Origin: Tsuneonella amylolytica
GTDB taxonomy: Bacteria; Pseudomonadota; Alphaproteobacteria; Sphingomonadales; Sphingomonadaceae
Direction: 5' to 3'
Length of the DNA stretch: 64,000 nucleotides
NCBI RefSeq assembly: GCF_003626915.1
Contig: NZ_CP032570.1
Span: forward strand, 2,665,001-2,729,000
Below the pieces are notes generated by a model. That model was not told where the DNA came from. It worked only from the letters and a program-made list of their open reading frames with translations, and made no database searches. Shown here piece by piece: positions 1 through 64,000 of this stretch; the stretch's first letter is position 1; every line of letters begins with the position of its first letter. Made by a program: the position numbers and the translations under genes.

Positions 1-1
1 G

Positions 2-1771
2 AAGCTTCCGACGTCGTCGATGATCGACGGCAAAAAGCGGAAATCCATCTCCGCCTTGCTCGCGGAGACGGATCGCGAGACCGAATACTATCGGCCCGAC
101 TTTTCCATACGAGCTGACACCATCCCGATGTATTCGTACATCGATGTCCTGCGGGGCAAGGTCGATCGGGCAGACATAGCCGGCCGCGATATAATCGTCG
201 CTCCAGCAAATCTTACCTCGCCCGACCGCTATTACATGCAACTCATCGACTCGATCCTCGGATCGCAAATCCATGCCATCGGTGCACAGACCCTCAGGGA
301 GCGCTTTCCGATCGACCTCGGATGGTTGCCGGGGTTCATCATCGCTGGCGCATTTGTCGTCTGGCAGTCCCGGCAGAAACTGCGCACTCGCAAAAGCTCT
401 GCGCTCGTAATCGGTTTGCTCGCGGCTGCGCCCTTCGCTGCGGACCTGGCGAACATCAACTTCGAGGTGATGCCGGGGTTGGTGTGCATGTTGTATGGCT
501 CGATCCGCCATGCCAGCCTCGTCCGCCGGACATATCGCGGCGACACGCACTTGCTTCGCATCGAGCAGTTGCATTCCGCCCGCCACGAAGCCGATTGCGA
601 TGTCATCGCCCTGAAGCTTCGCAATTTCGCGACGATCAGCACGATCCTGTCTCCGAAGGAAATCGAAACCCTGCTGGAAAAAGTGCAGGGGATGCTGAAA
701 GCGGCGGAAGGAAGCGCGCAGCTCGCATTCGACCGGGATACGATCGTCTGGTTGCGTCCGGCATTGCGCCGTGACGAGCGGGAGGATCACTTGCGCGGTC
801 TTCATGCCCTTTTCCGGACGAGCATTCCGGTCGGTAATCAGATGCCCGCCGTCGCCACCGCAGCAGGCCTGGATGCCAATTACGAGTTGCCGTTGCGCGA
901 ACGCATCGAAGGGGCAATCCAGAATGCCGAAGACGCCTCGACCCACGGCAAACTGTTTATAATCGGCGAAGGCGAGGCAGGGGAGGACCGGGCCTGGCGG
1001 TTGGGGTTCTTCGCCGAGTTGACCAATGCGATGGACACCGGCGACATCGAGGTGCGGTTTCAGCCGAAGGTCCGTCTCGCTACCGGAGAGATAGTGGGAG
1101 CAGAAGCACTTCTGCGCTGGAACCACCCCACGCGGGGCGCGATCGATCCGACGGAAATCGTTTCGTTCGCCGAAGACCACAACCGCATCGATGTGGTGAC
1201 ACGATACGTCCTCGACCAATCGCTTTCGCAGGCGAAGGCGGCAATCGCGCGCGATCCGGCATTCAAGATCGCCGTCAATGTGTCGGCACTGGACCTGCGC
1301 GATCCGGGGTTTGCGCGCGATGTCGCCAAGCGGCTGCGGATTCACGACTTCCCCGCAAGCAATCTAATCCTTGAGATTACCGAAACTGCACCGATCGACA
1401 GCAACGTGACGGCCAGTTCGGTTCTTCTAGAACTGAAACGTATGGGCGTTCGCCTGTCCGTGGACGATTTCGGAACCGGACATGCGTCGCTCCACTATTT
1501 GCGGCAGATCCCCAGTCACGAGGTCAAGATCGACCGAAGCTTCATATCGGGCATGATCGATTCTACCGAAGATCGGGCGCTGGTGAAGACCGCGATCGAC
1601 ATGATCCATTCGTTGGGACGGCTTGCCGTCGCGGAAGGGGTCGAGACGCAGGAAGTTGTCGACGCGCTCGTCGAACTCGGTTGCGACAAGGGACAGGGAT
1701 ATTTCTTTTCGCGCGCCGTTCCGATGGCCGAACTGCTGCCGAAGCTAAGCAGAGGGGCGCTCGCGGCCTAG
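2..1771 (+). CDS. CHASE2 / degenerate GGDEF / EAL cyclic-di-GMP phosphodiesterase (5' partial)
   Basis: The C-terminal EAL domain should hydrolyse cyclic di-GMP. Residues below are counted from the first in-window ATG at 20, but the frame stays open to the window edge, so the real start lies upstream. Residues 1-100 look like the end of an extracytoplasmic CHASE2 sensor, followed by about three hydrophobic segments (about 102-170). A middle region (about 190-310) has GGDEF-like length but no GGDEF signature. The EAL domain (about 335-575) keeps the expected residues: EALLRW with Glu at about 362, NVSALDL, EITET, DDFGTG, VKIDRSF and EGVET. This suggests an active phosphodiesterase with a dead cyclase module, anchored in the inner membrane. 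A PilZ protein at 50.1-50.7 kb is a possible effector of the same messenger, though not a neighbour. Confidence 0.88.
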   Translation, partial: KLPTSSMIDGKKRKSISALLAETDRETEYYRPDFSIRADTIPMYSYIDVLRGKVDRADIAGRDIIVAPANLTSPDRYYMQLIDSILGSQIHAIGAQTLRERFPIDLGWLPGFIIAGAFVVWQSRQKLRTRKSSALVIGLLAAAPFAADLANINFEVMPGLVCMLYGSIRHASLVRRTYRGDTHLLRIEQLHSARHEADCDVIALKLRNFATISTILSPKEIETLLEKVQGMLKAAEGSAQLAFDRDTIVWLRPALRRDEREDHLRGLHALFRTSIPVGNQMPAVATAAGLDANYELPLRERIEGAIQNAEDASTHGKLFIIGEGEAGEDRAWRLGFFAELTNAMDTGDIEVRFQPKVRLATGEIVGAEALLRWNHPTRGAIDPTEIVSFAEDHNRIDVVTRYVLDQSLSQAKAAIARDPAFKIAVNVSALDLRDPGFARDVAKRLRIHDFPASNLILEITETAPIDSNVTASSVLLELKRMGVRLSVDDFGTGHASLHYLRQIPSHEVKIDRSFISGMIDSTEDRALVKTAIDMIHSLGRLAVAEGVETQEVVDALVELGCDKGQGYFFSRAVPMAELLPKLSRGALAA

Positions 1772-1774
1772 GAC

Positions 1775-1803
1775 TTGCAAAGTGTTTACGACCTGTTAAC
1801 TAT
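1775..1803 (+). promoter_or_regulatory. Candidate sigma-70-type promoter of the 14-codon transcription unit
   Basis: TTGCAA (1775-1780), a 17-bp spacer and AACTAT (1798-1803) lie immediately after the EAL gene stop. Predicted transcription would start near 1810 and reach the terminator at 1905-1933, giving an RNA of about 125 nt. This is consensus matching only. Confidence 0.5.
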
Positions 1804-1841
1804 CCCTGTTAGCACATGGGGTGCGCAACAGGAGATTTACC

Positions 1842-1886
1842 ATGTCCATTTGGAACTGGTTTGATCGAGTTCTCGGCGGTCGTTGA
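1842..1886 (+). CDS. 14-residue micro-ORF (MSIWNWFDRVLGGR)
   Basis: A very short ORF with an AGGAG Shine-Dalgarno at 1830-1834, seven bases before the ATG. It sits between a promoter-like sequence and a perfect intrinsic terminator, so it looks like a self-contained microprotein gene or a small RNA that carries a leader peptide. The peptide is Trp/Phe-rich at one end and basic at the other, which would suit a short amphipathic membrane-surface helix. I do not recognise the family. It cannot be a leader for mfd, which is convergent. Alternatively the RNA itself is functional and the ORF is chance. Confidence 0.45.
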   Translation: MSIWNWFDRVLGGR

Positions 1887-1904
1887 TCACCTGATCGGCG
1901 CTGC

Positions 1905-1933
1905 AAAAAGCCCCGGCAATGCCGGGGCTTTTT
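1905..1933. terminator. Bidirectional intrinsic terminator between the micro-ORF and mfd
   Basis: A perfect GCCCCGGC / GCCGGGGC stem with an AAT loop is flanked by five A on the left and five T on the right. It therefore terminates both the rightward micro-ORF transcript and leftward mfd. Confidence 0.9.
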
Positions 1934-1958
1934 ATTTGTCCGGCGTATACGTGCGTGG

Positions 1959-4900
1959 TCACGCAGGCGCCCTGGCCTTCTCCGCGCGATCGACGATGCC
2001 GCTCAAGCCCTTGGTTAATTGAAATAAACCATTGAGCCGGGACTGCGGATCGTTCCAAGGGCGGGCCAGCGACAGCTTCATGTCGGGGCGCAGTTTCGCG
2101 CTTTCTCCCACCCGTCCGATCCATGCCAGCAGGCCCGCCGGATCCGGGAACTGGTCACGGTGGAAGGTCACCAAAGTGCCGCGTGCTCCCACGTCGATTC
2201 GCGCGATGTTGGCGCGAATCGCCTGATTCTTGATCTCGATCAGCTTGACCAGATTCGCCGCAGGGGCGGGCAGGGGGCCGAACCGGTCGATCATTTCGGC
2301 GGCCAGCGCCTCGATCTCGCCCTTGTCCTTCGCGTCGTTGAGGCGGCGGTATAGTCCCATGCGGACCGCCAGGTCGGGTACGTACTCCTCCGGGATCGAG
2401 ATCGGCGCATCGACGGTGATCTGCGGCGACGGGCCCGCCTCGCGCTCCAGCCCCATGTCGCCCGCCTTGGCCGCCAGGATCGCGTCCTCCAGCATCGACT
2501 GGTAGAGTTCGAAACCGACCTCGCGGATGTGGCCGGACTGCTCGTCGCCCAGCAGGTTGCCCGCGCCGCGGATGTCGAGATCGTGGCTGGCGAGCTGGAA
2601 GCCGGCCCCCAGGCTGTCGAGATCGCCGAGCACCTTCAGGCGCTTCTCCGCGACCTCGCTCAACGCGGTGTCGGCGGGTGTGGTGAGATACGCGTAGGCG
2701 CGCACCTTCGACCGACCGACGCGACCGCGCAATTGGTAGAGCTGGGCGAGACCGAAGCGGTCCGCCCGGTGGATCACGATCGTGTTGGCGCTCGGAATGT
2801 CGAGCCCGCTTTCCACGATCGTCGTCGACAGCAGGACCTCGTACTTGCCGTCGTAGAACGCGCTCATCCGCTCCTCGACCTCGGTCGGCGACATCTGACC
2901 GTGCGCGCTGATCGACTTCACCTCCGGTACGTGTTTCGCCAGCCATTCCTCGATCTCGGGCATGTCGGCGATGCGTGGGACGACGATGAAGCTCTGCCCG
3001 CCGCGGTGATGTTCGCGCAGCAGCGCCTCGCGCATCACCATGTCGTCCCATTCCATCACGTAGGTCCGCACCGCCAGGCGGTCGACCGGCGGGGTCTGGA
3101 TAGTGGACAGCTCACGCAAGCCGCTCATCGCCATCTGCAGCGTGCGGGGAATGGGCGTGGCGGTGAGCGTGAGGACGTGGACGTCGGCGCGCAGCTGCTT
3201 GAGCTTTTCCTTGTGGGTGACGCCGAAGCGCTGTTCCTCGTCCACGATCACGAGACCGAGGTTCTTGAACTCGGTCGATTTCGACAGGATCGCGTGGGTC
3301 CCGACGACGACGTCGATGTCGCCCGACTTGAGGCCGGCGCGGGTTTCGCCGCTTTCCTTCGCTCCGACCAGCCGGCTGAGCCGCCCGACCTTGAGCGGGA
3401 AGCCGGAAAAGCGCGCGGCGAAGTTCTCGTAATGTTGGCGCGCGAGAAGCGTCGTCGGTGCGACGACCGCGACCTGCCGCCCGCTCATCGCGGTGGCGAA
3501 TGCGGCGCGCAGCGCGACCTCTGTCTTGCCGAAGCCGACATCGCCGCAGACCAGCCGGTCCATCGGCTTGCCGCTGGCGAGATCCTCCAGCACTTCGTCG
3601 ATCGCGCGGTCCTGGTCATCGGTTTCCTGCCACGGGAAGCGGTCGACGAACTGGTCGAAGCTTGCGCTTTCGGTTTCCACCACCGCGGCCTTGCGGAGCG
3701 AACGGGCCGCCGCCGTGCGAAGGAGTTCGTGCGCGATCTCGCGGATGCGCTCCTTCAGCCGGCTGCGGCGGCGCTGCCACGATTCACCTCCCAGCCGGTC
3801 GAGCGGCACGGCCTGCTCGCTGCTGCCGTATCGGCTCAGGACCTCGAGATTCTCGACAGGGACGTAGAGCTTGTCGCCCCCGGCATATTCCAGCATCACG
3901 CAGTCGTGCTGGCTCTTGCCAACCGGGATCGGTTCGAGGCCCAGGTACTTGCCGATGCCGTGGTCCAGGTGGACGACGAGATCGCCGGCATTCAGCGCCT
4001 GCAGTTCGGCGAGAAAGGCATCGGCGCTCTTGCGCTTCTTCTTGCGCCGGACGAGCCGGTCGCCGAGCACGTCGGCTTCGGTAATGAGGTCGATGTCGTC
4101 GTTCGCGAAGCCGGACTCGAGCGGGAGGACGAGCGCCACGGGCTTGCCCCCACCCGACTTGTTTGGCGCGCTCAGCCCGAGCGCTTCCTGCCAGGTATCG
4201 GCCAGTTCCATCGGCGCGCCCGCTTCCCCCACGATCGAGGCGATGCGCGCGCGGCTGCCCTTGGAATAAGTCGCGAGAAGGGGGCGCTTGCCGGCTTTCG
4301 AAACCGTCTTCAGGTGATCGGCGGTGGCGGCATAGACGTTGTCACCGCGGGTGCGTTCGGGGGCGAAATCGCGGCCTGAGCGGAAACCGAAGTCGACGAC
4401 GCCCGCCCCTTCCGGCTCGGCGAAGATCGACGCCCGGTGCATCGGCAGGCCGGCGAGGGCGGCGTCGAATTCGCCTTTCGACAGGTAAAGCGCATCCTCG
4501 GGCAGCGGACGGTAGGTGCCGTCCTCGCGCTGGCGATGGTAGTCGGCGATGTCCGTCAGCCGCTCGTCCGCCGCGCCGATGGCGGCGGCGTCGATGACGA
4601 CTATGTCGCCGCCCGACAGGTGATCGAACAGGGTCGCCATCCGGTCCTCGAACAGCGGTAGCCAGTGTTCCATGCCCGCCAGCCGCCGCCCGTCGCTCAC
4701 CGCCTGGTAGAGGGGGTCCTGCGTGGCGTTGGCGCCGAACATCTCGCGGTAGCGCGTGCGGAACCGCTTGATCGTGTCCTCGCCCAACAACGCCTCGCTG
4801 GCTGGCAGCAGCAGGTGACGGTCGATCACCCCGGTCGTCATCTGCGTGGTCGGATCGAACAGGCGCAGCGATTCGAGCTCGTCGCCGAAGAAATCGAGCC

Positions 4901-5441
4901 GCAGGCCGGCTTCGAGGCCGCTGGGGAAGAGGTCGAAGATCGAGCCGCGCACCGCGAACTCGCCGTGATCGATGACGGTGTCGGTGCGGCCGTAGCCCTG
5001 CCGCTGAAGCAGCGCGATGAGCGAATCATGGCCGATCTCCATTCCCGGCTTCAGCTCGCGCACCGCTTCGCGCACGCGGAACGGGGTGAGCACGCGCTGG
5101 AGCAGCGCATTGACGGTGGTGACGAGCAGCTGGCTCCCCGTCTTTCCGGCCTGCAACCGGTGGAGCGCCGCCAGCCGCCGTGCGCTGACCGACAGGGCAG
5201 GACTGGCGCGGTCGTAGGGGAGGCAGTCCCACGCGGGAAACTCGATCACCTCGAGTTCGGGCGCGAAGAACCGAGCCGCTTCGGCCACCGCGCTCATCCC
5301 CGCATCGTCGGGCGCGACGAACACCGCCCGTCCGTTCGCAGCTCGTGCGAGGTCGGCCATCACCAGCGGCTGTGCGCCGCGCGGGATCGAGGCGAGCGTC
5401 AGCGGCGCGGTGGCGGACAGGATCTTCTGAAGGTCGGGCAT
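1959..5441 (-). CDS. mfd: Transcription-repair coupling factor Mfd
   Basis: Mfd removes RNA polymerase stalled at lesions and recruits UvrA for transcription-coupled nucleotide excision repair. The 1160-residue length matches the family (E. coli 1148). The N-terminus is UvrB-like. An RNA-polymerase-interacting CarD-like domain lies at about 480-580 (GDLVVHLDHGIGKY). The RecG-like translocase core has Walker A GDVGFGKT at about 635, DEEQRFG at about 734 and a helicase C lobe with QLRGRVGR, then a TRCF C-terminal domain. I chose the ATG at 5441, which starts MPDLQKIL and has AGGAAA upstream; the frame runs 38 codons further up without family resemblance. The gene lies downstream of sdhE on the same strand. 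Confidence 0.98.
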   Translation of the reverse strand: MPDLQKILSATAPLTLASIPRGAQPLVMADLARAANGRAVFVAPDDAGMSAVAEAARFFAPELEVIEFPAWDCLPYDRASPALSVSARRLAALHRLQAGKTGSQLLVTTVNALLQRVLTPFRVREAVRELKPGMEIGHDSLIALLQRQGYGRTDTVIDHGEFAVRGSIFDLFPSGLEAGLRLDFFGDELESLRLFDPTTQMTTGVIDRHLLLPASEALLGEDTIKRFRTRYREMFGANATQDPLYQAVSDGRRLAGMEHWLPLFEDRMATLFDHLSGGDIVVIDAAAIGAADERLTDIADYHRQREDGTYRPLPEDALYLSKGEFDAALAGLPMHRASIFAEPEGAGVVDFGFRSGRDFAPERTRGDNVYAATADHLKTVSKAGKRPLLATYSKGSRARIASIVGEAGAPMELADTWQEALGLSAPNKSGGGKPVALVLPLESGFANDDIDLITEADVLGDRLVRRKKKRKSADAFLAELQALNAGDLVVHLDHGIGKYLGLEPIPVGKSQHDCVMLEYAGGDKLYVPVENLEVLSRYGSSEQAVPLDRLGGESWQRRRSRLKERIREIAHELLRTAAARSLRKAAVVETESASFDQFVDRFPWQETDDQDRAIDEVLEDLASGKPMDRLVCGDVGFGKTEVALRAAFATAMSGRQVAVVAPTTLLARQHYENFAARFSGFPLKVGRLSRLVGAKESGETRAGLKSGDIDVVVGTHAILSKSTEFKNLGLVIVDEEQRFGVTHKEKLKQLRADVHVLTLTATPIPRTLQMAMSGLRELSTIQTPPVDRLAVRTYVMEWDDMVMREALLREHHRGGQSFIVVPRIADMPEIEEWLAKHVPEVKSISAHGQMSPTEVEERMSAFYDGKYEVLLSTTIVESGLDIPSANTIVIHRADRFGLAQLYQLRGRVGRSKVRAYAYLTTPADTALSEVAEKRLKVLGDLDSLGAGFQLASHDLDIRGAGNLLGDEQSGHIREVGFELYQSMLEDAILAAKAGDMGLEREAGPSPQITVDAPISIPEEYVPDLAVRMGLYRRLNDAKDKGEIEALAAEMIDRFGPLPAPAANLVKLIEIKNQAIRANIARIDVGARGTLVTFHRDQFPDPAGLLAWIGRVGESAKLRPDMKLSLARPWNDPQSRLNGLFQLTKGLSGIVDRAEKARAPA

Positions 5442-5570
5442 CGGGTTTCCTGTCTCGGTTCGCGTATCGCGGGCACGCGCGGCGGCCCCGTCCGGCGATT
5501 TTTCCGGGCGGGGCGGGGAGTTGGGTTCAGATAAGCCGAACGCCCGGCCGGGCAAGGCGTTTCCGGCGCG

Positions 5571-5846
5571 TCAGCCGATCTCTACGTAATCGAGCCGCTG
5601 CATCGCCGCCATCCGCTCGCCCGCGAGAGCCAGCGGGACTGGCTGTGTGCCGAGCGCCCAAGCCATCACGTCGACGTCGTCTTCCTCCAGCAGCGCTTCG
5701 AACCAGGCAAGGTCCGCCTCGCTCCAAGCGGCGGAGTAGCGGTCGAAAAAGCCGCCGATCATGTAGTCGGCCTCGCGCGTGCCGCGGTGCCAGGCGCGGA
5801 AACGGGTGCGGGCGAGGCGGGGGGCGAGGTCGACGTCGGCGGTCAT
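5571..5846 (-). CDS. sdhE: Succinate dehydrogenase assembly factor SdhE (FAD assembly factor)
   Basis: This 91-residue protein promotes covalent flavinylation of the succinate dehydrogenase flavoprotein subunit. It has the family signature RGTREAD (residues 21-27, the RGxxE motif) followed by the aromatic/acidic helical segments DYMIGGFFDRY and DLAWFEALLEEDD. The start is MTADVDL; the same frame continues far upstream only because it is open antisense to recG. It is divergent from recG (57 bp between) and precedes mfd by 129 bp on the same strand. SdhE next to recG and mfd is common in alphaproteobacteria. Confidence 0.92.
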   Translation of the reverse strand: MTADVDLAPRLARTRFRAWHRGTREADYMIGGFFDRYSAAWSEADLAWFEALLEEDDVDVMAWALGTQPVPLALAGERMAAMQRLDYVEIG

Positions 5847-5903
5847 GGCTCCCACGCGGGTAGGGCACTCGCGTTGCGCGATCAACACGGGTAGTGCCGC
5901 GCC

Positions 5904-7964
5904 ATGCGCCCCGACGTGCTCAATCCGCTGTTCGCCGAGACAGAGACGCTGGACGGCGTCGGGCCGAAGCTCGCGCGCCCGCTGGAAAGGCTCGGCCTGA
6001 CCCGGGTGCGCGACGTCGCCTACCACCTGCCCGAGCGGTTCGTCATGCGGCGGCCGATCGAGAATCTCGACCAGGGAAGCGTAGGCGAACAGGTCGTCCT
6101 GCCCCTCACCGTAACCGAACACCGCCCGCCGCGCAGCGGGCGGGGGCCGTACACCGTGCTCGCCACCGATGCGGTGGGCAACGTCGTCGCGCTGACCTAT
6201 TTCGGGCGGGCGAGCTACACCGCCAAGAAGCAGCTGCCGGTCGGGGAAACGCGCTGGGTCGCCGGCCGGCTCGACCAGTACGGCCAGATGCTCCAGATCG
6301 TGCATCCCGATCACGTGAGCGAGGACAGCGCCGGGCTGCTCGCCACCCTCAACGAGCCGGTCTATCGCCTGTCCGAAGGGCTGACACAGCCGAAGGTCGC
6401 CGGGCTCGTGGCGCAGGCGCTGGGCCGGCTGCCAGTCCTGCCCGAATGGATCGAACCCGGCCAGTTCGCGAAGGCCGCGTGGCCCGACTGGGCCGATGCG
6501 CTGAAGCTGGCGCACAAGGGGGAGCATCCGGCGGCGAAAGACCGGCTGGCCTACGACGAGCTTCTCGCCAACAGCCTCGCGCTGATGCTGGTGCGCGCAG
6601 ACAACCGGCGGCGGCGCGGGCAGGCGCTGGTCGGCGACGGACACTTGCGCGGCAAGCTCGACCTGCCCTTTCCGCTCACCGGCGCGCAGGCCCGCAGCAT
6701 CGCCGAGATCGAGGGAGACCTGGCGCAGGATACCCCGATGCTGCGCCTGCTGCAGGGCGACGTCGGCAGCGGGAAGACGGTCGTCGCCCTCGAATCGATG
6801 CTGGTCGCGGTGGAAGCCGGCGCGCAGGCGGCGCTGCTGGCGCCGACCGAAATCCTCGCCCGCCAGCATTTCGAGACGCTGCGCCGGATGCTCGCGCCCA
6901 CCGGAGTCGAGATCGCGCTGCTGACCGGACGCGACAAGGGGCGCGCGCGCGAATCGATCCTGATGGGGCTGCAGGACGGCAGCATCCGCATCGTCGTGGG
7001 CACGCACGCGATCTTCCAGGATACGGTCGCGTACCGGAACCTCGGCCTCATCGTGATCGACGAACAGCATCGCTTCGGCGTGTCCCAGCGCCTGATGCTG
7101 AGCGCCAAGGGCCGGGTCACGCCGCATACGCTGGCCATGACCGCAACCCCGATCCCGCGCACGCTGACGCTGGCGCAGTACGGCGAGATGGACGTCAGCC
7201 GGCTCGACGAGATGCCGCCCGGCCGCCAGGCGATCGACACCGTGGTCGTCAGCGCCGACCGGACCGCCGAGATCGTCGATCGGCTGGCCGCCCAGATCGA
7301 GGCGGGGGCGCAGGCGTACTGGGTGTGCCCGATGGTCCGCGAACTGGAGAGCGAGGATATCGCCGCGGCCGAAGCGCGCTACGCGGCGCTGAAGCAGCGT
7401 TTCGGCGACGACGTCGTGCTCGTCCACGGACAGCTACGGCCCGAGATCAAGGACGCCGGAATGGAGCGGTTCGCGTCTGGCGACGCGAAGCTGCTGGTCG
7501 CGACGACCGTGATCGAGGTCGGCGTCGACGTGCCCAACGCGACCCTGATGGTGATCGAGCAGGCCGAACGGTTCGGGCTGGCCCAGTTGCACCAGCTGCG
7601 CGGCCGGGTGGGGCGGGGCGCGAAGAAATCGGTCTGCGTGCTGCTGCGCGGCGAAGCGTTGAGCGAGACGGGGAAGGAACGGCTCGCCCTGATGCGCGAA
7701 ACGCAAGACGGGTTTCGCCTTGCCGAAGAGGACCTGCGGCTGCGCGGCGGTGGCGAGTTGCTCGGAACCCGGCAATCGGGCGACACGCCGTTCCGCGTCG
7801 CCGATCTCGAGCAGATCCAGCGCCTGCTGCCGCTCGCGCACGACGACGCGCGGCTGCTGATGGAGCGCGACGGCGGGCTGACGGGCGAGCGCGGCGAGGC
7901 GGCTCGCATCCTTCTCTACCTGTTCGAACGCGACTGGGGCGTCCAGCTCCTGCGCGGGGGATGA
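5904..7964 (+). CDS. recG: ATP-dependent DNA helicase RecG
   Basis: RecG is a double-strand DNA translocase that regresses stalled forks and processes branched intermediates. The 686 residues fit the family. An OB-fold wedge domain is at about 60-150. Walker A GDVGSGKT is at about 288-295, the DEQHRFG box at about 386, and TATPIPRTL at about 405. The C-terminal helicase lobe contains QLRGRVGRG, followed by the RecG C-terminal hook (LRLRGGGELLGTRQSG). The ATG at 5904 lies in the short divergent gap with sdhE. The next gene follows after about 55 bp. Confidence 0.98.
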   Translation: MRPDVLNPLFAETETLDGVGPKLARPLERLGLTRVRDVAYHLPERFVMRRPIENLDQGSVGEQVVLPLTVTEHRPPRSGRGPYTVLATDAVGNVVALTYFGRASYTAKKQLPVGETRWVAGRLDQYGQMLQIVHPDHVSEDSAGLLATLNEPVYRLSEGLTQPKVAGLVAQALGRLPVLPEWIEPGQFAKAAWPDWADALKLAHKGEHPAAKDRLAYDELLANSLALMLVRADNRRRRGQALVGDGHLRGKLDLPFPLTGAQARSIAEIEGDLAQDTPMLRLLQGDVGSGKTVVALESMLVAVEAGAQAALLAPTEILARQHFETLRRMLAPTGVEIALLTGRDKGRARESILMGLQDGSIRIVVGTHAIFQDTVAYRNLGLIVIDEQHRFGVSQRLMLSAKGRVTPHTLAMTATPIPRTLTLAQYGEMDVSRLDEMPPGRQAIDTVVVSADRTAEIVDRLAAQIEAGAQAYWVCPMVRELESEDIAAAEARYAALKQRFGDDVVLVHGQLRPEIKDAGMERFASGDAKLLVATTVIEVGVDVPNATLMVIEQAERFGLAQLHQLRGRVGRGAKKSVCVLLRGEALSETGKERLALMRETQDGFRLAEEDLRLRGGGELLGTRQSGDTPFRVADLEQIQRLLPLAHDDARLLMERDGGLTGERGEAARILLYLFERDWGVQLLRGG

Positions 7965-8018
7965 GTGTGCCGCGGTTCAGTGGCGATCAAGCGGGGGGCG
8001 GTTAGCGCCCGGCCCGTC

Positions 8019-8768
8019 ATGTACGACCCACGCCCGCCCCGCGCCGTTTCGGCGGCCACCTCCGCCGCGCTGACAGCAGGCGTCGTGGCGGTGCTGGTGT
8101 TCGGGTTCGGAGTGGAACAAGTCCGCAAGGCCGTGCCCGCACTCGTGTCGGTCCAGCTCGGCGATCCGCCCCCGCCGCCGCCACCCCCGCCGCCACCGAA
8201 GGAAATCCCCGAGAAGCGTACGTCCACCACCGCCGCGCCGAAGGACGAGGAGGGCGCGCGCAACCTGCGAAATGTCGCCACCCCGATCGTCGCGCCGCCG
8301 GTCGTGCCGCTCATCGTGCCCCCGCCGGTCGTCACCGCGCCGATCGCCAGCACCGGCAGCGCCGCCCAGACGGGCGCGAGTGACCTGCCGGGGCCGGGGC
8401 AGGGGGCGGGGCTCGCGGGCAACGGGCCCGGCGGCGGCGGGCTGGGCGGCGATGGCGATGGATCGGGCGATGGGCAGGCGGTGCAGGGGCCGCGCCGTAC
8501 GAGCGGCACGCTGAGCTTTTCCGACCTGCCCGAAGGGACGCTCGGCTGGGGGGAGGAAGCCTCCGTCCAGCTCCTCTACACGATCGAGGCGGACGGGCGG
8601 ATCAGCCGCTGCATGGTCCAGCGCCCGAGCGGGGTCGCGGCGATCGACGCCAACACCTGCCGCTGGATGCAGCAACGCTTCCGCTACCGCCCCGCGCTCG
8701 ACCGTCGCGGTCGGCCGGTTCGCGCACAGATGCAGAGTATCCAGACCTTCGTCGGCGGGGAGCGATAG
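8019..8768 (+). CDS. TonB-family energy transducer-like protein with an 11-proline run
   Basis: A 249-residue inner-membrane protein: short cytoplasmic N-terminus, one membrane segment at about 14-33, then a run of eleven consecutive prolines (residues 50-60). A long Pro/Gly-rich periplasmic linker leads to a TonB C-terminal-like domain at about 165-249 (EASVQLLYTIEADGRISRC...RFRYRPALDRRGRPV). TonB proteins couple ExbB/ExbD proton energy to outer-membrane receptors; none of those partners is nearby. I took the ATG at 8019 because it starts just before the membrane segment; a GTG at 7965 would abut recG and add 18 unsupported residues. It could be a TonB-like protein with another partner. Confidence 0.85.
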   Translation: MYDPRPPRAVSAATSAALTAGVVAVLVFGFGVEQVRKAVPALVSVQLGDPPPPPPPPPPPKEIPEKRTSTTAAPKDEEGARNLRNVATPIVAPPVVPLIVPPPVVTAPIASTGSAAQTGASDLPGPGQGAGLAGNGPGGGGLGGDGDGSGDGQAVQGPRRTSGTLSFSDLPEGTLGWGEEASVQLLYTIEADGRISRCMVQRPSGVAAIDANTCRWMQQRFRYRPALDRRGRPVRAQMQSIQTFVGGER

Positions 8769-8840
8769 ATCGCGCGGCCCGTCATGCAAACGCGCGTCGC
8801 CAGGTCTAGAAGCCGGCGGCCCATTTCCAAGGAGCATCCG

Positions 8841-9299
8841 ATGATTCGACTTCCGCAGCGCCCCCGCACCGCAGCCTTCGCATTCGCGCTTCTTGCGGGT
8901 TGCACCGGAGCGGCGCAGGCCGCGCCCTACACCATGTTCCGCGACCCCGGCTGCGGGTGCTGCAAGGAGTGTGCCGCGCACGCCAAATCGGGCCTGTCAC
9001 ACGATGTCGTGACGCGCGAGGACGAACCGATGGGCAGCGTGAAGGCACGCTTGGGCGTCCCGGCGGACCTCGCCAGTTGCCACACGACCGTGGTCGAAGG
9101 CTACGTGATCGAAGGACACGTACCGGCGCGAGAAATCCGGCGTTTGCTTGCCGAGCGTCCCGAAGGCGTGCGGGGGCTGGCGGTCGCAGGCATGCCGATG
9201 GGGTCGCCCGGCATGGAAGCCGGCGGGCGCCAGGACCGCTACGAAGTGATCGCGTTCGGCGACGCGGGGCGGAGCGTCTTCGCGACTTATCCGAAGTAG
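8841..9299 (+). CDS. Exported DUF411 metal-binding protein
   Basis: A 152-residue DUF411 protein. A signal peptide (about 1-27, ending AQA-AP) is followed by a thioredoxin-like segment with a cysteine cluster, [10 protein letters not shown], and a conserved block [21 protein letters not shown]411 proteins are small periplasmic proteins associated with copper or other soft metals in related genomes; metal choice here is inference. The start is set by AAGGAG seven bases upstream of the ATG at 8841. The frame extends to 8784 without such a site. No copper-resistance gene lies beside it. Confidence 0.88.
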
Positions 9300-9315
9300 G
9301 AGCGGGGGGCGACGA

Positions 9316-9338
9316 ATAACCGTCCACCGGACGGTTAT
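9316..9338. other. Perfect 10-bp inverted repeat between the DUF411 gene and tRNA-Pro
   Basis: ATAACCGTCC and GGACGGTTAT face each other across a 3-base ACC loop. It lies 3' of both convergent genes, so it could end either transcript, but neither side carries a real T tract. An operator or a processing stem is also possible. Confidence 0.5.
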
Positions 9339-9351
9339 CTGCAGTCGAAAA

Positions 9352-9428
9352 TGGTCGGGGAGAGAGGATTCGAACCTCCGGCCCCTGCCTCCCGAAGACA
9401 GTGCTCTACCAGGCTGAGCTACTCCCCG
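9352..9428 (-). tRNA. tRNA-Pro (anticodon CGG)
   Basis: A full cloverleaf reads on the minus strand: a 7-bp acceptor stem CGGGGAG/CTCCCCG, D arm GCTC/GAGC, and anticodon stem CTGTC/GGCAG with loop TTCGGGA (anticodon CGG). The T arm is GGAGG-TTCGAAT-CCTCT (one G-T pair), and CCA is encoded at 9354-9352. It reads CCG codons. A good promoter lies about 54 bp upstream. Confidence 0.96.
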
Positions 9429-9480
9429 ACCGATCGATCCCGGATCACGCGAACGCGGTCCGGGGCGAGGCAAGGCGCGC

Positions 9481-9509
9481 CCTATAGGAAGGGTATCGCA
9501 GGGTGGCAA
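9481..9509 (-). promoter_or_regulatory. Promoter of tRNA-Pro
   Basis: On the minus strand TTGCCA (9509-9504), a 17-bp spacer and TATAGG (9486-9481) make a strong sigma-70-type promoter. It would start a transcript roughly 45-50 bases before the mature tRNA. It overlaps the upstream extension of the thyA frame, which supports the later thyA start. Confidence 0.65.
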
Positions 9510-9538
9510 GCGGCCATTTCGCACGCTACGGACGGACC

Positions 9539-10501
9539 ATGCATTCGGCCGCCTATCATCCGGAAGACCGGCATCCGACAGACCGTCATCCGGAAGACCA
9601 GTACCTCGATCTCATGCGGCGCATCTGGGCCGAGGGGTCGGAGCGGATCGACCGCACGGGCATCGGCACCCGATCCGTATTCGGGGCGACGCTGCGATTC
9701 GATCTGGCGGACGGCGCGATGCCGCTCATCACGACGAAGCGGGTCTACTGGAAGACTGCGACGCGCGAACTTTTGTGGTTCCTGACCGGGGAGACGAACA
9801 TCCGTCCGCTCGTGCAGCAGGGCGTCGGCATCTGGAACGAATGGCCGCACGCGAAATACGTGCGCGAGACGGGCGACGACATTCCGCTGGAGACATTCGT
9901 CGCGCGCATCCGCGACGATGCCGATTTCGCCGCCAACTGGGGCGATCTCGGCCCGGTCTACGGCAAGCAGTGGGTCGACTGGCCGACCTATCGCTACCGC
10001 CCCGACGGCTTGTACGAAGCGGGCGAGGGGGTGAACCAAGTTGCCGAGGTCGTGCGCAGCTTGCGCGAGAACCCCGGCAGCCGGCGGCACATCATTGAAG
10101 GCTGGAACGTCGCCGAATTGGACCGGATGGCGTTGCCGCCGTGTCACAAGACCTACCAGTTCCATGTCGCCGACGGTCGGCTCAACGGGCTGCTCTATCA
10201 GCGGAGCTGCGACGTCGCGCTCGGCCTGCCGTTCAACCTGTGGTCGGCGGCGCTGCTGCAACGGATGCTCGCGCAGCAGGCCGATCTGGAGCCGGGCGAA
10301 TTCGTGTGGATGGGCGGGGACGTCCATCTCTACCTCAACCATTCGGACCTGATCGAGGAGCAGTTGACGCGGGAACCGCAGGGCCGCCCACGCCTTGAGA
10401 TCGTGCGGCGACCGGACACGATCTTCGACTATCGCATCGACGATTTTGCGGTTTCGAACTACACGCCGCTCGGCGCGTTGCAGGCGCCGGTAGCGGTCTG
10501 A
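9539..10501 (+). CDS. thyA: Thymidylate synthase ThyA
   Basis: ThyA methylates dUMP to dTMP with methylene-tetrahydrofolate. The folate-binding region RTGIGTRSVFG, the block TKRVYWKTATRELLWFLTG, the catalytic Cys at about 202 in LPPCHKTYQFHV, and the dUMP-binding RSCDVALGLPFN are all present. The 320 residues exceed E. coli (264), partly from an N-terminal extension holding a five-residue repeat (HPEDR, HPTDR, HPEDQ) and an insertion near residues 90-120. The ATG at 9539 is preferred because the frame upstream (to 9503) falls in the tRNA-Pro promoter. No dihydrofolate reductase gene follows. Confidence 0.97.
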   Translation: MHSAAYHPEDRHPTDRHPEDQYLDLMRRIWAEGSERIDRTGIGTRSVFGATLRFDLADGAMPLITTKRVYWKTATRELLWFLTGETNIRPLVQQGVGIWNEWPHAKYVRETGDDIPLETFVARIRDDADFAANWGDLGPVYGKQWVDWPTYRYRPDGLYEAGEGVNQVAEVVRSLRENPGSRRHIIEGWNVAELDRMALPPCHKTYQFHVADGRLNGLLYQRSCDVALGLPFNLWSAALLQRMLAQQADLEPGEFVWMGGDVHLYLNHSDLIEEQLTREPQGRPRLEIVRRPDTIFDYRIDDFAVSNYTPLGALQAPVAV

Positions 10502-10512
10502 CGGAACCCAAC

Positions 10513-10542
10513 TTGACTCGTTAACCCGCTTTGAAATAAAAT
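10513..10542 (+). promoter_or_regulatory. Promoter of the branched-chain 2-oxoacid dehydrogenase genes
   Basis: TTGACT (10513-10518), an 18-bp spacer and TAAAAT (10537-10542) lie 43 bp before the E1 alpha start. This is one of the closest consensus matches in the window. Confidence 0.65.
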
Positions 10543-10584
10543 GTCGCAGTTGTAAAAGATTGCTGCAGTGCGGGAGAGCGCTCA

Positions 10585-11877
10585 ATGGCCGACCGGCCCG
10601 ATGCCACGACGACCGGCGGAAGCAACCGTCCGGCGCTTCAGTTTCACGTTCCCGAACCGAAATTCCGGCCCGGCGATGCGGTCGATTTCTCGCATATCGG
10701 CGTCAGCAAGCCCGGCGAACAGGCCCGGCCCGACGAGATGTGTGCGCCCATCGACACCACACCGCTCGCCAACGATCTCGTCCGCGTGCTGGGCGACGAC
10801 AACGTCGCGCACGGCCCGTGGGACCCGCGGCTCGACGCCGACACCCTGCGCCGCATGCTCGAGATCATGGCGCTGACCCGTGCGTTCGACGAGCGGATGT
10901 ATCGCGGCCAGCGGCAGGGCAAGACCAGCTTCTACATGAAGTGCACCGGCGAGGAGGCGACGAGCGTGTCCGCCGCGATGGCGCTGGCCGGCGACGACAT
11001 GGTATTTCCCAGCTATCGCCAGCAGGGCATCCTGATCGCGCGCGGCTATCCGCTCGTCGAGATGATCAACCAGATCTACTCGAACCGCGGCGACAAGCTG
11101 AAGGGCCGCCAGCTGCCCATCATGTATTCGAGCCGGGCGCACAGCTTCTTCACCATCAGCGGCAACCTCGCCACGCAGACCCCTCAGGCCGTGGGCTGGG
11201 CGATGGCGAGCGCGATGCGCGGCGACAGCCGGATCGCGGCCACGTGGGTGGGCGAGGGCAGCACCGCGGAGGGCGACTTCCACGCCGCCTGCCTGTTCGC
11301 CACGGTCTACAACGCGCCGGTGATCCTCAACGTCATCAACAACCAGTGGGCGATTTCCAGCTTCAGCGGTTTCGCCGGCGGCGAGAGGGCGACCTTCGCC
11401 GCGCGCGGGCTTGGCTACGGCATCGCCTCGATCCGGGTGGACGGCAACGATCCGCTGGCGGTCTACGCCGCGACCCGCTGGGCTGCCAACCGCGCGCGCT
11501 CCAACGGTGGTCCGACGCTGATCGAGCACTTCACCTACCGCGCGGAGGGGCACTCCACCTCCGACGATCCGAGCCAGTACCGCAGCGCGCAGGAACGCAG
11601 CGAATGGCCATTGGGCGATCCGATCATGCGCCTCAAGGATCACCTCATCGCGCTGGGGGAATGGGACGAGGAGCGGCAGGAGAAGCTCGACCTCGAATGC
11701 GCCGAAAAGGTGAAGGCCGCGACCAAGGAGGCCGAGAAGAACGGCGTCCTCGGCCATGGCATGCACCACCCGTTCCACACCATGTTCGAGGACGTGTTCG
11801 AGGACCTTCCCTGGCATCTGGAAGAACAGGCCGCGCAGGCGATCCGCGAAAGGAAGATCAAGTGGCCTCAAAAGTGA
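10585..11877 (+). CDS. bkdA: Branched-chain 2-oxoacid dehydrogenase E1 component, alpha subunit
   Basis: This thiamine-diphosphate enzyme decarboxylates the 2-oxo acids from valine, leucine and isoleucine. The 430 residues match the bacterial BCKDH alpha family, which is longer than pyruvate dehydrogenase E1 alpha because of the N-terminal arm. The ThDP/Mg motif runs from GEGSTAEGDF (about 222) to NNQWAIS (about 252). The phosphorylation-loop-like RAEGHSTSDDPSQYR is typical of the branched-chain branch. It is the first gene of a three-gene operon with its own promoter; the E1 beta start lies within its last codons. Confidence 0.95.
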   Translation: MADRPDATTTGGSNRPALQFHVPEPKFRPGDAVDFSHIGVSKPGEQARPDEMCAPIDTTPLANDLVRVLGDDNVAHGPWDPRLDADTLRRMLEIMALTRAFDERMYRGQRQGKTSFYMKCTGEEATSVSAAMALAGDDMVFPSYRQQGILIARGYPLVEMINQIYSNRGDKLKGRQLPIMYSSRAHSFFTISGNLATQTPQAVGWAMASAMRGDSRIAATWVGEGSTAEGDFHAACLFATVYNAPVILNVINNQWAISSFSGFAGGERATFAARGLGYGIASIRVDGNDPLAVYAATRWAANRARSNGGPTLIEHFTYRAEGHSTSDDPSQYRSAQERSEWPLGDPIMRLKDHLIALGEWDEERQEKLDLECAEKVKAATKEAEKNGVLGHGMHHPFHTMFEDVFEDLPWHLEEQAAQAIRERKIKWPQK

Positions 11878-12932
11878 TGGTCGAAGACGACAGCCCGATC
11901 GGCCTCGCCGACGCGCCCAGCCGCAACATGAACATGATCGAGGCGATCAACGACGCGCTCGACATCATGCTCAGCCACGATCCTTCGGTCGTCATCATGG
12001 GCGAGGACGTGGGCTATTTCGGCGGCGTGTTCCGAGCGACCGCGCACCTGCAGGAAAAGCACGGGAAGAACCGTGTGTTCGACACGCCGATTTCCGAATG
12101 CGGGATCATCGGCGCGGCGATCGGCATGGGCGCATACGGCCTCAGGCCCGTGCCCGAGATCCAGTTCGCCGACTACATCTATCCCGGGCTCGACCAACTC
12201 ATCAGCGAAGCGGCGCGGCTGCGCTATCGCTCGGCGGCGGAATTCATCGCGCCGCTGACCGTACGCAGTCCGTTCGGCGGGGGCATCTTCGGCGGGCAGA
12301 CCCACAGCCAGAGCCCGGAGGCGCTTTTCACTCACGTCGCGGGCATCAAGACCGTTATCCCCAGCACGCCCTACGACGCGAAGGGCCTGCTGATCGCGGC
12401 GATCGAGGACAACGACCCGGTCGTCTTCTTCGAGCCGAAGCGCATCTACAACGGCCCCTTCAGCGGATACTACGACAAGCCTGTCGAGCCGTGGAAGGCG
12501 CACCCCGACAGCAAGGTGCCCGAAGGATACTACCGCATCCCGCTGGGCAAGGCGCGCACCGTGCGCGAAGGCGAGGCGATGACGATCCTGTGCTACGGCA
12601 CGATGGTCCACGTCGTGACCGCGGTGGCGAAGGAAAAGGGTATCGACGCCGACATTCTCGATCTGCGCACGCTCGTGCCGCTCGACATCGAGGCAATCGA
12701 GGAATCGGTAAAGAAGACCGGCCGCTGCCTGATCGTCCACGAGGCGACGCGCACCAGCGGCTTCGGCGCCGAACTCAGCGCGCTGGTGCAGGAGCGCTGC
12801 TTCCACCACCTCGAAGCGCCCATCGAGCGCGTGACCGGGTTCGACACCCCCTATCCGCACAGCCTCGAGTGGGCCTATTTCCCCGGTCCCGTCCGCATCG
12901 GCGAGGCGATGGACAAGATACTGGAAGCCTGA
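11862..12932 (+). CDS. bkdB: Branched-chain 2-oxoacid dehydrogenase E1 component, beta subunit
   Basis: Partner of the alpha subunit in the alpha2-beta2 E1 heterotetramer. Transketolase pyrimidine-binding domain at about 20-200 (MGEDVGYFGGVFRAT, EIQFADYIYPGLDQL, RSPFGGG) and C-terminal transketolase domain at about 215-345 (YGTMVHVV, DLRTLVPLD, HEATRTSGFGAEL). Two starts are possible. GTG at 11862 has AGGAAG five bases upstream and overlaps the alpha gene by 16 bp; ATG at 11877 shares one base with the alpha stop but has no close Shine-Dalgarno. I chose the GTG. Both give the same conserved core. Confidence 0.94.
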   Translation: MASKVMVEDDSPIGLADAPSRNMNMIEAINDALDIMLSHDPSVVIMGEDVGYFGGVFRATAHLQEKHGKNRVFDTPISECGIIGAAIGMGAYGLRPVPEIQFADYIYPGLDQLISEAARLRYRSAAEFIAPLTVRSPFGGGIFGGQTHSQSPEALFTHVAGIKTVIPSTPYDAKGLLIAAIEDNDPVVFFEPKRIYNGPFSGYYDKPVEPWKAHPDSKVPEGYYRIPLGKARTVREGEAMTILCYGTMVHVVTAVAKEKGIDADILDLRTLVPLDIEAIEESVKKTGRCLIVHEATRTSGFGAELSALVQERCFHHLEAPIERVTGFDTPYPHSLEWAYFPGPVRIGEAMDKILEA

Positions 12933-12935
12933 ACC

Positions 12936-14297
12936 ATGGCGCGTTTCACATTCAACCTGCCCGACATCGGCGAAGGCATCGCCGAGGCCGAGATCGTGGC
13001 GATGCACGTCAAGCCGGGCGACACCGTCAGCGAAGACCAGCAGATCGCCGACATGATGACCGACAAGGCGACGGTCGAGATGGAAAGCCCCGTGTCCGGC
13101 ACGGTGGTCGAGGTCGCGGGCGAGGCCGGCGACGTGATCGCCATCGGTTCGATGCTGGTCGTCATCGAGACGGAAGGCGAGGTCGCAGGCGACGACGCCG
13201 CGCCGAACGAGGGTGCTGCCCACGCCGCCCCGGCGCCGAAATCCGGCGAGGTGGAATCGCGGATCGAAGTCGAGACGCCAGACCCGTCCGACGTGTCGGA
13301 CGCCGCCGCAGCGGTCGCGGAAGCGGCCTCTCCGCCCCCGCCGGCCGAGGCAAAACCGACTGCTGCGCCCCCGCCGGCCCCGACGCCAGTGCCGGCTCCG
13401 GCTCCGGTGACGAAGTCTTCGGTCACCAAGGTCCTCGCGACGCCCGCGGTGCGCAAGCGCGCGGCCGACCTCGCCATCGACCTTGCCGAGGTGCGGCCGG
13501 GCGAGGAAGGGCGCATCCGCCATTCCGACCTCGATGCATTCATCTCCTACGGCGCGAAGAGCGGCCACGCCCCGGCGGGTCCGACCCGCGCGGACGAAAC
13601 GGTCAAGGTCATCGGCCTTCGCCGCCGCATCGCGGAGAACATGGCCGCGGCCAAGCGCACCATCCCGCATTTCACCTATGTCGAGGAATGCGACGTCACC
13701 GAGCTGGAACGCCTGCGCGAACAGCTCAACACAGGCCGCGGCGACAAGCCGAAGCTGACGATGCTGCCCTTGCTGATCACCGCGATCTGCAAGACGATCC
13801 CCGATTTCCCGATGATCAACGCGCGCTACGACGACGAGGCGGGCGTGGTCACCCGCCACGGTGCGGTGCATCTCGGTATGGCGACGCAGACCGACGGCGG
13901 CCTGATGGTCCCCGTGATCCGCGACGCGCAGGCGAAGAACCTGTGGCAGCTTGCGACCGAGATCCGCCGCCTGGCCGAGGCCGCGCGCGACGGATCGGCG
14001 AAGTCGAGCGAACTCAGCGGGTCGACGCTGACGGTCACATCGCTGGGTCCGCTGGGCGGCGTGGCAACGACCCCGGTCATCAACCGGCCCGAGGTCGCGA
14101 TCATCGGCCCCAATCGGATCGTCGAACGGCCGATGTTCGTCCCCGACGGAGCGGGCGGCGAGCGCGTGGAGAAGCGCAAGCTGATGAACGTCTCGATCTC
14201 GTGCGATCACCGCGTGGTCGACGGCTGGGATGCGGCGAGCTTCATCCAGGCGGTGAAGAAGCTGATCGAGACACCGGCGCTGTTGCTGGTGAACTAG
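12936..14297 (+). CDS. bkdC: Lipoamide acyltransferase E2 of the branched-chain 2-oxoacid dehydrogenase
   Basis: E2 transfers the acyl group from lipoamide to CoA and forms the core of the complex. It has a single lipoyl domain with the attachment lysine in MTDKATVEM (about residue 44). An Ala/Pro-rich linker and a peripheral-subunit-binding domain follow (about 165-205, TPAVRKRAADLAIDL). The catalytic domain (about 225-453) ends in the DHRVVDGWDAA active-site block with His at about 425. It starts three bases after the beta stop. The dihydrolipoamide dehydrogenase (E3) is not in this cluster and must come from elsewhere. Confidence 0.96.
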   Translation: MARFTFNLPDIGEGIAEAEIVAMHVKPGDTVSEDQQIADMMTDKATVEMESPVSGTVVEVAGEAGDVIAIGSMLVVIETEGEVAGDDAAPNEGAAHAAPAPKSGEVESRIEVETPDPSDVSDAAAAVAEAASPPPPAEAKPTAAPPPAPTPVPAPAPVTKSSVTKVLATPAVRKRAADLAIDLAEVRPGEEGRIRHSDLDAFISYGAKSGHAPAGPTRADETVKVIGLRRRIAENMAAAKRTIPHFTYVEECDVTELERLREQLNTGRGDKPKLTMLPLLITAICKTIPDFPMINARYDDEAGVVTRHGAVHLGMATQTDGGLMVPVIRDAQAKNLWQLATEIRRLAEAARDGSAKSSELSGSTLTVTSLGPLGGVATTPVINRPEVAIIGPNRIVERPMFVPDGAGGERVEKRKLMNVSISCDHRVVDGWDAASFIQAVKKLIETPALLLVN

Positions 14298-14310
14298 GGG
14301 GCGGGGGCGC

Positions 14311-14742
14311 TCAGCGCACGATCGCGCTGAACGTCATGCGGCCCTGTCTCGGCCCCGATACCTGCTGGCGGACGTGGGTCACGTCCTCGGCGGACGCGAG
14401 GCGGTCGCCTGCGCGTAAGGTGCCGAGTTCGCCCCACGTGCGGCCGCCGTCGATCGAAACTTGCGTCGCATCGCTGCCCGTGCGCTGGAAGGCGAGGGTG
14501 GCGGGGATGGCGCTCTGCACGGTGAAGCGCCGGCCGGTCCGGGGTGCGGTCCAGGCGACCACCAGAACGACCTTGTCGCCCTTGCGCAGTGTGCTGGCCG
14601 GTTCGAGCGCACGCCCGCCCGCCTCGGCCCGCTCGACATAGACCGCACGGTCGATATCGATGGCGGTTTCGGCGTGCGCGGTGCCCGCGACCATAGAGGC
14701 TGCCAGGCACGCGATCGCGGCCAAACCCTTACCGTAACGCAT
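14311..14742 (-). CDS. Exported hypothetical protein
   Basis: A 143-residue protein with a clear signal peptide (about 1-24, ending AHA-ET). The mature part looks like a small beta-rich domain (VYVERAE, LRKGDKVVLVVAW, FTVQSAIPATLAF, VSIDGGRTWGEL). The pattern of a property followed by 'rRTWGEL' resembles repeat-like extracytoplasmic domains, but I do not recognise a family. It converges on the E2 gene with 13 bp between stops. The cell location should be periplasmic. Confidence 0.75.
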   Translation of the reverse strand: MRYGKGLAAIACLAASMVAGTAHAETAIDIDRAVYVERAEAGGRALEPASTLRKGDKVVLVVAWTAPRTGRRFTVQSAIPATLAFQRTGSDATQVSIDGGRTWGELGTLRAGDRLASAEDVTHVRQQVSGPRQGRMTFSAIVR

Positions 14743-14847
14743 CGTGAATAATTCCCCCCGCCCCGTCGGCGGGGCAGGGGGAAACTGCCGCGATATGGTT
14801 AATTTTCGGTGGAGGGCACGAAGCGCAAAAAGGCGGGCGGTGGGCTG

Positions 14848-14876
14848 TTGACAGCCCTGTTCGCACCCCCTAGTGG
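14848..14876 (+). promoter_or_regulatory. Promoter of tRNA-Asp
   Basis: A consensus TTGACA (14848-14853), a 17-bp spacer and TAGTGG (14871-14876). The predicted start near 14883 coincides with the left arm of the inverted repeat that encloses the tRNA. Confidence 0.7.
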
Positions 14877-14882
14877 CGCGGC

Positions 14883-14987
14883 TCCCAAGTGGCTGCGCGG
14901 GTGTAGCTCAGTTGGTTAGAGTGTCGGCCTGTCACGCCGAAGGTCGCGGGTTCGAGCCCCGTCACTCGCGCCACTTGGGAATTTTTT
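14883..14987 (+). terminator. 11-bp inverted repeat enclosing tRNA-Asp, followed by T7
   Basis: TCCCAAGTGGC (14883-14893) is perfectly complementary to GCCACTTGGGA (14970-14980), the latter containing the tRNA discriminator base and CCA plus seven trailer bases. A run of seven T follows at 14982-14988. The precursor would fold with the tRNA as the loop of one long stem, which can act as an intrinsic terminator and also hides the CCA end before processing. Confidence 0.6.
14897..14973 (+). tRNA. tRNA-Asp (anticodon GTC)
   Basis: Acceptor GCGGGTG/CACTCGC (one G-T pair), D arm starting GCTCAGTTGGTTAGAG, anticodon loop CTGTCAC with GTC, T arm GCGGG-TTCGAGC-CCCGT (one G-T pair), and encoded CCA at 14971-14973. 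It reads GAC/GAT codons. Confidence 0.97.
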
Positions 14988-14997
14988 TCCTGCTTCG

Positions 14998-15213
14998 TTA
15001 GGCCCAGCGGCCGGTCTCCATCCAGATCAGGAAGCGCCTTAGCGGCAGCAGCCAGACGATCCCCAGAACGAGGTAGACCGGCGCCTGCGCGAGGGCCGGC
15101 CAACCGCCGATGAGTTCGGGGACGTAGCGCGCGACGACGAGCGCATAGCCGCCGAGCACCAGCAGCAGTCCGATGATCCCGAGCGGGATGCGCGCGGTGG
15201 GTTCGGTTCTCAT
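14998..15213 (-). CDS. DUF2842 small membrane protein
   Basis: A 71-residue protein with two hydrophobic segments (about 10-30 and 42-60) and a basic/aromatic tail (PLRRFLIWMETGRWA). It fits DUF2842, a family of small alphaproteobacterial inner-membrane proteins of unknown function; the WxP/RFLIWM tail is typical as I remember it. Its ATG overlaps the stop of the upstream 5-FCL gene by four bases, so the two are translated from one mRNA. Confidence 0.85.
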   Translation of the reverse strand: MRTEPTARIPLGIIGLLLVLGGYALVVARYVPELIGGWPALAQAPVYLVLGIVWLLPLRRFLIWMETGRWA

Positions 15214-15857
15214 CGGAATGGTCCGAGGACGCGCGTCGGGGTGACCACCAGGTCAAGCGCCATGTCGTGCGGCTCGACCGGGAGTTCGGGCACCTCCTGC
15301 ACATCCCATGCAAGGCCGATGCGGACCGCGTCGGGATTCGATTCGAGCCAGCGGTCGTAATGACCGCCGCCCTGTCCCAGTCGGTCGCCGGTAAGGGTGA
15401 ACGCGAGGAGGGGGACGAACAGCACGCTCGGCCGGACAGGCGCGGCATCGTCCGCCGGCTGCGGGCCGACCGGCCCGGCCGCAAGATCCTGCGCGCCGAT
15501 GGGGTCGGCCCAGGTGCGGAATTCCATCGGCGCGGTGCGATCCGCGAACCAGGGCAGGGCGACTGTATTCCCGCGCTCGTGGAAGAAGCGGGCATATCCG
15601 CCCGACGGCGCTTCGTCCGGGGTCGAAACGTAGAGGCCCACCACCGCGTCTTCGGGAACGCGCGCCAGAACGGGGCCGGGCGGGCGATGCATGACGAGCG
15701 CGCGGGTGCTCGCCGGAAGCGCGGCGACGTGTTCGCCGCGCGCAGCACGCATACGGGTCCGAAGGGCGGATTTGTCGGTCAGGGGCGTTGCTCCATGGTG
15801 CAGCAGGGCCGGGACCGCACTGCTGCCGTCGCCATGGACGGAAGCGGGTGCGGGCAT
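15210..15857 (-). CDS. 5-formyltetrahydrofolate cyclo-ligase
   Basis: This enzyme converts 5-formyl-THF to 5,10-methenyl-THF with ATP. The core matches the family: KSALRTRMRAARG near the start, FVPLLAFTLTGDRLGQGGGHYDRWL as the phosphate/folate loop, and GLAWDVQEVPELPVEPHD near the end. The start is unclear. In-frame ATGs at 15878 and 15857 fall inside the 3' part of 6S RNA and have no Shine-Dalgarno. A CTG at 15782 (LTDKSALR) has GGAG eight bases upstream and gives the family's usual N-terminus. I report 15857 as a conventional choice. Position next to 6S RNA and zapA is the conserved order. Confidence 0.9.
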   Translation of the reverse strand: MPAPASVHGDGSSAVPALLHHGATPLTDKSALRTRMRAARGEHVAALPASTRALVMHRPPGPVLARVPEDAVVGLYVSTPDEAPSGGYARFFHERGNTVALPWFADRTAPMEFRTWADPIGAQDLAAGPVGPQPADDAAPVRPSVLFVPLLAFTLTGDRLGQGGGHYDRWLESNPDAVRIGLAWDVQEVPELPVEPHDMALDLVVTPTRVLGPFR

Positions 15858-15998
15858 CGAATGTGGCGGAACCACCATGGGTCGTTTGCTGCTGATATCC
15901 TCCGACGCCTCAACGTCAGGTGGGAACCGTGTACCCCGGTTTCCTGGACGAACCAGGGCCCCAGGGCAGGGACAGCTCCCGAGGATTGCTTATAGCCC
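15842..15998 (-). ncRNA. ssrS: 6S RNA (SsrS), approximate ends
   Basis: 6S RNA binds sigma-70 RNA polymerase as a promoter mimic. The position between zapA and 5-FCL, on their strand, is where 6S lies across proteobacteria. The minus-strand RNA can form a closing stem (AATCCTC near the 5' end with GAGGATA near the 3' end), an internal region, and an apical hairpin CCTGG-TTCGT-CCAGG. The 5' end is placed about six bases after the -10; the 3' end could lie anywhere between about 15840 and 15880. The RNA overlaps the longest versions of the 5-FCL frame. Confidence 0.65.
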
Positions 15999-16003
15999 CG
16001 GGG

Positions 16004-16009
16004 ATTATG
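16004..16009 (-). promoter_or_regulatory. -10 element of the 6S RNA promoter
   Basis: On the minus strand CATAAT precedes the predicted 6S start by about six bases. The -35 region (GACTGC-like) is a weak match, so zapA readthrough may also contribute. Confidence 0.4.
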
Positions 16010-16046
16010 TAGCGTGCTCGTGCCGGGCAGTCCCGCCACGCCCTAT

Positions 16047-16652
16047 CTAGGTGGCCTGCGCCCGGCTCTCAAGCTTGTCGGCGCATTGTTCGAGCACTTC
16101 GGCGAAACGCTCGAGCGCGGGCGCCGCGTCCTCGACCGTCGCGGCGGGCTGGGCCGCGGGCGCAGGGGGCGGTGGCGGGGCAGCCTTCAGCGCATCGCGT
16201 TCCTTGCGGGCATCGAACAGTTCGCCGCGCAGTTTCGCGTTCTCCGCCTCGTGATCGGCGATCGCCTGCTTGAGTTCGGTCTGGATGCCGAGGACCTTCG
16301 CCATCTCGTCTGCCGCGCCCTTGTGCGCGCTCTGGAGGCGGCCGAGTTCCTGTTCCAGATCGGCAATGTTCGCCTTCAGCCGGTCGGTCTGGCCGCTCGC
16401 GGTGTCGGCCTCGCGGCGGGCCTCGGCCGCTTCGGCGTGCGCCGCCTCGACGCCTTCGCGCCCTTCGAGCACTTCGTCGGCCAGAAGCAGGGCGGCGAAC
16501 AGCATCGCCTGTGCGTCGGCAGCGCCCGTCTTGCCCATCGCCTCGAGCTTTTCTGCGACCGTGCGGCCGAGCCGCTGGACGCGATCCTCCTCGCCCGGCG
16601 CGCAGGCGACGCGCCACGTGCGGCCGGCGATCTGCAGGGCGACCTCGCTCAT
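16047..16652 (-). CDS. zapA: Cell-division protein ZapA with long coiled-coil extension
   Basis: ZapA binds and bundles FtsZ filaments at the division ring. Residues 1-80 match the ZapA head and first helix (VALQIAGRTWRVACAPGEEDRVQRLGR, then AQAMLFAALLLADEV). A predicted coiled coil follows (about 65-155), then an Ala/Pro linker (APPPPPAPAAQP) and a final acidic helix (about 175-198). At 201 residues it is nearly twice the E. coli length (109); longer forms occur in alphaproteobacteria. The ATG overlaps the stop of the upstream 75-codon gene by four bases. 6S RNA and 5-FCL follow on the same strand. Confidence 0.9.
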   Translation of the reverse strand: MSEVALQIAGRTWRVACAPGEEDRVQRLGRTVAEKLEAMGKTGAADAQAMLFAALLLADEVLEGREGVEAAHAEAAEARREADTASGQTDRLKANIADLEQELGRLQSAHKGAADEMAKVLGIQTELKQAIADHEAENAKLRGELFDARKERDALKAAPPPPPAPAAQPAATVEDAAPALERFAEVLEQCADKLESRAQAT

Positions 16653-16876
16653 TCGCCGAGTTCCCCGATCACCGCATCGAGATCGGCCAGCGCCTGCGCG
16701 ACGGTTTCGCGCAGCGCCTCGTGCTTCTCCACGAGGGCGAGCACGTTGGCCGACGGCGCGGCAGCGGTGGCGGATGTGTCGGTGGTCTGCGGCACCGGCG
16801 CATTCGCGACGCGCGCGATCCGTGCGAGTGCCTGTTCGATCCGCTGTACGGCCGCTTCGGTCCGGTCCCCTGTCAT
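16649..16876 (-). CDS. Small coiled-coil protein co-translated with ZapA
   Basis: A 75-residue protein made of two likely helices (about 5-25 and 43-73) joined by an Ala/Thr/Pro linker. The heptad-like spacing of Leu/Ile/Val suggests a coiled coil. I do not recognise the family. The four-base overlap with zapA and the gene order suggest a division-related partner, comparable in kind to ZapB-like factors, but this is inference. The ATG at 16876 was chosen because it starts the helical part; the frame continues upstream into the tkt leader region. Confidence 0.7.
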   Translation of the reverse strand: MTGDRTEAAVQRIEQALARIARVANAPVPQTTDTSATAAAPSANVLALVEKHEALRETVAQALADLDAVIGELGE

Positions 16877-17063
16877 GCGGCGGGGATTTATCGCGTTAAT
16901 GACCGCTGTGCAAAGGGTTGCCGATGCCTGTTGATAAATGGTGCCGGGCGGAGCCGCCGTCGGAACCGGCGGGAAAGTCGCCCCGCCTCGCCTTGACCTC
17001 GCTGGGCCCGTCCGCGAAGGCGGCGGCGCGTACCCGAATCGAACCGACCAGGAGTTCCGCCGC

Positions 17064-19028
17064 ATGAGTCTCGACACCGCCCGCCTGGCGCCCATGGCCA
17101 ACGCCATCCGTGCCTTGTCGATGGATGCGGTCCAGGCGGCGAACAGCGGCCACCCGGGCATGCCGATGGGCATGGCCGACGTCGCCACGGTGCTGTTCTC
17201 GAAGTATCTCAAGTTCGATCCGAAGGCGCCCGACTGGGCCGATCGCGACCGCTTCGTGCTCAGCGCGGGGCACGGATCGATGCTGATCTACAGCCTGCTG
17301 TATCTCAGCGGCTATGCCTCGCCCACGATCGAGGACATCGCGAACTTCCGCAAGCTCGGCAGTCCGTGTGCGGGGCACCCCGAGAACTTCCTGCTCGACG
17401 GGGTCGAATGCACGACCGGTCCGCTGGGCCAGGGTCTGGCGATGGCGGTCGGCATGGCGATCGCGGAGCGTCATCTCAACGCAGTGCACGGGTCCGAAGC
17501 GGTCGATCACCACACCTGGACGATCGCGGGCGACGGATGCCTGATGGAAGGCGTCAACCACGAGGCGATCGGCCTTGCCGGTCATCTCGGGCTCGGAAAG
17601 CTGAAGGTGCTGTGGGATTCGAACCGCATCACCATTGACGGATCGACCGAACTGTCGACCTGCGAGGACATACCGGCCCGCTACCGCGCCGCCGGCTGGC
17701 ATACGCTGGAATGCGACGGTCACGACTTCGCCGATATAGACCGCGCGCTGGCCGAAGCCGCGAAGCTGGACGACAAGCCGGTGCTGGTCGAATGCCGCAC
17801 GGTCATCGGCAAGGGCGCGCCGAACAAGCAGGGCACCAGCGGCGTGCACGGCGCGGCGCTGGGCGCGGACGAAGTCGCAGCGGTGCGGAGCGAACTCGGC
17901 TGGCCGCACGAGGCGTTCGTCGTGCCGGACGACGTTCTCACCGACTGGCGCAAGACCGGCGAGCGTGGGGCGATGGCGCGCGCGAAATGGGAAGGGCGCG
18001 CCTCGAACAAGGACCTCGGCGTGGTCGAGGTGCCCCATGGCGTGCTCGACGATTATATCGCCAAGCTGCTCGCCGAACCCAAGACGGTCGCGACCCGCAA
18101 GGCGAGCGAGATGGCGCTCGAGGTGCTGACCGCGGCGGTGCCTGCCATGATCGGCGGATCGGCGGACCTGACCGGATCGAACAACACGAAGACGAGCTCG
18201 ACCGGTCCGCTGACCGCCGGGGACTATGCGGGCCGTTACCTTTATTACGGTATTCGTGAATTTGGTATGGCCTGCGCGATGAACGGCATGGCGCTCCACG
18301 GCGGCGTAATACCTTACGGCGGTACGTTCCTGATTTTCAGCGACTATTGCCGCAACGCCGTGCGCCTCAGCGCGCTGCAGCAGACCCGCGCGATCTACGT
18401 CTTCACGCACGACAGCATCGGGCTGGGCGAGGATGGACCGACCCACCAGCCGGTGGAACAGGTCATGAGCCTCCGGCTAATCCCCAATCTCAACGTGTTC
18501 CGCCCGTGCGATACGATCGAGACCGCGGAATGCTGGGCGCTGGCTTTGGCGGATACCGACACCCCGAGCGTGCTGGCGCTGAGCCGCCAGAACCTGCCGC
18601 AGTTGCGGACCGAAGGGGGCAACCTCAGCGCGCGGGGCGCATACCGCCTTCGCGCCGCGACAGCCGAGCGCAAGGTCATCCTGATCGCGACCGGTTCCGA
18701 AGTGGAAGTCGCCGTGGCGACCGCCGAAGCGCTGGAAGCCGACGGCATCGGTGCGGACGTCGTTTCAATGCCGTGCATGGAACTGTTCGAAGCGCAGGAC
18801 CAGTCGTACAAGGACGATCTGCTGCCGAACGTACCACCCGAAGACCTGCTTCGCGTCTCGATCGAGGCGGGCAGCACGATGGGCTGGGAACGCTACACGA
18901 TGGCGAACGGCCTGCAGATCGGCCTCGACCGCTTCGGCGCCTCCGCCCCGGCGGAGGACCTGTTCGCGAAATTCGGCTTCACCGCGGAAGCCATCGTACC
19001 CAAAATCAAAGCCAAACTGGGCATTTAG
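17064..19028 (+). CDS. tkt: Transketolase
   Basis: Transketolase moves two-carbon units between sugar phosphates in the pentose phosphate pathway, using thiamine diphosphate. The 654 residues fit. The N-terminal motif [15 protein letters not shown] is at about 31-45, and the ThDP/Mg site is [13 protein letters not shown] (about 156-168) with WDSN following. The pyrimidine domain carries [15 protein letters not shown] (about 450-464), followed by the C-terminal domain. AGGAG sits ten bases before the ATG at 17064. It begins a glycolysis cluster (gap, pgk, thioesterase, aldolase) and is divergent from the zapA operon. Confidence 0.97.
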
Positions 19029-19042
19029 CAGGAGTACCTCAC

Positions 19043-20050
19043 ATGGCGACGAAAGTTGCGATCAACGGTTTCGGGCGCATCGGCCGCCTTGTGGCGCGCG
19101 CGATCCTCGAGCGGACCGACCACGATCTCGAACTGGTGAGCATCAACGATCTCGCCGACACTGCTTCCAACGCGCTGCTGTTCGGCTTCGACAGCACGCA
19201 CGGTCGCTTCCCCGGCACCGTCGAGACCGATGGCAACGACCTCGTCGTCAACGGCCGCCACATTCGGGTGACGGCTGAAAAGGACCCGGGCAAGCTGCCC
19301 CATGGCGACAACGGCGTCGATATCGTGCTCGAATGCACCGGCTTCTTCCAGTCGGACGAGGCGGCGCGACCGCACCTGTCGGCGGGCGCCAGGCGCGTGC
19401 TGATTTCGGCCCCGGCGACGGGCGTCAGCAAGACGATCGTCTTCGGCGTCAACCAGGACAGCCTGACCGCCGACGACGACATCGTCTCGAACGCCAGCTG
19501 CACCACGAACTGCCTCGCCCCGGTCGCCAAGGTGCTGAACGATGCGATGGGCATCGAGCGCGGCTTCATGACCACGATCCACAGCTACACCAACGACCAG
19601 CGGATGCTCGACCAGATCCACAAGGATTTGCGCCGGGCGCGCGGCGGTGCGCAGAACATGATCCCGACCACCACCGGCGCCGCGCGCGCGGTCGGCCTCG
19701 TGCTACCCGAACTGAAGGGCAAGCTCGACGGCAGCTCGGTCCGCGTGCCGACCCCCAATGTGTCGATGATCGACCTCGTGTTCGTGCCGGGCCGCGACAC
19801 TTCGGCCGAGGAGATCAACGAGGCGCTGAAGGCAGCGGCCAACGGCCCCATGAAGGGCGTTCTCGACTACACCGACCAGCCGCTGGTTTCGAGTGATTTC
19901 AATCACTACCCGGCGTCTTCTACCGTCGATTCGCTGGAAACGGCGGTCCTGGAATCGAAGCTCGGCCGCGTGGTCAGCTGGTACGACAACGAATGGGGTT
20001 TCTCGAACCGCATGATCGACACCGCCGGGGTGATGGCCGGGCTGCTCTGA
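19043..20050 (+). CDS. gap: Glyceraldehyde-3-phosphate dehydrogenase, type I
   Basis: This enzyme oxidises glyceraldehyde-3-phosphate to 1,3-bisphosphoglycerate. Its 335 residues start with the Rossmann motif INGFGRIGR. The catalytic Cys at about 153 is in [12 protein letters not shown], and [15 protein letters not shown] ends the protein. AGGAG precedes the ATG at 19043. The stop shares one base with the pgk start (TGATG), which shows translational coupling. The NAD/NADP preference is not decided here. Confidence 0.97.
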
Positions 20051-21249
20051 TGGCCGCCTTCCGCACCCTCGACGACCTTGGCGACGTGCGCGGCAAGGTC
20101 GCGCTCGTCCGCGTCGACCTCAACCTGCCTATGCACGAAGGGCGCGCGAGCGACGTCACCCGCGTCGAAGCGAGCGCGCCCACGATCCTCGAACTCGCCG
20201 ATGCGGGCGCCAAGGTCCTGCTGCTGGCGCACTTCGGGCGGCCGAAGGGCCAGCGCAGTTCGGTCATGAGCACGAGCATGGTCATGGGCGACGTCGAGCG
20301 GGTGCTCGGCCGCGAGATCATGTTCATTCCCGAGGTCATGGGGCCGGTGGTCGAACAGTCGGTCGGCATCCTGCGCGACGGCGACATCGGCCTGCTCGAC
20401 AACGTCCGCTTCTGGCCGGGCGAGGAAGCCAACGATCCCGAATTCGCACGCGGGATCGCGGCGGTCGGCGACTTCTACGTCAACGATGCGTTTTCCGCCG
20501 CGCACCGCGCGCACGCGACGACCGAGGGGCTGGCGCATCTGTTGCCCGCCTATGCCGGCCGCGCGATGGAAAGGGAACTGAAGGCGCTCGACGCCGCGCT
20601 CGGCAGCCCCGAACAGCCGGTCGCCGCGGTGGTCGGCGGGGCGAAGGTCTCGACCAAGCTCGCCGTGCTCGAGAACCTCGTCGGGCGGGTGCAGCACCTG
20701 ATCATCGGCGGCGGGATGGCCAATACCTTCCTCGCGGCGCGCGGCGTCGATGTCGGCAAGTCGCTGTGCGAACATGATCTCGCCGCGACCGCCAACGCAA
20801 TCATGGACAAGGCCGATCACGCCGGCTGCACGGTGCATCTGCCCTACGACGTCGTGGTCGCGAAGGAATTCGCCGCCAACCCATCGTCCTTGCGGACCTG
20901 CAACGTCCACGAAGTCGCGGCCGACGAGATGATCCTGGACATCGGCCCCGCCGCGACCGAGTCGCTTGGCGACGTGCTCAAGACCTGCCGCACGCTGGTG
21001 TGGAACGGTCCGCTCGGAGCCTTCGAGACGCCGCCGTTCGACGAAGCCACGGTGGCGCTGGCGAAGACCGCCGCGGCGCTGACCCAGGACGGCAGCCTGA
21101 CGTCGGTCGCCGGGGGCGGCGATACCGTGGCAGCGTTGAACCACGCCGGCGTGGCGGGCGACTTTACCTACGTTTCGACGGCGGGCGGCGCCTTCCTCGA
21201 ATGGATGGAAGGGCGCGAACTGCCGGGTGTGAAGGCGCTGACGGCATGA
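20050..21249 (+). CDS. pgk: Phosphoglycerate kinase
   Basis: It transfers phosphate from 1,3-bisphosphoglycerate to ADP. The 399 residues fit the family, with the signature [12 protein letters not shown] near the N-terminus, [33 protein letters not shown], and the nucleotide-binding C-terminal [11 protein letters not shown]. The start follows the gap stop with a one-base overlap. The stop overlaps the thioesterase ATG by four bases. Confidence 0.97.
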
Positions 21250-21701
21250 GCGAGCAAGTACCCGACACGGTGACCGGGCGCGTGCCCCAGACCGAAGGCG
21301 AGTTCGCCGGCTGGACATACTGGAAGGGCGATCCCTTCGAAGACCGCGCCGGTCCGTTCTACGAACGGCAGCAGGACGATGGCAGCTGCGTCGTCGCCTT
21401 CCGGGCAGAGCCGCGCCACATGAACGGCGGCGGTTTCATGCACGGCGGGTGCCTGATGACTTTTGCCGATGGCGCGCTGTTTTCGATCGCCCGCCACGAG
21501 CTCGACGGCCATCATTCGGTCACCATGCACCTGGCCGGCGACTTCCTGTCGCAGGTGCGTGTCGGGCAGCTGGTCGAGGCGCGGGGCGAGGTCGTGCGCG
21601 GCGGCGGCAAGACGATCTTCGTTGCCGGCACCGTCACGGCTGACGGGTCCCCCGCGCTGCGGTTCGACGGGATCATCCGGAAGCTTCAGAAGCGCGACTG
21701 A
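21246..21701 (+). CDS. PaaI/4HBT-type thioesterase
   Basis: A 151-residue hotdog-fold protein that likely hydrolyses an acyl-CoA. The family signature is [20 protein letters not shown] (about 60-79), where HGG binds CoA and the Asp acts in catalysis. [13 protein letters not shown] and the end strand follow. Substrate is unknown. It is coupled to pgk by an ATGA overlap, yet no known step of glycolysis needs a thioesterase, so it may clear a by-product or simply share the promoter. Confidence 0.85.
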
Positions 21702-21776
21702 GCGAGGTTGCGGGCGACCCGCAGGCTGGCTATTGGCGGCCGCGCGCATACCTATGCATGGACTTGAGGGACGACG

Positions 21777-22664
21777 ATGAACCACGCCGAAATGACCGAC
21801 CGCATCGCCACCGGGGAAGGCTTCATCGCCGCGCTCGACCAGTCGGGCGGGTCCACGCCCAAGGCGCTGAAAGGCTACGGTATCGAGGACGATAGCTGGT
21901 CGGGCGACGACGAGATGTTCGCCGCGATCCACGCAATGCGCAGCCGGATCATCGAGAGCCCCTGCTTCGGCAACGGCAAGGTCATCGGCGCGATCCTGTT
22001 CGAAAAGACGATGGACGGGGAAAGCGGCGGCCAGCCGGTCCCCGAACGTCTGGCCGAACGCGGCGTCGTGCCGTTCCTCAAGGTCGACAAGGGGCTGGAG
22101 GACGAGGCGAACGGCGTCCAGCTGATGAAGCCGATGGCCGAGCTCGAGGCGCTGTGCACCCGGGCAAAAGCCAAGGGCGTGTTCGGCACCAAGATGCGCA
22201 GCGTGATCAAGTCGAACGATCCCGCCGGCATCAAGGAAATCGTCCACCAGCAGTTCGCCGAAGGCGCGCGCATCCTCTCGACCGGGCTCGTCCCCATGCT
22301 CGAGCCCGAATACGACATCCACGCTGCTGACCGGGCCGAAGGCGAGAAGGTACTGCGCGACGCCATCCTCGAAGGGCTGGACGCGCTGCCCGAAGGTCAG
22401 CAGGTCATGCTGAAACTTTCGATCCCGGTCGAGGCGGACCTCTACCGCCCGCTGATCGAGCACCCGAAGGTGCTGCGGGTGGTCGCGCTGTCGGGGGGAT
22501 ATTCCACCGACGAGGCTTGCGAGAAGCTGGAGCAGAACCCCGGCATGATCGCGAGTTTTAGCCGCGGACTGCTGCAGGACCTGCGCCACCAGCAGAGCGA
22601 CGACGAGTTCGACACGACGCTGTCGAACGCGATCGACCGCATCCAGGCAGCCTCGATCGCCTGA
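21777..22664 (+). CDS. Fructose-bisphosphate aldolase, class I
   Basis: Schiff-base aldolase that interconverts fructose-1,6-bisphosphate and two triose phosphates. The 295-residue length and sequence match the bacterial class I group seen in Staphylococcus. FIAALDQSGGSTPKAL is near the N-terminus, FLKVDKGLE at about 100, and the candidate Schiff-base lysine is Lys213 in VMLKLSIPVEAD. No metal ligands of class II enzymes are present. It starts 75 bp after the thioesterase gene and completes the tkt-gap-pgk group. Confidence 0.93.
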   Translation: MNHAEMTDRIATGEGFIAALDQSGGSTPKALKGYGIEDDSWSGDDEMFAAIHAMRSRIIESPCFGNGKVIGAILFEKTMDGESGGQPVPERLAERGVVPFLKVDKGLEDEANGVQLMKPMAELEALCTRAKAKGVFGTKMRSVIKSNDPAGIKEIVHQQFAEGARILSTGLVPMLEPEYDIHAADRAEGEKVLRDAILEGLDALPEGQQVMLKLSIPVEADLYRPLIEHPKVLRVVALSGGYSTDEACEKLEQNPGMIASFSRGLLQDLRHQQSDDEFDTTLSNAIDRIQAASIA

Positions 22665-22679
22665 CCGGCACGGTCCGCC

Positions 22680-23090
22680 CTAGCGGCGGGCCTCGAACGT
22701 GAAACGGTAGTCGCGCGCGGGAATCTCGCCCGCTTGCGTGGTCTTGTCCGGCCGCACGCCGACCAGCGCGAGCATCCGGCCGTTCGTGCCGTACGGTTCG
22801 CCCAGCGTGAGGTCGGCGGTGTCGGAGAACCCCGGCCCCTGTATGCGGGTCGTCACCACCACGCGGCCCGCCCATACGCAGCGCGCGTTCATCGGGCAGC
22901 GGCTGTCCTCCACCAGTTTCTTCGGCGTCACCGACATGTCGCCGACCTGTACCGGCACACCGAGCGGGACGGCATACCCCTGCGGCTGCGGCGCCACCGT
23001 TTCGGGCGGTGGCACGAGGATGCATCCGGCGAGAGCGCCGAGGAGAACGGGCGGAGCGATGAACGCTGCAATGGTCTTCATGACTCGCAT
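22680..23090 (-). CDS. Putative lipoprotein
   Basis: About 136 residues with a lipoprotein signal peptide ending in the lipobox LAGC, followed by a Pro-rich linker (ILVPPPETVAPQPQ). The mature domain (about 50-136) contains VGDMSVTPKKLVEDSRCPMNARCVWAGRVVV, in which two cysteines flank a short loop, and LTLGEP. This pattern resembles small extracytoplasmic domains seen in proteobacterial lipoproteins, but I cannot name it. ATGs at 23090 and 23081 are both possible. It is divergent from thiE with 51 bp between starts and convergent with the aldolase gene. Confidence 0.75.
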   Translation of the reverse strand: MRVMKTIAAFIAPPVLLGALAGCILVPPPETVAPQPQGYAVPLGVPVQVGDMSVTPKKLVEDSRCPMNARCVWAGRVVVTTRIQGPGFSDTADLTLGEPYGTNGRMLALVGVRPDKTTQAGEIPARDYRFTFEARR

Positions 23091-23141
23091 AACGCGCCGC
23101 GCCCCCTTGCGGCCCCCTGAATGGCCGCTACCTGTCGCGCG

Positions 23142-23774
23142 ATGACCACCAGCGAGCTCTATCTCATCTCTCCGCTCGACGTCGGAAGCGACTTTCCGGA
23201 CCGTCTGGAAGCAGCGCTCGGCGGCGGACCCGTGGCGGCGTTCCAGTTCCGGGTAAAGGACGTCGACCAGCACGAGGCGGCGCGCCTCGCCGTGCCGTTG
23301 CAGGATATCTGTGCGGCACACGACTGCGCCTTCATCGTCAACGATTCGGTCGCGCTGGCGAAGCGGATCGGAGCGGACGGGGTGCATTTGGGGCAGGGCG
23401 ACGGCGACCCGCGCGAGGCACGCGAAATCCTGGGGCGAGAGGCGCAGATCGGCGTGACCTGTCACGACAGCCGCCATTTCGCGATGGAGGCCGGCGAGGC
23501 TGGGGCGGATTACGTCGCCTTCGGCGCGTTTTTCCCAAGCTCCACGAAGGCCAGCGAGCATCGGCCCGGGCTCGACATCCTCGAATGGTGGCAGTCGATC
23601 TTCGAGATTCCCTGCGTTGCGATCGGCGGGATCACACCGGCCAATTGCGGCCCGCTGGTGACCGCCGGTGCCGACTTTCTGGCGATATCGGCTGCCGTGT
23701 GGACCGGCGATCCGGCAGCTAACGTCGCGGCCTTTCACCGGGCGATCGCCGAAGCCGCGCCCCGGCCGGACTGA
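23142..23774 (+). CDS. thiE: Thiamine phosphate synthase
   Basis: ThiE joins the pyrimidine and thiazole halves to thiamine phosphate. This 210-residue TIM barrel shows FQFRVKD, FIVNDSVALAKRIGADGVHLGQGD, IGVTCHD, ADYVAFGAFFPSSTK and VAIGGIT, all expected blocks. The ATG at 23142 (MTTSELYLI) precedes the first strand; the frame starts seven codons earlier without support. It stands alone, with no thiC or thiD nearby and no recognisable TPP riboswitch upstream. Confidence 0.93.
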   Translation: MTTSELYLISPLDVGSDFPDRLEAALGGGPVAAFQFRVKDVDQHEAARLAVPLQDICAAHDCAFIVNDSVALAKRIGADGVHLGQGDGDPREAREILGREAQIGVTCHDSRHFAMEAGEAGADYVAFGAFFPSSTKASEHRPGLDILEWWQSIFEIPCVAIGGITPANCGPLVTAGADFLAISAAVWTGDPAANVAAFHRAIAEAAPRPD

Positions 23775-23852
23775 TCGTCAGGATATTTTCGGCGCATCGT
23801 CCGTTTGCGCTAGCGAGGGACGGGTCGCGTCCCGACAGAGGGGACTTTTCGA

Positions 23853-25127
23853 ATGCGCACTTTCATCGCCGCCGCTTCGCTCCTGGCGCTCGCCGCCTGC
23901 GGCATGAACGGCACGGATCGCTACAACGACGACGAGGCCGCGGCTGATCGTTCGGCGAACTCCACCACCGAGAACATGGCCGATTCGATGGCCTCGCGCG
24001 ACGGTGCGGATGCCGCCGCGTCGGATATTCCCGACATCAAGGATACCGAGGAACGCCCGATCATGCAGGCGCAGGTCGTGCTCGACCGCCAGGGCTTCGG
24101 ACCCGGTGTGATCGACGGCAAGATGGGAATGTCGACGACGAATGCGCTCGAGGGCTTTCAAGAGGCCAACGGCCTCACCGTCTCGGGCGAACTGGACGAA
24201 GCGACGAAGGCCAAGCTGGCGCAGTGGAACACGATTCCCGCCACGCGTGTCGTGCGCATTCCTGCCGGATGGGGCACCCTCGAATACAATCGCACCCCCG
24301 CCGATGCGGAAGACCAAGCCAAGATGGAGCGGCTCGGCTACCAGAGCCTCGACGAAAAGCTGGCCGAGCGTTTCCACACCACGATCGACGTGCTGAAGAT
24401 GCTCAATCCCAACGGGCAACCGGCCGGAATGACCGCCGGTCAGCAGGGCATGGCGGGTGCCACCCCGGCGCATTCCGGCTCGGCCAGCCCGGCGCCGACC
24501 GCGAGCGCCTCTGCCAAGCCGACGCCGACTCCCTCGGCATCGTCGAACGATGCGAAGGGCTTCACCCCGCCGCCGGCCAACCCCTCGACGTTCAAGGCCG
24601 GACAGCTGGTGCGCGTGCCCAATATCGGCGGCGATCGCATCGCGCCGGGCGCCGTGGACGATCCGGACTGGCAGCAGACGCTCCAGATGCTGGGCGTCGG
24701 TACCGAGCAGCCCAAGCTCGCGCGGATCGTCGTCAGCAAGTCGGGCGACACGCTCAAGGGATATGATCAGGCCGGCAAGCTCAAGGTGATGTTCACCGTC
24801 AGCTCGGGGTCGAGCGAATTCCCGCTGCCGATCGGCAACTGGAAGATCCTCGGCATCGGACACAACCCCACGTTCGCCTACGATCCCGAAGTCCTGACCG
24901 GCGGCCGCAAGAGCGGCAAGAGCTACGACCTGCCGCCGGGGCCGAACGGCCCGGTCGGGGTCGTGTGGATCGACCTCAGCAAGGAACACTACGGCATCCA
25001 CGGCACGCCCGAACCCGAAACCATCGGCCGTGCGCAGAGCCACGGGTGCGTGCGCCTGACGAACTGGGACGCGGCGCGGCTTGCCCAGATGGTCGATACG
25101 TCCACCAAGGTCGAATTCGTCAAGTAG
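23853..25127 (+). CDS. L,D-transpeptidase lipoprotein with peptidoglycan-binding domain
   Basis: A 424-residue envelope protein that probably forms 3-3 crosslinks or attaches proteins to peptidoglycan. The lipobox is LAAC at residues 13-16. A peptidoglycan-binding domain lies at about 69-122 (MQAQVVLDRQGFGPGVIDGK). A LysM-like stretch (about 150-190) and a Pro/Ala/Ser linker (about 205-245) follow. The catalytic YkuD domain (about 285-420) has HGTPEPE and SHGCVRLTN, with the catalytic Cys at about 399. The M23 peptidase gene starts 14 bp downstream. Confidence 0.92.
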   Translation: MRTFIAAASLLALAACGMNGTDRYNDDEAAADRSANSTTENMADSMASRDGADAAASDIPDIKDTEERPIMQAQVVLDRQGFGPGVIDGKMGMSTTNALEGFQEANGLTVSGELDEATKAKLAQWNTIPATRVVRIPAGWGTLEYNRTPADAEDQAKMERLGYQSLDEKLAERFHTTIDVLKMLNPNGQPAGMTAGQQGMAGATPAHSGSASPAPTASASAKPTPTPSASSNDAKGFTPPPANPSTFKAGQLVRVPNIGGDRIAPGAVDDPDWQQTLQMLGVGTEQPKLARIVVSKSGDTLKGYDQAGKLKVMFTVSSGSSEFPLPIGNWKILGIGHNPTFAYDPEVLTGGRKSGKSYDLPPGPNGPVGVVWIDLSKEHYGIHGTPEPETIGRAQSHGCVRLTNWDAARLAQMVDTSTKVEFVK

Positions 25128-25141
25128 CCCGGCAGTCAGCC

Positions 25142-25813
25142 ATGGCCCTTACCGCTCTCGATCGTGCGCTGACCATCGTCGTCACGGCCACGCTGACCAG
25201 CGCGGTGTGGATCGTGGCGGGCGGCACTTTGATGGAGCGGGCGGACGGCGCGAGCCAGATCGGCAAGACCCGTCCTGCCGACGCCGCGCCGAGCCCTGCG
25301 CCCACCATGGCGTCGGGCACGGCGCGCGCGCCCGCGCTCGATACCGTAAGCCAGTCGATGCCCGATGAAGGGGAACTGAGGACCCTGCAGATCCCCGTAA
25401 TGGGCATCGGCGTCGCGGACCTCAGCGACACGTTCACGGCCGCCCGGGGCGGGGGCACGCGCATACACGATGCGATCGACATCATGGCGCCGGAAGGGAC
25501 GACGGTCACTTCCGCCGCTCCCGGCACAGTTGAGAAGCTGTTCTTGTCCGATGCCGGCGGCAAGACGATCTACGTCCGGTCGGACAATGGGCGCACGATC
25601 TACTACTACGCCCATCTGGCCGAGTATGCGCAGGGCCTTCAGGAAGGGCAGAAACTACGCCGCGGTCAGCGGATCGGCACGGTGGGCTCCACTGGCAATG
25701 CCAGCCCCGATGCGCCGCATCTCCACTTCGCGATCATGCGCACGACGAAGGATGCCGAGTGGTGGGAACCGGCGACCGCGATCAATCCCTACCCCTTGCT
25801 GGGCGGGAGGTAA
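25142..25813 (+). CDS. M23-family peptidase
   Basis: A 223-residue protein with an N-terminal membrane segment (about 8-30) and a C-terminal LytM domain (about 85-220). The metal site is complete: HDAIDIM (HxxxD) and HLHF near the end. Such proteins cut peptidoglycan cross-bridges or activate amidases. The 14-bp gap to the L,D-transpeptidase gene suggests the two are made together for wall remodelling. The ATG at 25142 was chosen because it leads directly into the membrane segment. Confidence 0.9.
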   Translation: MALTALDRALTIVVTATLTSAVWIVAGGTLMERADGASQIGKTRPADAAPSPAPTMASGTARAPALDTVSQSMPDEGELRTLQIPVMGIGVADLSDTFTAARGGGTRIHDAIDIMAPEGTTVTSAAPGTVEKLFLSDAGGKTIYVRSDNGRTIYYYAHLAEYAQGLQEGQKLRRGQRIGTVGSTGNASPDAPHLHFAIMRTTKDAEWWEPATAINPYPLLGGR

Positions 25814-25825
25814 GACAGGGCCCGG

Positions 25826-26203
25826 CTAGGACGCGCTGCGCCCGGTGCGCACGCAGCGCAGGTCGGCCATCTTTCCGGTCAGGTCCGTGCGCTCCAGCGC
25901 GCGCTGCCCGGTCCGCACGAAGCGGGCGCCCTTCATCGGGCCGCGCGTGAAGACGACCGTCTTTTCCGTCAGCAGGTAGGTTCCGGCGCCGCCCTCGGCC
26001 CTGTAGCTCGAGGCGTTGACGATATCGAACCACGCGCTCGGCACCGGTATCGACGCCGGACCGGTGGCATCGCCTGGCAATTCGCACAGGTAGCGGCCCT
26101 GCGGCAAGGTGCCGAGGCGGCCTTCGGCATGGGCCGGTACGTGGGCAAGTAGCGCGGCAGACGCGGCGAGGGAGAGTGTGCGAGCGACCATGACCGCCGC
26201 CAT
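25826..26203 (-). CDS. Exported hypothetical protein
   Basis: About 125 residues with a signal peptide (ending AHA-EG). The mature part has [42 protein letters not shown] and LRCVRTGR, and two cysteines that may pair. I do not recognise a family. It resembles the protein encoded at 58158-58571 only in being small and exported. The ATG at 26203 or the one four codons later (26191) both precede the signal peptide. It converges on the M23 gene and is divergent from efp. Confidence 0.75.
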
Positions 26204-26326
26204 ACCACCTGCGCCGCCGCGCCGCCACCCGCCTTGCCGCGCGGCGGGCTTGCCGCTATGGGCGCGCCATGGTGCGATCGCCCGGCGGCGATACGCGCGA
26301 ATTCCTGCAACAAGGCTCTTTCCCCC

Positions 26327-26890
26327 ATGAAGATCTCCGGCGTGGACATCCGTCCCGGCAACATCCTCGAATACGAAGGCGGCATCTGGAAGGTCGCCAA
26401 GATCCAGCACACCCAGCCGGGCAAGGGCGGGGCCTACATGCAGGTCGAGATGAAGAACCTGCAGGACGGCCGGAAGACCAACGTCCGCTTCCGCAGTGCC
26501 GACACGGTCGAGAAGGTGCGGCTGGACACGAAGGACTACCAGTTCCTCTACGAGGACGGCGACATGCTCGTCTTCATGGACAAGGACACTTACGAGCAGA
26601 TCAACCTGCCGTCGGACCTCCTGGGCGACGCGCGCCCGTTCCTGCAGGACGGCATGGAAGTGATGCTGGAACTGTGGGACGAAAAGCCGATCTCCGTCGA
26701 GCTGCCGCAGCAGGTCGAGGCCACGATCGTCGAGGCCGACGCCGTGGTGAAGGGGCAGACCGCCTCGTCCAGCTACAAGCCCGCGATGCTCGACAACGGC
26801 GTGCGCATCATGGTCCCGCCGCATATCGAGAGCGGCACTCGGATCGTGGTCGACGTCTACGAACAGAGCTACGTCGGCAAGGCCGGCTGA
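26327..26890 (+). CDS. efp: Elongation factor P
   Basis: EF-P enters the ribosomal E site and relieves stalling at consecutive prolines. All three domains are present in 187 residues: KOW-like (1-65), OB (66-128) and C-terminal (129-187, with [21 protein letters not shown]). The tip of domain I has Lys33 in PGKGGAY, where E. coli carries the modified Lys34. The modifying enzyme is not in the window. The substrate class is present: an eleven-proline run in the TonB-like protein at 8.0 kb. suhB-type phosphatase follows after seven bases. Confidence 0.97.
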
Positions 26891-26897
26891 GCGCGTC

Positions 26898-27716
26898 ATG
26901 GCTGCCATTTCCGGGATCATTCGCGTGATGGAGAAGGCCGCGCGCAAGGCGGGCGGCAAGCTGCGACGCGACTTCGGCGAGGTCGAGCACCTGCAGGTCA
27001 GCCGCAAGGGCCCGTCGGACTTCGTGTCGAAGGCCGATCGCCAGGCCGAACGCGCGATCTGGGACGAGCTCAAGGTCGCGCGCCCGGGTTGGGGCTTCCT
27101 GATGGAAGAAGGCGGCGAGATCGACGGCGACGAAGGCAAGCCGCGCTTCATCGTCGATCCGCTCGACGGTACGAGCAACTTCCTGCACGGCATTCCGCAT
27201 TTCGCGGTGTCGATCGCTGTCCAGGAACCCAAGCTCGACGGTTCGGGCTGGGGCGAGGTGACCGCCGGCGTGGTCTATCAGCCGATCACCGACGAAACCT
27301 TCTGGGCCGAAAAAAGCCGCGGAGCGTGGCTGCACGACGGCCGCCTGCGCGTGTCGAGCCGCGGTCGCATGTCCGACGCGCTCGTCGCGACCGGCATCCC
27401 TTATGGCGGGCACGGCGATTTCGGCGAGTGGGCGCGGATATTCGGCGCTATCGGCCCGCAGGTCGCCGGCATCCGCCGGTTCGGTGCCGCGAGCCTCGAC
27501 CTGGCATGGGTCGCCGCGGGTCGGTTCGATGCGTTCTGGGAAAGCGACCTGTCGCCGTGGGACAGCGCGGCAGGCTGCCTGCTGGTGCGCGAGGCCGGCG
27601 GCTTCGTGACCGACTACCGCGGGCGCAGCCTGCCGATCTGCGACAGGCAGGTGCTGGCAGCGAACGACGGATTGCATTCCAAGCTGCACAAGGCGCTGGT
27701 CACCGCGCTCAAGTAG
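26898..27716 (+). CDS. suhB: Inositol monophosphatase family protein (SuhB-like)
   Basis: A 272-residue Mg-dependent phosphatase. The metal-binding motifs are EEGGEIDGDEG (about 69-79) and IVDPLDGTSNFLHG (about 86-99), with the C-terminal signature WDSAAGCLLVREAGG at about 216-230. Substrates may include inositol-1-phosphate; in E. coli SuhB also works with the transcription machinery, which I cannot judge here. Its last codons (TALK, stop) form part of the first unit of a 40-bp tandem repeat that continues past the stop. It is seven bases downstream of efp. Confidence 0.93.
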   Translation: MAAISGIIRVMEKAARKAGGKLRRDFGEVEHLQVSRKGPSDFVSKADRQAERAIWDELKVARPGWGFLMEEGGEIDGDEGKPRFIVDPLDGTSNFLHGIPHFAVSIAVQEPKLDGSGWGEVTAGVVYQPITDETFWAEKSRGAWLHDGRLRVSSRGRMSDALVATGIPYGGHGDFGEWARIFGAIGPQVAGIRRFGAASLDLAWVAAGRFDAFWESDLSPWDSAAGCLLVREAGGFVTDYRGRSLPICDRQVLAANDGLHSKLHKALVTALK

Positions 27717-27838
27717 CGAAGCGGTAGCGCGACGGGAATTACCGCGCTCAAGTAGCGAAGCGGTAGCGCGACGGGGCATTACCGCGCTCGAGTAGCGAAG
27801 CGGTAGCGCGACGGGAAATCACCGCGCTCGAGTAGCGA
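27701..27838. repeat. 40-bp direct tandem repeat, 3.4 copies, spanning the suhB stop codon
   Basis: Units start at 27701, 27741 and 27781 (each 40 bp), with an 18-bp partial fourth copy at 27821-27838. Units differ at about three to four positions. The first copy encodes the end of SuhB including TAG. Each unit contains the self-complementary pair CGCGCT / AGCGCG and an alternative ACCGC / GCGGT pair, so each copy can form a hairpin. It looks like slippage-type amplification of the gene's 3' end. Confidence 0.95.
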
Positions 27839-27851
27839 CCCGTCGAAATGG

Positions 27852-27880
27852 TTGCTCCAAGTGGAGGCGCTCGCTAACGA
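27852..27880 (+). promoter_or_regulatory. Promoter of tRNA-Leu
   Basis: TTGCTC (27852-27857), 17-bp spacer, TAACGA (27875-27880), giving a start about ten bases before the mature tRNA. It lies just after the tandem repeat. Confidence 0.5.
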
Positions 27881-27896
27881 CGCGCTTCCTCCCGGG

Positions 27897-27981
27897 GCCC
27901 CTGTGGTGGAATTGGTAGACGCGCTCGACTCAAAATCGAGTTCCGAAAGGAGTGCCCGTTCGAGCCGGGCCAGGGGCACCA
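27897..27981 (+). tRNA. tRNA-Leu (anticodon CAA)
   Basis: Acceptor GCCCCTG/CAGGGGC, anticodon stem CTCGA/TCGAG with loop CTCAAAA (anticodon CAA), a long variable arm, and T loop TTCGAGC. CCA is encoded at 27979-27981. It reads TTG codons. Confidence 0.96.
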
Positions 27982-28046
27982 CCATTACCGCAGCCGGGCG
28001 ATAACCGCTTGTATTCCGCCGCGCGCAATGGGACGGACCGGCTTCG

Positions 28047-29849
28047 ATGATCGACGCTCCCAATCCGCACGCGCTCGGCGCGATGATCGTCACGCTGGCG
28101 ATGTTCGTCGCCTTCGCCCGCGGGCGGATGAGCGTGGAGATCGTGTCGCTGCTGACCATCGCGGTCATCGCGGTCGGCCTGTATTTCTTCCCGCTGCCTG
28201 GCACCCAGCCCACCGACGGGCTCGGCCTCGCGTTCTCCGGGTTCGGGCACTACGCCCTCATCACGATCTGCGCGCTGATGATCATGGGACGGGGGCTGGT
28301 CGTGACCGGCGCGCTCGAGCCGTTTTCGCGCATCCTCGAGCGATTGTTCAAGTTCAACCAGCAGGTCGGCCTGCTGGTTTCCTTGCTCTTCGCGCTGGTC
28401 CTGTCGATGGCGGTTAACGACACGCCGGTGCTGGTTCTGCTGCTGCCGGTCTTCGTGGGCCTCGCCTCGCGCGGGGGGATGCCGGCCTCGAAGACCCTGA
28501 TGCCGCTCAATGCCGCGGTGCTGATCGGCGGCATGGCGACCACGATCGGCACGTCGACCAACGTTCTCGTCGTGTCCATCTCGCGCGATCTCGGGATGCC
28601 CGAGATGAGCGTGTTCCATTACACGCCGATCGTCCTCGTCGCGGCGCTGGTCGCGTTGCCCTATCTCTGGCTCGTCATGCCGCGGCTGCTTCGCGACAAC
28701 ACCAGCGCGGCGGCATTCGAGCCGCGCCGGTTCACCTCGCGGCTGCGGCTGGGGGCGGGCAGCATGATGACCGGGCAGGAACTGGCCGAGATCATGCCCC
28801 GGCTGCCCAGCGAGATCGAGTTCCACGACCAGCCGACCGGCCCTCTCGGACCGGAAACGCGCCTTACCATCTCGGGTACCCACTCCGCACTCGAGGATGC
28901 GATGCGGACGCTGAAGGGCGAGGTCGCGCCTGCGTGGGTGATCGACAAGATTCGCCGCAGATCCAGTGAAACGCGCGAGGACATCGCGGTGGTCGAGATG
29001 ACCGTGACCGCCGATTCCCGATTGATCGGGCGCACGCTGCCGACCTCGGGCGTGGCCGACCTTCACGGGGTGGCGATCCTCGGCATTCATCGTCCGCGCC
29101 CGATGCTGGCCCAGCGCGACCAGTATTCCGAAGGCGGCGACCTCAGGATCGCGGAAGGCGACGTCCTTCTCGTCATGGGGCTTGCCGACAGCCTCCAGTC
29201 CTTCGCCCGGGCCGACAGCCTGCTGGTGCTCGAAGGGGTGCGCGAGCTTCCCCGCCGGTCGAAGGCGGTGCTGGCGGCGGCAATCATGCTCGGCAGCGTG
29301 GGTTTCGCTTCGGTCGGCCTGCTCCCCATCGCCATCAGCGCGCTGGCGGGGGCCATCCTGATGTTCGTGACCGGCTGCGTGAAATTCGACCGGGTGGGAC
29401 GCGCGCTGTCGGCGAAGGTCATCGTCCTCGTCGCGGCGAGTATCGCGATCGGCCGGCTGGTCGGCGACACCGGCGCCGCGTTGTGGCTGGGCCAGGCGCT
29501 CGCCGAAGGTCTCCAGCATCTCGTGCCCGCCGCGATCCTCGCCGCCATCATGCTGTTCGTGACGCTGCTGACGAACTTCGCCAGCAACGCGACGGCGGCG
29601 ACCGTCGGCACGCCCATCGCGTTCAACATCGCGCAGCAGCTTGGCCTGCCGCCAGAGCCGCTGATTTTGGCTGTGCTGTTCGGCTGCAACCTGTGCTACG
29701 CCACGCCCATCGCCTACCAGACGAACATGCTGATCATGGCGGAAGGGGACTACGAGTTCCGCGACTACATCCGTACCGGCGTGCCGCTGGTGCTGCTGAT
29801 GGTGACGACGCTGTCGATCCTGCTGGTGCTGACCTACAACTTGCGTTGA
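28047..29849 (+). CDS. SLC13-family permease with cytoplasmic RCK_C domain
   Basis: A 600-residue inner-membrane transporter of the divalent anion:sodium symporter superfamily. About five hydrophobic segments in residues 10-215 include MAVNDTPVLVLLLPVF and GGMATTIGTSTNVLV, the paired helical-hairpin signature. A cytoplasmic region (about 220-390) holds a TrkA-C/RCK_C domain (SRLIGRTLPTSGVADLHGVAILGI). A second membrane half follows, with NFASNATAATVGTPIAF. Substrate may be a dicarboxylate, sulfate or another anion and cannot be read here. A peptidase-like amidohydrolase gene follows after 23 bp. Confidence 0.88.
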   Translation: MIDAPNPHALGAMIVTLAMFVAFARGRMSVEIVSLLTIAVIAVGLYFFPLPGTQPTDGLGLAFSGFGHYALITICALMIMGRGLVVTGALEPFSRILERLFKFNQQVGLLVSLLFALVLSMAVNDTPVLVLLLPVFVGLASRGGMPASKTLMPLNAAVLIGGMATTIGTSTNVLVVSISRDLGMPEMSVFHYTPIVLVAALVALPYLWLVMPRLLRDNTSAAAFEPRRFTSRLRLGAGSMMTGQELAEIMPRLPSEIEFHDQPTGPLGPETRLTISGTHSALEDAMRTLKGEVAPAWVIDKIRRRSSETREDIAVVEMTVTADSRLIGRTLPTSGVADLHGVAILGIHRPRPMLAQRDQYSEGGDLRIAEGDVLLVMGLADSLQSFARADSLLVLEGVRELPRRSKAVLAAAIMLGSVGFASVGLLPIAISALAGAILMFVTGCVKFDRVGRALSAKVIVLVAASIAIGRLVGDTGAALWLGQALAEGLQHLVPAAILAAIMLFVTLLTNFASNATAATVGTPIAFNIAQQLGLPPEPLILAVLFGCNLCYATPIAYQTNMLIMAEGDYEFRDYIRTGVPLVLLMVTTLSILLVLTYNLR

Positions 29850-29872
29850 CGCATTTCGAAGAGGGGGAGCCG

Positions 29873-31186
29873 ATGAGGAAGTATCTCTTGCTGGCCGCTG
29901 CGGGCCTCGTCGCGGCAACACCGGCTCACGCGAACGAACTGCGCGATGCGATCGCCGCCGACATGCCGGGGCTCACCGCGATCTACCGCGATCTTCACCA
30001 GCATCCCGAGCTCTCGTTCCAGGAAGTCCGGAGCGCGAAGATCCTCGCCGATGCCGCGCGCAAGGCGGGATTCACCGTGACCGAAGGCGTCGGCAAGACC
30101 GGCATCGTCGCCGTCATGCGCAACGGCAAAGGGCCGACCGTGCTCGTACGCACCGACATGGATGCGCTGCCAGTCGTCGAGCAGACCGGGCTTCCCTATG
30201 CGAGCACCGTGCGCGCACAGGCGGCCGGCGGCGAAACCGGGGTCATGCACGCCTGCGGGCACGATACCCACATGACCGCCTGGATCGAGACCGCGCGGCT
30301 GATGGCTGCGCGCAAGGATCGGTGGCAGGGCACGCTCGTGATGATCGGCCAGCCCGCCGAGGAGACCGGGCAGGGCGCCGATGCGATGCTGAAGGACGGG
30401 CTCTACACCCGCTTCCCCAAGCCCGACGCGGTGCTGGCGTTTCACGACATGTCGGGATCGCCGGCGGGCAAGATCACGTATGCCTCCGGACCCGCGATGG
30501 CGAACGTCGACAGCGTGGACATCGAGGTGAAGGGCGTGGGCGGCCACGGCGCCGCGCCGCATACGACGAAGGATCCGATCGTGCTGGCGAGCGCGATCGT
30601 GATGCGGTTGCAGACGCTGGTCAGCCGCGAGAACGACCCGCTCGATCCGGCGGTCGTGACCGTCGGCAGCTTCCATGCCGGGTCGAAATACAATATCATC
30701 GGCGACAGCGCGCATCTCCAGCTCACCGTCCGCAGCTTCAGCGATCAGCAGCGCCAGCGCCTGCTCGACGGCATCCGCCGCATCGCCAAGGGGGAAGCGA
30801 TCGCGAGCGGGGTTCCCGACGATCTCCTGCCGGTGGTCGACACGGGCGAGGGTTTCACCCCCACCCTGTACAACGATCCCGGGTTCGCCGCCGAAGTCGC
30901 GGCGCGTTTCGCCCAGCGGTTCGGCGCAGACCGCGTTGCGGTGGCGCGGCCGATCATGCCGGGCGAGGATTTCTCACGTTACGGGCGCGAGGATCCGCAG
31001 GCGATCCGCTCGTTCCTGTTCTGGGTCGGCGGGGAACGGCCCGAGGTTATCGCGAAGGCCAAGGCGGAGGGGACGGTGCTGCCGTCGCTCCATTCGCCGT
31101 TCTGGGCGCCCGATGCGGAAAAGGTGATCGCCACCGCCGCCGAAGCGCTGACGTCCGAGGCCATGGCCCTGATGCCGCGAGGTTGA
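29873..31186 (+). CDS. Exported M20-family amidohydrolase
   Basis: A 437-residue metallo-hydrolase of the hippurate/indole-acetyl-amino-acid hydrolase type. Signal peptide at about 1-21 (ending AHA-NE), so it acts in the periplasm. Metal and active-site blocks are DLHQHPELSFQE, VRTDMDALPV, MHACGHDTHM, GQPAEETGQGA and PIMPGEDFSRYG. It cleaves an N-acyl amino acid or related amide; the exact substrate is unknown. The GAGGGGGAG before the ATG at 29873 is a strong Shine-Dalgarno. The preceding permease could take up a product, which is inference. Confidence 0.92.
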   Translation: MRKYLLLAAAGLVAATPAHANELRDAIAADMPGLTAIYRDLHQHPELSFQEVRSAKILADAARKAGFTVTEGVGKTGIVAVMRNGKGPTVLVRTDMDALPVVEQTGLPYASTVRAQAAGGETGVMHACGHDTHMTAWIETARLMAARKDRWQGTLVMIGQPAEETGQGADAMLKDGLYTRFPKPDAVLAFHDMSGSPAGKITYASGPAMANVDSVDIEVKGVGGHGAAPHTTKDPIVLASAIVMRLQTLVSRENDPLDPAVVTVGSFHAGSKYNIIGDSAHLQLTVRSFSDQQRQRLLDGIRRIAKGEAIASGVPDDLLPVVDTGEGFTPTLYNDPGFAAEVAARFAQRFGADRVAVARPIMPGEDFSRYGREDPQAIRSFLFWVGGERPEVIAKAKAEGTVLPSLHSPFWAPDAEKVIATAAEALTSEAMALMPRG

Positions 31187-31201
31187 GCGCGACAGCGCGG
31201 A

Positions 31202-31726
31202 TCAGCTTGGTAGGCCGCTTGAACCACCAGATCGAGCGCGCGATGCCGCCATCAGGTCGTCGATCTGTCGCGCGCGTTCCGGCCGCGCAGCCGCGGCCCG
31301 TTCGGCCTCGACCTTTGCTATAACGGCTTTCTTCTCGTCCTGCGTCAACGATGCCCAGATCTCAGGTAAAACGCCGTAATCGTCGCCGTCCGTCGTAACA
31401 GGCACTGGGGCGGCCTGATCGATCCCGGCGAACGACCCGGACCGCTGCGGCGCGGCGCCGACAGCGTCCATCGGTTGGCCAAACGACGCGTCGAAGCCAC
31501 CGCCCCCGGCAGACTGCCCGGGGGGTGCCGCGTGAGGGCTGCGGCGGAAAAGCTTGTTGTTATCTGCCTGCGGTGCGGGCTTCGCTGCTTCCACCTCGCG
31601 GGCCACTGCCTCGCGGTTCTCGCCGTTTGCGAACATGGCCAGCGCCGCGGTCGCGGCAAGCGTCGCAACCGCGAAATGACGATACATCTGCGCGGTGACC
31701 GGTTCGGTAGCGTTTCGGCGGCCCAT
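31202..31726 (-). CDS. Hypothetical exported protein
   Basis: A 174-residue protein with an N-terminal hydrophobic segment (MYRHFAVATLAATAALAMFANG, counted in pieces, about residues 14-35). A low-complexity Ala/Gly/Pro-rich middle precedes a conserved-looking C-terminal helical block (about 115-155: LPEIWASLTQDEKKAVIAKVEAERAAA, then ERARQIDDLM). Family unknown. ATG at 31726 or 31687 are both possible; the latter starts at the signal-like segment. It converges on the M20 gene with a 15-bp gap. Confidence 0.6.
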   Translation of the reverse strand: MGRRNATEPVTAQMYRHFAVATLAATAALAMFANGENREAVAREVEAAKPAPQADNNKLFRRSPHAAPPGQSAGGGGFDASFGQPMDAVGAAPQRSGSFAGIDQAAPVPVTTDGDDYGVLPEIWASLTQDEKKAVIAKVEAERAAAARPERARQIDDLMAASRARSGGSSGLPS

Positions 31727-31786
31727 ATCGCACGTTTAGGGCGGCCGGGCTAACGCACGGCAATCATCGTTGGTTGCGAATGTATT

Positions 31787-31822
31787 GACGGCCGCCGGGG
31801 AGGGTGCCCCCCGGCGGCCGTC
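31787..31822. other. 14-bp perfect inverted repeat downstream of the aceA operon
   Basis: GACGGCCGCCGGGG pairs with CCCCGGCGGCCGTC across an 8-base loop, just past the stop at 31850 of the small minus-strand gene. The stem is very stable but no T run follows on either strand, so it is more likely an mRNA-stabilising or pause hairpin than a standard terminator. Confidence 0.6.
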
Positions 31823-31849
31823 TCTCCTCCCCAGGAGATCTGTGTCCGG

Positions 31850-32029
31850 TCAAGTGTAGGTGCCGAGCCGGTGGTGCAGCGCATTGATCTTCGCCAGTTC
31901 CTCGCGGTCGTCGACCGAGCGGGCATAGGCGGTGAGCGCGGTGCGCAGCAGGCGGAAGTCGGCGGTCGAAAGCAGGGCACGGGCGCGGCCCGGTTCGACC
32001 TTTTCGGTTTCCTCGGTCATCGTCGTCAT
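31850..32029 (-). CDS. Small protein co-transcribed with isocitrate lyase
   Basis: A 59-residue protein (starts MTTMTEETEKVEPG, ends HHRLGTYT) with one or two predicted helices containing LLSTADFRLLRTALTAYA. GGAGAGAAAGG directly precedes the ATG at 32029. The gene starts only 11 bp after the aceA stop. I do not recognise it. Its place suggests a function tied to growth on acetate or fatty acids, which is inference. The same frame is open far upstream only as a shadow of aceA. Confidence 0.7.
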   Translation of the reverse strand: MTTMTEETEKVEPGRARALLSTADFRLLRTALTAYARSVDDREELAKINALHHRLGTYT

Positions 32030-32040
32030 CCTTTCTCTCC

Positions 32041-33639
32041 TTACGCCGCGGCGAACTGGTTCATTGTGTTGTGCTCGCCGCCCGCCTTCAACGCCGCTTC
32101 GCCGGCGAAGTATTCCTTGTGGTCGTCGCCGATGTCGCTGCCGGCCATGTTCTGATGCTTCACGCAGGCGATACCCTGGCGGATTTCCTCGCGCTGGACC
32201 TGCTTGACGTAGCCGAGCATCCCTTCCTCGCCAAAGTAGCGCTTGGCGAGATTGTCGGTGCTGAGCGCGGCGGTGTGGTAGGTCGGCAGCGTGATCAGGT
32301 GGTGAAAGATGCCGGCCTGTGCCGCGCTGTCGCGCTGGAAGGTGCGGATGCGCTCGTCGGCTTCGGCGGCGAGATCGGTGCCGTCGTAGTCGATGCTCAT
32401 CAACCGGTCGCGGTCGTAGGCGGACACGTCCTTGCCATCGGCGACCCAGGCATCGAACACCTGCTGGCGGAAATTCAGCGTCCAGTTGAAGCTGGGGCTG
32501 TTGTTGTAGACCAACTTGGCATTGGGAATGACCTCGCGGATGCGATCGACCATGCCGCCGATCTGGCCGATGTGCGGCTTCTCGGTCTCGATCCACAGCA
32601 GGTCCGCGCCGTTCTGCAGCGACGTGATGCAATCCAGCACGCAGCGGTCCTCTCCGGTACCGGCGCGGAACTGGTAGAGGTTGCTCGGAAGACGCTTGGG
32701 GCGCAGCAGCTTGCCATCGCGGCTGATCAGCACGTCGCCGTTGCCGAGGGTGGAGGCATCGACCTCCTCGCAGTCGAGGAAGGCGTTGTACCGGTCGCCG
32801 AGGTCGCCGGCTTCCTTGCTGAAGGCGATCTGCTTCGTCAGGCCCGCGCCGAGGCTGTCGGTGCGCGCGACGATCACGCCGTCGTCGACACCGAGTTCGA
32901 GAAAGGCGTAGCGGACCGCGCGGATCTTCTGGAGAAAGTCCTCGTGCGGCACGGTGACCTTGCCGTCCTGGTGGCCGCACTGCTTCTCGTCGGAGACCTG
33001 GTTCTCGATCTGGATCGCGCAGGCACCCGCCTCGATCATCTTCTTGGCGAGGAGGTAAGTCGCCTCCGGATTGCCGAAGCCCGCGTCGATGTCGGCGATG
33101 ATCGGCACGATGTGGGTCTCGTGATTGTCGATCGCCTGCTGGATGCGCTTGGCCTCGACCTCGTCGCCCTTGTCGCGGGCCTTGTCGAGTTCGCGGAACA
33201 GGCCGCCGAGTTCGCGCGCGTCGGCCTGGCGGAGGAAGGTGTAGAGCTCCTCGATAAGCGCCGGGACCGAAGTTTTCTCGTGCATCGACTGGTCGGGCAG
33301 GGGGCCGAATTCACTGCGGAGTGCGGCGATCATCCAGCCCGACAGGTACAGATACCGCTTCTTGGTCGTGCCGAAATGCTTCTTGATGGCGATCATCTTC
33401 TGCTGCCCGATGAACCCGTGCCAGCAGCCGAGCGACTGGGTGTAGGCGGCGGGATCGGCGTCGTAAGCCGCCATGTCCTCGCGCATGATCTTCGCCGTGT
33501 AGCGCGCGATGTCGAGGCCGGTTGGGAAGCGGTTCTGCAGCTTCATGCGTGCCGCGCTCTCCGCGTCGATCGCGTTCCAGCCGTTGCCTGCGCCGTCTAT
33601 CGTGCGGCGGAAGTCGGAGATGCTCGTCTGGTAGGTCAT
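32041..33639 (-). CDS. aceA: Isocitrate lyase
   Basis: First enzyme of the glyoxylate shunt; it splits isocitrate into glyoxylate and succinate. The 532 residues match the longer bacterial subfamily (as in Pseudomonas), not the 434-residue E. coli type. The catalytic Cys is in SDEKQCGHQDGK, a KQCGH version of the usual KKCGH. The metal/substrate region has DIDAGFGN and IARTDSLGA. The ATG at 33639 begins MTYQTSISDF; twenty codons of open frame upstream lie in the regulatory gap. A ScfR-type regulator is divergent. Malate synthase is not in the window. Confidence 0.96.
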   Translation of the reverse strand: MTYQTSISDFRRTIDGAGNGWNAIDAESAARMKLQNRFPTGLDIARYTAKIMREDMAAYDADPAAYTQSLGCWHGFIGQQKMIAIKKHFGTTKKRYLYLSGWMIAALRSEFGPLPDQSMHEKTSVPALIEELYTFLRQADARELGGLFRELDKARDKGDEVEAKRIQQAIDNHETHIVPIIADIDAGFGNPEATYLLAKKMIEAGACAIQIENQVSDEKQCGHQDGKVTVPHEDFLQKIRAVRYAFLELGVDDGVIVARTDSLGAGLTKQIAFSKEAGDLGDRYNAFLDCEEVDASTLGNGDVLISRDGKLLRPKRLPSNLYQFRAGTGEDRCVLDCITSLQNGADLLWIETEKPHIGQIGGMVDRIREVIPNAKLVYNNSPSFNWTLNFRQQVFDAWVADGKDVSAYDRDRLMSIDYDGTDLAAEADERIRTFQRDSAAQAGIFHHLITLPTYHTAALSTDNLAKRYFGEEGMLGYVKQVQREEIRQGIACVKHQNMAGSDIGDDHKEYFAGEAALKAGGEHNTMNQFAAA

Positions 33640-33711
33640 GATCGTGTCCCTTGTGAGGAGGTGTGACCCCACCGTGTGATCGCAGACGTGACATTGCACG
33701 GGATATTTACT

Positions 33712-33757
33712 GGATTTGTTGTATCCATGCGTCTAAATCAGCTATTCGGTCGGTCAA
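33712..33757 (-). promoter_or_regulatory. aceA promoter and candidate operator in the aceA / regulator gap
   Basis: On the minus strand TTGACC (33757-33752), a 16-bp spacer and TAGACG (33735-33730) form a plausible aceA promoter. Just downstream, near the predicted start, lies GGAT-N7-ATCC (33712-33726), a small inverted repeat that could be a binding site for the divergent regulator. The repeat is short and the regulator's motif is unknown to me, so the operator call is weak. The 140-bp gap is the only regulatory space between the two genes. Confidence 0.4.
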
Positions 33758-33779
33758 GCTGTAAAGGAATTGACAAACC

Positions 33780-35159
33780 ATGGCTGACGCTGCCCTGTTC
33801 GCCGGACCGGCACTGCGCCGTCTCCGCAAGCGCGAAGGTCTGACGCAGTCCGCGATGGCAGGCCGGCTCGCAATCTCGCCGAGCTATCTCAATTTGCTCG
33901 AACGCAATCAGCGGCCCCTTTCGGCCCGCGTGGTCGTGCAGGTGGCGGAGCAGTTCGACTTCGATCCCCGCAACTTGCGCGAGGACGAAACGATCGGGGG
34001 GATCGACGGGCTTGCGCGGCGCATGGCCGACGAACGCTTTGCCGATCTCGGGATCGATCGCGACGAGCTGGCCGAGTTTCTATCCGCCGCCCCCCATGCC
34101 GCGGCGGCCTTCGCGCGGCTCTACGACAACGCCGCCCCCGCCGATCGCCGCGACGATCCCGCTCGGGCAGCGCGGCGGGAGATCGAGCGCTGGCGCAACC
34201 ATTTCGCCGATCTCGACACGGCAGCCGAAACGCTGGCCGACGAACTGCGCCTCAGCCGCAGCGATACCTATGCCGCGCTGGCGGAACGGCTGCGCGAGCG
34301 GCACCAGCTCGCGATCCGCATACTGCCCCGCGAAGTCTTGCCCGAGGCCGTGCGCCGGCTCGACCTCCATGCTCGGCAGTTGCAGCTGAACGAGATGCTC
34401 GGTCCGGCGAGCCGCACCTTCCAGGTCGCGATGCAGATCGCGGCGCTCGAATTTCGCGACGACATCGCTTCGCTCGGCGCGGGGGCGCAGTTTGGGGAAG
34501 AGGGCGCGCGGCGCCTGTTCGAACGGCATCTCACCGCATATGCGGCGGCCGCGCTGGTCATGCCCTATGGCCGTTTCCTGCGGGCCTGCGACGCTACGGG
34601 TTACGACCTGCCCGTCCTGATGCGCCGGTTCGGGGTGGGGTTCGAGGCACTCGCCCACCGGCTCACCACGCTGCAACGCGTCGGCCAGCGCGGCCTGCCG
34701 TTCTTCATGGGCCGGATCGACCGGGCAGGGCAGTTTTCCAAGCGATATTCGGGTGCGAGCGGTGCGACTTTTCTGGAAGCAGATGCGAGCTGCCCGCTGT
34801 GGGACGTGCACCGCACGTTCGAGAGCGCGGGCGAATTCGTGGTCCAGCCGATACGGGTCGACGGCAGCGGAGCGGCGCCTTCCCACTGGCTCACGATGGC
34901 GCGCACCGTCGATGGCCGCGCCGCCGCCGATGCGTCCGCCCGGTTCGCGGTCGTACTGGGCATCGAGGCGCGGCTTGCCCGCGATCTCGCGGCCGCCCGC
35001 GGCGTGTCCCTGCGCGAAAGCGACGCGACCGTCACGGGCCCGGGCTGTGCGGCCTGCCGGGTTCAGGGGTGCATCCAGCGCTCGCTCCCCCCGCGCGGTG
35101 CTGCGCTCCAGTTCTCGGCGATCGAACAGGGGATAACGCCGTTCCGTTTTTCCGGCTGA
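33780..35159 (+). CDS. ScfR/RamB-family transcriptional regulator (short-chain acyl-CoA responsive type)
   Basis: A 459-residue regulator with an XRE-type helix-turn-helix (about 10-65, GLTQSAMAGRLAISPSYLNLLERNQR). A central IrrE-like domain follows (about 150-300), and a C-terminal domain has a cysteine cluster GPGCAACRVQGC near the end. Relatives include RamB, which controls acetate/glyoxylate genes in actinobacteria, and PccR, which controls propionyl-CoA carboxylase in Rhodobacter. Divergent placement from aceA supports control of the glyoxylate shunt, probably in response to an acyl-CoA. The ATG at 33780 has AAAGGA twelve bases upstream. Confidence 0.88.
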   Translation: MADAALFAGPALRRLRKREGLTQSAMAGRLAISPSYLNLLERNQRPLSARVVVQVAEQFDFDPRNLREDETIGGIDGLARRMADERFADLGIDRDELAEFLSAAPHAAAAFARLYDNAAPADRRDDPARAARREIERWRNHFADLDTAAETLADELRLSRSDTYAALAERLRERHQLAIRILPREVLPEAVRRLDLHARQLQLNEMLGPASRTFQVAMQIAALEFRDDIASLGAGAQFGEEGARRLFERHLTAYAAAALVMPYGRFLRACDATGYDLPVLMRRFGVGFEALAHRLTTLQRVGQRGLPFFMGRIDRAGQFSKRYSGASGATFLEADASCPLWDVHRTFESAGEFVVQPIRVDGSGAAPSHWLTMARTVDGRAAADASARFAVVLGIEARLARDLAAARGVSLRESDATVTGPGCAACRVQGCIQRSLPPRGAALQFSAIEQGITPFRFSG

Positions 35160-35184
35160 TCGCAGACGGTTAACCAACGTCTCC

Positions 35185-35210
35185 GGAACCGCGACCGTCC
35201 ATGGCACGTT
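35185..35210 (+). promoter_or_regulatory. EcfG-type general-stress promoter of the 98-residue membrane protein gene
   Basis: GGAAC (35185-35189), 17-bp spacer, CGTT (35207-35210), about 30 bp before the start. This matches the promoter consensus of the alphaproteobacterial general-stress sigma factor EcfG. Confidence 0.65.
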
Positions 35211-35240
35211 TTCGCCGCATTCCATGAGGGAGACATCGCA

Positions 35241-35537
35241 ATGACCGAAGAACGCATCACCGAAACCCGCGACCCGGCCACCGGCGACACGCATACGACT
35301 CACACTGTTATCACCGATGGCGAACCGCGCAGCAGCGGTGGCGGATCCGGCTGGCTGATCGCCATCGTGCTGGTGATCGCGGTCATTGCCGGCATCATGA
35401 TCTTCTCGAACATGAGCGGTTCGGAAGTCGCGAAGGACAACGCGATCGCCAATGCCGCCAACGATGTCGGCGATGCTGCCAAGTCCGCGGGAAGCGCGGT
35501 CGAGGATGCGGCCAACAACGTTACCAACAACAACTGA
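35241..35537 (+). CDS. Small single-span membrane protein, probable general-stress gene
   Basis: A 98-residue protein: polar Thr-rich N-terminus (1-35), one membrane segment at about 37-57 (WLIAIVLVIAVIAGIMIF), and a C-terminal amphipathic Ala/Asn/Asp repeat-like part (NAIANAANDVGDAAKSAGSAVEDAANN). The tail resembles LEA-like or YtxH-like stress proteins. GAGGGAG is seven bases before the ATG. The EcfG-type promoter supports induction by general stress. Family not recognised beyond similarity of composition. Confidence 0.75.
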   Translation: MTEERITETRDPATGDTHTTHTVITDGEPRSSGGGSGWLIAIVLVIAVIAGIMIFSNMSGSEVAKDNAIANAANDVGDAAKSAGSAVEDAANNVTNNN

Positions 35538-35561
35538 TCGGTTAACCCCCACATCCTGCGG

Positions 35562-35584
35562 CCGGGCCCGGTTTCGCGGCCCGG
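35562..35584 (+). terminator. GC-rich hairpin after the small membrane protein gene
   Basis: CCGGGCC and GGCCCGG form a 7-bp stem with a 9-base loop, 25 bp after the stop. The following bases (TGTAAAATTT) are only partly T-rich, so termination strength is uncertain. Confidence 0.4.
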
Positions 35585-35653
35585 TGTAAAATTTACCGAC
35601 ATTTCACCTCTCGGCCCTAGGCACTCCGGTCAAGGAGCGCCCGGGCCGAGACG

Positions 35654-37039
35654 ATGATCCGCCTATTCAAGCACTACATCCCGCATGCGGTCATGCTGCT
35701 CGGGATCTTCGATCTCGTGCTGCTGGTCGGCGCGGGCGAGGCTGCGTGGCACATCCGGGCGACGCAGATCGGATCGAGCGTGGGCCCGATCGCAGACCGA
35801 GCGGGCATGCTGGCTTTGTTCGCCGGAGTCGTGTGGCTCGCCATGATCGCGGTGGGCACCTACGGCGCCGATGCGCTGCGCTCTATGCGCTATGCCGGGG
35901 CGCGTTTGCTGGTGGCCGTCAGCCTCAGCATCATTGCGCTGTCGGTGATCGATTTCGCGCTGCCTGGTAGCACTTTCTGGCGATCGACGCTGCTCTATGC
36001 GATGTTCCTCAGCATAGGGCTGCTGGTCGCAGACAGAATGCTGGTCGGCAGCGTGATCGGCACCTCGGCATTTCGCCGCCGAGTGCTGGTGCTGGGCGCG
36101 GGAGAGCGTGCGAAACGTTTGAAAGCCTTGTCGGAGCGGCCCGAAAGCGGCTTCGCCGTCGTCAGCTTCATCGGGATGAACGAGGGCACCCAGGTTCTCG
36201 AAGAGGCGATTCCGCGCGGCGCGATCCACGACCTCGGCCGGTTCGTCGAGAACATCGGCGCGAGCGAGGTCGTTCTGGCGCTGGAGGAACGGCGCAACTC
36301 GCTGCCGCTCAAGGACCTGCTGCGGATCAAGACGCACGGCGTCCACGTGAATGATTTTTCCAGCTTCATGGAGCGCGAGACCGGGCGCGTCGATCTCGAC
36401 ACGCTCAATCCCAGCTGGCTGATCTTTTCCGACGGCTTCAGTTCGGGCCGGATGCTGTCGAGCGCGGCGAAGCGTGTGTTCGACGTCGCCGCGAGCGGGC
36501 TCCTGCTGGCGCTCACCTTTCCGCTCATCGCGCTTTTCGCGCTGCTGGTGAAACTCGACAGCAAGGGGCCGGCGTTCTTCCGCCAGACCCGGGTCGGCCT
36601 CTACGGTCAACCGTTCACGGTGCACAAGCTGCGCTCTATGCGGACCGACGCCGAGGCGGGCGGGGCGAATTGGGCGGAGAAGAACGACCCGCGCGTGACC
36701 CGGCTCGGCAAGTTCATCCGCAAGGTGCGGATCGACGAGTTGCCGCAGGTCTGGACCGTGCTCACCGGCCGGATGAGCTTCGTCGGACCGCGCCCCGAAG
36801 TGCCGCCGTTCGTCGCCGATCTCGAAGACAAGCTGCCGTATTACGCCGAACGGCACATGGTGAAGCCCGGCATTACCGGCTGGGCGCAGATCAACTATCC
36901 GTACGGCGCGAGCGTCGAGGACGCCCGCTGCAAGCTCGAATACGACCTTTATTACGCCAAGAACTACACGCCCTTCCTCGACCTGCTGATCCTGCTGCAG
37001 ACCTTGCGAGTGGTCCTGTGGCCGGAAGGTGCGCGCTGA
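35654..37039 (+). CDS. XrtA/PEP-CTERM-associated polyprenyl-phosphate sugar transferase (TIGR03013 type)
   Basis: This 461-residue protein starts exopolysaccharide assembly by moving a sugar phosphate onto undecaprenyl phosphate. About four to five N-terminal membrane segments (15-145) precede a Rossmann-like CoA-binding domain (about 148-260, VLVLGAGERAKRL). A further membrane hairpin (about 278-300) and the bacterial sugar-transferase domain follow, with KLRSMRTDAE, KFIRKVRIDELPQ, GPRPEVP and ITGWAQINYPYGAS. The type TIGR03013 is linked to exosortase/PEP-CTERM loci, and prsK, prsR and prsT follow directly. A single base separates its stop from the prsK ATG. Confidence 0.92.
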   Translation: MIRLFKHYIPHAVMLLGIFDLVLLVGAGEAAWHIRATQIGSSVGPIADRAGMLALFAGVVWLAMIAVGTYGADALRSMRYAGARLLVAVSLSIIALSVIDFALPGSTFWRSTLLYAMFLSIGLLVADRMLVGSVIGTSAFRRRVLVLGAGERAKRLKALSERPESGFAVVSFIGMNEGTQVLEEAIPRGAIHDLGRFVENIGASEVVLALEERRNSLPLKDLLRIKTHGVHVNDFSSFMERETGRVDLDTLNPSWLIFSDGFSSGRMLSSAAKRVFDVAASGLLLALTFPLIALFALLVKLDSKGPAFFRQTRVGLYGQPFTVHKLRSMRTDAEAGGANWAEKNDPRVTRLGKFIRKVRIDELPQVWTVLTGRMSFVGPRPEVPPFVADLEDKLPYYAERHMVKPGITGWAQINYPYGASVEDARCKLEYDLYYAKNYTPFLDLLILLQTLRVVLWPEGAR

Positions 37040-37040
37040 G

Positions 37041-39148
37041 ATGGGCGCTGCGGCGACCTGGGCGCTGACAGGCTACGTCCTGTCGCTGGCCGGGGCGATC
37101 GCGGGCGCGATCGTGGCGGCATGGCTGTTCGGGCATCCCGATCCGGCCCGGCGCGAGCGGCCCGCGGTCGTCGCGGCGCTCGCGATCACCGCGCTGTGGT
37201 GCGTAACACTGGCGGCCTGGGGGCCGGGCTCACCGCTTTCCGCGTTGCTCGAGACGGCGCGCAATCTCGCTTGGATAGTGGTGCTCTACCGCCTGTTCGC
37301 CACCGACGGCCGCGACCAGAGCCTCGCCCCGATCCGCCCGCTGGTCATCGTGCTGGCGGTCGTCGAGTGCCTGCAGCCGGCGATCCTCGTGGTCGACCTG
37401 CAGTTCGGCGGCGTCGGAGCGGCGCATCAGGTCGCGTTCTCGGTCGAGGCTCTGTTGCGAGCGCTGGTCTCGGTTGGCGCGCTCGTGCTGTTGCACAACC
37501 TATATGCCGGGGCCTCGGCGGCGGCACGGCAGGTGCTGCGCTGGCCGGCTGCGGCGCTGGCGGGCATCTGGGCCTACCAGCTCAACCTTTACACCATCAG
37601 TTGGATTGCCGGGAGCATACCCGTCGAACTGACGGCGCTGCGCGGCCTCGTTTCGGCGGCCGCCGCGCTGCTGTTTGCCATAGGTGCCAATGCCCGCGCG
37701 GCGGACCTGCGGCTGATGCCGAGCCGCGCGGTGGCGTTCCAGTCGCTATCGCTGCTGGTCATCGGCGCATACCTGCTCGCGATGGTCGTGCTCGCCCAGT
37801 CGCTGAGCCTGCTGGGAGACGGCATCGGCCGCCTCACCCAGGTCGGGTTCGTGGCGCTTGCCGCGATCCTGGGCATTCTGTGGCTTCCTTCGCAGCGGCT
37901 GCGCGGCTGGCTGCGGGTGACGGCGTTCAAGCACCTGTTCCAGCACCGTTACGACTACCGGACCGAGTGGCTGCGCTTTACCGAGACGATCGGGCGACCG
38001 GGCGCGGGCGGGCGTGCCTTGCCCGAGCGCGCCGCGCAGGCGCTGGCCGAGATCACCGACAGCCAGGGCGCCGCGCTGTTGCTACCGGCGGAAGACGGCA
38101 GTCTCGACCTCGCGGGGCACTGGCAATGGAGCGAACTCGACCTGCCGACCGGTGCCTGTCCGCCCGAATTCGCGGCCGCGCTGGAGCGGACGGGCGCCGT
38201 AATCGAGCTCGACGAAGTGCGCCGGGGGGCCGATGCGTTCGGCGAGCAGGCGAGCGTGCCTGCCGCGCTGCGCGGCGATGCGAAGGCATGGGCGGTGGTG
38301 CCGCTGATCCATTTCGACCGCCTTGTCGGCGTCGTCGTCCTCGCCCGTCCGGTCGTTCAGCGCCGGCTCGACTGGGAGGATTTCGACCTGCTCAAGGCGG
38401 CCGGTCGCCAGCTCGCGAGCTATCTCGCAGAACAGGCCGGGCACGCCGCGCTGCTGGAAGCGAACCGGTTCGACGAGTTCAACCGCCGCATCGCGTTCGT
38501 GATGCACGACATCAAGAACCTCGCCAGCCAGCTATCGCTGCTTGCGCGCAACGCCGAACGGCACGCCGAGAATCCGGAATTCCGCAAGGACATGCTGGTC
38601 ACCATCACCAAGAGCGCCGAGAAGCTCAATGCGCTGCTCGCCCGGCTCGGGCGCTACGGCGCCGGCGGCAATGCCGCGCGCGAGCCGGTCGATCTTTCCC
38701 GGGTCGCGCGGCGTGTGGCGGGCCGGTTCGCCGACCTCAACCTCGTCGAACTGACACGCGCTGATCGCTGCGTGGTTCTCGCCAACGCAGAGGGGCTGGA
38801 ACAGGCACTGGTTCATCTCGTCCAGAACGCCCTCGATGCGAGCGCGCCGGACGTACCGGTCAATCTCGACGTGTCGTGCGACGGACTTCAGGGCCGCATC
38901 GAAGTGGTCGATTCGGGCGCGGGCATGAGCGCGCAGTTCGTCCGCGACGGGCTGTTTAAGCCGTTCGTTTCGTCGAAGGACGGGGGCTTCGGCATCGGCG
39001 CGTTCGAAGCGCGCGAACTGGTCCGCGCGATGGGTGGACGGCTCGACGTCCAATCCCGGCCCGGGCTCGGCACGCGCTTTGCCGTCGTCCTGCCGCTTTC
39101 GGCAACGGCGGGCTTCTTCGGCAACCACACCCCCGAACGCGAGGTCGC

Positions 39149-39152
<4 letters not shown>
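37041..39152 (+). CDS. prsK: XrtA/PEP-CTERM system histidine kinase PrsK
   Basis: A 703-residue membrane histidine kinase. About ten hydrophobic segments fill residues 5-300, a GAF domain lies at about 325-465, and the phospho-acceptor region is VMHDIKNLASQLSLL (His at about 488). The HATPase domain has N box LVQNALDAS and G boxes DSGAGM and GGFGIGAFEAREL. The HDIKN acceptor motif, not HELR-type, is characteristic of the PrsK group. The ATG at 37041 is used; a GTG four codons earlier lies within the previous gene's end. Stop overlaps prsR by four bases. The signal sensed is unknown. Confidence 0.93.
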
Positions 39153-40502
<1,350 letters not shown>

Positions 40503-40519
<17 letters not shown>

Positions 40520-42077
40520 GTTGCTCCTGCTGCCCGCCCTGCTGATTCTGGCGGCATGCGGCGGGGTCGGGGGCGGGGACAGGGAAGGCCACGCCGGCGA
40601 CTGGCGCGCGATGCTGCGCGCGGGCGACGGGGTCGGGGCGGAAGTGGCGCTCCGATCGGAGCTCGCGGCGGGCGGCGACCGGCGCAGGTTTGCACCGTAT
40701 CTCGGCGAGGCGGAACTTCTCCAGGGCGACACGGCTGCCGCCGTTGGCTGGCTGGCCCCCGCAGATTTTGCCCCCGATGTCGCCGCGCACGGCTATCACA
40801 TGCTGGGCCGGCTCCGGATGCAGCAGGGCGATTTTCCGGCCGCGGGGCGGGCTTTCGACCGCGCGCTCGGCGAGAAAGGCGACCAGCCGGACCTGTGGGT
40901 CGACATCGGGCGCCTGCGCTGGCGGGGCGGCGAGCAGGTTCAGGCGATCGAGGCGTCCACGCGTGCTCTCGAACTCGGGCCGGACGACCCCGCCGCGCTG
41001 CTGTTTCGCGCACAGCTGGTGCGCGATGCACGGGGCAACGCCGCCGCTCTCCCGCTGCTGCAGCGCGGATTTCAAGCCGCGCCACGCGATCCCGGACTGC
41101 TCGGCGAATATGCCGCGACGCTGGGTGAACTTGGGCGCAATAGCGAGATGCTTGAGGTCGTCCGCGTTCTTGCGGAGGTCAATCCTTTGCATCCCAAGGT
41201 TCTGTGGCTCCAGGCCGTCCTGGCCGCCCGCGCCGGCGATGCCGATCTCGCGCGCAGCCTCCTCCAGCGGGGCGGCGATCTCGATCGCGAGATACCGGCG
41301 GCGAAGTTGCTGCTCGCGCTCATCGACATGGACAACGGCAATTACGAAAGCGCCGCGCAGGGGCTCGACCGATTGCTGAGAACACAGCCCGACAACACGC
41401 GTATTGCGATGCTGCTAGGGCGCGCGCTCATGCTGGGAGGCAACAACCGCGAACTGGTAGCCCGGTTCGCCGATCGCGCCGATGCACCCTACTTCGCCAT
41501 GCTCGTCGGCCGCGCGCACGAGGCGCTGGGAGACCGTGCGAAGGCGGCGCGCTACCTCGACCGGGCGCGGACGTCGGGAGCCATGACTCTGCGCGTCGTT
41601 CCATCAGGAACCGCGGCCGATGGCGCCGCCGCGGGTGGGCGGTTCGACGGGGCGACGGTGGTGAGGGAAGTGCGCGCCTCGCTGACGCAGGGAAGGTCCG
41701 ATGATGCCCGCCGGAAAGCGCAGGCATTTCTGAACCGGGTGCCCGGCTCCTCCGACGCCGCGGCACTGGCTGGCGATGCCGCTTTCGAAGCGGGGGATGC
41801 CCGCGGCGCACTGGCGCTATACCGCCAGGCAGCGTCGGTGCGGAAGCTGTGGACCCTGACGAAGCGGATGGCAGCGGCTTATGACCGGTCGGGGCGTCCG
41901 GCCGAGGCGACTGCGCTGATCGCCTCCCATCTGGAGGGCGAGCCCCTGAACGCTGATGCGGCGGTCGTCCTCGCGCGGCGGCTCGTCGATCGGGGCGAGT
42001 TGGCGCGGGCACGGACACTGGCGGCGCGGGCGCGCACGCTGGGCCGCAACGATCCGCTGCTGGACGGGCTGGAGTAA
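40503..42077 (+). CDS. prsT: XrtA/PEP-CTERM system TPR lipoprotein PrsT
   Basis: A 524-residue TPR-repeat protein following PrsK-PrsR, which fits PrsT in this conserved trio. Lipoprotein signal at the N-terminus (LLLLPALLILAAC). Tandem tetratricopeptide repeats span about 60-520, e.g. GYHMLGRLRMQQGDFPAAG and LWVDIGRLRWRGGEQ. TPR lipoproteins in this group are thought to link secretion or polysaccharide assembly with the envelope; its exact role is unknown. The ATG at 40503 overlaps the prsR end by 17 bases, so translation is likely coupled. Confidence 0.88.
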
Positions 42078-42124
42078 CGGGTGATTCCTCGACAACCCAC
42101 ACCGGGCGCGCCAAGGGCAGCGCG

Positions 42125-43111
42125 ATGAAGCTGTTGTCCCGGATCGACCCGATGGTGCGCCTGCTGGTCGTTGCCATCGCGCTTGCCAGCATCGTGCCCG
42201 CTACCGGCGCTGCGAGACCGGTGGTGCAGGGCGTGTCGAATGCGGCGATCTTCCTCCTTTTTCTGCTCAATGGCCTCCGGCTGCCGCGGGCAGAGGTGAA
42301 GCGGGGTATCGGCCATGTGCGCTTTCTGCTGCCGCTGGCGCTGTGGTGTTTCGGCGGAATGGCACTGGCGGGGAAGGGACTGTCGGTCGCACTGGAGGGC
42401 AGCCTGCCGTATCTCGTCGCATTGGGGTTCCTCTACCTCGGCGTCCTGCCGTCGACCGTGCAATCGGCGACCGCCTATTCATCGCTGGCCGGCGGAAATG
42501 TTGCCAGTTCGGTGGTGGCCGCCGCGTTGCTCAACGTGGCCGGCGTATTCGCGACTGCGCCGCTGTTTGCCGCGCTGGGCGGCGGGGCGGCGGTCTCGAT
42601 GGGTGCGGGGGGACTGGCGAAGGTCTTCGCGATGCTGATCCTGCCCTTCGCGATCGGGCAGGTTTTGCAGGTGCGGCTGGCGGACTGGACCGCGCGGCAC
42701 AAGTCGCTGGTAACCTGGATGGACCGGATATCGATTGCGATCGCGGTCTATGTCGCGATGTCGGGCGCGGTGGAACAGGGGCTGTGGACGCGGGTCTCGC
42801 CGCTCGATTGGGCAATCCTGCTGGGCGGGGTGATCGTATTCCTTGCGGCGGGGTTTGCCGGCGCATGGCTGCTGTCGGGCGCCGCGCGGCTCGAGCGGCC
42901 GGACCGGATCGCGTTCCTGTTCGCGGGCGGGCACAAGAGCATCGCGATGGGAGCGCCACTCGCCGCGATCCTGTTTCCGCCGGCGGTCGCCGGGATGGTC
43001 CTGCTCCCGCTGCTTGCCTACCACCTGCTGCAACTGGTCGCCTCGGCCCCGCTGGCTAACCGGCTGGCTGCTCGCTCGCAGATGTCGCAGGCTCCGGATT
43101 CGCCCGGTTGA
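42125..43111 (+). CDS. Bile acid:sodium symporter family protein (YfeH/SBF-like)
   Basis: A 328-residue inner-membrane protein with about nine to ten hydrophobic segments. The family signatures are FLLFLLNGLRLPRAEVKRG in the first third and the crossover motifs TAYSSLAGGNVASSVVAAALLN and FAGGHKSIAMGAPLAAILF, in which conserved Asn/Ser/His/Lys line the transport site. The group is related to bile-acid transporters, but in bacteria the substrate is usually unknown. It is 47 bp after prsT. Its last 56 bases overlap the convergent DUF475 gene. Confidence 0.88.
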   Translation: MKLLSRIDPMVRLLVVAIALASIVPATGAARPVVQGVSNAAIFLLFLLNGLRLPRAEVKRGIGHVRFLLPLALWCFGGMALAGKGLSVALEGSLPYLVALGFLYLGVLPSTVQSATAYSSLAGGNVASSVVAAALLNVAGVFATAPLFAALGGGAAVSMGAGGLAKVFAMLILPFAIGQVLQVRLADWTARHKSLVTWMDRISIAIAVYVAMSGAVEQGLWTRVSPLDWAILLGGVIVFLAAGFAGAWLLSGAARLERPDRIAFLFAGGHKSIAMGAPLAAILFPPAVAGMVLLPLLAYHLLQLVASAPLANRLAARSQMSQAPDSPG

Positions 43112-44135
43112 AGCGGACCGACCACCACAGCGATAGCCCGATCAGGATTGCACCGATGAGGCCGGTGATCGTTTCGGGGATATGCCAGCGGGCCGACAGC
43201 AGCATGATTGCGCCGAGCACGATGATCGCCCAGAAGGCGCCGTGTTCGAGATAGCGGTACTGCGCCAGAGTGCCCTTCTCGACGAGGTGAATGGTCATCG
43301 AGCGCACGAACATCGCGCCGATCGACAGGCCCAGCGCAATCACGATCATGTTGTTCGACAGCGCGAACGCCCCGATCACGCCGTCGAAGCTGAAGCTGGC
43401 GTCGAGAATGTTGAGGTAGATGAACCCGCCCAGGCCGCTGCGTACCGCTGCGCCGACGACCCGCTGTTTCTCCTCGTGCAGTTCGAGCAGCGTCGAGACA
43501 CCCTCGACCGCGATGAACGTGACGATACCCAGGATGCCGGCGACGACGAACGTCAGCGCTTCGGCATCGGGGAGAAGCAGGGAGATGCCCCAGATCGCCA
43601 GCAGGAGCAGGCCGATTTCGGCGGCCGGCAGCGCCGCAAACCGACCGAGGAAACGTTCGAAGGCGCCGATCCAGTGGACGTCCTTCTCCCCGTCGAAAAA
43701 GAACTTGAGGCCGACCATTGCGAGGAACGCCCCGCCGAACCCGGCGATGCCCACGTGCGCGCCGGAAACGAGCCGCTCGTACTGGGCCGGGTCGTCAAGC
43801 GACAGGCGGATCGTCTCTACCGGTCCAATCCCCGCCGCGATCGCGACGATCGCGAGCGGAAAGACGATGCGCATGCCGAACACGGCGAAGGCGATCCCCC
43901 AGGTGAGGAACCGCTTTTGCCATACCCGGTCCATGTCCTTGAGGACGGACGCGTTCACGACCGCGTTGTCGAAGCTGAGCGAGATTTCGAGGACCGACAG
44001 CACCACGATGATCCACAGCATCTGCGCGGTTCCGCCGATGCTGCCGGTGCTCGAAAGGCCGTACCAAACCCCGAGACCGAGGCAGACGAGGGTGAAGATC
44101 AGCGAAAAGCCGTAGAAGCGCTTGAGCGTCTGCAT
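43056..44135 (-). CDS. DUF475 (TerC-like) integral membrane protein
   Basis: A 359-residue membrane protein with about nine hydrophobic segments. It carries two acidic membrane signatures typical of TerC/DUF475 proteins: VLEISLSFDNAVVNASVL near residue 50 and DASFSFDGVIGAFALSNN near residue 240. TerC relatives handle metal ions (tellurite or manganese phenotypes); for DUF475 the role is not settled. It starts eight bases after the panB stop on the same strand, so it may be transcribed with panB. Its 3' end overlaps the convergent symporter gene by 56 bp. Confidence 0.88.
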   Translation of the reverse strand: MQTLKRFYGFSLIFTLVCLGLGVWYGLSSTGSIGGTAQMLWIIVVLSVLEISLSFDNAVVNASVLKDMDRVWQKRFLTWGIAFAVFGMRIVFPLAIVAIAAGIGPVETIRLSLDDPAQYERLVSGAHVGIAGFGGAFLAMVGLKFFFDGEKDVHWIGAFERFLGRFAALPAAEIGLLLLAIWGISLLLPDAEALTFVVAGILGIVTFIAVEGVSTLLELHEEKQRVVGAAVRSGLGGFIYLNILDASFSFDGVIGAFALSNNMIVIALGLSIGAMFVRSMTIHLVEKGTLAQYRYLEHGAFWAIIVLGAIMLLSARWHIPETITGLIGAILIGLSLWWSVRFNRANPEPATSASEQPAG

Positions 44136-44142
44136 GGGAAGG

Positions 44143-45015
44143 TTAGGCCTTGGGCTGGTAGGTCTGGTCGGACGTCGGGAAGCTGCGGTCGCGCACTTCG
44201 GCGGCGTATGTTGCGGCGGCCTTCGAGATGACGCTTGCCATGTCCTCGTAGCGCTTCACGAAGCGGGGCACGCGCTCGAACATGCCGAGCATATCCTCGG
44301 TGACGAGGACCTGTCCGTCGCACCGGGCGCTCGCGCCGATGCCGATGACGGGGATGGTCAGCGCGCCGGTGAGTTCGATGGCGATCGGCTCGATCACCCC
44401 TTCCGCGACGACCGCGAAGGCGCCGGCATCCTGTACCGCCTTGCCGTCGGCCATGATCTTGGCGTGTTCCTCGTCGCTGCGCCCGCGCGCGCCGTAGCCG
44501 CCCAGGGAATTGACCGCCTGGGGAGTGAGGCCGACGTGCGCCATCACCGGGATGCCGCGCCCCGAGAGAAACGCGATCGTTTCGGCCATCGCCGCGCCGC
44601 CTTCCAGCTTGACCGCGGCGCAGCCGGTTTCGGCCATGATCCGGCTTGCGCTCACAAACGCCTTCTCGGGGCTCGCCTCGTAAGTGCCGAACGGCATGTC
44701 GACGATGACGAGACTGCGATAGCTTCCGCGGACCACCGCCGCCCCGTGCGCGACCATCATGTCCAGCGTCACCTGCAGCGTGCTCGGCAGACCGTAGATC
44801 ACCTGCCCCAGCGAGTCCCCGACCAGCAGCATGTCACAGTGCTGGTCGAGCAACTGTGCTTGGCGGGCGGTGTAGGCGGTCAGCATGACCAGCGGATCGG
44901 CGGTCTTCCCGTCGGCCTTGCGCCCCTTGATTGCGGGTACGGTGAGCCGCCGCATCGGCTGCGGCGTGGGGTTGGCGCGGCTGGTCGCGGTGTCGAGCTG
45001 GAAGGTGGTGGACAT
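44143..45015 (-). CDS. panB: 3-methyl-2-oxobutanoate hydroxymethyltransferase
   Basis: First committed step of pantothenate (CoA) synthesis: adds a hydroxymethyl group from methylene-THF to 2-oxoisovalerate. The 290 residues contain the metal and substrate blocks [53 protein letters not shown], and [22 protein letters not shown]. The ATG at 45015 (MSTTFQLD) was chosen; an open frame upstream enters the divergent gap. panC is not adjacent. Substrate 2-oxoisovalerate is also used by the BCKDH at 10.6-14.3 kb. Confidence 0.96.
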
Positions 45016-45156
45016 GGAACGCCGCTCTAGCGAGGCGCGCAAGGCGGGGAAAGGGCGGACATTACGGCTTGCCATGCCGCGATTGTCCGTTAGCTTCCCG
45101 CGCCATTGAGGGAGGCAGGCCGCGGACGGCCGCCTGACAAGAGGGAAACGGGTCAC

Positions 45157-46734
45157 ATGTTGTTAGACCGCGTCAAGCCGCTCGACGCCATATTGGCGAC
45201 GGCGGAGAAGAAATCGCTGAAGCGGACGCTGGGCGGGTTCCAGCTCATGCTGTTCGGCATCGGCTGCATCATCGGTACCGGCATTTTCGTGCTGACGTCG
45301 GCCGGCGCGCAGAAGGCGGGCCCGGGCCTCATGCTGGCGTTCGCTATCGCCGGTGCGGTCTGCATCGTCGCGGCGCTCTGCTATGCCGAAGTCGCGGCGA
45401 TGATCCCGGTCGCGGGATCGGCCTATACCTATAGCTATGCCTCGGTCGGCGAGTTCCTGGCGTGGACCGTGGGTTGGGCGCTGATCCTCGAATACGCGGT
45501 CGCCGCGAGCGCGGTCTCGGTCGGCTGGTCGGGCTATTTCTCGGGGACGATTCTCAACGAATTCTTCGGGATAACGCTGCCGCCGTGGCTAGCCGCGGGT
45601 CCGCTCGCATTGGGCGGCGCGCCGGGCGGGTTCATCAACCTGCCGGCGCTCGTGATCGCGATGCTCGTGACCTGGCTGCTGATGATCGGCACCAGCGAAA
45701 GCGCGAAGGTCAATGCGATCCTCGTCGCGATCAAGGTCGCGGCGCTGACCGCCTTCGTGGCGCTGACGCTGACGAGCCCCGAATTCGATTCCGCGAAGTT
45801 CAACCCCTTCCTGCCCGCCGGCGTGTTCGGCGGCTTCGGCACCGGGCTCGGCGCGGTTGGCGCGGCGGCGACGATCTTCTTCGCCTATGTCGGCTTCGAC
45901 GCGGTTTCCACCGCGGCCGAGGAAACCAAGAATCCGCAGAAGAACGTTCCGTTCGGCCTGATCGGGTCGCTGCTGTTCTGCACCGTGTTCTACATCCTGG
46001 TTGCCGCGGGCGCGATCGGCACCATCGGCGGTCAGCCGATCATGGGGCCGGATGGCATTCCGTTCCCGGCCGGATCGGCAGAACTGGCCCGCCAGTGCGC
46101 GATGCCGCAGTATGCCGACGCGCTCGTCTGTTCGAACGAGGCGCTGGCCCACGTACTGCGTCAGATCGGCTTCTCGGGCATCGGCAACATGCTCGGCATC
46201 GCGGCGTTCCTGGCGCTGCCGTCGGTCATCCTCGTCCTGATCTTCGCGCAGACCCGCATCTTCTTCGTAATGAGCCGCGACGGCCTGCTTCCCGAAGTTC
46301 TGAGCCGGGTGCATCCGAAGTGGAAGACGCCCCACGTGGTGACGCTGTTCACCGGTCTGGTCGTGGCGCTTGGTGCCGCGTTCATGCCGGTGGGCCTGCT
46401 GGCGGACTATGCCAATGCGGGTACGCTGTACGCGTTCTTCATGGTCGCCGTGGCAGTGATGGTGCTGCGCAAGAAGGATCCGGAGCGCAAGCGCGCCTTC
46501 CGCCTGCCGGGCGTGTGGATCGTGGCGCCGCTAACGATGGCGGGATGCCTGTTCCTCTATCTCAACCTGCCGCTGATCGCGATCCTCGTCCTCCCCATCT
46601 GGGGCGCGATCGGGCTGGTCGTGTATTTCCTCTACAGCCGCAACCGCAGCCACCTCGGCCGCGGCATTGTGGAGGTCGTGGACGACATCGGCGGCGAGGA
46701 GACGATGATTCCGATCGATCCGCCCAAGAGCTGA
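45157..46734 (+). CDS. Amino-acid permease (cationic amino-acid transporter-like, APC superfamily)
   Basis: A 525-residue transporter with 12 or more membrane segments. The APC signature [15 protein letters not shown] is near residue 35-50; [36 protein letters not shown] and [19 protein letters not shown] follow, as in CAT-type eukaryotic and bacterial exchangers. Substrate is unknown, likely a cationic or broad amino acid. GAGGG precedes the ATG at 45157. It is divergent from panB and ends at a strong terminator. Confidence 0.92.
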
Positions 46735-46752
46735 TCGGTTCCGACCAAAGGA

Positions 46753-46786
46753 AAGGGCCGCTCCTCTCGCGAGGGGCGGCCCTTCT
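46753..46786. terminator. Bidirectional terminator between the permease and the PPOX stress gene
   Basis: AAGGGCCGCTCCTC pairs with GAGGGGCGGCCCTT (one G-T pair) across a TCGC loop. AAAGGAAA precedes it and CTTCTT follows, suiting both convergent genes. Confidence 0.75.
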
Positions 46787-46804
46787 TCTGTGCGATGCCT
46801 GTTT

Positions 46805-47296
46805 CTAGAGCGCCGTATCCTTCACGTGCTGCTCTTCCGCTTCCGGCTCGACGTACATGCCGAGCGCCATCTTGGCGGTGTTGAGCAGGCCGATATCGCC
46901 GTTCCAGATTTCGGCGGTGCCGAGGTCCATGCGCAGGAACAGCAGGTCCGGATCGTCCTTGCCGCCGTCGTACCAGGCTTCGACGAAGTTGTTCCAGAAC
47001 TGGTCGAACCGCTCCTGGCTGGTTTCGACCGAAAGGGTGCCGTCGAAACGGGCGAACATGTCGTGACCCTTGCCTTCGAAGATGGCGGTCACCGGGCCGA
47101 GATCGGCGAAGTCGCTGTTCTTGTGACTGAAGAACCAGATCTCGCTGTTGGCGTCCTTGTCGAGCTGCGCGCTCATCGGGACGGCGGTGTCGCTGCGACC
47201 GGTCTTCTGGAGGAACAGGAAAGGCGAGTCGGCGAGCGCCTTCCAGAATTCCTTTTTCAACTTGTCGGGATCGGCGGCGGGCTGGTTGTGATGCAT
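46805..47296 (-). CDS. Pyridoxamine 5'-phosphate oxidase-like general-stress protein
   Basis: A 163-residue split-barrel FMN-binding-type protein: FWKALADSPFLFLQ, VPMSAQLDKDANSEIWFFSHKNSDF, and the C-terminal WNGDIGLLNTAKMALG. It is similar to general-stress protein 26-type PPOX-fold proteins; the catalytic role is unknown. AAGGAG is nine bases before the ATG at 47296. An EcfG-type promoter just upstream supports induction in the general stress response. The imuA LexA box lies on the opposite side of the same gap. Confidence 0.9.
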   Translation of the reverse strand: MHHNQPAADPDKLKKEFWKALADSPFLFLQKTGRSDTAVPMSAQLDKDANSEIWFFSHKNSDFADLGPVTAIFEGKGHDMFARFDGTLSVETSQERFDQFWNNFVEAWYDGGKDDPDLLFLRMDLGTAEIWNGDIGLLNTAKMALGMYVEPEAEEQHVKDTAL

Positions 47297-47319
47297 GGGT
47301 TCGTCTCCTTCGGTTTCGG

Positions 47320-47344
47320 AACGGCGGGGGAAGGGTGCGGTTCC
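47320..47344 (-). promoter_or_regulatory. EcfG-type general-stress promoter of the PPOX gene
   Basis: On the minus strand GGAAC (47344-47340), a 16-bp spacer, CGTT (47323-47320), ending 24 bp before the start codon. Exact match to the EcfG consensus. Confidence 0.7.
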
Positions 47345-47368
47345 GCCATTGCGAATCGACCGGCGTGG

Positions 47369-47383
47369 GAACATAAGAAGAAC
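47369..47383 (+). promoter_or_regulatory. LexA box of imuA-imuB
   Basis: GAAC-N7-GAAC, the alphaproteobacterial LexA operator, ends two bases before the imuA ATG. A -10-like TAAGAA (47374-47379) lies inside the box, with TTGCGA (47349-47354) 19 bp further up. Confidence 0.85.
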
Positions 47384-47385
47384 AG

Positions 47386-48165
47386 ATGAGTCGTTTTCCC
47401 GCCATGACTTCCCCGAACGCGCTGCTGCAGGCCTCCGAACTCGCCCACCTGTCCTCCCGCGCTCCGCGCTGGCGACCGGGGTCGGCAGCGGCGCACCCGC
47501 ATCACAGCGAGGTGTTCGCCGGAACCCGCGAAGCGAGCGGTGCGGCCGCTGCGCTGGCCCTGGCGGCCGACGCGCTGGCCGCCGCCGATCTCGTCCCCGG
47601 TACCGAGGCCGAGGACCGTAGGTCGCTGCTGTGGGTACAGGACCGGGAGGCGTTGAGGCGGGGCGGGCGGCCCTATCGCCCAGGCCTGCCGCCCGGCTTC
47701 CGCCACCGGCTGATCCACGTCGCCTGCGACAAGCCGGAAGACGCGCTGTTCGCACTGGAGGAAGGGTTGCGATGCCGCGAAATCTGCGCGGTGATCGGCG
47801 AGATCGCGGGCAATCCGCGTGCGCTCGACTTCACCGCCTCGCGCCGGCTGACGCTGACGGCCGAAAAGCACGGGGTCCCGCTGTGGCTCGTCCGCCTCGA
47901 CGCGCGCCGCGACCTGTCCTCGGCGCGCATGCGCTGGGACGTGCGCGCCGCGCCGTCGCCGCGTCCGCGGTGGAACGCCGACGCCCCCGGCACGCCCGCC
48001 TGGCAGGCCGAACTCTTCCGCGCCCGTGCGCATCCCCCCGGTACATGGACCCTGCGCGATGACCCATCCGGTCTCGTCGCCGATCCTTTCGCCGCCGCAG
48101 ACAGGCCGCCGTATCCTCTCGGTCTGGCTTTCGCGGCTGGCGATCGATCGCTGGCGGCTGTCTGA
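47386..48165 (+). CDS. imuA: ImuA, RecA/SulA-like SOS mutagenesis protein
   Basis: A 259-residue protein of the ImuA family, which works with ImuB and DnaE2 in error-prone lesion bypass. It looks like a RecA-type ATPase remnant: SEVFAGTREASGAAAALALAADAL near the N-terminus, LLWVQDREALRRGGRPY, HRLIHVACDKPEDALFALEEGLRC, and RRLTLTAEKHGVPLWLVRLDA. No intact Walker A is visible. The ATG at 47386 follows the LexA box by two bases; ATG 47404 is the alternative if the mRNA has a leader. The end overlaps the imuB start by 107 bases. Confidence 0.88.
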   Translation: MSRFPAMTSPNALLQASELAHLSSRAPRWRPGSAAAHPHHSEVFAGTREASGAAAALALAADALAAADLVPGTEAEDRRSLLWVQDREALRRGGRPYRPGLPPGFRHRLIHVACDKPEDALFALEEGLRCREICAVIGEIAGNPRALDFTASRRLTLTAEKHGVPLWLVRLDARRDLSSARMRWDVRAAPSPRPRWNADAPGTPAWQAELFRARAHPPGTWTLRDDPSGLVADPFAAADRPPYPLGLAFAAGDRSLAAV

Positions 48166-49666
48166 AGGCCTGGCGCCGGGGGAGGGCGCCGATGCCGCAC
48201 CGACAGCGCTGATCACCGAAACCGCGCACGGCCCCCGGATCGACGCGGCCAACGCCGCGGGTCTCGCGGGCGGCGCGCGCAGCGGCATGATGCTGGCCGA
48301 TGCGCGCGCGCTGTGTCCCGAACTCGCCGTCGCGCCCAGCGATCCGGCGGGAACGTACGACTTCCTCGAAAAGCTGGCGGTATGGGCGTTGCGCTGGGGC
48401 CCGTGGAGCGCAATGGACGCGCCCGACGGCCTGCTGGTCGACGTGACCGCGGTCGCCCATCTGTTCGGCGGCGAGGCGCGGCTGCTGGCCGATGCGCGCG
48501 ACCGTTTCGCACGGCGCGGGCTGGCCGTCCGCCTTGCCATCGCGCCGACAGCCGGGGCGGCGTGGGCGCTGGCACACTACGGAAACGGGGCGCCGATCCT
48601 GCCCGGAGGGGGGGATGTCGAAAGCGCGCTTCACGACCTGCCCGTCGCCGCGCTGCGGCTCGATCAGGACGTGCTCACGGTGCTGCGCCGCCTCGGGCTC
48701 AAGCGGATCGGCGATCTGACCGCGCGGTTCGGCGAGCACGCGGGGCGCGATGCCCTCCACCGCCGTTTCCGCAACCGCAAGTCGCCAGCCGCGAACCCGC
48801 TGATCCGCCTCGACCAGCTGCTGGGCCGGGTGCCCGAGCCGCTGCTGCCGGTGGTCCCGCAGGAGATGCCGCTCGTTCAGCGCCGCCTGATGGAGCCGAT
48901 CCGCCACCGCGACCTCCTCGACCAGGTGCTGGGCGACCTTGCCGCCGACATTGCGCGCGAGCTGGAAGGCAAGGGGCAGGGCGCACGCCGGCTCGAACTC
49001 GGCCTGTGGCGGGTCGACGGCGAGGTGGTGATTCGCCGGCTCGAGATGGCCGCCGCCACGCGCGAGGCGGCGCACATCGTCCGGCTGTTCTCGGCGAAGC
49101 TCGACGACGTCGATGCGGGCTTCGGGATCGAGACGGTGCGCCTGCGGGCGAGCTGGGCCGAGCCGCTTGCACTGGCGCAGGCGGATATCGAGGCGGCGGC
49201 CGAAGAGCATGGCACGTCGCTGGCCGCTTGCATCGACCGGCTGACCGTCCGCCTCGGCCCGCGGGCGGTGACGAAGCCGGTGCTCCACGCCAGTCACATC
49301 CCCGAACGCGCGCAGCGCTGGCAGCCACCGCTCGAACCCGAACCGGCGGCGCAGGGCGAACTCGCCTTTCACGCGCGCCCCCTGAAGCTGCTCGACCGGC
49401 CCGAGGCGATCGCGGTGCTCTACGCCAGTCCCGACGGCTACCCCCAGCGCTTCCGCTGGCGGGGCGAGGTGCACGAGGTGGTTCGGGTCGAGGGGCCGGA
49501 GCGGATCGCGCCGGAATGGTGGCGCGAAAAGGGATCGGCTCGCCTGCGTGATTACTACCGGATCGAGGACCAGGCCGGTCGCCGCTACTGGATCTACCGC
49601 GCCGGCCTGTTGGGCGATGGCCGGGGCGGGGTGCCCGACTGGTTCCTGCAGGGGCTGTGCGCGTAA
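48059..49666 (+). CDS. imuB: ImuB, catalytically altered Y-family polymerase
   Basis: A 535-residue Y-family relative that acts as the clamp-binding hub of the mutasome. The N-terminus RRILSVWLSRLAIDRWR replaces the acidic metal-binding block of active polymerases; DVTAVAHLFGGE stands where active enzymes have SIDEAYLD. A helix-hairpin-helix (LRRLGLKRIGDLTARFGEHAG) lies at about 210-235, and a long C-terminal region follows. It therefore is likely non-catalytic. The ATG at 48059 is needed to keep the N-terminal block and makes a 107-bp overlap with imuA. dnaE2 is about 4.8 kb downstream, not adjacent. Confidence 0.9.
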   Translation: MTHPVSSPILSPPQTGRRILSVWLSRLAIDRWRLSEGLAPGEGADAAPTALITETAHGPRIDAANAAGLAGGARSGMMLADARALCPELAVAPSDPAGTYDFLEKLAVWALRWGPWSAMDAPDGLLVDVTAVAHLFGGEARLLADARDRFARRGLAVRLAIAPTAGAAWALAHYGNGAPILPGGGDVESALHDLPVAALRLDQDVLTVLRRLGLKRIGDLTARFGEHAGRDALHRRFRNRKSPAANPLIRLDQLLGRVPEPLLPVVPQEMPLVQRRLMEPIRHRDLLDQVLGDLAADIARELEGKGQGARRLELGLWRVDGEVVIRRLEMAAATREAAHIVRLFSAKLDDVDAGFGIETVRLRASWAEPLALAQADIEAAAEEHGTSLAACIDRLTVRLGPRAVTKPVLHASHIPERAQRWQPPLEPEPAAQGELAFHARPLKLLDRPEAIAVLYASPDGYPQRFRWRGEVHEVVRVEGPERIAPEWWREKGSARLRDYYRIEDQAGRRYWIYRAGLLGDGRGGVPDWFLQGLCA

Positions 49667-49667
49667 G

Positions 49668-50102
49668 TCACGCCGCGCGCAGGAACGCCGGTCGGTCCTC
49701 TTCGTCGTTCGCGGGCCGCCGCGAAGTCTTCCTGCTCGCGCTACGTTTGGTTCGCGGACGTGCACCGCGGCCCTTGCGCAGACCCAACCACCGCGTACCG
49801 GCCTGGACGCGCGCAGCGGCCGCGAGCGTCGTGACCGCGACGAAGGCATCCACGTAAACGGCCAGATCGACGGCGAAGGCCATCACGGCATGAGGTCCGC
49901 CGAGAACGAGCACGTACTCTCCGCCCAGCAGAAGGATGCCGGTCGCGATCGCCCACGCCATCATCTCGATGCGGCTGCGCCGGAGAATCCAGGCAGCCGG
50001 CCGTACCGCAAGCAGGTCGTGCAGCGCGCGCGATACGGGAAGGTTCGGCGCCGTGCGCATCAGGAGCACCGCGCCGAGCATCATTGCAACGAAGATCGTC
50101 AT
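49668..50102 (-). CDS. Hypothetical small membrane protein
   Basis: About 144 residues with three hydrophobic segments (about 1-16, 47-65 and 73-92) and a long basic C-terminal tail (GLRKGRGARPRTKRSASRKTSRRP). GGGGAG precedes the ATG at 50102. Family not recognised; the size and tail suggest an inner-membrane protein with a nucleic-acid-like basic tail, but the latter may reflect GC-rich codon drift. It is convergent with imuB and lies in the same direction as the PilZ gene upstream. A GGAAC/CGTT pair upstream has a 19-bp spacer and is not counted as a promoter. Confidence 0.65.
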   Translation of the reverse strand: MTIFVAMMLGAVLLMRTAPNLPVSRALHDLLAVRPAAWILRRSRIEMMAWAIATGILLLGGEYVLVLGGPHAVMAFAVDLAVYVDAFVAVTTLAAAARVQAGTRWLGLRKGRGARPRTKRSASRKTSRRPANDEEDRPAFLRAA

Positions 50103-50148
50103 CCGTTCTCCCCTTGGGGGCAACATAGAAAACGCCGCCGAAATTACA

Positions 50149-50733
50149 TCAGCGTTCCAGCGATCCCGTGCGGCGATACCGTGCGAACAGGCCGGCCAGG
50201 GTCTGAGTCTGGCCGGTGGATGGCGTGCCCAGTCCGCCCGCCCGCCCGAAACCGGAACCATTCTCGGCCACGGGGAGGCATGGTTCGCTTTCGGATATGG
50301 CGTCCGCCGACGAAGGTGCGGCCTCGCCTTCGCCATCCGGGGCGCGCTTGAGAAAACTCATCGAGCGCTTGCGCCCCTGGGTGATGTTGCCGACGCTGGC
50401 GATCGGCAGTTCGAGCACCCGGTCGAGCGCGGCCGTCTCGGCGACCAGTTCGGGGGCCAGCGGCGTCTTGAACCACACCCCGCACGCGCCGTCGTCGTGC
50501 CAGATGATCGTGCAGACCGCCTCGTGCGCACCCCACTTCAGAACGGCGGTCGCGCCCTTGCCGGGCGGCTCGGCAGCCTCGAACCGGGCGCCGGTCTCGG
50601 AGATGTCGCCGAGAATGCCCTCGGTCATCGTGGTCATCGTCTGCAGCGTGGCCGGGCAGGTGACCCTGATGCGGCGCGAGGCCCGGCGATCCGCATGGGC
50701 AACGTCGTCGGCGATGCGGAGCGGTTCGGACAC
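50149..50733 (-). CDS. PilZ domain protein (cyclic-di-GMP receptor)
   Basis: A 194-residue protein with a PilZ domain at about 14-110. Both ligand motifs are intact: RRASRR at 16-21 (RxxxR) and DISETG at 44-49 (D/NxSxxG), so it should bind cyclic di-GMP. The C-terminal part is low in complexity. The start is uncertain: GTG at 50733 with GGAAG about ten bases upstream gives the usual N-terminus; an ATG at 50886 would overlap the hydrolase gene and add about 50 unsupported residues. Output partner unknown. Confidence 0.82.
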   Translation of the reverse strand: MSEPLRIADDVAHADRRASRRIRVTCPATLQTMTTMTEGILGDISETGARFEAAEPPGKGATAVLKWGAHEAVCTIIWHDDGACGVWFKTPLAPELVAETAALDRVLELPIASVGNITQGRKRSMSFLKRAPDGEGEAAPSSADAISESEPCLPVAENGSGFGRAGGLGTPSTGQTQTLAGLFARYRRTGSLER

Positions 50734-50830
50734 GGCGGCAGACTTCCGCCAATGCGGTGAATTCGCGGTGCCCGGATATGGTAAACGGGCGCGCCACTTT
50801 CGCAGCGCGCCCGCTCGATTGGCCAGTGCC

Positions 50831-51676
50831 TCAGGCGGGTTGCGAGCCGCTGTTCTGGCCGAGGAAAACGACGAGGTCGTTGGCAAGCCGGTCGGTCTGC
50901 GTTGCGAACACCGCGTGCGGTTCGCCGTCGTACTCGATGAGCGTCGCGCTCGGCACCGCTTCGGCCACCGCGCGGCCCGTCGCGTCTATCGGCACGGTCA
51001 CGTCCTTGGTCCCGTGAATGACGAGTGTCGGCACCTTGAAATGCGGCAGGTCGGGGCGGAAATCGGTGGTGGCGAAGGCCGCCGCCGATTGCAGCGTGGC
51101 ATACTGGCTGGCGTGCATGGCGGTCATCCATGCCCAGTCCTTTTCTTCCTGGCTCACCTTGTCGGTCAGGATGCCGTCGCCGTAGAAATCCTCGAAGAAG
51201 CCCGTGAAGAAGTGGCGGAAGTCCTTTTTCATGCCGTCGGTCATCTGGTCGAAAGTCGACTGCGGCACGCCGTCGGGGTTGTCGTCGGTCTTGAGCATGT
51301 ACGGTACGACCGAACTGACGAGGACGGCCCGGCTTACGCCCTTGCCGCCATGCCGGCTCATGTAGCGGGCGATCTCGCCGCCGCCCATCGAGAAACCGAC
51401 GAGTGCGACGTCGGTCTCGGCACCCGTTTCCTTCATCACGTCGGCAAGATCGTCGGCGAAGGTGTCGTAGTCGTAGCCGGTGGGCGCATGGTCCGAATGA
51501 CCGAAGCCGCGCCGGTCGTAGGCGATAGCGCGGTAACCGCTGTCCGCCAGCGCCATCATGATCGGATCCCAGCTGTCGGCGCTAAGCGGCCAACCGTGGA
51601 TCAGGACGACCGGACGCCCTTCGCCGAGTTCCTTCCAGCGCAGCTTCGTTCCGTCCTTGGTGGTGGCGTACGGCAT
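50831..51676 (-). CDS. Alpha/beta hydrolase (haloperoxidase/arylesterase-like)
   Basis: A 281-residue hydrolase. Oxyanion motif VVLIHGWPLSADSW at about 23-36, nucleophile Ser in VGFSMGGGE (about residue 96), acid in HGTKDVTVP (about 225) and His in GEPHAVFAT (about 257). It groups with cofactor-free haloperoxidase-like esterases; the natural substrate is unknown. AAAAGG precedes the ATG. Upstream, GGAAC-N16-GGTT is close to an EcfG promoter but has one changed base. Confidence 0.93.
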   Translation of the reverse strand: MPYATTKDGTKLRWKELGEGRPVVLIHGWPLSADSWDPIMMALADSGYRAIAYDRRGFGHSDHAPTGYDYDTFADDLADVMKETGAETDVALVGFSMGGGEIARYMSRHGGKGVSRAVLVSSVVPYMLKTDDNPDGVPQSTFDQMTDGMKKDFRHFFTGFFEDFYGDGILTDKVSQEEKDWAWMTAMHASQYATLQSAAAFATTDFRPDLPHFKVPTLVIHGTKDVTVPIDATGRAVAEAVPSATLIEYDGEPHAVFATQTDRLANDLVVFLGQNSGSQPA

Positions 51677-51771
51677 TGGTTTTCCTTTTCGTATGGTGTG
51701 TTCGGGAAACCGCAGAGGCCCGCCGCCGTTCCTTCGGGGTAATCGCCGCTACCACGCACCAGAGTTACCCC

Positions 51772-51800
51772 TTGGCGAATCCGGTATAAGAACATATAAG
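51772..51800 (+). promoter_or_regulatory. SOS promoter of the radical-SAM / UdgX / dnaE2 operon
   Basis: TTGGCG (51772-51777), 17-bp spacer, TATAAG (51795-51800). A start seven bases after the -10 falls on 51807, the A of the ATG, so the mRNA would be leaderless. Confidence 0.6.
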
Positions 51801-51804
51801 GAAC
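51790..51804 (+). promoter_or_regulatory. LexA box of the radical-SAM / UdgX / dnaE2 operon
   Basis: GAAC-N7-GAAC overlapping the -10 and ending two bases before the start codon, the same geometry as at imuA. LexA would block polymerase directly. Confidence 0.88.
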
Positions 51805-51806
51805 GA

Positions 51807-53051
51807 ATGGGCGCGCAGACCACCATCGAGAAGCTGGAGATTCTCGCCGACGCGGCAAAGTACGATGCCTCGTGCGCGTCGTCCGGTACGGCCAAGCGCA
51901 ACAGCGCCGGTGGCAAGGGGATCGGTTCGACCGAGGGCATGGGCATCTGCCATGCCTACGCGCCCGATGGCCGGTGCATCAGCCTGCTCAAGATCCTGCT
52001 GACCAATCATTGTGTGTTCGACTGCCACTATTGCGTGAACCGCAAGAGTTCGAACGTGCGCCGCGCACGGTTCACGCCGCAGGAGGTCGTAGACCTGACG
52101 CTGAGCTTCTACCGGCGCAATTATATCGAGGGGCTGTTTCTTTCGTCGGGCATCGTCAAGAGCTCGAACCATACGATGGAGCAGCTGGTCGAGGTCGCGC
52201 GCATCCTGCGTGAGGAGCACGATTTTCGCGGCTATATCCACCTCAAGACCATTCCGGAAGCCGACCCCGAGCTCGTGCATCAGGCCGGGCTCTATGCCGA
52301 CCGCGTCTCAATCAACGTCGAACTGCCGACCGATGCCGGCCTGACGCGTCTGGCGCCGGACAAAAGCGCGCGCCAGATCGAAGGGGCGATGGCCGGGGTG
52401 AAGGCCGACATCGTCGAGGCGAAGGACAACCGGAAGCGGTTCAAGCACGCGCCGCGGTTCGCCCCCGCCGGCCAGTCGACGCAGATGATCGTCGGGGCCG
52501 ATGCGGCGACCGATGCCGACATCGTGGGCAAGGCCAGCCGCCTCTACGACAACTTCCGCCTGCGCCGCGTCTATTACAGCGCGTTCAGCCCCATCCCCGA
52601 TGCGAGCGCGGTGCTGCCGCTGAAGCGCCCGCCGCTGATCCGCGAGCATCGGCTGTACCAGTCCGACTGGCTGATGCGGTTCTACGGCTACCAGCCGGGC
52701 GAGGTGATGCAGGCGACCGAGGCCGACGGCAACCTGCCGCTCGACATCGACCCCAAGCTCGCCTGGGCGCTGAAGTTTCGCGAGCGGTTTCCGGTCGACA
52801 TCAATCGGGCGAGCAAGGAAGAACTGCTCCGCGTGCCCGGGCTCGGCGTACGGGCGGTGGGGCGTATTCTCGCCAGCCGCCGGCACCGGACGATGCGGCT
52901 GGAGGATGTCGCCAAGCTCACCGTCTCGATCGCCAAGGTCCGCCCGTTCATCGTGACCGCCGACTGGCGCCCGGTATTGCTCACCGACCGCGCGGATCTG
53001 CGCGCACTGCTCGCGCCCAAGCAGGAGCAGCTCGAGCTGTTCGCGGCGTGA
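51807..53051 (+). CDS. Putative DNA modification/repair radical-SAM protein (UDG-linked)
   Basis: A 414-residue radical-SAM protein of the type linked to UDG-family proteins (TIGR03916-like). The cluster motif CVFDCHYC gives Cys69, Cys73 and Cys76 (CX3CX2C). The barrel follows with FLSSGIVKSS, GYIHLKTIP and VSINVELPT. A helix-hairpin-helix lies at about 330-358 (DINRASKEELLRVPGLGVRAVGRIL), pointing to DNA binding. A chemical reaction on DNA is inferred; the substrate is unknown. The ATG at 51807 is set by the LexA box and promoter. The UdgX fusion gene starts ten bases after its stop. Confidence 0.92.
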   Translation: MGAQTTIEKLEILADAAKYDASCASSGTAKRNSAGGKGIGSTEGMGICHAYAPDGRCISLLKILLTNHCVFDCHYCVNRKSSNVRRARFTPQEVVDLTLSFYRRNYIEGLFLSSGIVKSSNHTMEQLVEVARILREEHDFRGYIHLKTIPEADPELVHQAGLYADRVSINVELPTDAGLTRLAPDKSARQIEGAMAGVKADIVEAKDNRKRFKHAPRFAPAGQSTQMIVGADAATDADIVGKASRLYDNFRLRRVYYSAFSPIPDASAVLPLKRPPLIREHRLYQSDWLMRFYGYQPGEVMQATEADGNLPLDIDPKLAWALKFRERFPVDINRASKEELLRVPGLGVRAVGRILASRRHRTMRLEDVAKLTVSIAKVRPFIVTADWRPVLLTDRADLRALLAPKQEQLELFAA

Positions 53052-53061
53052 GGGGGCGGGC

Positions 53062-54513
53062 GTGACTTCCCTCCAGCACGTCAAGCTCGGTACGTACTAC
53101 GTCGTTGCCTTGCCCGAAGCGGACGATTTCGACTTCTGGCGCGAACGGGCACGCGGGCTGGTGCAGTGCGACGTGCCGCCCGACCGGGTGGCGTGGGTCG
53201 AACCGGGCGGATCGGGTAGCCTGTTCAGCCACGGCGACCGGCGCATTCCCGTGCCCGCCGCCGATGCCCCGCCGGTCCGTGCGAGCAAGGCGTTCGTGAA
53301 TCTCGCCAAGAGCGCGATCTGCCATTCCGATCCCGAACGCTTCGCGCTGCTCTACCGCCTGCTGTGGCGGTTGCAGGCCAATCCGCGGCTGTTGGAAGAC
53401 GGCGCCGATCCCGAGGTTCGCAAGCTCGACGAACTGGCGCGCACCGTGCGGCGCGACATCCACAAGATGCGCGCCTTCGTCCGCTTCCGCCTCGTCGAAG
53501 GGGAAGCGGACGGGGAAGAGCATTACGTCGCCTGGTTCGAGCCCGAGCACCACATCCTGCGCACGAACGCCGGGTTTTTCGTGCGCCGGTTCGCCAACAT
53601 GAAGTGGTCGATCCTGACGCCCAGCGGATCGCTCCACTGGGACGGGCGGGTGCTGGAAGAGGGCCCGCCCGCGCAGCGCAGCGACGCGCCTCAGGGCGAC
53701 GCGACCGAGGATTTGTGGCGCAAGTATTATGCATCGATCTTCAATCCCGCGCGTTTGAAGATCGGGGCCATGCTCAAGGAGATGCCTCGCAAATATTGGA
53801 AGAACATGCCCGAGGCGGCGCTCATTCCCGAGCTGGTCGCCGGGGCGCAATCGCGGGAGTCGCAGATGGTCGCCGCCGGTACGCTGGAGTTCGAGGAACG
53901 GCCCGACACGCTCGAGGCGATCGACAAGGCGATCCATGCCTGTCGCAAGTGTCCGATCGGCCAGCTCGACAACCATGCGATGATGGGCGAGGGGCCGCAG
54001 GATTACGCCAAGGGTTTTTCGGGTCTGATGATCGTGGGCGAACAGCCGGGCGACCAGGAGGACCTGGCGGGCCGCCCCTTCGTGGGACCCGCCGGGCAAT
54101 TGCTCGACCGGCATCTGGAACGCGCCGGGATCGACCGTCGCAGTGCCTACATCACCAACGCGGTCAAGCACTTCAAGTTCGTCAACCGGGGCAAGCGGCG
54201 GCTGCACCAGTCGCCGACCGCCAAGGAGATCGACACCTGCCGCTGGTGGGTGGAGGGGGAGCGGGCGATCGTGCAGCCTAGACTGATCCTCGCGATGGGC
54301 GCGAGCGCGGCGCGCGGGATGCTCGGCAAGACGGTGAGCATCACCAAGGCGCGGGGTGCCCCGATCGCGCTGGAGGACGGCAGCGAACTGTGGGTGACCG
54401 CGCATCCCAGCTACCTGCTGCGCCTCGACGGTGCGGCGCAGGAAGAACAGTCGCGCCTGTTCGATGCCGATCTCGCCGCGGTGAAGGAGCGGCTGGCGGA
54501 ACTCGCCGGATGA
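53062..54513 (+). CDS. DUF4130-UdgX fusion (uracil-DNA cross-linking protein)
   Basis: A 483-residue fusion. Residues 1-240 form the radical-SAM-linked domain (DUF4130/TIGR03915-like). Residues about 285-480 are a UdgX-type uracil-DNA glycosylase domain: GEQPGDQEDLAGRPFVGPAG at 326-345, the R-loop KRRLHQSP with His382 (the residue that bonds covalently to the abasic sugar in mycobacterial UdgX), and HPSYLLR at 448-454. Cys294, Cys297 and Cys393 are likely iron-sulfur ligands; a fourth is not evident. GTG start with GAGGGG upstream. dnaE2 follows one base later. Confidence 0.92.
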   Translation: MTSLQHVKLGTYYVVALPEADDFDFWRERARGLVQCDVPPDRVAWVEPGGSGSLFSHGDRRIPVPAADAPPVRASKAFVNLAKSAICHSDPERFALLYRLLWRLQANPRLLEDGADPEVRKLDELARTVRRDIHKMRAFVRFRLVEGEADGEEHYVAWFEPEHHILRTNAGFFVRRFANMKWSILTPSGSLHWDGRVLEEGPPAQRSDAPQGDATEDLWRKYYASIFNPARLKIGAMLKEMPRKYWKNMPEAALIPELVAGAQSRESQMVAAGTLEFEERPDTLEAIDKAIHACRKCPIGQLDNHAMMGEGPQDYAKGFSGLMIVGEQPGDQEDLAGRPFVGPAGQLLDRHLERAGIDRRSAYITNAVKHFKFVNRGKRRLHQSPTAKEIDTCRWWVEGERAIVQPRLILAMGASAARGMLGKTVSITKARGAPIALEDGSELWVTAHPSYLLRLDGAAQEEQSRLFDADLAAVKERLAELAG

Positions 54514-54514
54514 C

Positions 54515-58087
<3,573 letters not shown>

Positions 58088-58157
58088 CGACGTCTCGATC
58101 CGGGGCGGCGGGGAAGGGGCGAGTGCATTGAGGCACACAAGGTGGTACCGACGGCCC

Positions 58158-58571
58158 ATGCGCATCCTGACCGCCGCCGCCGCCGTGCTCTCGCTGTCCG
58201 CCACCGCCGCGGCTGCCTACGATCCCATCGTTCTCGAACGTGGCTGGTGGAGGGTCGCCGCTTTCAAAGGCGGGGACTGCACGGGCGAAGTCGGGACCAA
58301 CGGCAAGTACACCGTGATCTCCGCCCGGGGCCTCGTCCCGGGGGAGCGTGCCGTTCTCACCATATCCAACGGCGACATGAAGCCGATCGTCCGAGCTGTC
58401 CGTGCCGATGCGTACGGACGTTGGCAGGACTATTACATCCCCTTCCGCTACAATCGCGAAGGCGGGCTGGTTACGGCCACCGTTGCCGGAAGCAGCTGCG
58501 CCGTGCCGCTCGCTTTTGCGTGGACACCGGCGACGGGATGGGAAGAACCCGCACCCCTGCAGCCGCGCTGA
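58158..58571 (+). CDS. Exported hypothetical protein
   Basis: A 137-residue protein with a signal peptide (about 1-19, ending AAA-YD). The mature part is probably beta-rich: LERGWWRVAAFKGGDCTGEV, VISARGLVPGERAVLTISN, IVRAVRADAYGRWQDYYIPF and ATVAGSSCAVPLAF, with two cysteines that may form a disulfide. No family recognised. The ATG at 58158 opens the signal peptide; the frame extends ten codons upstream without support. The LysE-type gene starts 37 bp downstream. Confidence 0.78.
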   Translation: MRILTAAAAVLSLSATAAAAYDPIVLERGWWRVAAFKGGDCTGEVGTNGKYTVISARGLVPGERAVLTISNGDMKPIVRAVRADAYGRWQDYYIPFRYNREGGLVTATVAGSSCAVPLAFAWTPATGWEEPAPLQPR

Positions 58572-58608
58572 TTGCGCGTTCCGAGCTGCTGTCGTCCGCC
58601 TCGACCGC

Positions 58609-59244
58609 GTGATCGACCCCGAGCGCCTTGCCGCTTTCGCTGCGATGACCGCTGTCACCAGCCTGGTGCCGGGTCTGTCGATGCTGTTCGTCATGGCGCA
58701 GACCGTGGGGCGCGGATGGCGCGGCGGGGCGGCCGCGCTGGCAGGCATGCAGGTGGGGTACATCGTCTGGTGGGTTCTCGCCGCGCTGGGCCTCGGCACA
58801 TTGGCGGCGGCGTTCCCGCTGGCCTTCACCGCTCTCGCAATCGGAGGGGCAGCCTACCTCGCCTGGCTCGGCATTGCGGCGCTGCGGCATGCGCTGGCGG
58901 CGGGACGGGACATCGCTGATGGAGCGCGAACGGCACGTCCTTCCAAGGCAGCGTTCCGCGACGGCATTCTCGTCGCGATCAGCAATCCCAAGTCGCTCGT
59001 CTACATGGTCGCGCTGCTTCCACCGTTCATCGACCCGGACGCGGCAATCGTGCCCCAGATCGGCGTCCTCGCCATCACGGGCCTCGCGATCGACGTCGGC
59101 GTCGGTGCTGCCTACATCGCGGCGGGCAACAGGCTGGCCGGACGGATGCACGAACCCCGCATCCGCCGCCGTGTCGACATTGCCGTCGGTGCGACCTACT
59201 TGTTGATCGCCGTGGGAATTCTTGCCGACATGTTGCTGCGATGA
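58609..59244 (+). CDS. LysE-family exporter
   Basis: A 211-residue membrane protein with about six hydrophobic segments. The family signature AAMTAVTSLVPGLSMLFVMAQTVGRGWRGG and the central RDGILVAISNPKSLVYMVALLPPFID match the RhtB/LysE group, which exports amino acids or related compounds. Substrate unknown. I used GTG at 58609 because it gives the usual N-terminal length; the frame extends upstream across the previous gene. The last four bases overlap the extensin-like gene ATG. Confidence 0.88.
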   Translation: MIDPERLAAFAAMTAVTSLVPGLSMLFVMAQTVGRGWRGGAAALAGMQVGYIVWWVLAALGLGTLAAAFPLAFTALAIGGAAYLAWLGIAALRHALAAGRDIADGARTARPSKAAFRDGILVAISNPKSLVYMVALLPPFIDPDAAIVPQIGVLAITGLAIDVGVGAAYIAAGNRLAGRMHEPRIRRRVDIAVGATYLLIAVGILADMLLR

Positions 59245-59963
59245 GCCGCCGGCTCCCTCGCATGCGATTTTCGCCGTTCGACAACCTTGCCTTGCTCGCG
59301 CTGGTAGCCGCGGCGGTGCTGCTGGCCGGGAAGGGCTGGCTCGATGCGCATCCCGAGAGCAATCCGTGGGCCCCGCTCGATCTGCGCGATCCGCCGGGAT
59401 GGGCGACCGCGCGCAAGATTGCCGACTTGCGTGGCAACCCGGCGGAATGTCGCGCGGTGCTGGAGCGCAGCGACGTCGCATTCCGTGCCCTCGATCCAGC
59501 CGGCGAAGGAGCATGCGCGCGGCCCGACCGGACGGTTCTCAGCGACTATCCGCTCGCTCCCGGTCGGCCGCCGACGACCTGCGTGGTCGCGGCGGGGCTG
59601 GAGTTGTGGCTGGACCGCTCGGTCCGGCCGGCGGCGGAGGAACTGGGGTCGCCCGTCGCCCGCATCGAGCACTACGGTGCTTATTCCTGCCGGCGTCTGT
59701 ACGGTCGCGACAGCGGCCCTTGGAGCGAGCACGCGACCGGGAACGCCATCGACATCGCCGGCTTCGTCCTCGAGGACGGGCGGCGCGTGTCGGTGCTGCG
59801 GGATTGGGAGGGCGACGATGCCGAAGCGATCTTCCTTCGCCGTGTACGCGACGGCGCCTGCCAGTCGTTCGGCACCGTCCTCAGCCCTGACTACAACGCC
59901 GCGCACCGCGACCACTTGCATCTCGACCAGCAGGCGCGGGGTTTCGGCGGCGTCTGTCGCTAG
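59241..59963 (+). CDS. Extensin-like C-terminal domain protein
   Basis: A 240-residue protein with an N-terminal membrane segment (about 14-31) and an extensin-like C domain at about 65-240: CVVAAGLELWLDRSVRPAAEELG, HYGAYSCRRLYGRDSG, SEHATGNAIDIAGF, and AAHRDHLHLDQ at the end. His/Asp residues in HATGNAIDIAGF and HRDHLHLD resemble zinc ligands of D-Ala-D-Ala peptidase-like folds, so cell-wall action is plausible. ATG overlaps the LysE gene by four bases. It ends next to a convergent small gene. Confidence 0.88.
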   Translation: MSRRLPRMRFSPFDNLALLALVAAAVLLAGKGWLDAHPESNPWAPLDLRDPPGWATARKIADLRGNPAECRAVLERSDVAFRALDPAGEGACARPDRTVLSDYPLAPGRPPTTCVVAAGLELWLDRSVRPAAEELGSPVARIEHYGAYSCRRLYGRDSGPWSEHATGNAIDIAGFVLEDGRRVSVLRDWEGDDAEAIFLRRVRDGACQSFGTVLSPDYNAAHRDHLHLDQQARGFGGVCR

Positions 59964-60278
59964 CTAGCCATCCGCGAGAAGGCGCTCGAACGATTCGCGC
60001 GCAGCACGTGACTCGGGACACATCTCGCCGGTTTCGCGGCAGTGCGCTTCCATCGCCTCCACGCCCTTCCTTTGTTCCTGCACGAAGAACGGATCGCGGC
60101 GGACCCTGGGCGAGAACACCGCCCGGCGGTCGCGTTCGATCCGGTCAGTGTCGCGCAAATCCGGGGCAGCTGCCTCGCGGCCGATGAATTGCGCGATGCC
60201 CAGGCCGGCGGCGAAGGCGAGGACGAGCAGCGCCACGAGGGCGAGCGGGTTTACGCGCACGACATCCCGGCCGAGCAA
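59964..60278 (-). CDS. Small membrane-anchored hypothetical protein
   Basis: A 104-residue protein with one membrane segment (about 10-32) and a charged C-terminal part with two Cys (HCRETGEMCPESR) that may pair. Family not recognised. It starts ten bases after the phoB stop on the same strand, so it could be a late gene of the pst-pho transcript or be transcribed from within it. It is adjacent, without overlap, to the convergent extensin-like gene. Confidence 0.7.
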   Translation of the reverse strand: MLGRDVVRVNPLALVALLVLAFAAGLGIAQFIGREAAAPDLRDTDRIERDRRAVFSPRVRRDPFFVQEQRKGVEAMEAHCRETGEMCPESRAARESFERLLADG

Positions 60279-60288
60279 ACCTGCGCGA

Positions 60289-60975
60289 TCATCCTTCCAG
60301 CGAATAACCGGCGCTGCGGACGGTGCGGATCGGGTCCTTCGCTCCGTCGATCGCGATCGCCTGGCGCAGGCGGCGAATGTGGACGTCGACCGTGCGCAGC
60401 TCGATCTCGCTTTCGGTGCCCCACACGCCGTCGAGCAACTGGCCGCGGCTGAACACCCGGCCCGGGCTTTCCATCAGGAACTTCAGGAGGCGGTACTCGG
60501 TGGGGCCAAGGTGCAGGGCCTGTCCACGCCGGGTGACGCGGTGGGCCACCGGGTCGAGCGACAGTTCGCCGACCGCGATGCTTTCGCCGGCGAGCGCGGG
60601 GCGAATTCGGCGCAAGACGGCGGCGACGCGGGCGAGGAGCTCGCGCGGAGAGAACGGTTTGGTCAGGTAGTCGTCGGCGCCGGTTTCCAGCCCGCGGATC
60701 TTGTCGTCCTCGGTCTCGCGCGCGGTGAGCATGATGATCGGCACGTGCGCCGTCGATTTGTCCCGGCGCAGGCGGCGGCAGACTTCAATTCCGCTCGTGC
60801 CTTCGATCATCCAGTCGAGGATGATGACGTCGGGCAGCTCTTCTGCGGCCAGGAGCAGCGCCTCGTCGCCGTCGGACGTGGCGCGAACCGCGTAGCCCTC
60901 GTTGGCGAACCGGTATTCGAGCAGCTCTGCGAGCGCGGGATCGTCTTCGACGAGAAGGAGCTTTGCGGCGGTCAT
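60289..60975 (-). CDS. phoB: Phosphate regulon response regulator PhoB
   Basis: A 228-residue OmpR/PhoB-type regulator. The receiver domain has LLVEDDPAL at the start, acceptor Asp in VIILDWMIEGTSG, and Lys in YLTKPFSPREL. The winged-helix domain (about 130-228) has LGPTEYRLLKFLMESPGRVFSR and RTVDVHIRRLRQAI. Order pst-phoU-phoB is common in alphaproteobacteria; phoR is not in the window and is probably upstream of pstC. It controls Pho boxes, none of which I can identify inside the window. Confidence 0.95.
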   Translation of the reverse strand: MTAAKLLLVEDDPALAELLEYRFANEGYAVRATSDGDEALLLAAEELPDVIILDWMIEGTSGIEVCRRLRRDKSTAHVPIIMLTARETEDDKIRGLETGADDYLTKPFSPRELLARVAAVLRRIRPALAGESIAVGELSLDPVAHRVTRRGQALHLGPTEYRLLKFLMESPGRVFSRGQLLDGVWGTESEIELRTVDVHIRRLRQAIAIDGAKDPIRTVRSAGYSLEG

Positions 60976-61036
60976 CGAGCGTTACCAGACACCCGGAATG
61001 TTACGCTTTCACGACCACAATGCGTCGCCCTTACCG

Positions 61037-61702
61037 TCAATCGTCGACATCGGCCGGATACGAACCGGTGGCGGCAAAGTAGACCATTTCGGCGACGTTG
61101 GTCGCATGGTCGCCGATGCGTTCGATGTTGCGGGCAACGAACAGCAACTGCGCGGCAGAGCTGATGGTCGAGGGGTTCTCGACCATGTGGCTCACGAGAT
61201 TGCGAAAGATCGATTCGTAGAAGTTGTCGACCTTGGCGTCGGCGGCGATGACTTCGCGGGCGAGGTCCGCATCGCGAGCGGCGTAGGCGGTCAGGACGTC
61301 GTGGACCATCTCGGCGGCAAGCTCACCCATTGCGGGGACCAGCGTGAGGGGGCCGAACTTCTTGCGGTCCTCGATCTTGCGCGCAGCCTTGGCGATGGCC
61401 TTCGAGTAGTCGCCGATGCGCTCGACCACACCGGCGATCTTCAGCGCGGCGATCACTTCGCGCAGGTCGTCGGCCATGGGCGCACGCAGCGCGATGATGC
61501 GCACCGCCAGCTTGTCCACTTCCGATTCGATCGCGTCGATCTTCTTGTCGTCGGCCACGATCCGGTCGGCCAGCGCGTCGTCGCCGGTTACGAGCGCGTC
61601 CATTGCGTTCTGGACCGCGAGCTCCGCCATGCCGCCCATCTCGGCGATGAGACCGCGCAGCCGGGTGATGTCCTCGTCGAATGCCTTGACCGTATGTTCC
61701 AT
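61037..61702 (-). CDS. phoU: Phosphate transport system regulator PhoU
   Basis: A 221-residue PhoU with two repeated three-helix bundles, each bearing the acidic metal-binding signature (MGGMAELAVQNAMDALVTGDDALADRIVADDKKID and the second half MVHDVLTAYAARDADLAREVIAADAKVDNFY). It keeps the PhoR/PhoB system off and limits Pst uptake when phosphate is high. It lies between pstB (14 bp gap) and phoB (61 bp gap). Confidence 0.95.
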   Translation of the reverse strand: MEHTVKAFDEDITRLRGLIAEMGGMAELAVQNAMDALVTGDDALADRIVADDKKIDAIESEVDKLAVRIIALRAPMADDLREVIAALKIAGVVERIGDYSKAIAKAARKIEDRKKFGPLTLVPAMGELAAEMVHDVLTAYAARDADLAREVIAADAKVDNFYESIFRNLVSHMVENPSTISSAAQLLFVARNIERIGDHATNVAEMVYFAATGSYPADVDD

Positions 61703-61716
61703 GTGCCTGTCGTCCC

Positions 61717-62505
61717 TCAGCCGTAGCGGCCGGTGATGTAATCCTTTGTCCGGGTTTCGAACGGATTGGTGAAGATGTCCGACGTCCGCCCGTATTCCAC
61801 CATGTCGCCAAGGTGAAAGAACGCGGTCCGCTGGCTGACCCGCGCGGCCTGCTGCATCGAGTGGGTGACGATGACGATCGCGTAGTTGCCGCGCAGTTCG
61901 TCGATCAGTTCCTCGATCTTCGCCGTCGCTATGGGGTCGAGCGCGGAGCAGGGTTCGTCCATCAGGATGACCTCAGGGTCGACCGCGATGGCGCGCGCGA
62001 TGCACAGGCGCTGCTGCTGGCCGCCCGACAGCGCGGTGCCGCTGTCAGTCAGGCGGTCCTTGACCTCTTCCCACAAACCCGCGCGGCGCAGCGACCGTTC
62101 GACGATTGCGTCGAGTTCCGCCTTCCCTTCGGCCAGGCCGTGGATGCGCGGACCGTAGGCGATGTTCTCGTAGATCGTCTTGGGGAATGGATTGGGCTTC
62201 TGGAACACCATGCCCACCCGTGCGCGCAGTTGCACGACGTCCATCTTCGACCGGTAGATATCCTCCCCGTCGAGCTCGATCGTCCCTTCCACCCGGGCGG
62301 AAGGGATCGTGTCGTTCATGCGGTTAAGCGTGCGCAGGAAGGTCGACTTGCCGCAGCCCGACGGGCCGATGAAGGCGGTGACGTACTTCGACGGAATGTC
62401 GATCGAGACGTTCTTGATCGCCTGCTTCGCGCCGTAGAACACCGACACATCGGTCGCGCGGATTTTCGCGTCGGTCTTTTCTAGGTTCTGATGGACTACG
62501 GTCAC
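61717..62505 (-). CDS. pstB: Phosphate ABC transporter ATP-binding protein PstB
   Basis: A 262-residue ABC ATPase that powers phosphate import. Walker [20 protein letters not shown], the Q loop [17 protein letters not shown], signature [17 protein letters not shown], Walker [15 protein letters not shown] and switch His VTHSM are all in order; KPNPFP is PstB-specific. The GTG at 62505 overlaps the pstA stop (GTGA), so no ATG is needed; another GTG lies one codon up. The same frame is open upstream antisense-like within pstA and is not coding. Confidence 0.96.
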
Positions 62506-63770
62506 CACGTTTTCTCGAACTTGTTGCGCAGGTAGATTGCGAGCCCGTTCATCACGAGCAGGAACAGCAGTAGCACGATAATCGCCGCGGATGTGCGCGC
62601 GACGAAGCCGCGGTCGATTTCGTCGGACCACAGGAAAATCTGCACCGGCAGAACCGTCGCCGGCGAGGTGAAGCCGCTGGGCGGTGTGGCGACGAATGCG
62701 CGCATGCCGATCATCAGGAGCGGCGCGGTCTCGCCCAGCGCGCGGGCCATGCCGATGATCGTGCCGGTCAGGATGCCGGGCAGGGCAAGCGGCAGGACGT
62801 GGTGGAACACGACCTGCACCGGGCTTGCGCCGATGGCCAGCGCGCCGTCGCGGATGCTGGGCGGTACCGCCTTGATCGCGTTGCGGCCCGCGATGACGAT
62901 GACCGGCATCGTCATCAACGCCAGGGTCATGCCGCCGATCAGCGGGGCGGATCGCAGGTTCGGGAAGATCCACAGGAATACCGCGAGCCCCAGCAGGCCG
63001 AAGATGATCGAAGGCACCGCGGCGAGGTTGTTGATCGATACCTCGATAAGGTCGGTCCAGCGGTTCTTTGGCGCGTATTCCTCCAGATAGAGCGCGGCCA
63101 GAACACCGATCGGGAAGGCGAGCAGCAGCGTGACGAACATCGTCAGCATCGAACCCTTCAGCGCGCCCCAAATGCCGACGGCCTGCGGATCGGTCGCATC
63201 GGAACGGGACAGGAAGCCCGGATCGAACGCGCGCTTCAGCTTGCCGTCGTTTTTCAGTTGGGCCGCGAGTGCGCGGTCCTGCGGCGAGCCTTCGCCGTCG
63301 AGGCCGGCGGCAAGATCGGACCCTGCGGGAAGGGCCAGCGTCTCGGTCCGGCGGAGGAGCGATGGATCGTCGATGATCGCCGTGCCCACTTCGCGCCACG
63401 CATCGCCCGACAGTTCGGACGCGGCCTGTTCGCCGAGCGACTTGGCCGCGAAGAATTCGACGACCTGTGGCAGACCCTGACCTTCGAGACTGCGCATGAT
63501 CTCGGCCTGGTCGGAGGCGGTCGGGTCGATGCTGAGACCTGCCTGCGTGAAATCGATCGGGACTTGGACCTCGGCGCGCTGGAAACCGCTGGCGCCGTTG
63601 ACGACCATCGTCGTCAACAGGAACAGCAGCACGGCGACCGACACCAGAATGGCGCCGAGGCCGAGCCACTTGAAACGCTTTTCGGCGCGGTACCGCTTCT
63701 TCAGCCGAGCTTCGAACGCGGGCGTACGGGTCGGCGTGCGCGAAGGGGGGAGGGGGGCGGCGTCACTCAT
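62502..63770 (-). CDS. pstA: Phosphate ABC transporter permease PstA
   Basis: A 422-residue permease. One membrane segment at about 37-57 is followed by about 150 residues of mostly hydrophilic sequence (about 60-210, likely periplasmic) before the conserved permease core (about 215-420), with [40 protein letters not shown] and the EAA-type loop [20 protein letters not shown]. Ordinary PstA is near 280-300 residues, so the insert stands out. It overlaps pstC by eight bases and pstB by four. Confidence 0.94.
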
Positions 63771-64000
63771 AAGCTTCGCGGAACCGCTTGACGACGCGCA
63801 AGGCGACGAAATTCAGCGCCAGCGTCACGAGGAAAAGGACGAACCCGAGCGCGAAAGCGCTGAGCGTGGCGGGATGGTCGAAGCTGCCTTCGCCGGTCAA
63901 CATCGCGACGATCTGGACGGTAACGGTCGTCATCGAATCGAGCGGGTTGGCGCTGAGGTTGGCGGCCGTCGAAGCGGCCATCACCACGATCATCGTTTCG
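63763..64000 (-). CDS. pstC: Phosphate ABC transporter permease PstC (C-terminal part only)
   Basis: The last 78 or so codons, running off the right edge. ETMIVVMAASTAANLSANPLDSM and a final membrane segment (ATLSAFALGFVLFLVTLALNFVALRVV) fit the C-terminus of PstC, and the gene order pstC-pstA-pstB confirms it. Any PstS gene and Pho box lie outside the window. Confidence 0.9.
   Translation of the reverse strand, partial: ETMIVVMAASTAANLSANPLDSMTTVTVQIVAMLTGEGSFDHPATLSAFALGFVLFLVTLALNFVALRVVKRFREAYE

Follow-up and report, generated by a model that had tools for sequence, protein, structure and literature searches.

Between the 3′ end of a gene for a CHASE2-EAL phosphodiesterase and the convergent mfd gene of Tsuneonella amylolytica lies a unit of about 160 bp that raises a simple question: is it a gene in its own right, and if so, does it act through a peptide or through an RNA? 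We addressed this question in a window of 64,000 nucleotides (the whole stretch of DNA analysed here) and in relatives from the same genus, family, order and class. An earlier note on the window had described a promoter (TTGCAA-N17-AACTAT, with the last six bases at 1798–1803), an AGGAG, a short ORF and a perfect intrinsic terminator, and each of these elements is present where it was placed (Table 1). We favour the reading that the unit is an EAL-linked microprotein gene with its own CtrA-type promoter, a block on translation from read-through RNA, and a membrane peptide as its product that tunes the phosphodiesterase; to this model as a whole we assign a probability of about 0.7.

Table 1. 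Annotated and predicted features of the micro-ORF unit and its neighbours, in window coordinates (SD: Shine-Dalgarno sequence).
Feature	Position	Strand	Basis
CHASE2-EAL phosphodiesterase gene (start upstream of window; stop TAG 1769–1771)	1–1771	+	ORF list
−35 element TTGCAA	1775–1780	+	Conservation in same-genus loci
CtrA-type box TTTA-N7-TTAA, one mismatch	1785–1799	+	Box counts and registers across leaders
−10 element TAACTA, extended TG at 1794–1795	1797–1802	+	Promoter fit over 86 units; TANNNN rule (PMC7566282)
Anti-SD arm ATCCCTGTT, includes discriminator 1803–1808	1802–1810	+	Folds; SD-discriminator pairing against three controls
Inner stem of leader hairpin, GCAC (1812–1815) with GTGC (1821–1824)	1812–1824	+	Folds
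SD AGGAG, inside hairpin 3′ arm (1827–1836)	1830–1834	+	Sequence, fold
Micro-ORF MSIWNWFDRVLGGR, 14 codons + TGA, ATG at 1842	1842–1886	+	Conservation, pN/pS
Intrinsic terminator AAAAAGCCCCGGC-AAT-GCCGGGGCTTTTT, 8-bp GC stem, A5/T5 flanks	1905–1933	+	Sequence
mfd (convergent with the unit)	1959–5555	−	ORF list

In locus L157, where the EAL gene is complete, the full protein has 789 aa and carries the Pfam domains CHASE2 and EAL. Promoter, ORF and terminator of the small unit beside it had all been called good in the earlier note, but the promoter is weak on its own and was not listed by an E. coli-style promoter scan. The earlier claim that the sequence has no other explanation goes too far in the case of the terminator, a bidirectional palindrome at which the EAL and mfd transcripts probably end as well, so that it would not by itself mark a separate gene. 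The unit stands beyond chance because its parts recur across relatives and its substitutions are of the coding type.

A short Trp-containing ORF followed by a terminator also brings to mind a trpL-type leader peptide and attenuator, for which the rhizobial peTrpL offers a parallel. However, mfd converges on the unit and no co-directional gene lies downstream, there is no run of Trp codons, and only a single Trp is invariant among the peptides. We therefore rejected this explanation as extremely improbable.

Recurrence of the unit beside the EAL gene

Within the genus of the window, 8 of 11 genomes contain an EAL ortholog, and in all eight loci this gene is immediately followed on its 3′ side by a promoter, SD, ORF and terminator. 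The −35 TTGCAA is kept in five of the seven other loci, with TTGCAT and TTGCCA as variants and a loss in G006. The eight peptides are MSIWNWFDRVLGGR, MSIFVASIWEWVEWFLGGR, MSIWGYVTWFLGGR, MSIWKFWNDVFGGR, MWAWFRDVWGGR, MLFKLTVGIWDWMTELFGGR, MSFWEWFENCFGGR and MSIWSGWRALFGGN. Their indels comprise whole codons and the stop alternates between TGA and TAA. The frame, the first core Trp codon and the terminal Gly-Gly-Arg are conserved apart from a single change of Arg to Asn, and the wobble positions of Gly-Gly-Arg vary. A covariance model of the unit detected nothing in G001, G003 and G004, the three genus genomes without an EAL ortholog; gene and unit are thus jointly absent there. Beyond the genus, this model had matches in two further genera only. 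In the alignment behind model R1, two rows were shortened by their inserted codons.

At a cut-off of E below 1e-75, 99 of 398 genomes of the family, Sphingomonadaceae, had an EAL ortholog, many having no match at this cut-off, and we read the 3′ flanks of 90 orthologs (the 8 genus loci, 22 and 60). A micro-ORF lies beside the EAL ortholog in 84 of these 90 loci, three of the 84 having been found only on a second look. No recognisable micro-ORF is present in the flanks read for the other six (L085, L104, L118, L124, L127, L151), and whether it was lost, moved or diverged past our filter is unresolved. That filter let through only ORFs with one or more Trp and with an SD-like stretch, so the counts of these two features are not independent evidence. 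In L096 and L122 the unit sits on the strand opposite the EAL gene with the adjacency retained, which argues that it is not merely the 3′ UTR of that gene. A chance ORF can be rejected, given this recurrence together with coding-type substitution (see below); a plasmid-borne element was rejected as well.

We also searched without regard to position, with a profile built from 53 peptides and the whole genomes of 298 members of the order as target. One match each was obtained in 46 genomes, and for every one of the best 30 of these 46, tblastn placed an EAL homolog no more than 1.5 kb away; 10 of the 30 come from genomes outside the profile (L169, L170, L172, L174, L178, L180, L182, L183, L185, L186). 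Against 240 genomes across the class, the profile found nothing convincing: its four matches were weak (E 0.0017–0.006), three fell inside long frames, and we take all four to be chance. A pattern search allowing 3 mismatches was too strict, matching 3 of 299 genomes, one of these by chance and without a recognised unit, and plain blastn of the unit returned mostly unrelated terminators. The linkage to EAL holds at partner identities of 31–58% and despite a changed gene beyond the unit. The 30 orthologs checked retain the EAL, DD(F/Y)G and AEG(V/I)E motifs, with a few variants such as ETL in L075.

The peptide and its coding evolution

All 86 collected units start with ATG, and their peptides have 11–41 residues (median 24) with a mean net charge of +2.3. 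They are Trp-rich and mostly basic. Their Trp/Phe core takes the form FW-x-W-L..GG or a variant of it, the end is Gly-rich, and the N-terminus is often basic. Beyond the branch of the window the peptides are longer and the core is clearer, as in MAKRTKQPVRGFWDWLLGGGWSN, MTGHVRGTSHQPVRWDIWDWLLGGGQWR and MWAWIFGGGYWR. Aligned with one another, they have one invariant Trp, bearing in mind that Trp was a requirement of the filter, and one nearly invariant Gly.

Substitutions in the micro-ORF follow the coding type throughout. The pN/pS ratio lies between 0.12 and 0.65 in 13 of 13 genera (Nei-Gojobori; means pN 0.16, pS 0.45), and for pairs of equal length it is 0.44 in the true frame, compared with 1.08 and 1.70 in the shifted frames. 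The earlier note had offered a microprotein or an abundant small RNA, and codon-level conservation in close relatives, a check which it had proposed for the microprotein, was accordingly passed: frame, Trp and Gly-Gly-Arg are kept, wobble positions vary and pN/pS is below 1. Indels in multiples of three and coding-type substitution in all 13 genera support the same reading. From this mode of evolution, and in the absence of RNA, ribosome or peptide data, we regard it as close to certain that the unit is a microprotein gene.

Could the functional product instead be a small RNA, made at the EAL gene's 3′ end from the unit's own promoter to the shared terminator, that base-pairs with target mRNAs, the ORF being secondary or one half of a dual function? 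The compact unit, its structured leader, its strong terminator and the very stable fold of the whole (z −4.0) would all suit such an RNA. Yet substitution is of the coding type in 13 genera, the peptide core is the part most constant across genera while leader and spacer diverge, and the unit has no Rfam match at the gathering threshold, on which ground a known Rfam small RNA was rejected. A small RNA therefore seems quite unlikely to be the main product, although a dual role is not excluded. Elsewhere in the window, Rfam places a 6S RNA at 15865–16036 on the minus strand (63.5 bits), and a tRNA match at 27902–27972 on the plus strand barely exceeds the threshold (29.2 vs 29 bits) and is possibly a degenerate tRNA or chance.

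Four longer members of the peptide family had no Pfam or NCBIfam match up to E = 1; the 14-residue peptide of the window is too short for such a scan. A partial literature search, which is weak evidence, found no description of the family. It is apparently undescribed, and some annotation may list its longer members as hypothetical proteins.

Predicted promoter, CtrA-type box and leader hairpin

Promoters measured in the sphingomonad Zymomonas follow the rule TTGNNN, 17 nt, TANNNN, with a last T that is not conserved and a usual discriminator of 6 nt (PMC7566282). By this rule the promoter of the window is TTGCAA-N16-TAACTA with an extended TG, and its predicted start lies at about 1808–1811. 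The −35 is that of the promoter proposed earlier; the −10 proposed with it was one base off the better one. Across the collection, 78 of 86 units have a sigma70-type promoter score that exceeds the mean for shuffles (p = 7e-14), and the −10 usually ends 35–55 nt before the ATG. At the other end of the unit, an intrinsic terminator follows within 90 nt of the micro-ORF stop, likewise in 78 of 86. The promoter fits strongly indicate that the unit has a sigma70-type promoter of its own, which has not been measured.

A CtrA box (TTAA-N7-TTAA with at most one mismatch) is found in 63 of 85 leaders, compared with 6.8 in shuffles. It occupies a register of about −43, over the −35, in some 35 units, and one of −24, over the −10, in 21 units, most of the genus of the window among them. 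The leaders of L075, L077 and L078 carry the box in both registers, which suggests that it shifted step-wise as the promoter evolved. The position over the −35 is the usual activating one for CtrA; in the genus of the window, activation and repression cannot be told apart because the box covers the −10. Given that the boxes are enriched at fixed registers and that the CckA-ChpT-CtrA relay is conserved in Sphingomonadales (PMC2877005), control of the unit by CtrA is likely, though no binding data support it. Production of the peptide would then probably be tied to the CtrA (cell-cycle) programme. In Sphingomonas melonis, a strain deleted for ctrA is reported to be viable (PMC8116508). The leaders are mildly enriched in GANTC, the CcrM methylation site (19/85 vs 10.4 in shuffles).

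Absent from the earlier note is a leader hairpin that pairs with the SD. In the window, ATCCCTGTT is predicted to pair with AACAGG-A-GAT of the 3′ arm, and an RNA from the predicted start would lack the CCC covering the SD. Compared with shuffled sequences, leaders have a more stable fold (−21.7 vs −15.7 kcal/mol) and a less exposed SD (unpaired 0.26 vs 0.39; p = 1e-7), and the pairing partners of the SD cluster in the six bases between the −10 and the predicted +1. Mean SD-discriminator pairing is 0.43. Three controls give lower values: 0.08 for shuffled leaders (p = 3e-9), 0.28 for discriminators exchanged among units (p = 9e-4) and 0.29 for discriminators with permuted letters (p = 2e-6). 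Examples are CTGTCTCC/GGAGACAG (L183), CTTCTTGTTG/CAACAGGAGG (L185) and TTCCCCTTGTCGC/GTGACAAGGGGAA (L148). About 60% of the units, including those of the genus of the window, carry an anti-SD in the discriminator, while about 40% have no such pairing. Base-pair covariation was not detected in the genus alignment, so the claim of a hairpin rests on the cross-genus controls.

What would this pairing do? In 84 of 86 units we saw no terminator on the way from the upstream gene to the unit, so read-through is to be expected. Transcripts that run on from the EAL gene would include the anti-SD arm, and their SD would be buried; the short mRNA from the unit's own promoter, about 125 nt long, would by contrast begin within this arm or directly behind it and would be translatable. 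Consistent with this scheme, the predicted accessibility of the SD is 0.35 for an RNA starting right after the −10 and 0.58 for one starting at +1. We regard it as probable that the SD is masked in read-through RNA and free in the own transcript, with the caveats that the starts are predicted and that repression is unmeasured. The inverted unit L096 keeps the SD-pairing hairpin, though EAL read-through cannot produce it there, and the inverted unit L122 does not keep it.

Starts that lie a few bases upstream of the prediction would mask the SD in the unit's own transcript too. The hairpin could then be a regulated translation switch, responding for instance to temperature or to a trans-acting RNA, and not a block on read-through. 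This is compatible with hairpin stability above chance and with starts that are predicted but unmapped, and L185 and L186 have an ill-defined promoter and an arm that may be part of the transcript. It fits less well with the concentration of SD partners in the six bases after the −10, and the 6-nt discriminator that is usual in a relative (PMC7566282) places the arm upstream of +1. We consider a switch of this kind unlikely and retain the block on read-through as the preferred role of the hairpin.

Proposed function and comparison with known systems

A linkage that outlasts inversion, a change of neighbour and partner identities of 31–58% suggests that the peptide and the EAL enzyme share a task. 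From their Trp/Phe core, Gly-rich end and basic N-terminus we infer a resemblance to membrane-surface peptides. Linkage and composition together favour a membrane-associated modulator of the phosphodiesterase; another role of the peptide, a base-pairing RNA and a dual role remain. In the model that we favour, the Trp-rich peptide would act at the inner membrane on the neighbouring CHASE2-EAL enzyme, and it would by inference couple local c-di-GMP breakdown to the CtrA programme. That the phosphodiesterase is the partner has gene neighbourhood as its only basis, and we rate it slightly short of an even bet.

Neighbourhood is likewise all that connects the two if the peptide is translated for a role unrelated to the enzyme, for instance as a general peptide of the membrane or envelope, as a signal or as a toxin-like product, and the linkage is merely inherited gene order; a Trp-rich, basic composition also suits a general membrane-active peptide. 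This reading has to contend with a linkage kept at EAL identities down to 31–35% and with a changed gene beyond the unit, with the survival of the linkage in the two inverted units, and with the three genus genomes that lack both EAL ortholog and unit. It is on the unlikely side without being far-fetched, and modulation of the phosphodiesterase remains our preferred reading. The most specific version of it, in which a new family directly controls one CHASE2-EAL phosphodiesterase under CtrA, with an anti-SD in the discriminator as a cellular counterpart of T4 gene e, is doubtful at present.

If it is true, six discriminator bases both position the transcription start and block translation of read-through RNA. 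This would account for the lack of expression, from read-through RNA, of a gene lodged at the 3′ end of its neighbour. As a sequence rule, an anti-SD within the discriminator is simple enough to be looked for genome-wide. ORFs of 11–41 codons easily escape gene finders, and the micro-ORF is retained in nearly every genome with the EAL enzyme. The unit offers a concrete candidate partner, promoter and phenotype for testing.

Some small RNAs, such as E. coli MicL, arise from the 3′ ends of genes by means of their own promoter. The unit resembles them in a promoter placed just 3′ of a coding gene, a shared terminator and an RNA of about 125 nt, but differs in its conserved ORF under purifying selection and in lacking an Rfam match. 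KdpF, MgtS and AcrZ are examples of small proteins of the membrane that modulate an enzyme, either a neighbour or a partner. Like them, the peptide is very short, presumed to be membrane-associated and genetically tied to a membrane protein; unlike them, it has no sequence relation to the three and no binding data, and judging from its length it probably lies on the membrane surface and is not transmembrane. With the leader peptides peTrpL/rnTrpL of Sinorhizobium (PMC7298713), the unit shares a 14-codon Trp-containing ORF, a strong terminator and an alphaproteobacterial host. It differs in having neither a downstream operon nor consecutive Trp codons, and it is linked to an EAL gene, not to trpE.

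In its inferred mechanism the unit resembles genes of phage T4. Long early transcripts of gene e hide the SD, and the late promoters lie in the region that encodes the 5′ strand of the helix (PMC3014915); for e, soc and I-TevI alike, the SD is masked in read-through RNA and free in RNA from the promoter within the 5′ strand of the hairpin (PMC3014915, PMC2988022). As in gene e, the 5′ arm that would mask the SD of our unit falls within the promoter region, immediately ahead of the predicted start, and the upstream gene is expected to read through. Unlike gene e, the unit is a cellular gene of 11–41 codons with a sigma70/CtrA-type promoter, and its arm is confined to a 6-nt discriminator. The principle of masking is thus known from T4; what looks like a new form of it is an arm that sits in the discriminator of a microprotein gene conserved in cells.

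Follow-up and report, generated by a model that had tools for sequence, protein, structure and literature searches.

A LexA operator, a −10 element and a start codon appear to be fused at a radical-SAM DNA repair operon of Sphingomonadales

The radical-SAM operon of Tsuneonella amylolytica very probably starts from a composite promoter, which merges LexA operator, −10 hexamer and start codon into one element of the form GAACATATANNGAAC-NN-ATG. The mRNA of its first gene is best read as having a leader of 0–2 nt, with transcription predicted to start at or within 2 nt of position 51807. We assign this reading a probability of roughly 80% from the comparison of sequences. Positions refer to the window, i.e., the whole stretch of 64,000 nucleotides that was analyzed, which comes from a genome consisting of a single contig of 2.79 Mb. 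All features mapped in the window are on the forward strand.

The putative −35 element TTGGCG (51772–51777), read from the sequence and matched at a 17-bp spacer in orthologs, is followed by a spacer of 17 nt (51778–51794) and the −10 element TATAAG (51795–51800). This hexamer lies wholly within the LexA-type operator GAAC-N7-GAAC (GAACATATAAGGAAC; 51790–51804), which was identified by pattern match and ortholog conservation. On the opposite strand, GAAC-N7-GAAC reads GTTC-N7-GTTC, given in a passage of PMC8565304 as the alphaproteobacterial LexA motif. The promoter of the radical-SAM operon is thus overlaid by an operator of the alphaproteobacterial LexA/SOS type. The ATG of the radical-SAM gene (51807–51809) follows 6 nt past TATAAG, and the seventh base 3′ of the hexamer, 51807, is both the A of this ATG and the predicted transcription start. 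The first-pass annotation had described TTGGCG-N17-TATAAG, the LexA box over the −10 element and the ATG at 51807, and all these coordinates were correct to the base. It had also placed the transcript start on the ATG itself; the comparative evidence described below (spacing, −35 element and pattern of Shine-Dalgarno (SD) words) supports a predicted 5′ end on this base or within 2 nt of it. According to a section of PMC3160421, leaderless bacterial genes are marked by a TA-like signal located ~12 bp 5′ of the start. TATAAG begins 12 nt before the ATG and no SD word is conserved, so the gene carries a signal of this type.

LexA bound at 51790–51804 would cover the −10 element and abut the ATG, and would thus repress by occluding RNA polymerase. 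Upon DNA damage and the resulting cleavage of LexA, transcription would begin at 51807 or no more than 2 nt from it. The first gene would then be translated from a leaderless mRNA, and the second gene would be read from its own SD-like site.

The first gene (51807–53051) encodes a radical-SAM putative DNA modification/repair protein of 414 aa, which matched TIGR03916 with 580.6 bits (cut-off 343.5). We take TIGR03916 to be equivalent to COG4277. The second gene (53062–54513) encodes a 483-aa fusion protein with a TIGR03915 domain (220.6 bits) and a UdgX-family domain (TIGR03914, 306.2 bits), each scoring above its cut-off. The radical-SAM gene, over its curated cut-off and with a TIGR03914/TIGR03915 neighbor, thus belongs to the rSAM_link_UDG type. 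The SD-like word GAGGGGG (53050–53056) precedes the second gene's GTG by 5 nt, so that this gene looks SD-led. The third gene (54515–58087) encodes an error-prone DNA polymerase, DnaE2-like, of 1190 aa (NF004225, 1377 bits, cut-off 939). Its ATG adjoins the UdgX stop codon, 1 nt after it, which suggests coupling of the two genes. UdgX is next to the radical-SAM gene in the window and was found in 77 of 80 loci of relatives, the other three being on incomplete contigs. Among the 63 loci of relatives with at least 5 kb on either side, 30 carried imuB-like, UdgX and dnaE2 genes close to the radical-SAM gene and in its orientation, one had UdgX and dnaE2, and 32 had UdgX alone.

The bare operator pattern proves little. 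GAAC-N7-GAAC occurred in the window about as often as chance would give (two sites for 1.88 expected), and although the whole genome contained 80 such sites (39 + 41) compared to 36 for the reversed control pattern, most of them were away from gene starts. Palindromic GAAC-N-GTTC boxes (11 in the window, 7.28 expected) were set aside. Because the pattern itself is not significant, the case for a real layout comes from ortholog conservation. For this purpose, 110 orthologous loci were collected, 30 from the 156 matching genomes in a 296-genome sample of Sphingomonadales and 80 as the best of 589 relatives. Three duplicates were dropped, leaving 107 distinct loci in a set that leans to near relatives. 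The nearest named relatives at the radical-SAM gene were Tsuneonella troitsensis and T. litorea, each with 95% identity.

The box was found in all 110 loci (108 exact, two with one mismatch), each with an in-frame start downstream. With a start caller that takes the first in-frame start 3′ of the box and is therefore biased toward short gaps, the distance from the end of the box to the start was exactly 2 nt in 86 of the 107 distinct loci, 3 nt in four and 4 nt in one, i.e., at most 4 nt in 91; it was 7–27 nt in the remaining 16. The loci with a 2-nt gap started with ATG (83) or GTG (3), and two of their 86 boxes had a one-mismatch GAAC half. Among the 90 loci in which the gap was no longer than 3 nt, 32 had an in-frame stop in the 60 nt preceding the start, which makes a start further upstream impossible at those 32. 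In the window itself the reading frame is open upstream, and the start at 51807 thus rests on homology.

The promoter elements were conserved at fixed distances. In the 91 short-gap loci, the columns from −45 to −20 before the box held at most 0.30 bits each, and CTTGGC at −19 to −14 stood out, with 1.65 bits at −18 (T in 85/91) and 1.37 bits at −16 (G in 82/91). Sixty of the 91 loci had a hexamer agreeing with TTGACA at 4/6 or more positions and separated from the in-box TATA by exactly 17 bp, compared to 2, 0, 6, 2, 0, 0 and 1 loci for spacers of 14, 15, 16, 18, 19, 20 and 21 bp; a weaker second TTGACA-like peak appeared at −24 in 13 loci. Within the box, positions 6–9 were TATA in the 86 loci with a 2-nt gap (T 85, A 86, T 69, A 75), while in the whole short-gap class T at position 6 was found in 90/91 and A at position 7 in 91/91. 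Positions 10–11 were free, and the sixth base of the −10 element had no bias to T (18/86). The spacing of the −35 element, the −10 element and the ATG was therefore held across Sphingomonadales while the flanking sequence diverged. Judged from these orthologs, the arrangement of box, promoter and ATG at the radical-SAM operon is not a chance one.

The exact base of the start is less certain than the short leader. A purine directly followed the box in 81 of the 86 loci with a 2-nt gap, and a start site can usually shift by 1–2 nt. Both points speak for transcription beginning at 51805 or 51806 (G or A), i.e., for a near-leaderless mRNA with 1–2 nt before the ATG, which forms a possible, smaller share within the 0–2 nt reading. 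However, a purine also followed the first half-site (box position 5) in 86/86 loci, and it is better explained as part of a LexA half-site GAACR. Since the purine is common to both half-sites, the operator is better written GAACR-N6-GAACR, which leaves just one free base between operator and ATG.

A longer leader is unlikely. It would require another −10 element, e.g., the second TATAAG of the window at 51785–51790, with a start ~10 nt upstream, so that the box would lie in a short leader and AAGGA (51798–51802), an SD-like word within the LexA box that is usable only with transcription from upstream, would serve as the SD. Both words exist, and since AAGGA is 4 nt before the ATG of the window, a leader from upstream could be SD-led in this species. 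However, the columns −5 to −2 before the box were near background, the second TATAAG was not conserved, and the hexamer 17 bp upstream of it (GAGTTA) is not −35-like. The in-box AAGGA was present in just 16 of the 91 short-gap orthologs, where the free box positions permit it, and we rejected the idea of a designed dual-use site since the word is not conserved. The short-gap class as a whole had an SD tetramer, mostly AAGGA, in the last 20 nt in 22 of 91 loci; the background was 17 of 107 in the 20-mers taken 41–60 nt upstream. The start of the gene was also weakly folded, its first 50 nt being less stable than internal windows in 73/91 loci (mean −10.0 vs −12.4 kcal/mol). Weak folding is general at gene starts and not specific to leaderless genes, so this result fits an open start but would be expected at most genes.

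The 16 long-gap loci kept the promoter and the box, and 11 of them had a hexamer matching TTGACA at the 17-bp spacing. An SD tetramer was present between the box and the called start in 13 of the 16. In two of the three without it (L084 and L091), the called GTG is within AAAGGTG and an in-frame ATG follows 15 nt later; these two are therefore probably SD-bearing as well. In a phylogeny of the 107 proteins, at least five changes were needed to explain the long-gap state, four of them forced by well-supported branches, which indicates repeated gain or loss of the leader. The fixed spacing is very unlikely to be a mere by-product of relatedness without selection on the distance. Many of the loci were indeed drawn from one family, yet the −35 element, the box and the distance were kept where upstream columns were near background, and insertions between box and ATG did happen (16/107), accompanied by SD words. 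Outside the order, 289 alphaproteobacterial genomes were searched, of which 18, including the source genome, had TIGR03916 over the cut-off. The gap was at most 4 nt in seven of the other 17 loci and longer in nine, and one locus had no box. Owing to this mixture beyond Sphingomonadales, the layout either predates the order or arose repeatedly.

The first-pass annotation had also suggested that a leaderless mRNA would be useful when translation is under stress, but selection for such translation, via specialized ribosomes or MazF-type processing, is highly improbable: nothing beyond that suggestion speaks for it, whereas PF02452 (MazF/PemK) matched E. coli in a control search but nothing in the genome, the second gene is preceded by an SD-like word, the operon is kept in lineages having a leader, and the 375 leaderless mRNAs of Caulobacter are described in the relevant passage of PMC4117421 as translated with about the same efficiency as leadered mRNAs during normal growth. 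More simply, packing the operator over the −10 element may have left no room for an SD, with a lower translation of the first gene being tolerable or useful. For the acuR operon, part of PMC3017554 describes weaker translation of the leaderless first gene than of those downstream.

This acuR-acuI-dddL operon of Rhodobacter sphaeroides resembles the radical-SAM operon in several respects, as far as the excerpt of PMC3017554 goes. It is an alphaproteobacterial leaderless operon with the operator of a repressor at its promoter, and its first gene has no SD while the downstream genes are better translated. It differs in that it responds to the TetR-family AcuR and acrylate rather than to LexA and DNA damage, and in that its start was mapped by 5′ RACE, whereas that of the radical-SAM operon is predicted. 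In Mycobacterium tuberculosis lexA, an SOS gene, the transcription and translation starts coincide (a passage of PMC2897130); however, this gene belongs to another phylum, has another operator and encodes the regulator itself, not a repair operon. Caulobacter CCNA_01391 is leaderless at its primary transcription start site (from part of PMC4287350) and is an early SOS gene with the LexA box GTTCttgttatGTTC (from part of PMC12700426); the two properties come from these two papers and are linked in neither of the passages. Leaderless SOS transcripts thus have precedents in M. tuberculosis lexA and, by combining the two papers, in CCNA_01391.

The genes have a precedent as well. The passage of PMC8565304 on the COG1573-COG4277 UDG operon describes the same radical-SAM/HhH and UDG pair under LexA in Bacteroidetes, and mentions earlier reports of the pair in Verrucomicrobia and Alphaproteobacteria. 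SOS control of the UDG/COG4277 operon is therefore already known; the operon studied here differs from that described in the passage, which takes up neither leader length nor an overlap with the start codon, in that dnaE2 follows in the same gene run. The order-wide fusion of operator, −10 element and start codon at the radical-SAM operon seems to be new, as no report of such a conserved fusion at this operon was found in the open-licence literature. With over 100 related loci, the set offers a natural comparison of leadered and leaderless versions of one SOS operon under the same promoter-operator. This allows the cost and benefit of a leader to be asked where repressor site, promoter and start codon share 20 bases. 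Start-codon callers that rely on SD words may misplace genes of this type.

The window contains a second LexA-type box (47369–47383), upstream of an imuA-like gene with an ATG at 47386 and an alternative in-frame ATG at 47404, i.e., 2 and 20 nt after the box. An ImuB-like gene follows. The imuA label is weak (NF033429, 26.7 bits, cut-off 150), and the name rests on context. The ImuB-like protein matched only Y-polymerase models, below the NCBIfam cut-off, with IMS/DUF6504 over the Pfam cut-off. In 22 of 30 orthologs, the distance from box to first start exceeded 4 nt and was usually 13–18 nt. Since relatives favor the later ATG, the one at 47386 may be a mis-start, and we do not count imuA as another leaderless SOS gene. 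The imuA promoters had their −35-like hexamer at −20 instead of −18 (at least 4/6 matches to TTGACA in 15/30 orthologs), and box positions 8–9 were A (27/30) and T/A (24/30) in place of T and A. With CATAAN at box position 4 taken as the −10 element, the spacer was again 17 bp. The −35 element and the −10 register were therefore shifted together with the 17 bp kept, as predicted for a promoter fused to its operator. The usual imuA gap of 13–18 nt indicates that the leaderless layout is a property of the radical-SAM operon rather than a general one of LexA promoters.

Other SOS genes of the same genome, which encodes LexA (PF01726, 61 bits, over the cut-off) and RecA (PF00154, 489 bits), had longer distances, the likely starts of lexA, recA and uvrA (named by reading) being 29, ~89 and 10 nt after their boxes. 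The recA start was placed by what we take to be the usual RecA N-terminus. An ATG in the RecA frame is located 2 nt after the recA box (genome positions 273204–273218) and would add 29 residues; it is probably not used. We also searched 118 genomes for the pattern GAACRTANNNNGAAC-N0-9-ATG, which matched in 59. Among the 93 distinct sites that were inspected, 53 lacked a reading frame of 45 codons. The sites with a 2-nt gap and a frame numbered 17; seven of these were the radical-SAM gene and several others resemble imuA by context. A general rule that the SOS boxes of this order abut ATGs was therefore rejected.

A GAATC, i.e., a GANTC (CcrM methylation) site, abuts the −35 element of the radical-SAM operon (51777–51781). 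It was at the same place in 22 of the 91 short-gap orthologs and was kept in 21 of the 44 short-gap orthologs with at least 86% identity; its carriers are thus nearly all close relatives. GANTC sites are also concentrated near the imuA box, in the window (47340–47430) as in the orthologous loci. From −30 to +44 around this box, 51 GANTC sites were found in 2250 nt (22.7 per kb, in 30/30 loci), an ~18-fold enrichment compared to 1.29 per kb across whole imuA loci. Seven control words occurred at 0.9–4.0 per kb in the same box regions. The middle letter varied (GAGTC 21, GATTC 15, GAATC 9, GACTC 6), and this use of all four letters resembles a methylation site, unlike a fixed regulator word. In Caulobacteraceae and Hyphomonadaceae, imuA and ruvC are among the conserved GANTC genes, which is attributed to overlap with the LexA motif in the passage of PMC7987155. 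No GANTC overlapped the imuA LexA box in the 30 loci, so the explanation given in that passage does not fit them. A CcrM-like gene is present in the genome (NF050803, 599.5 bits, below the cut-off of 830).

Tentatively, and with considerable doubt, the SOS mutagenesis and repair promoters of Sphingomonadales may be three-way composites, in which the operator replaces the −10 region and GANTC sites flank the promoter, while the radical-SAM operon would also have its start codon joined to the operator and hence no leader on its mRNA. The GANTC sites would abut the −35 element at the radical-SAM operon and flank the box on one or both sides at imuA, and methylation after fork passage would gate LexA-free firing. 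If true, methylation state, via GcrA or directly, would tie error-prone repair to replication. GANTC was rare in the 64,000-base window, with 74 sites found and ~195 expected from base composition; such scarcity is known for other CcrM-bearing genomes. Elsewhere in the genome, a LexA-type box (genome positions 142273–142287) lies 6 nt ahead of the ATG of a gene for another radical-SAM protein (361 aa), which may likewise be an SOS repair gene.
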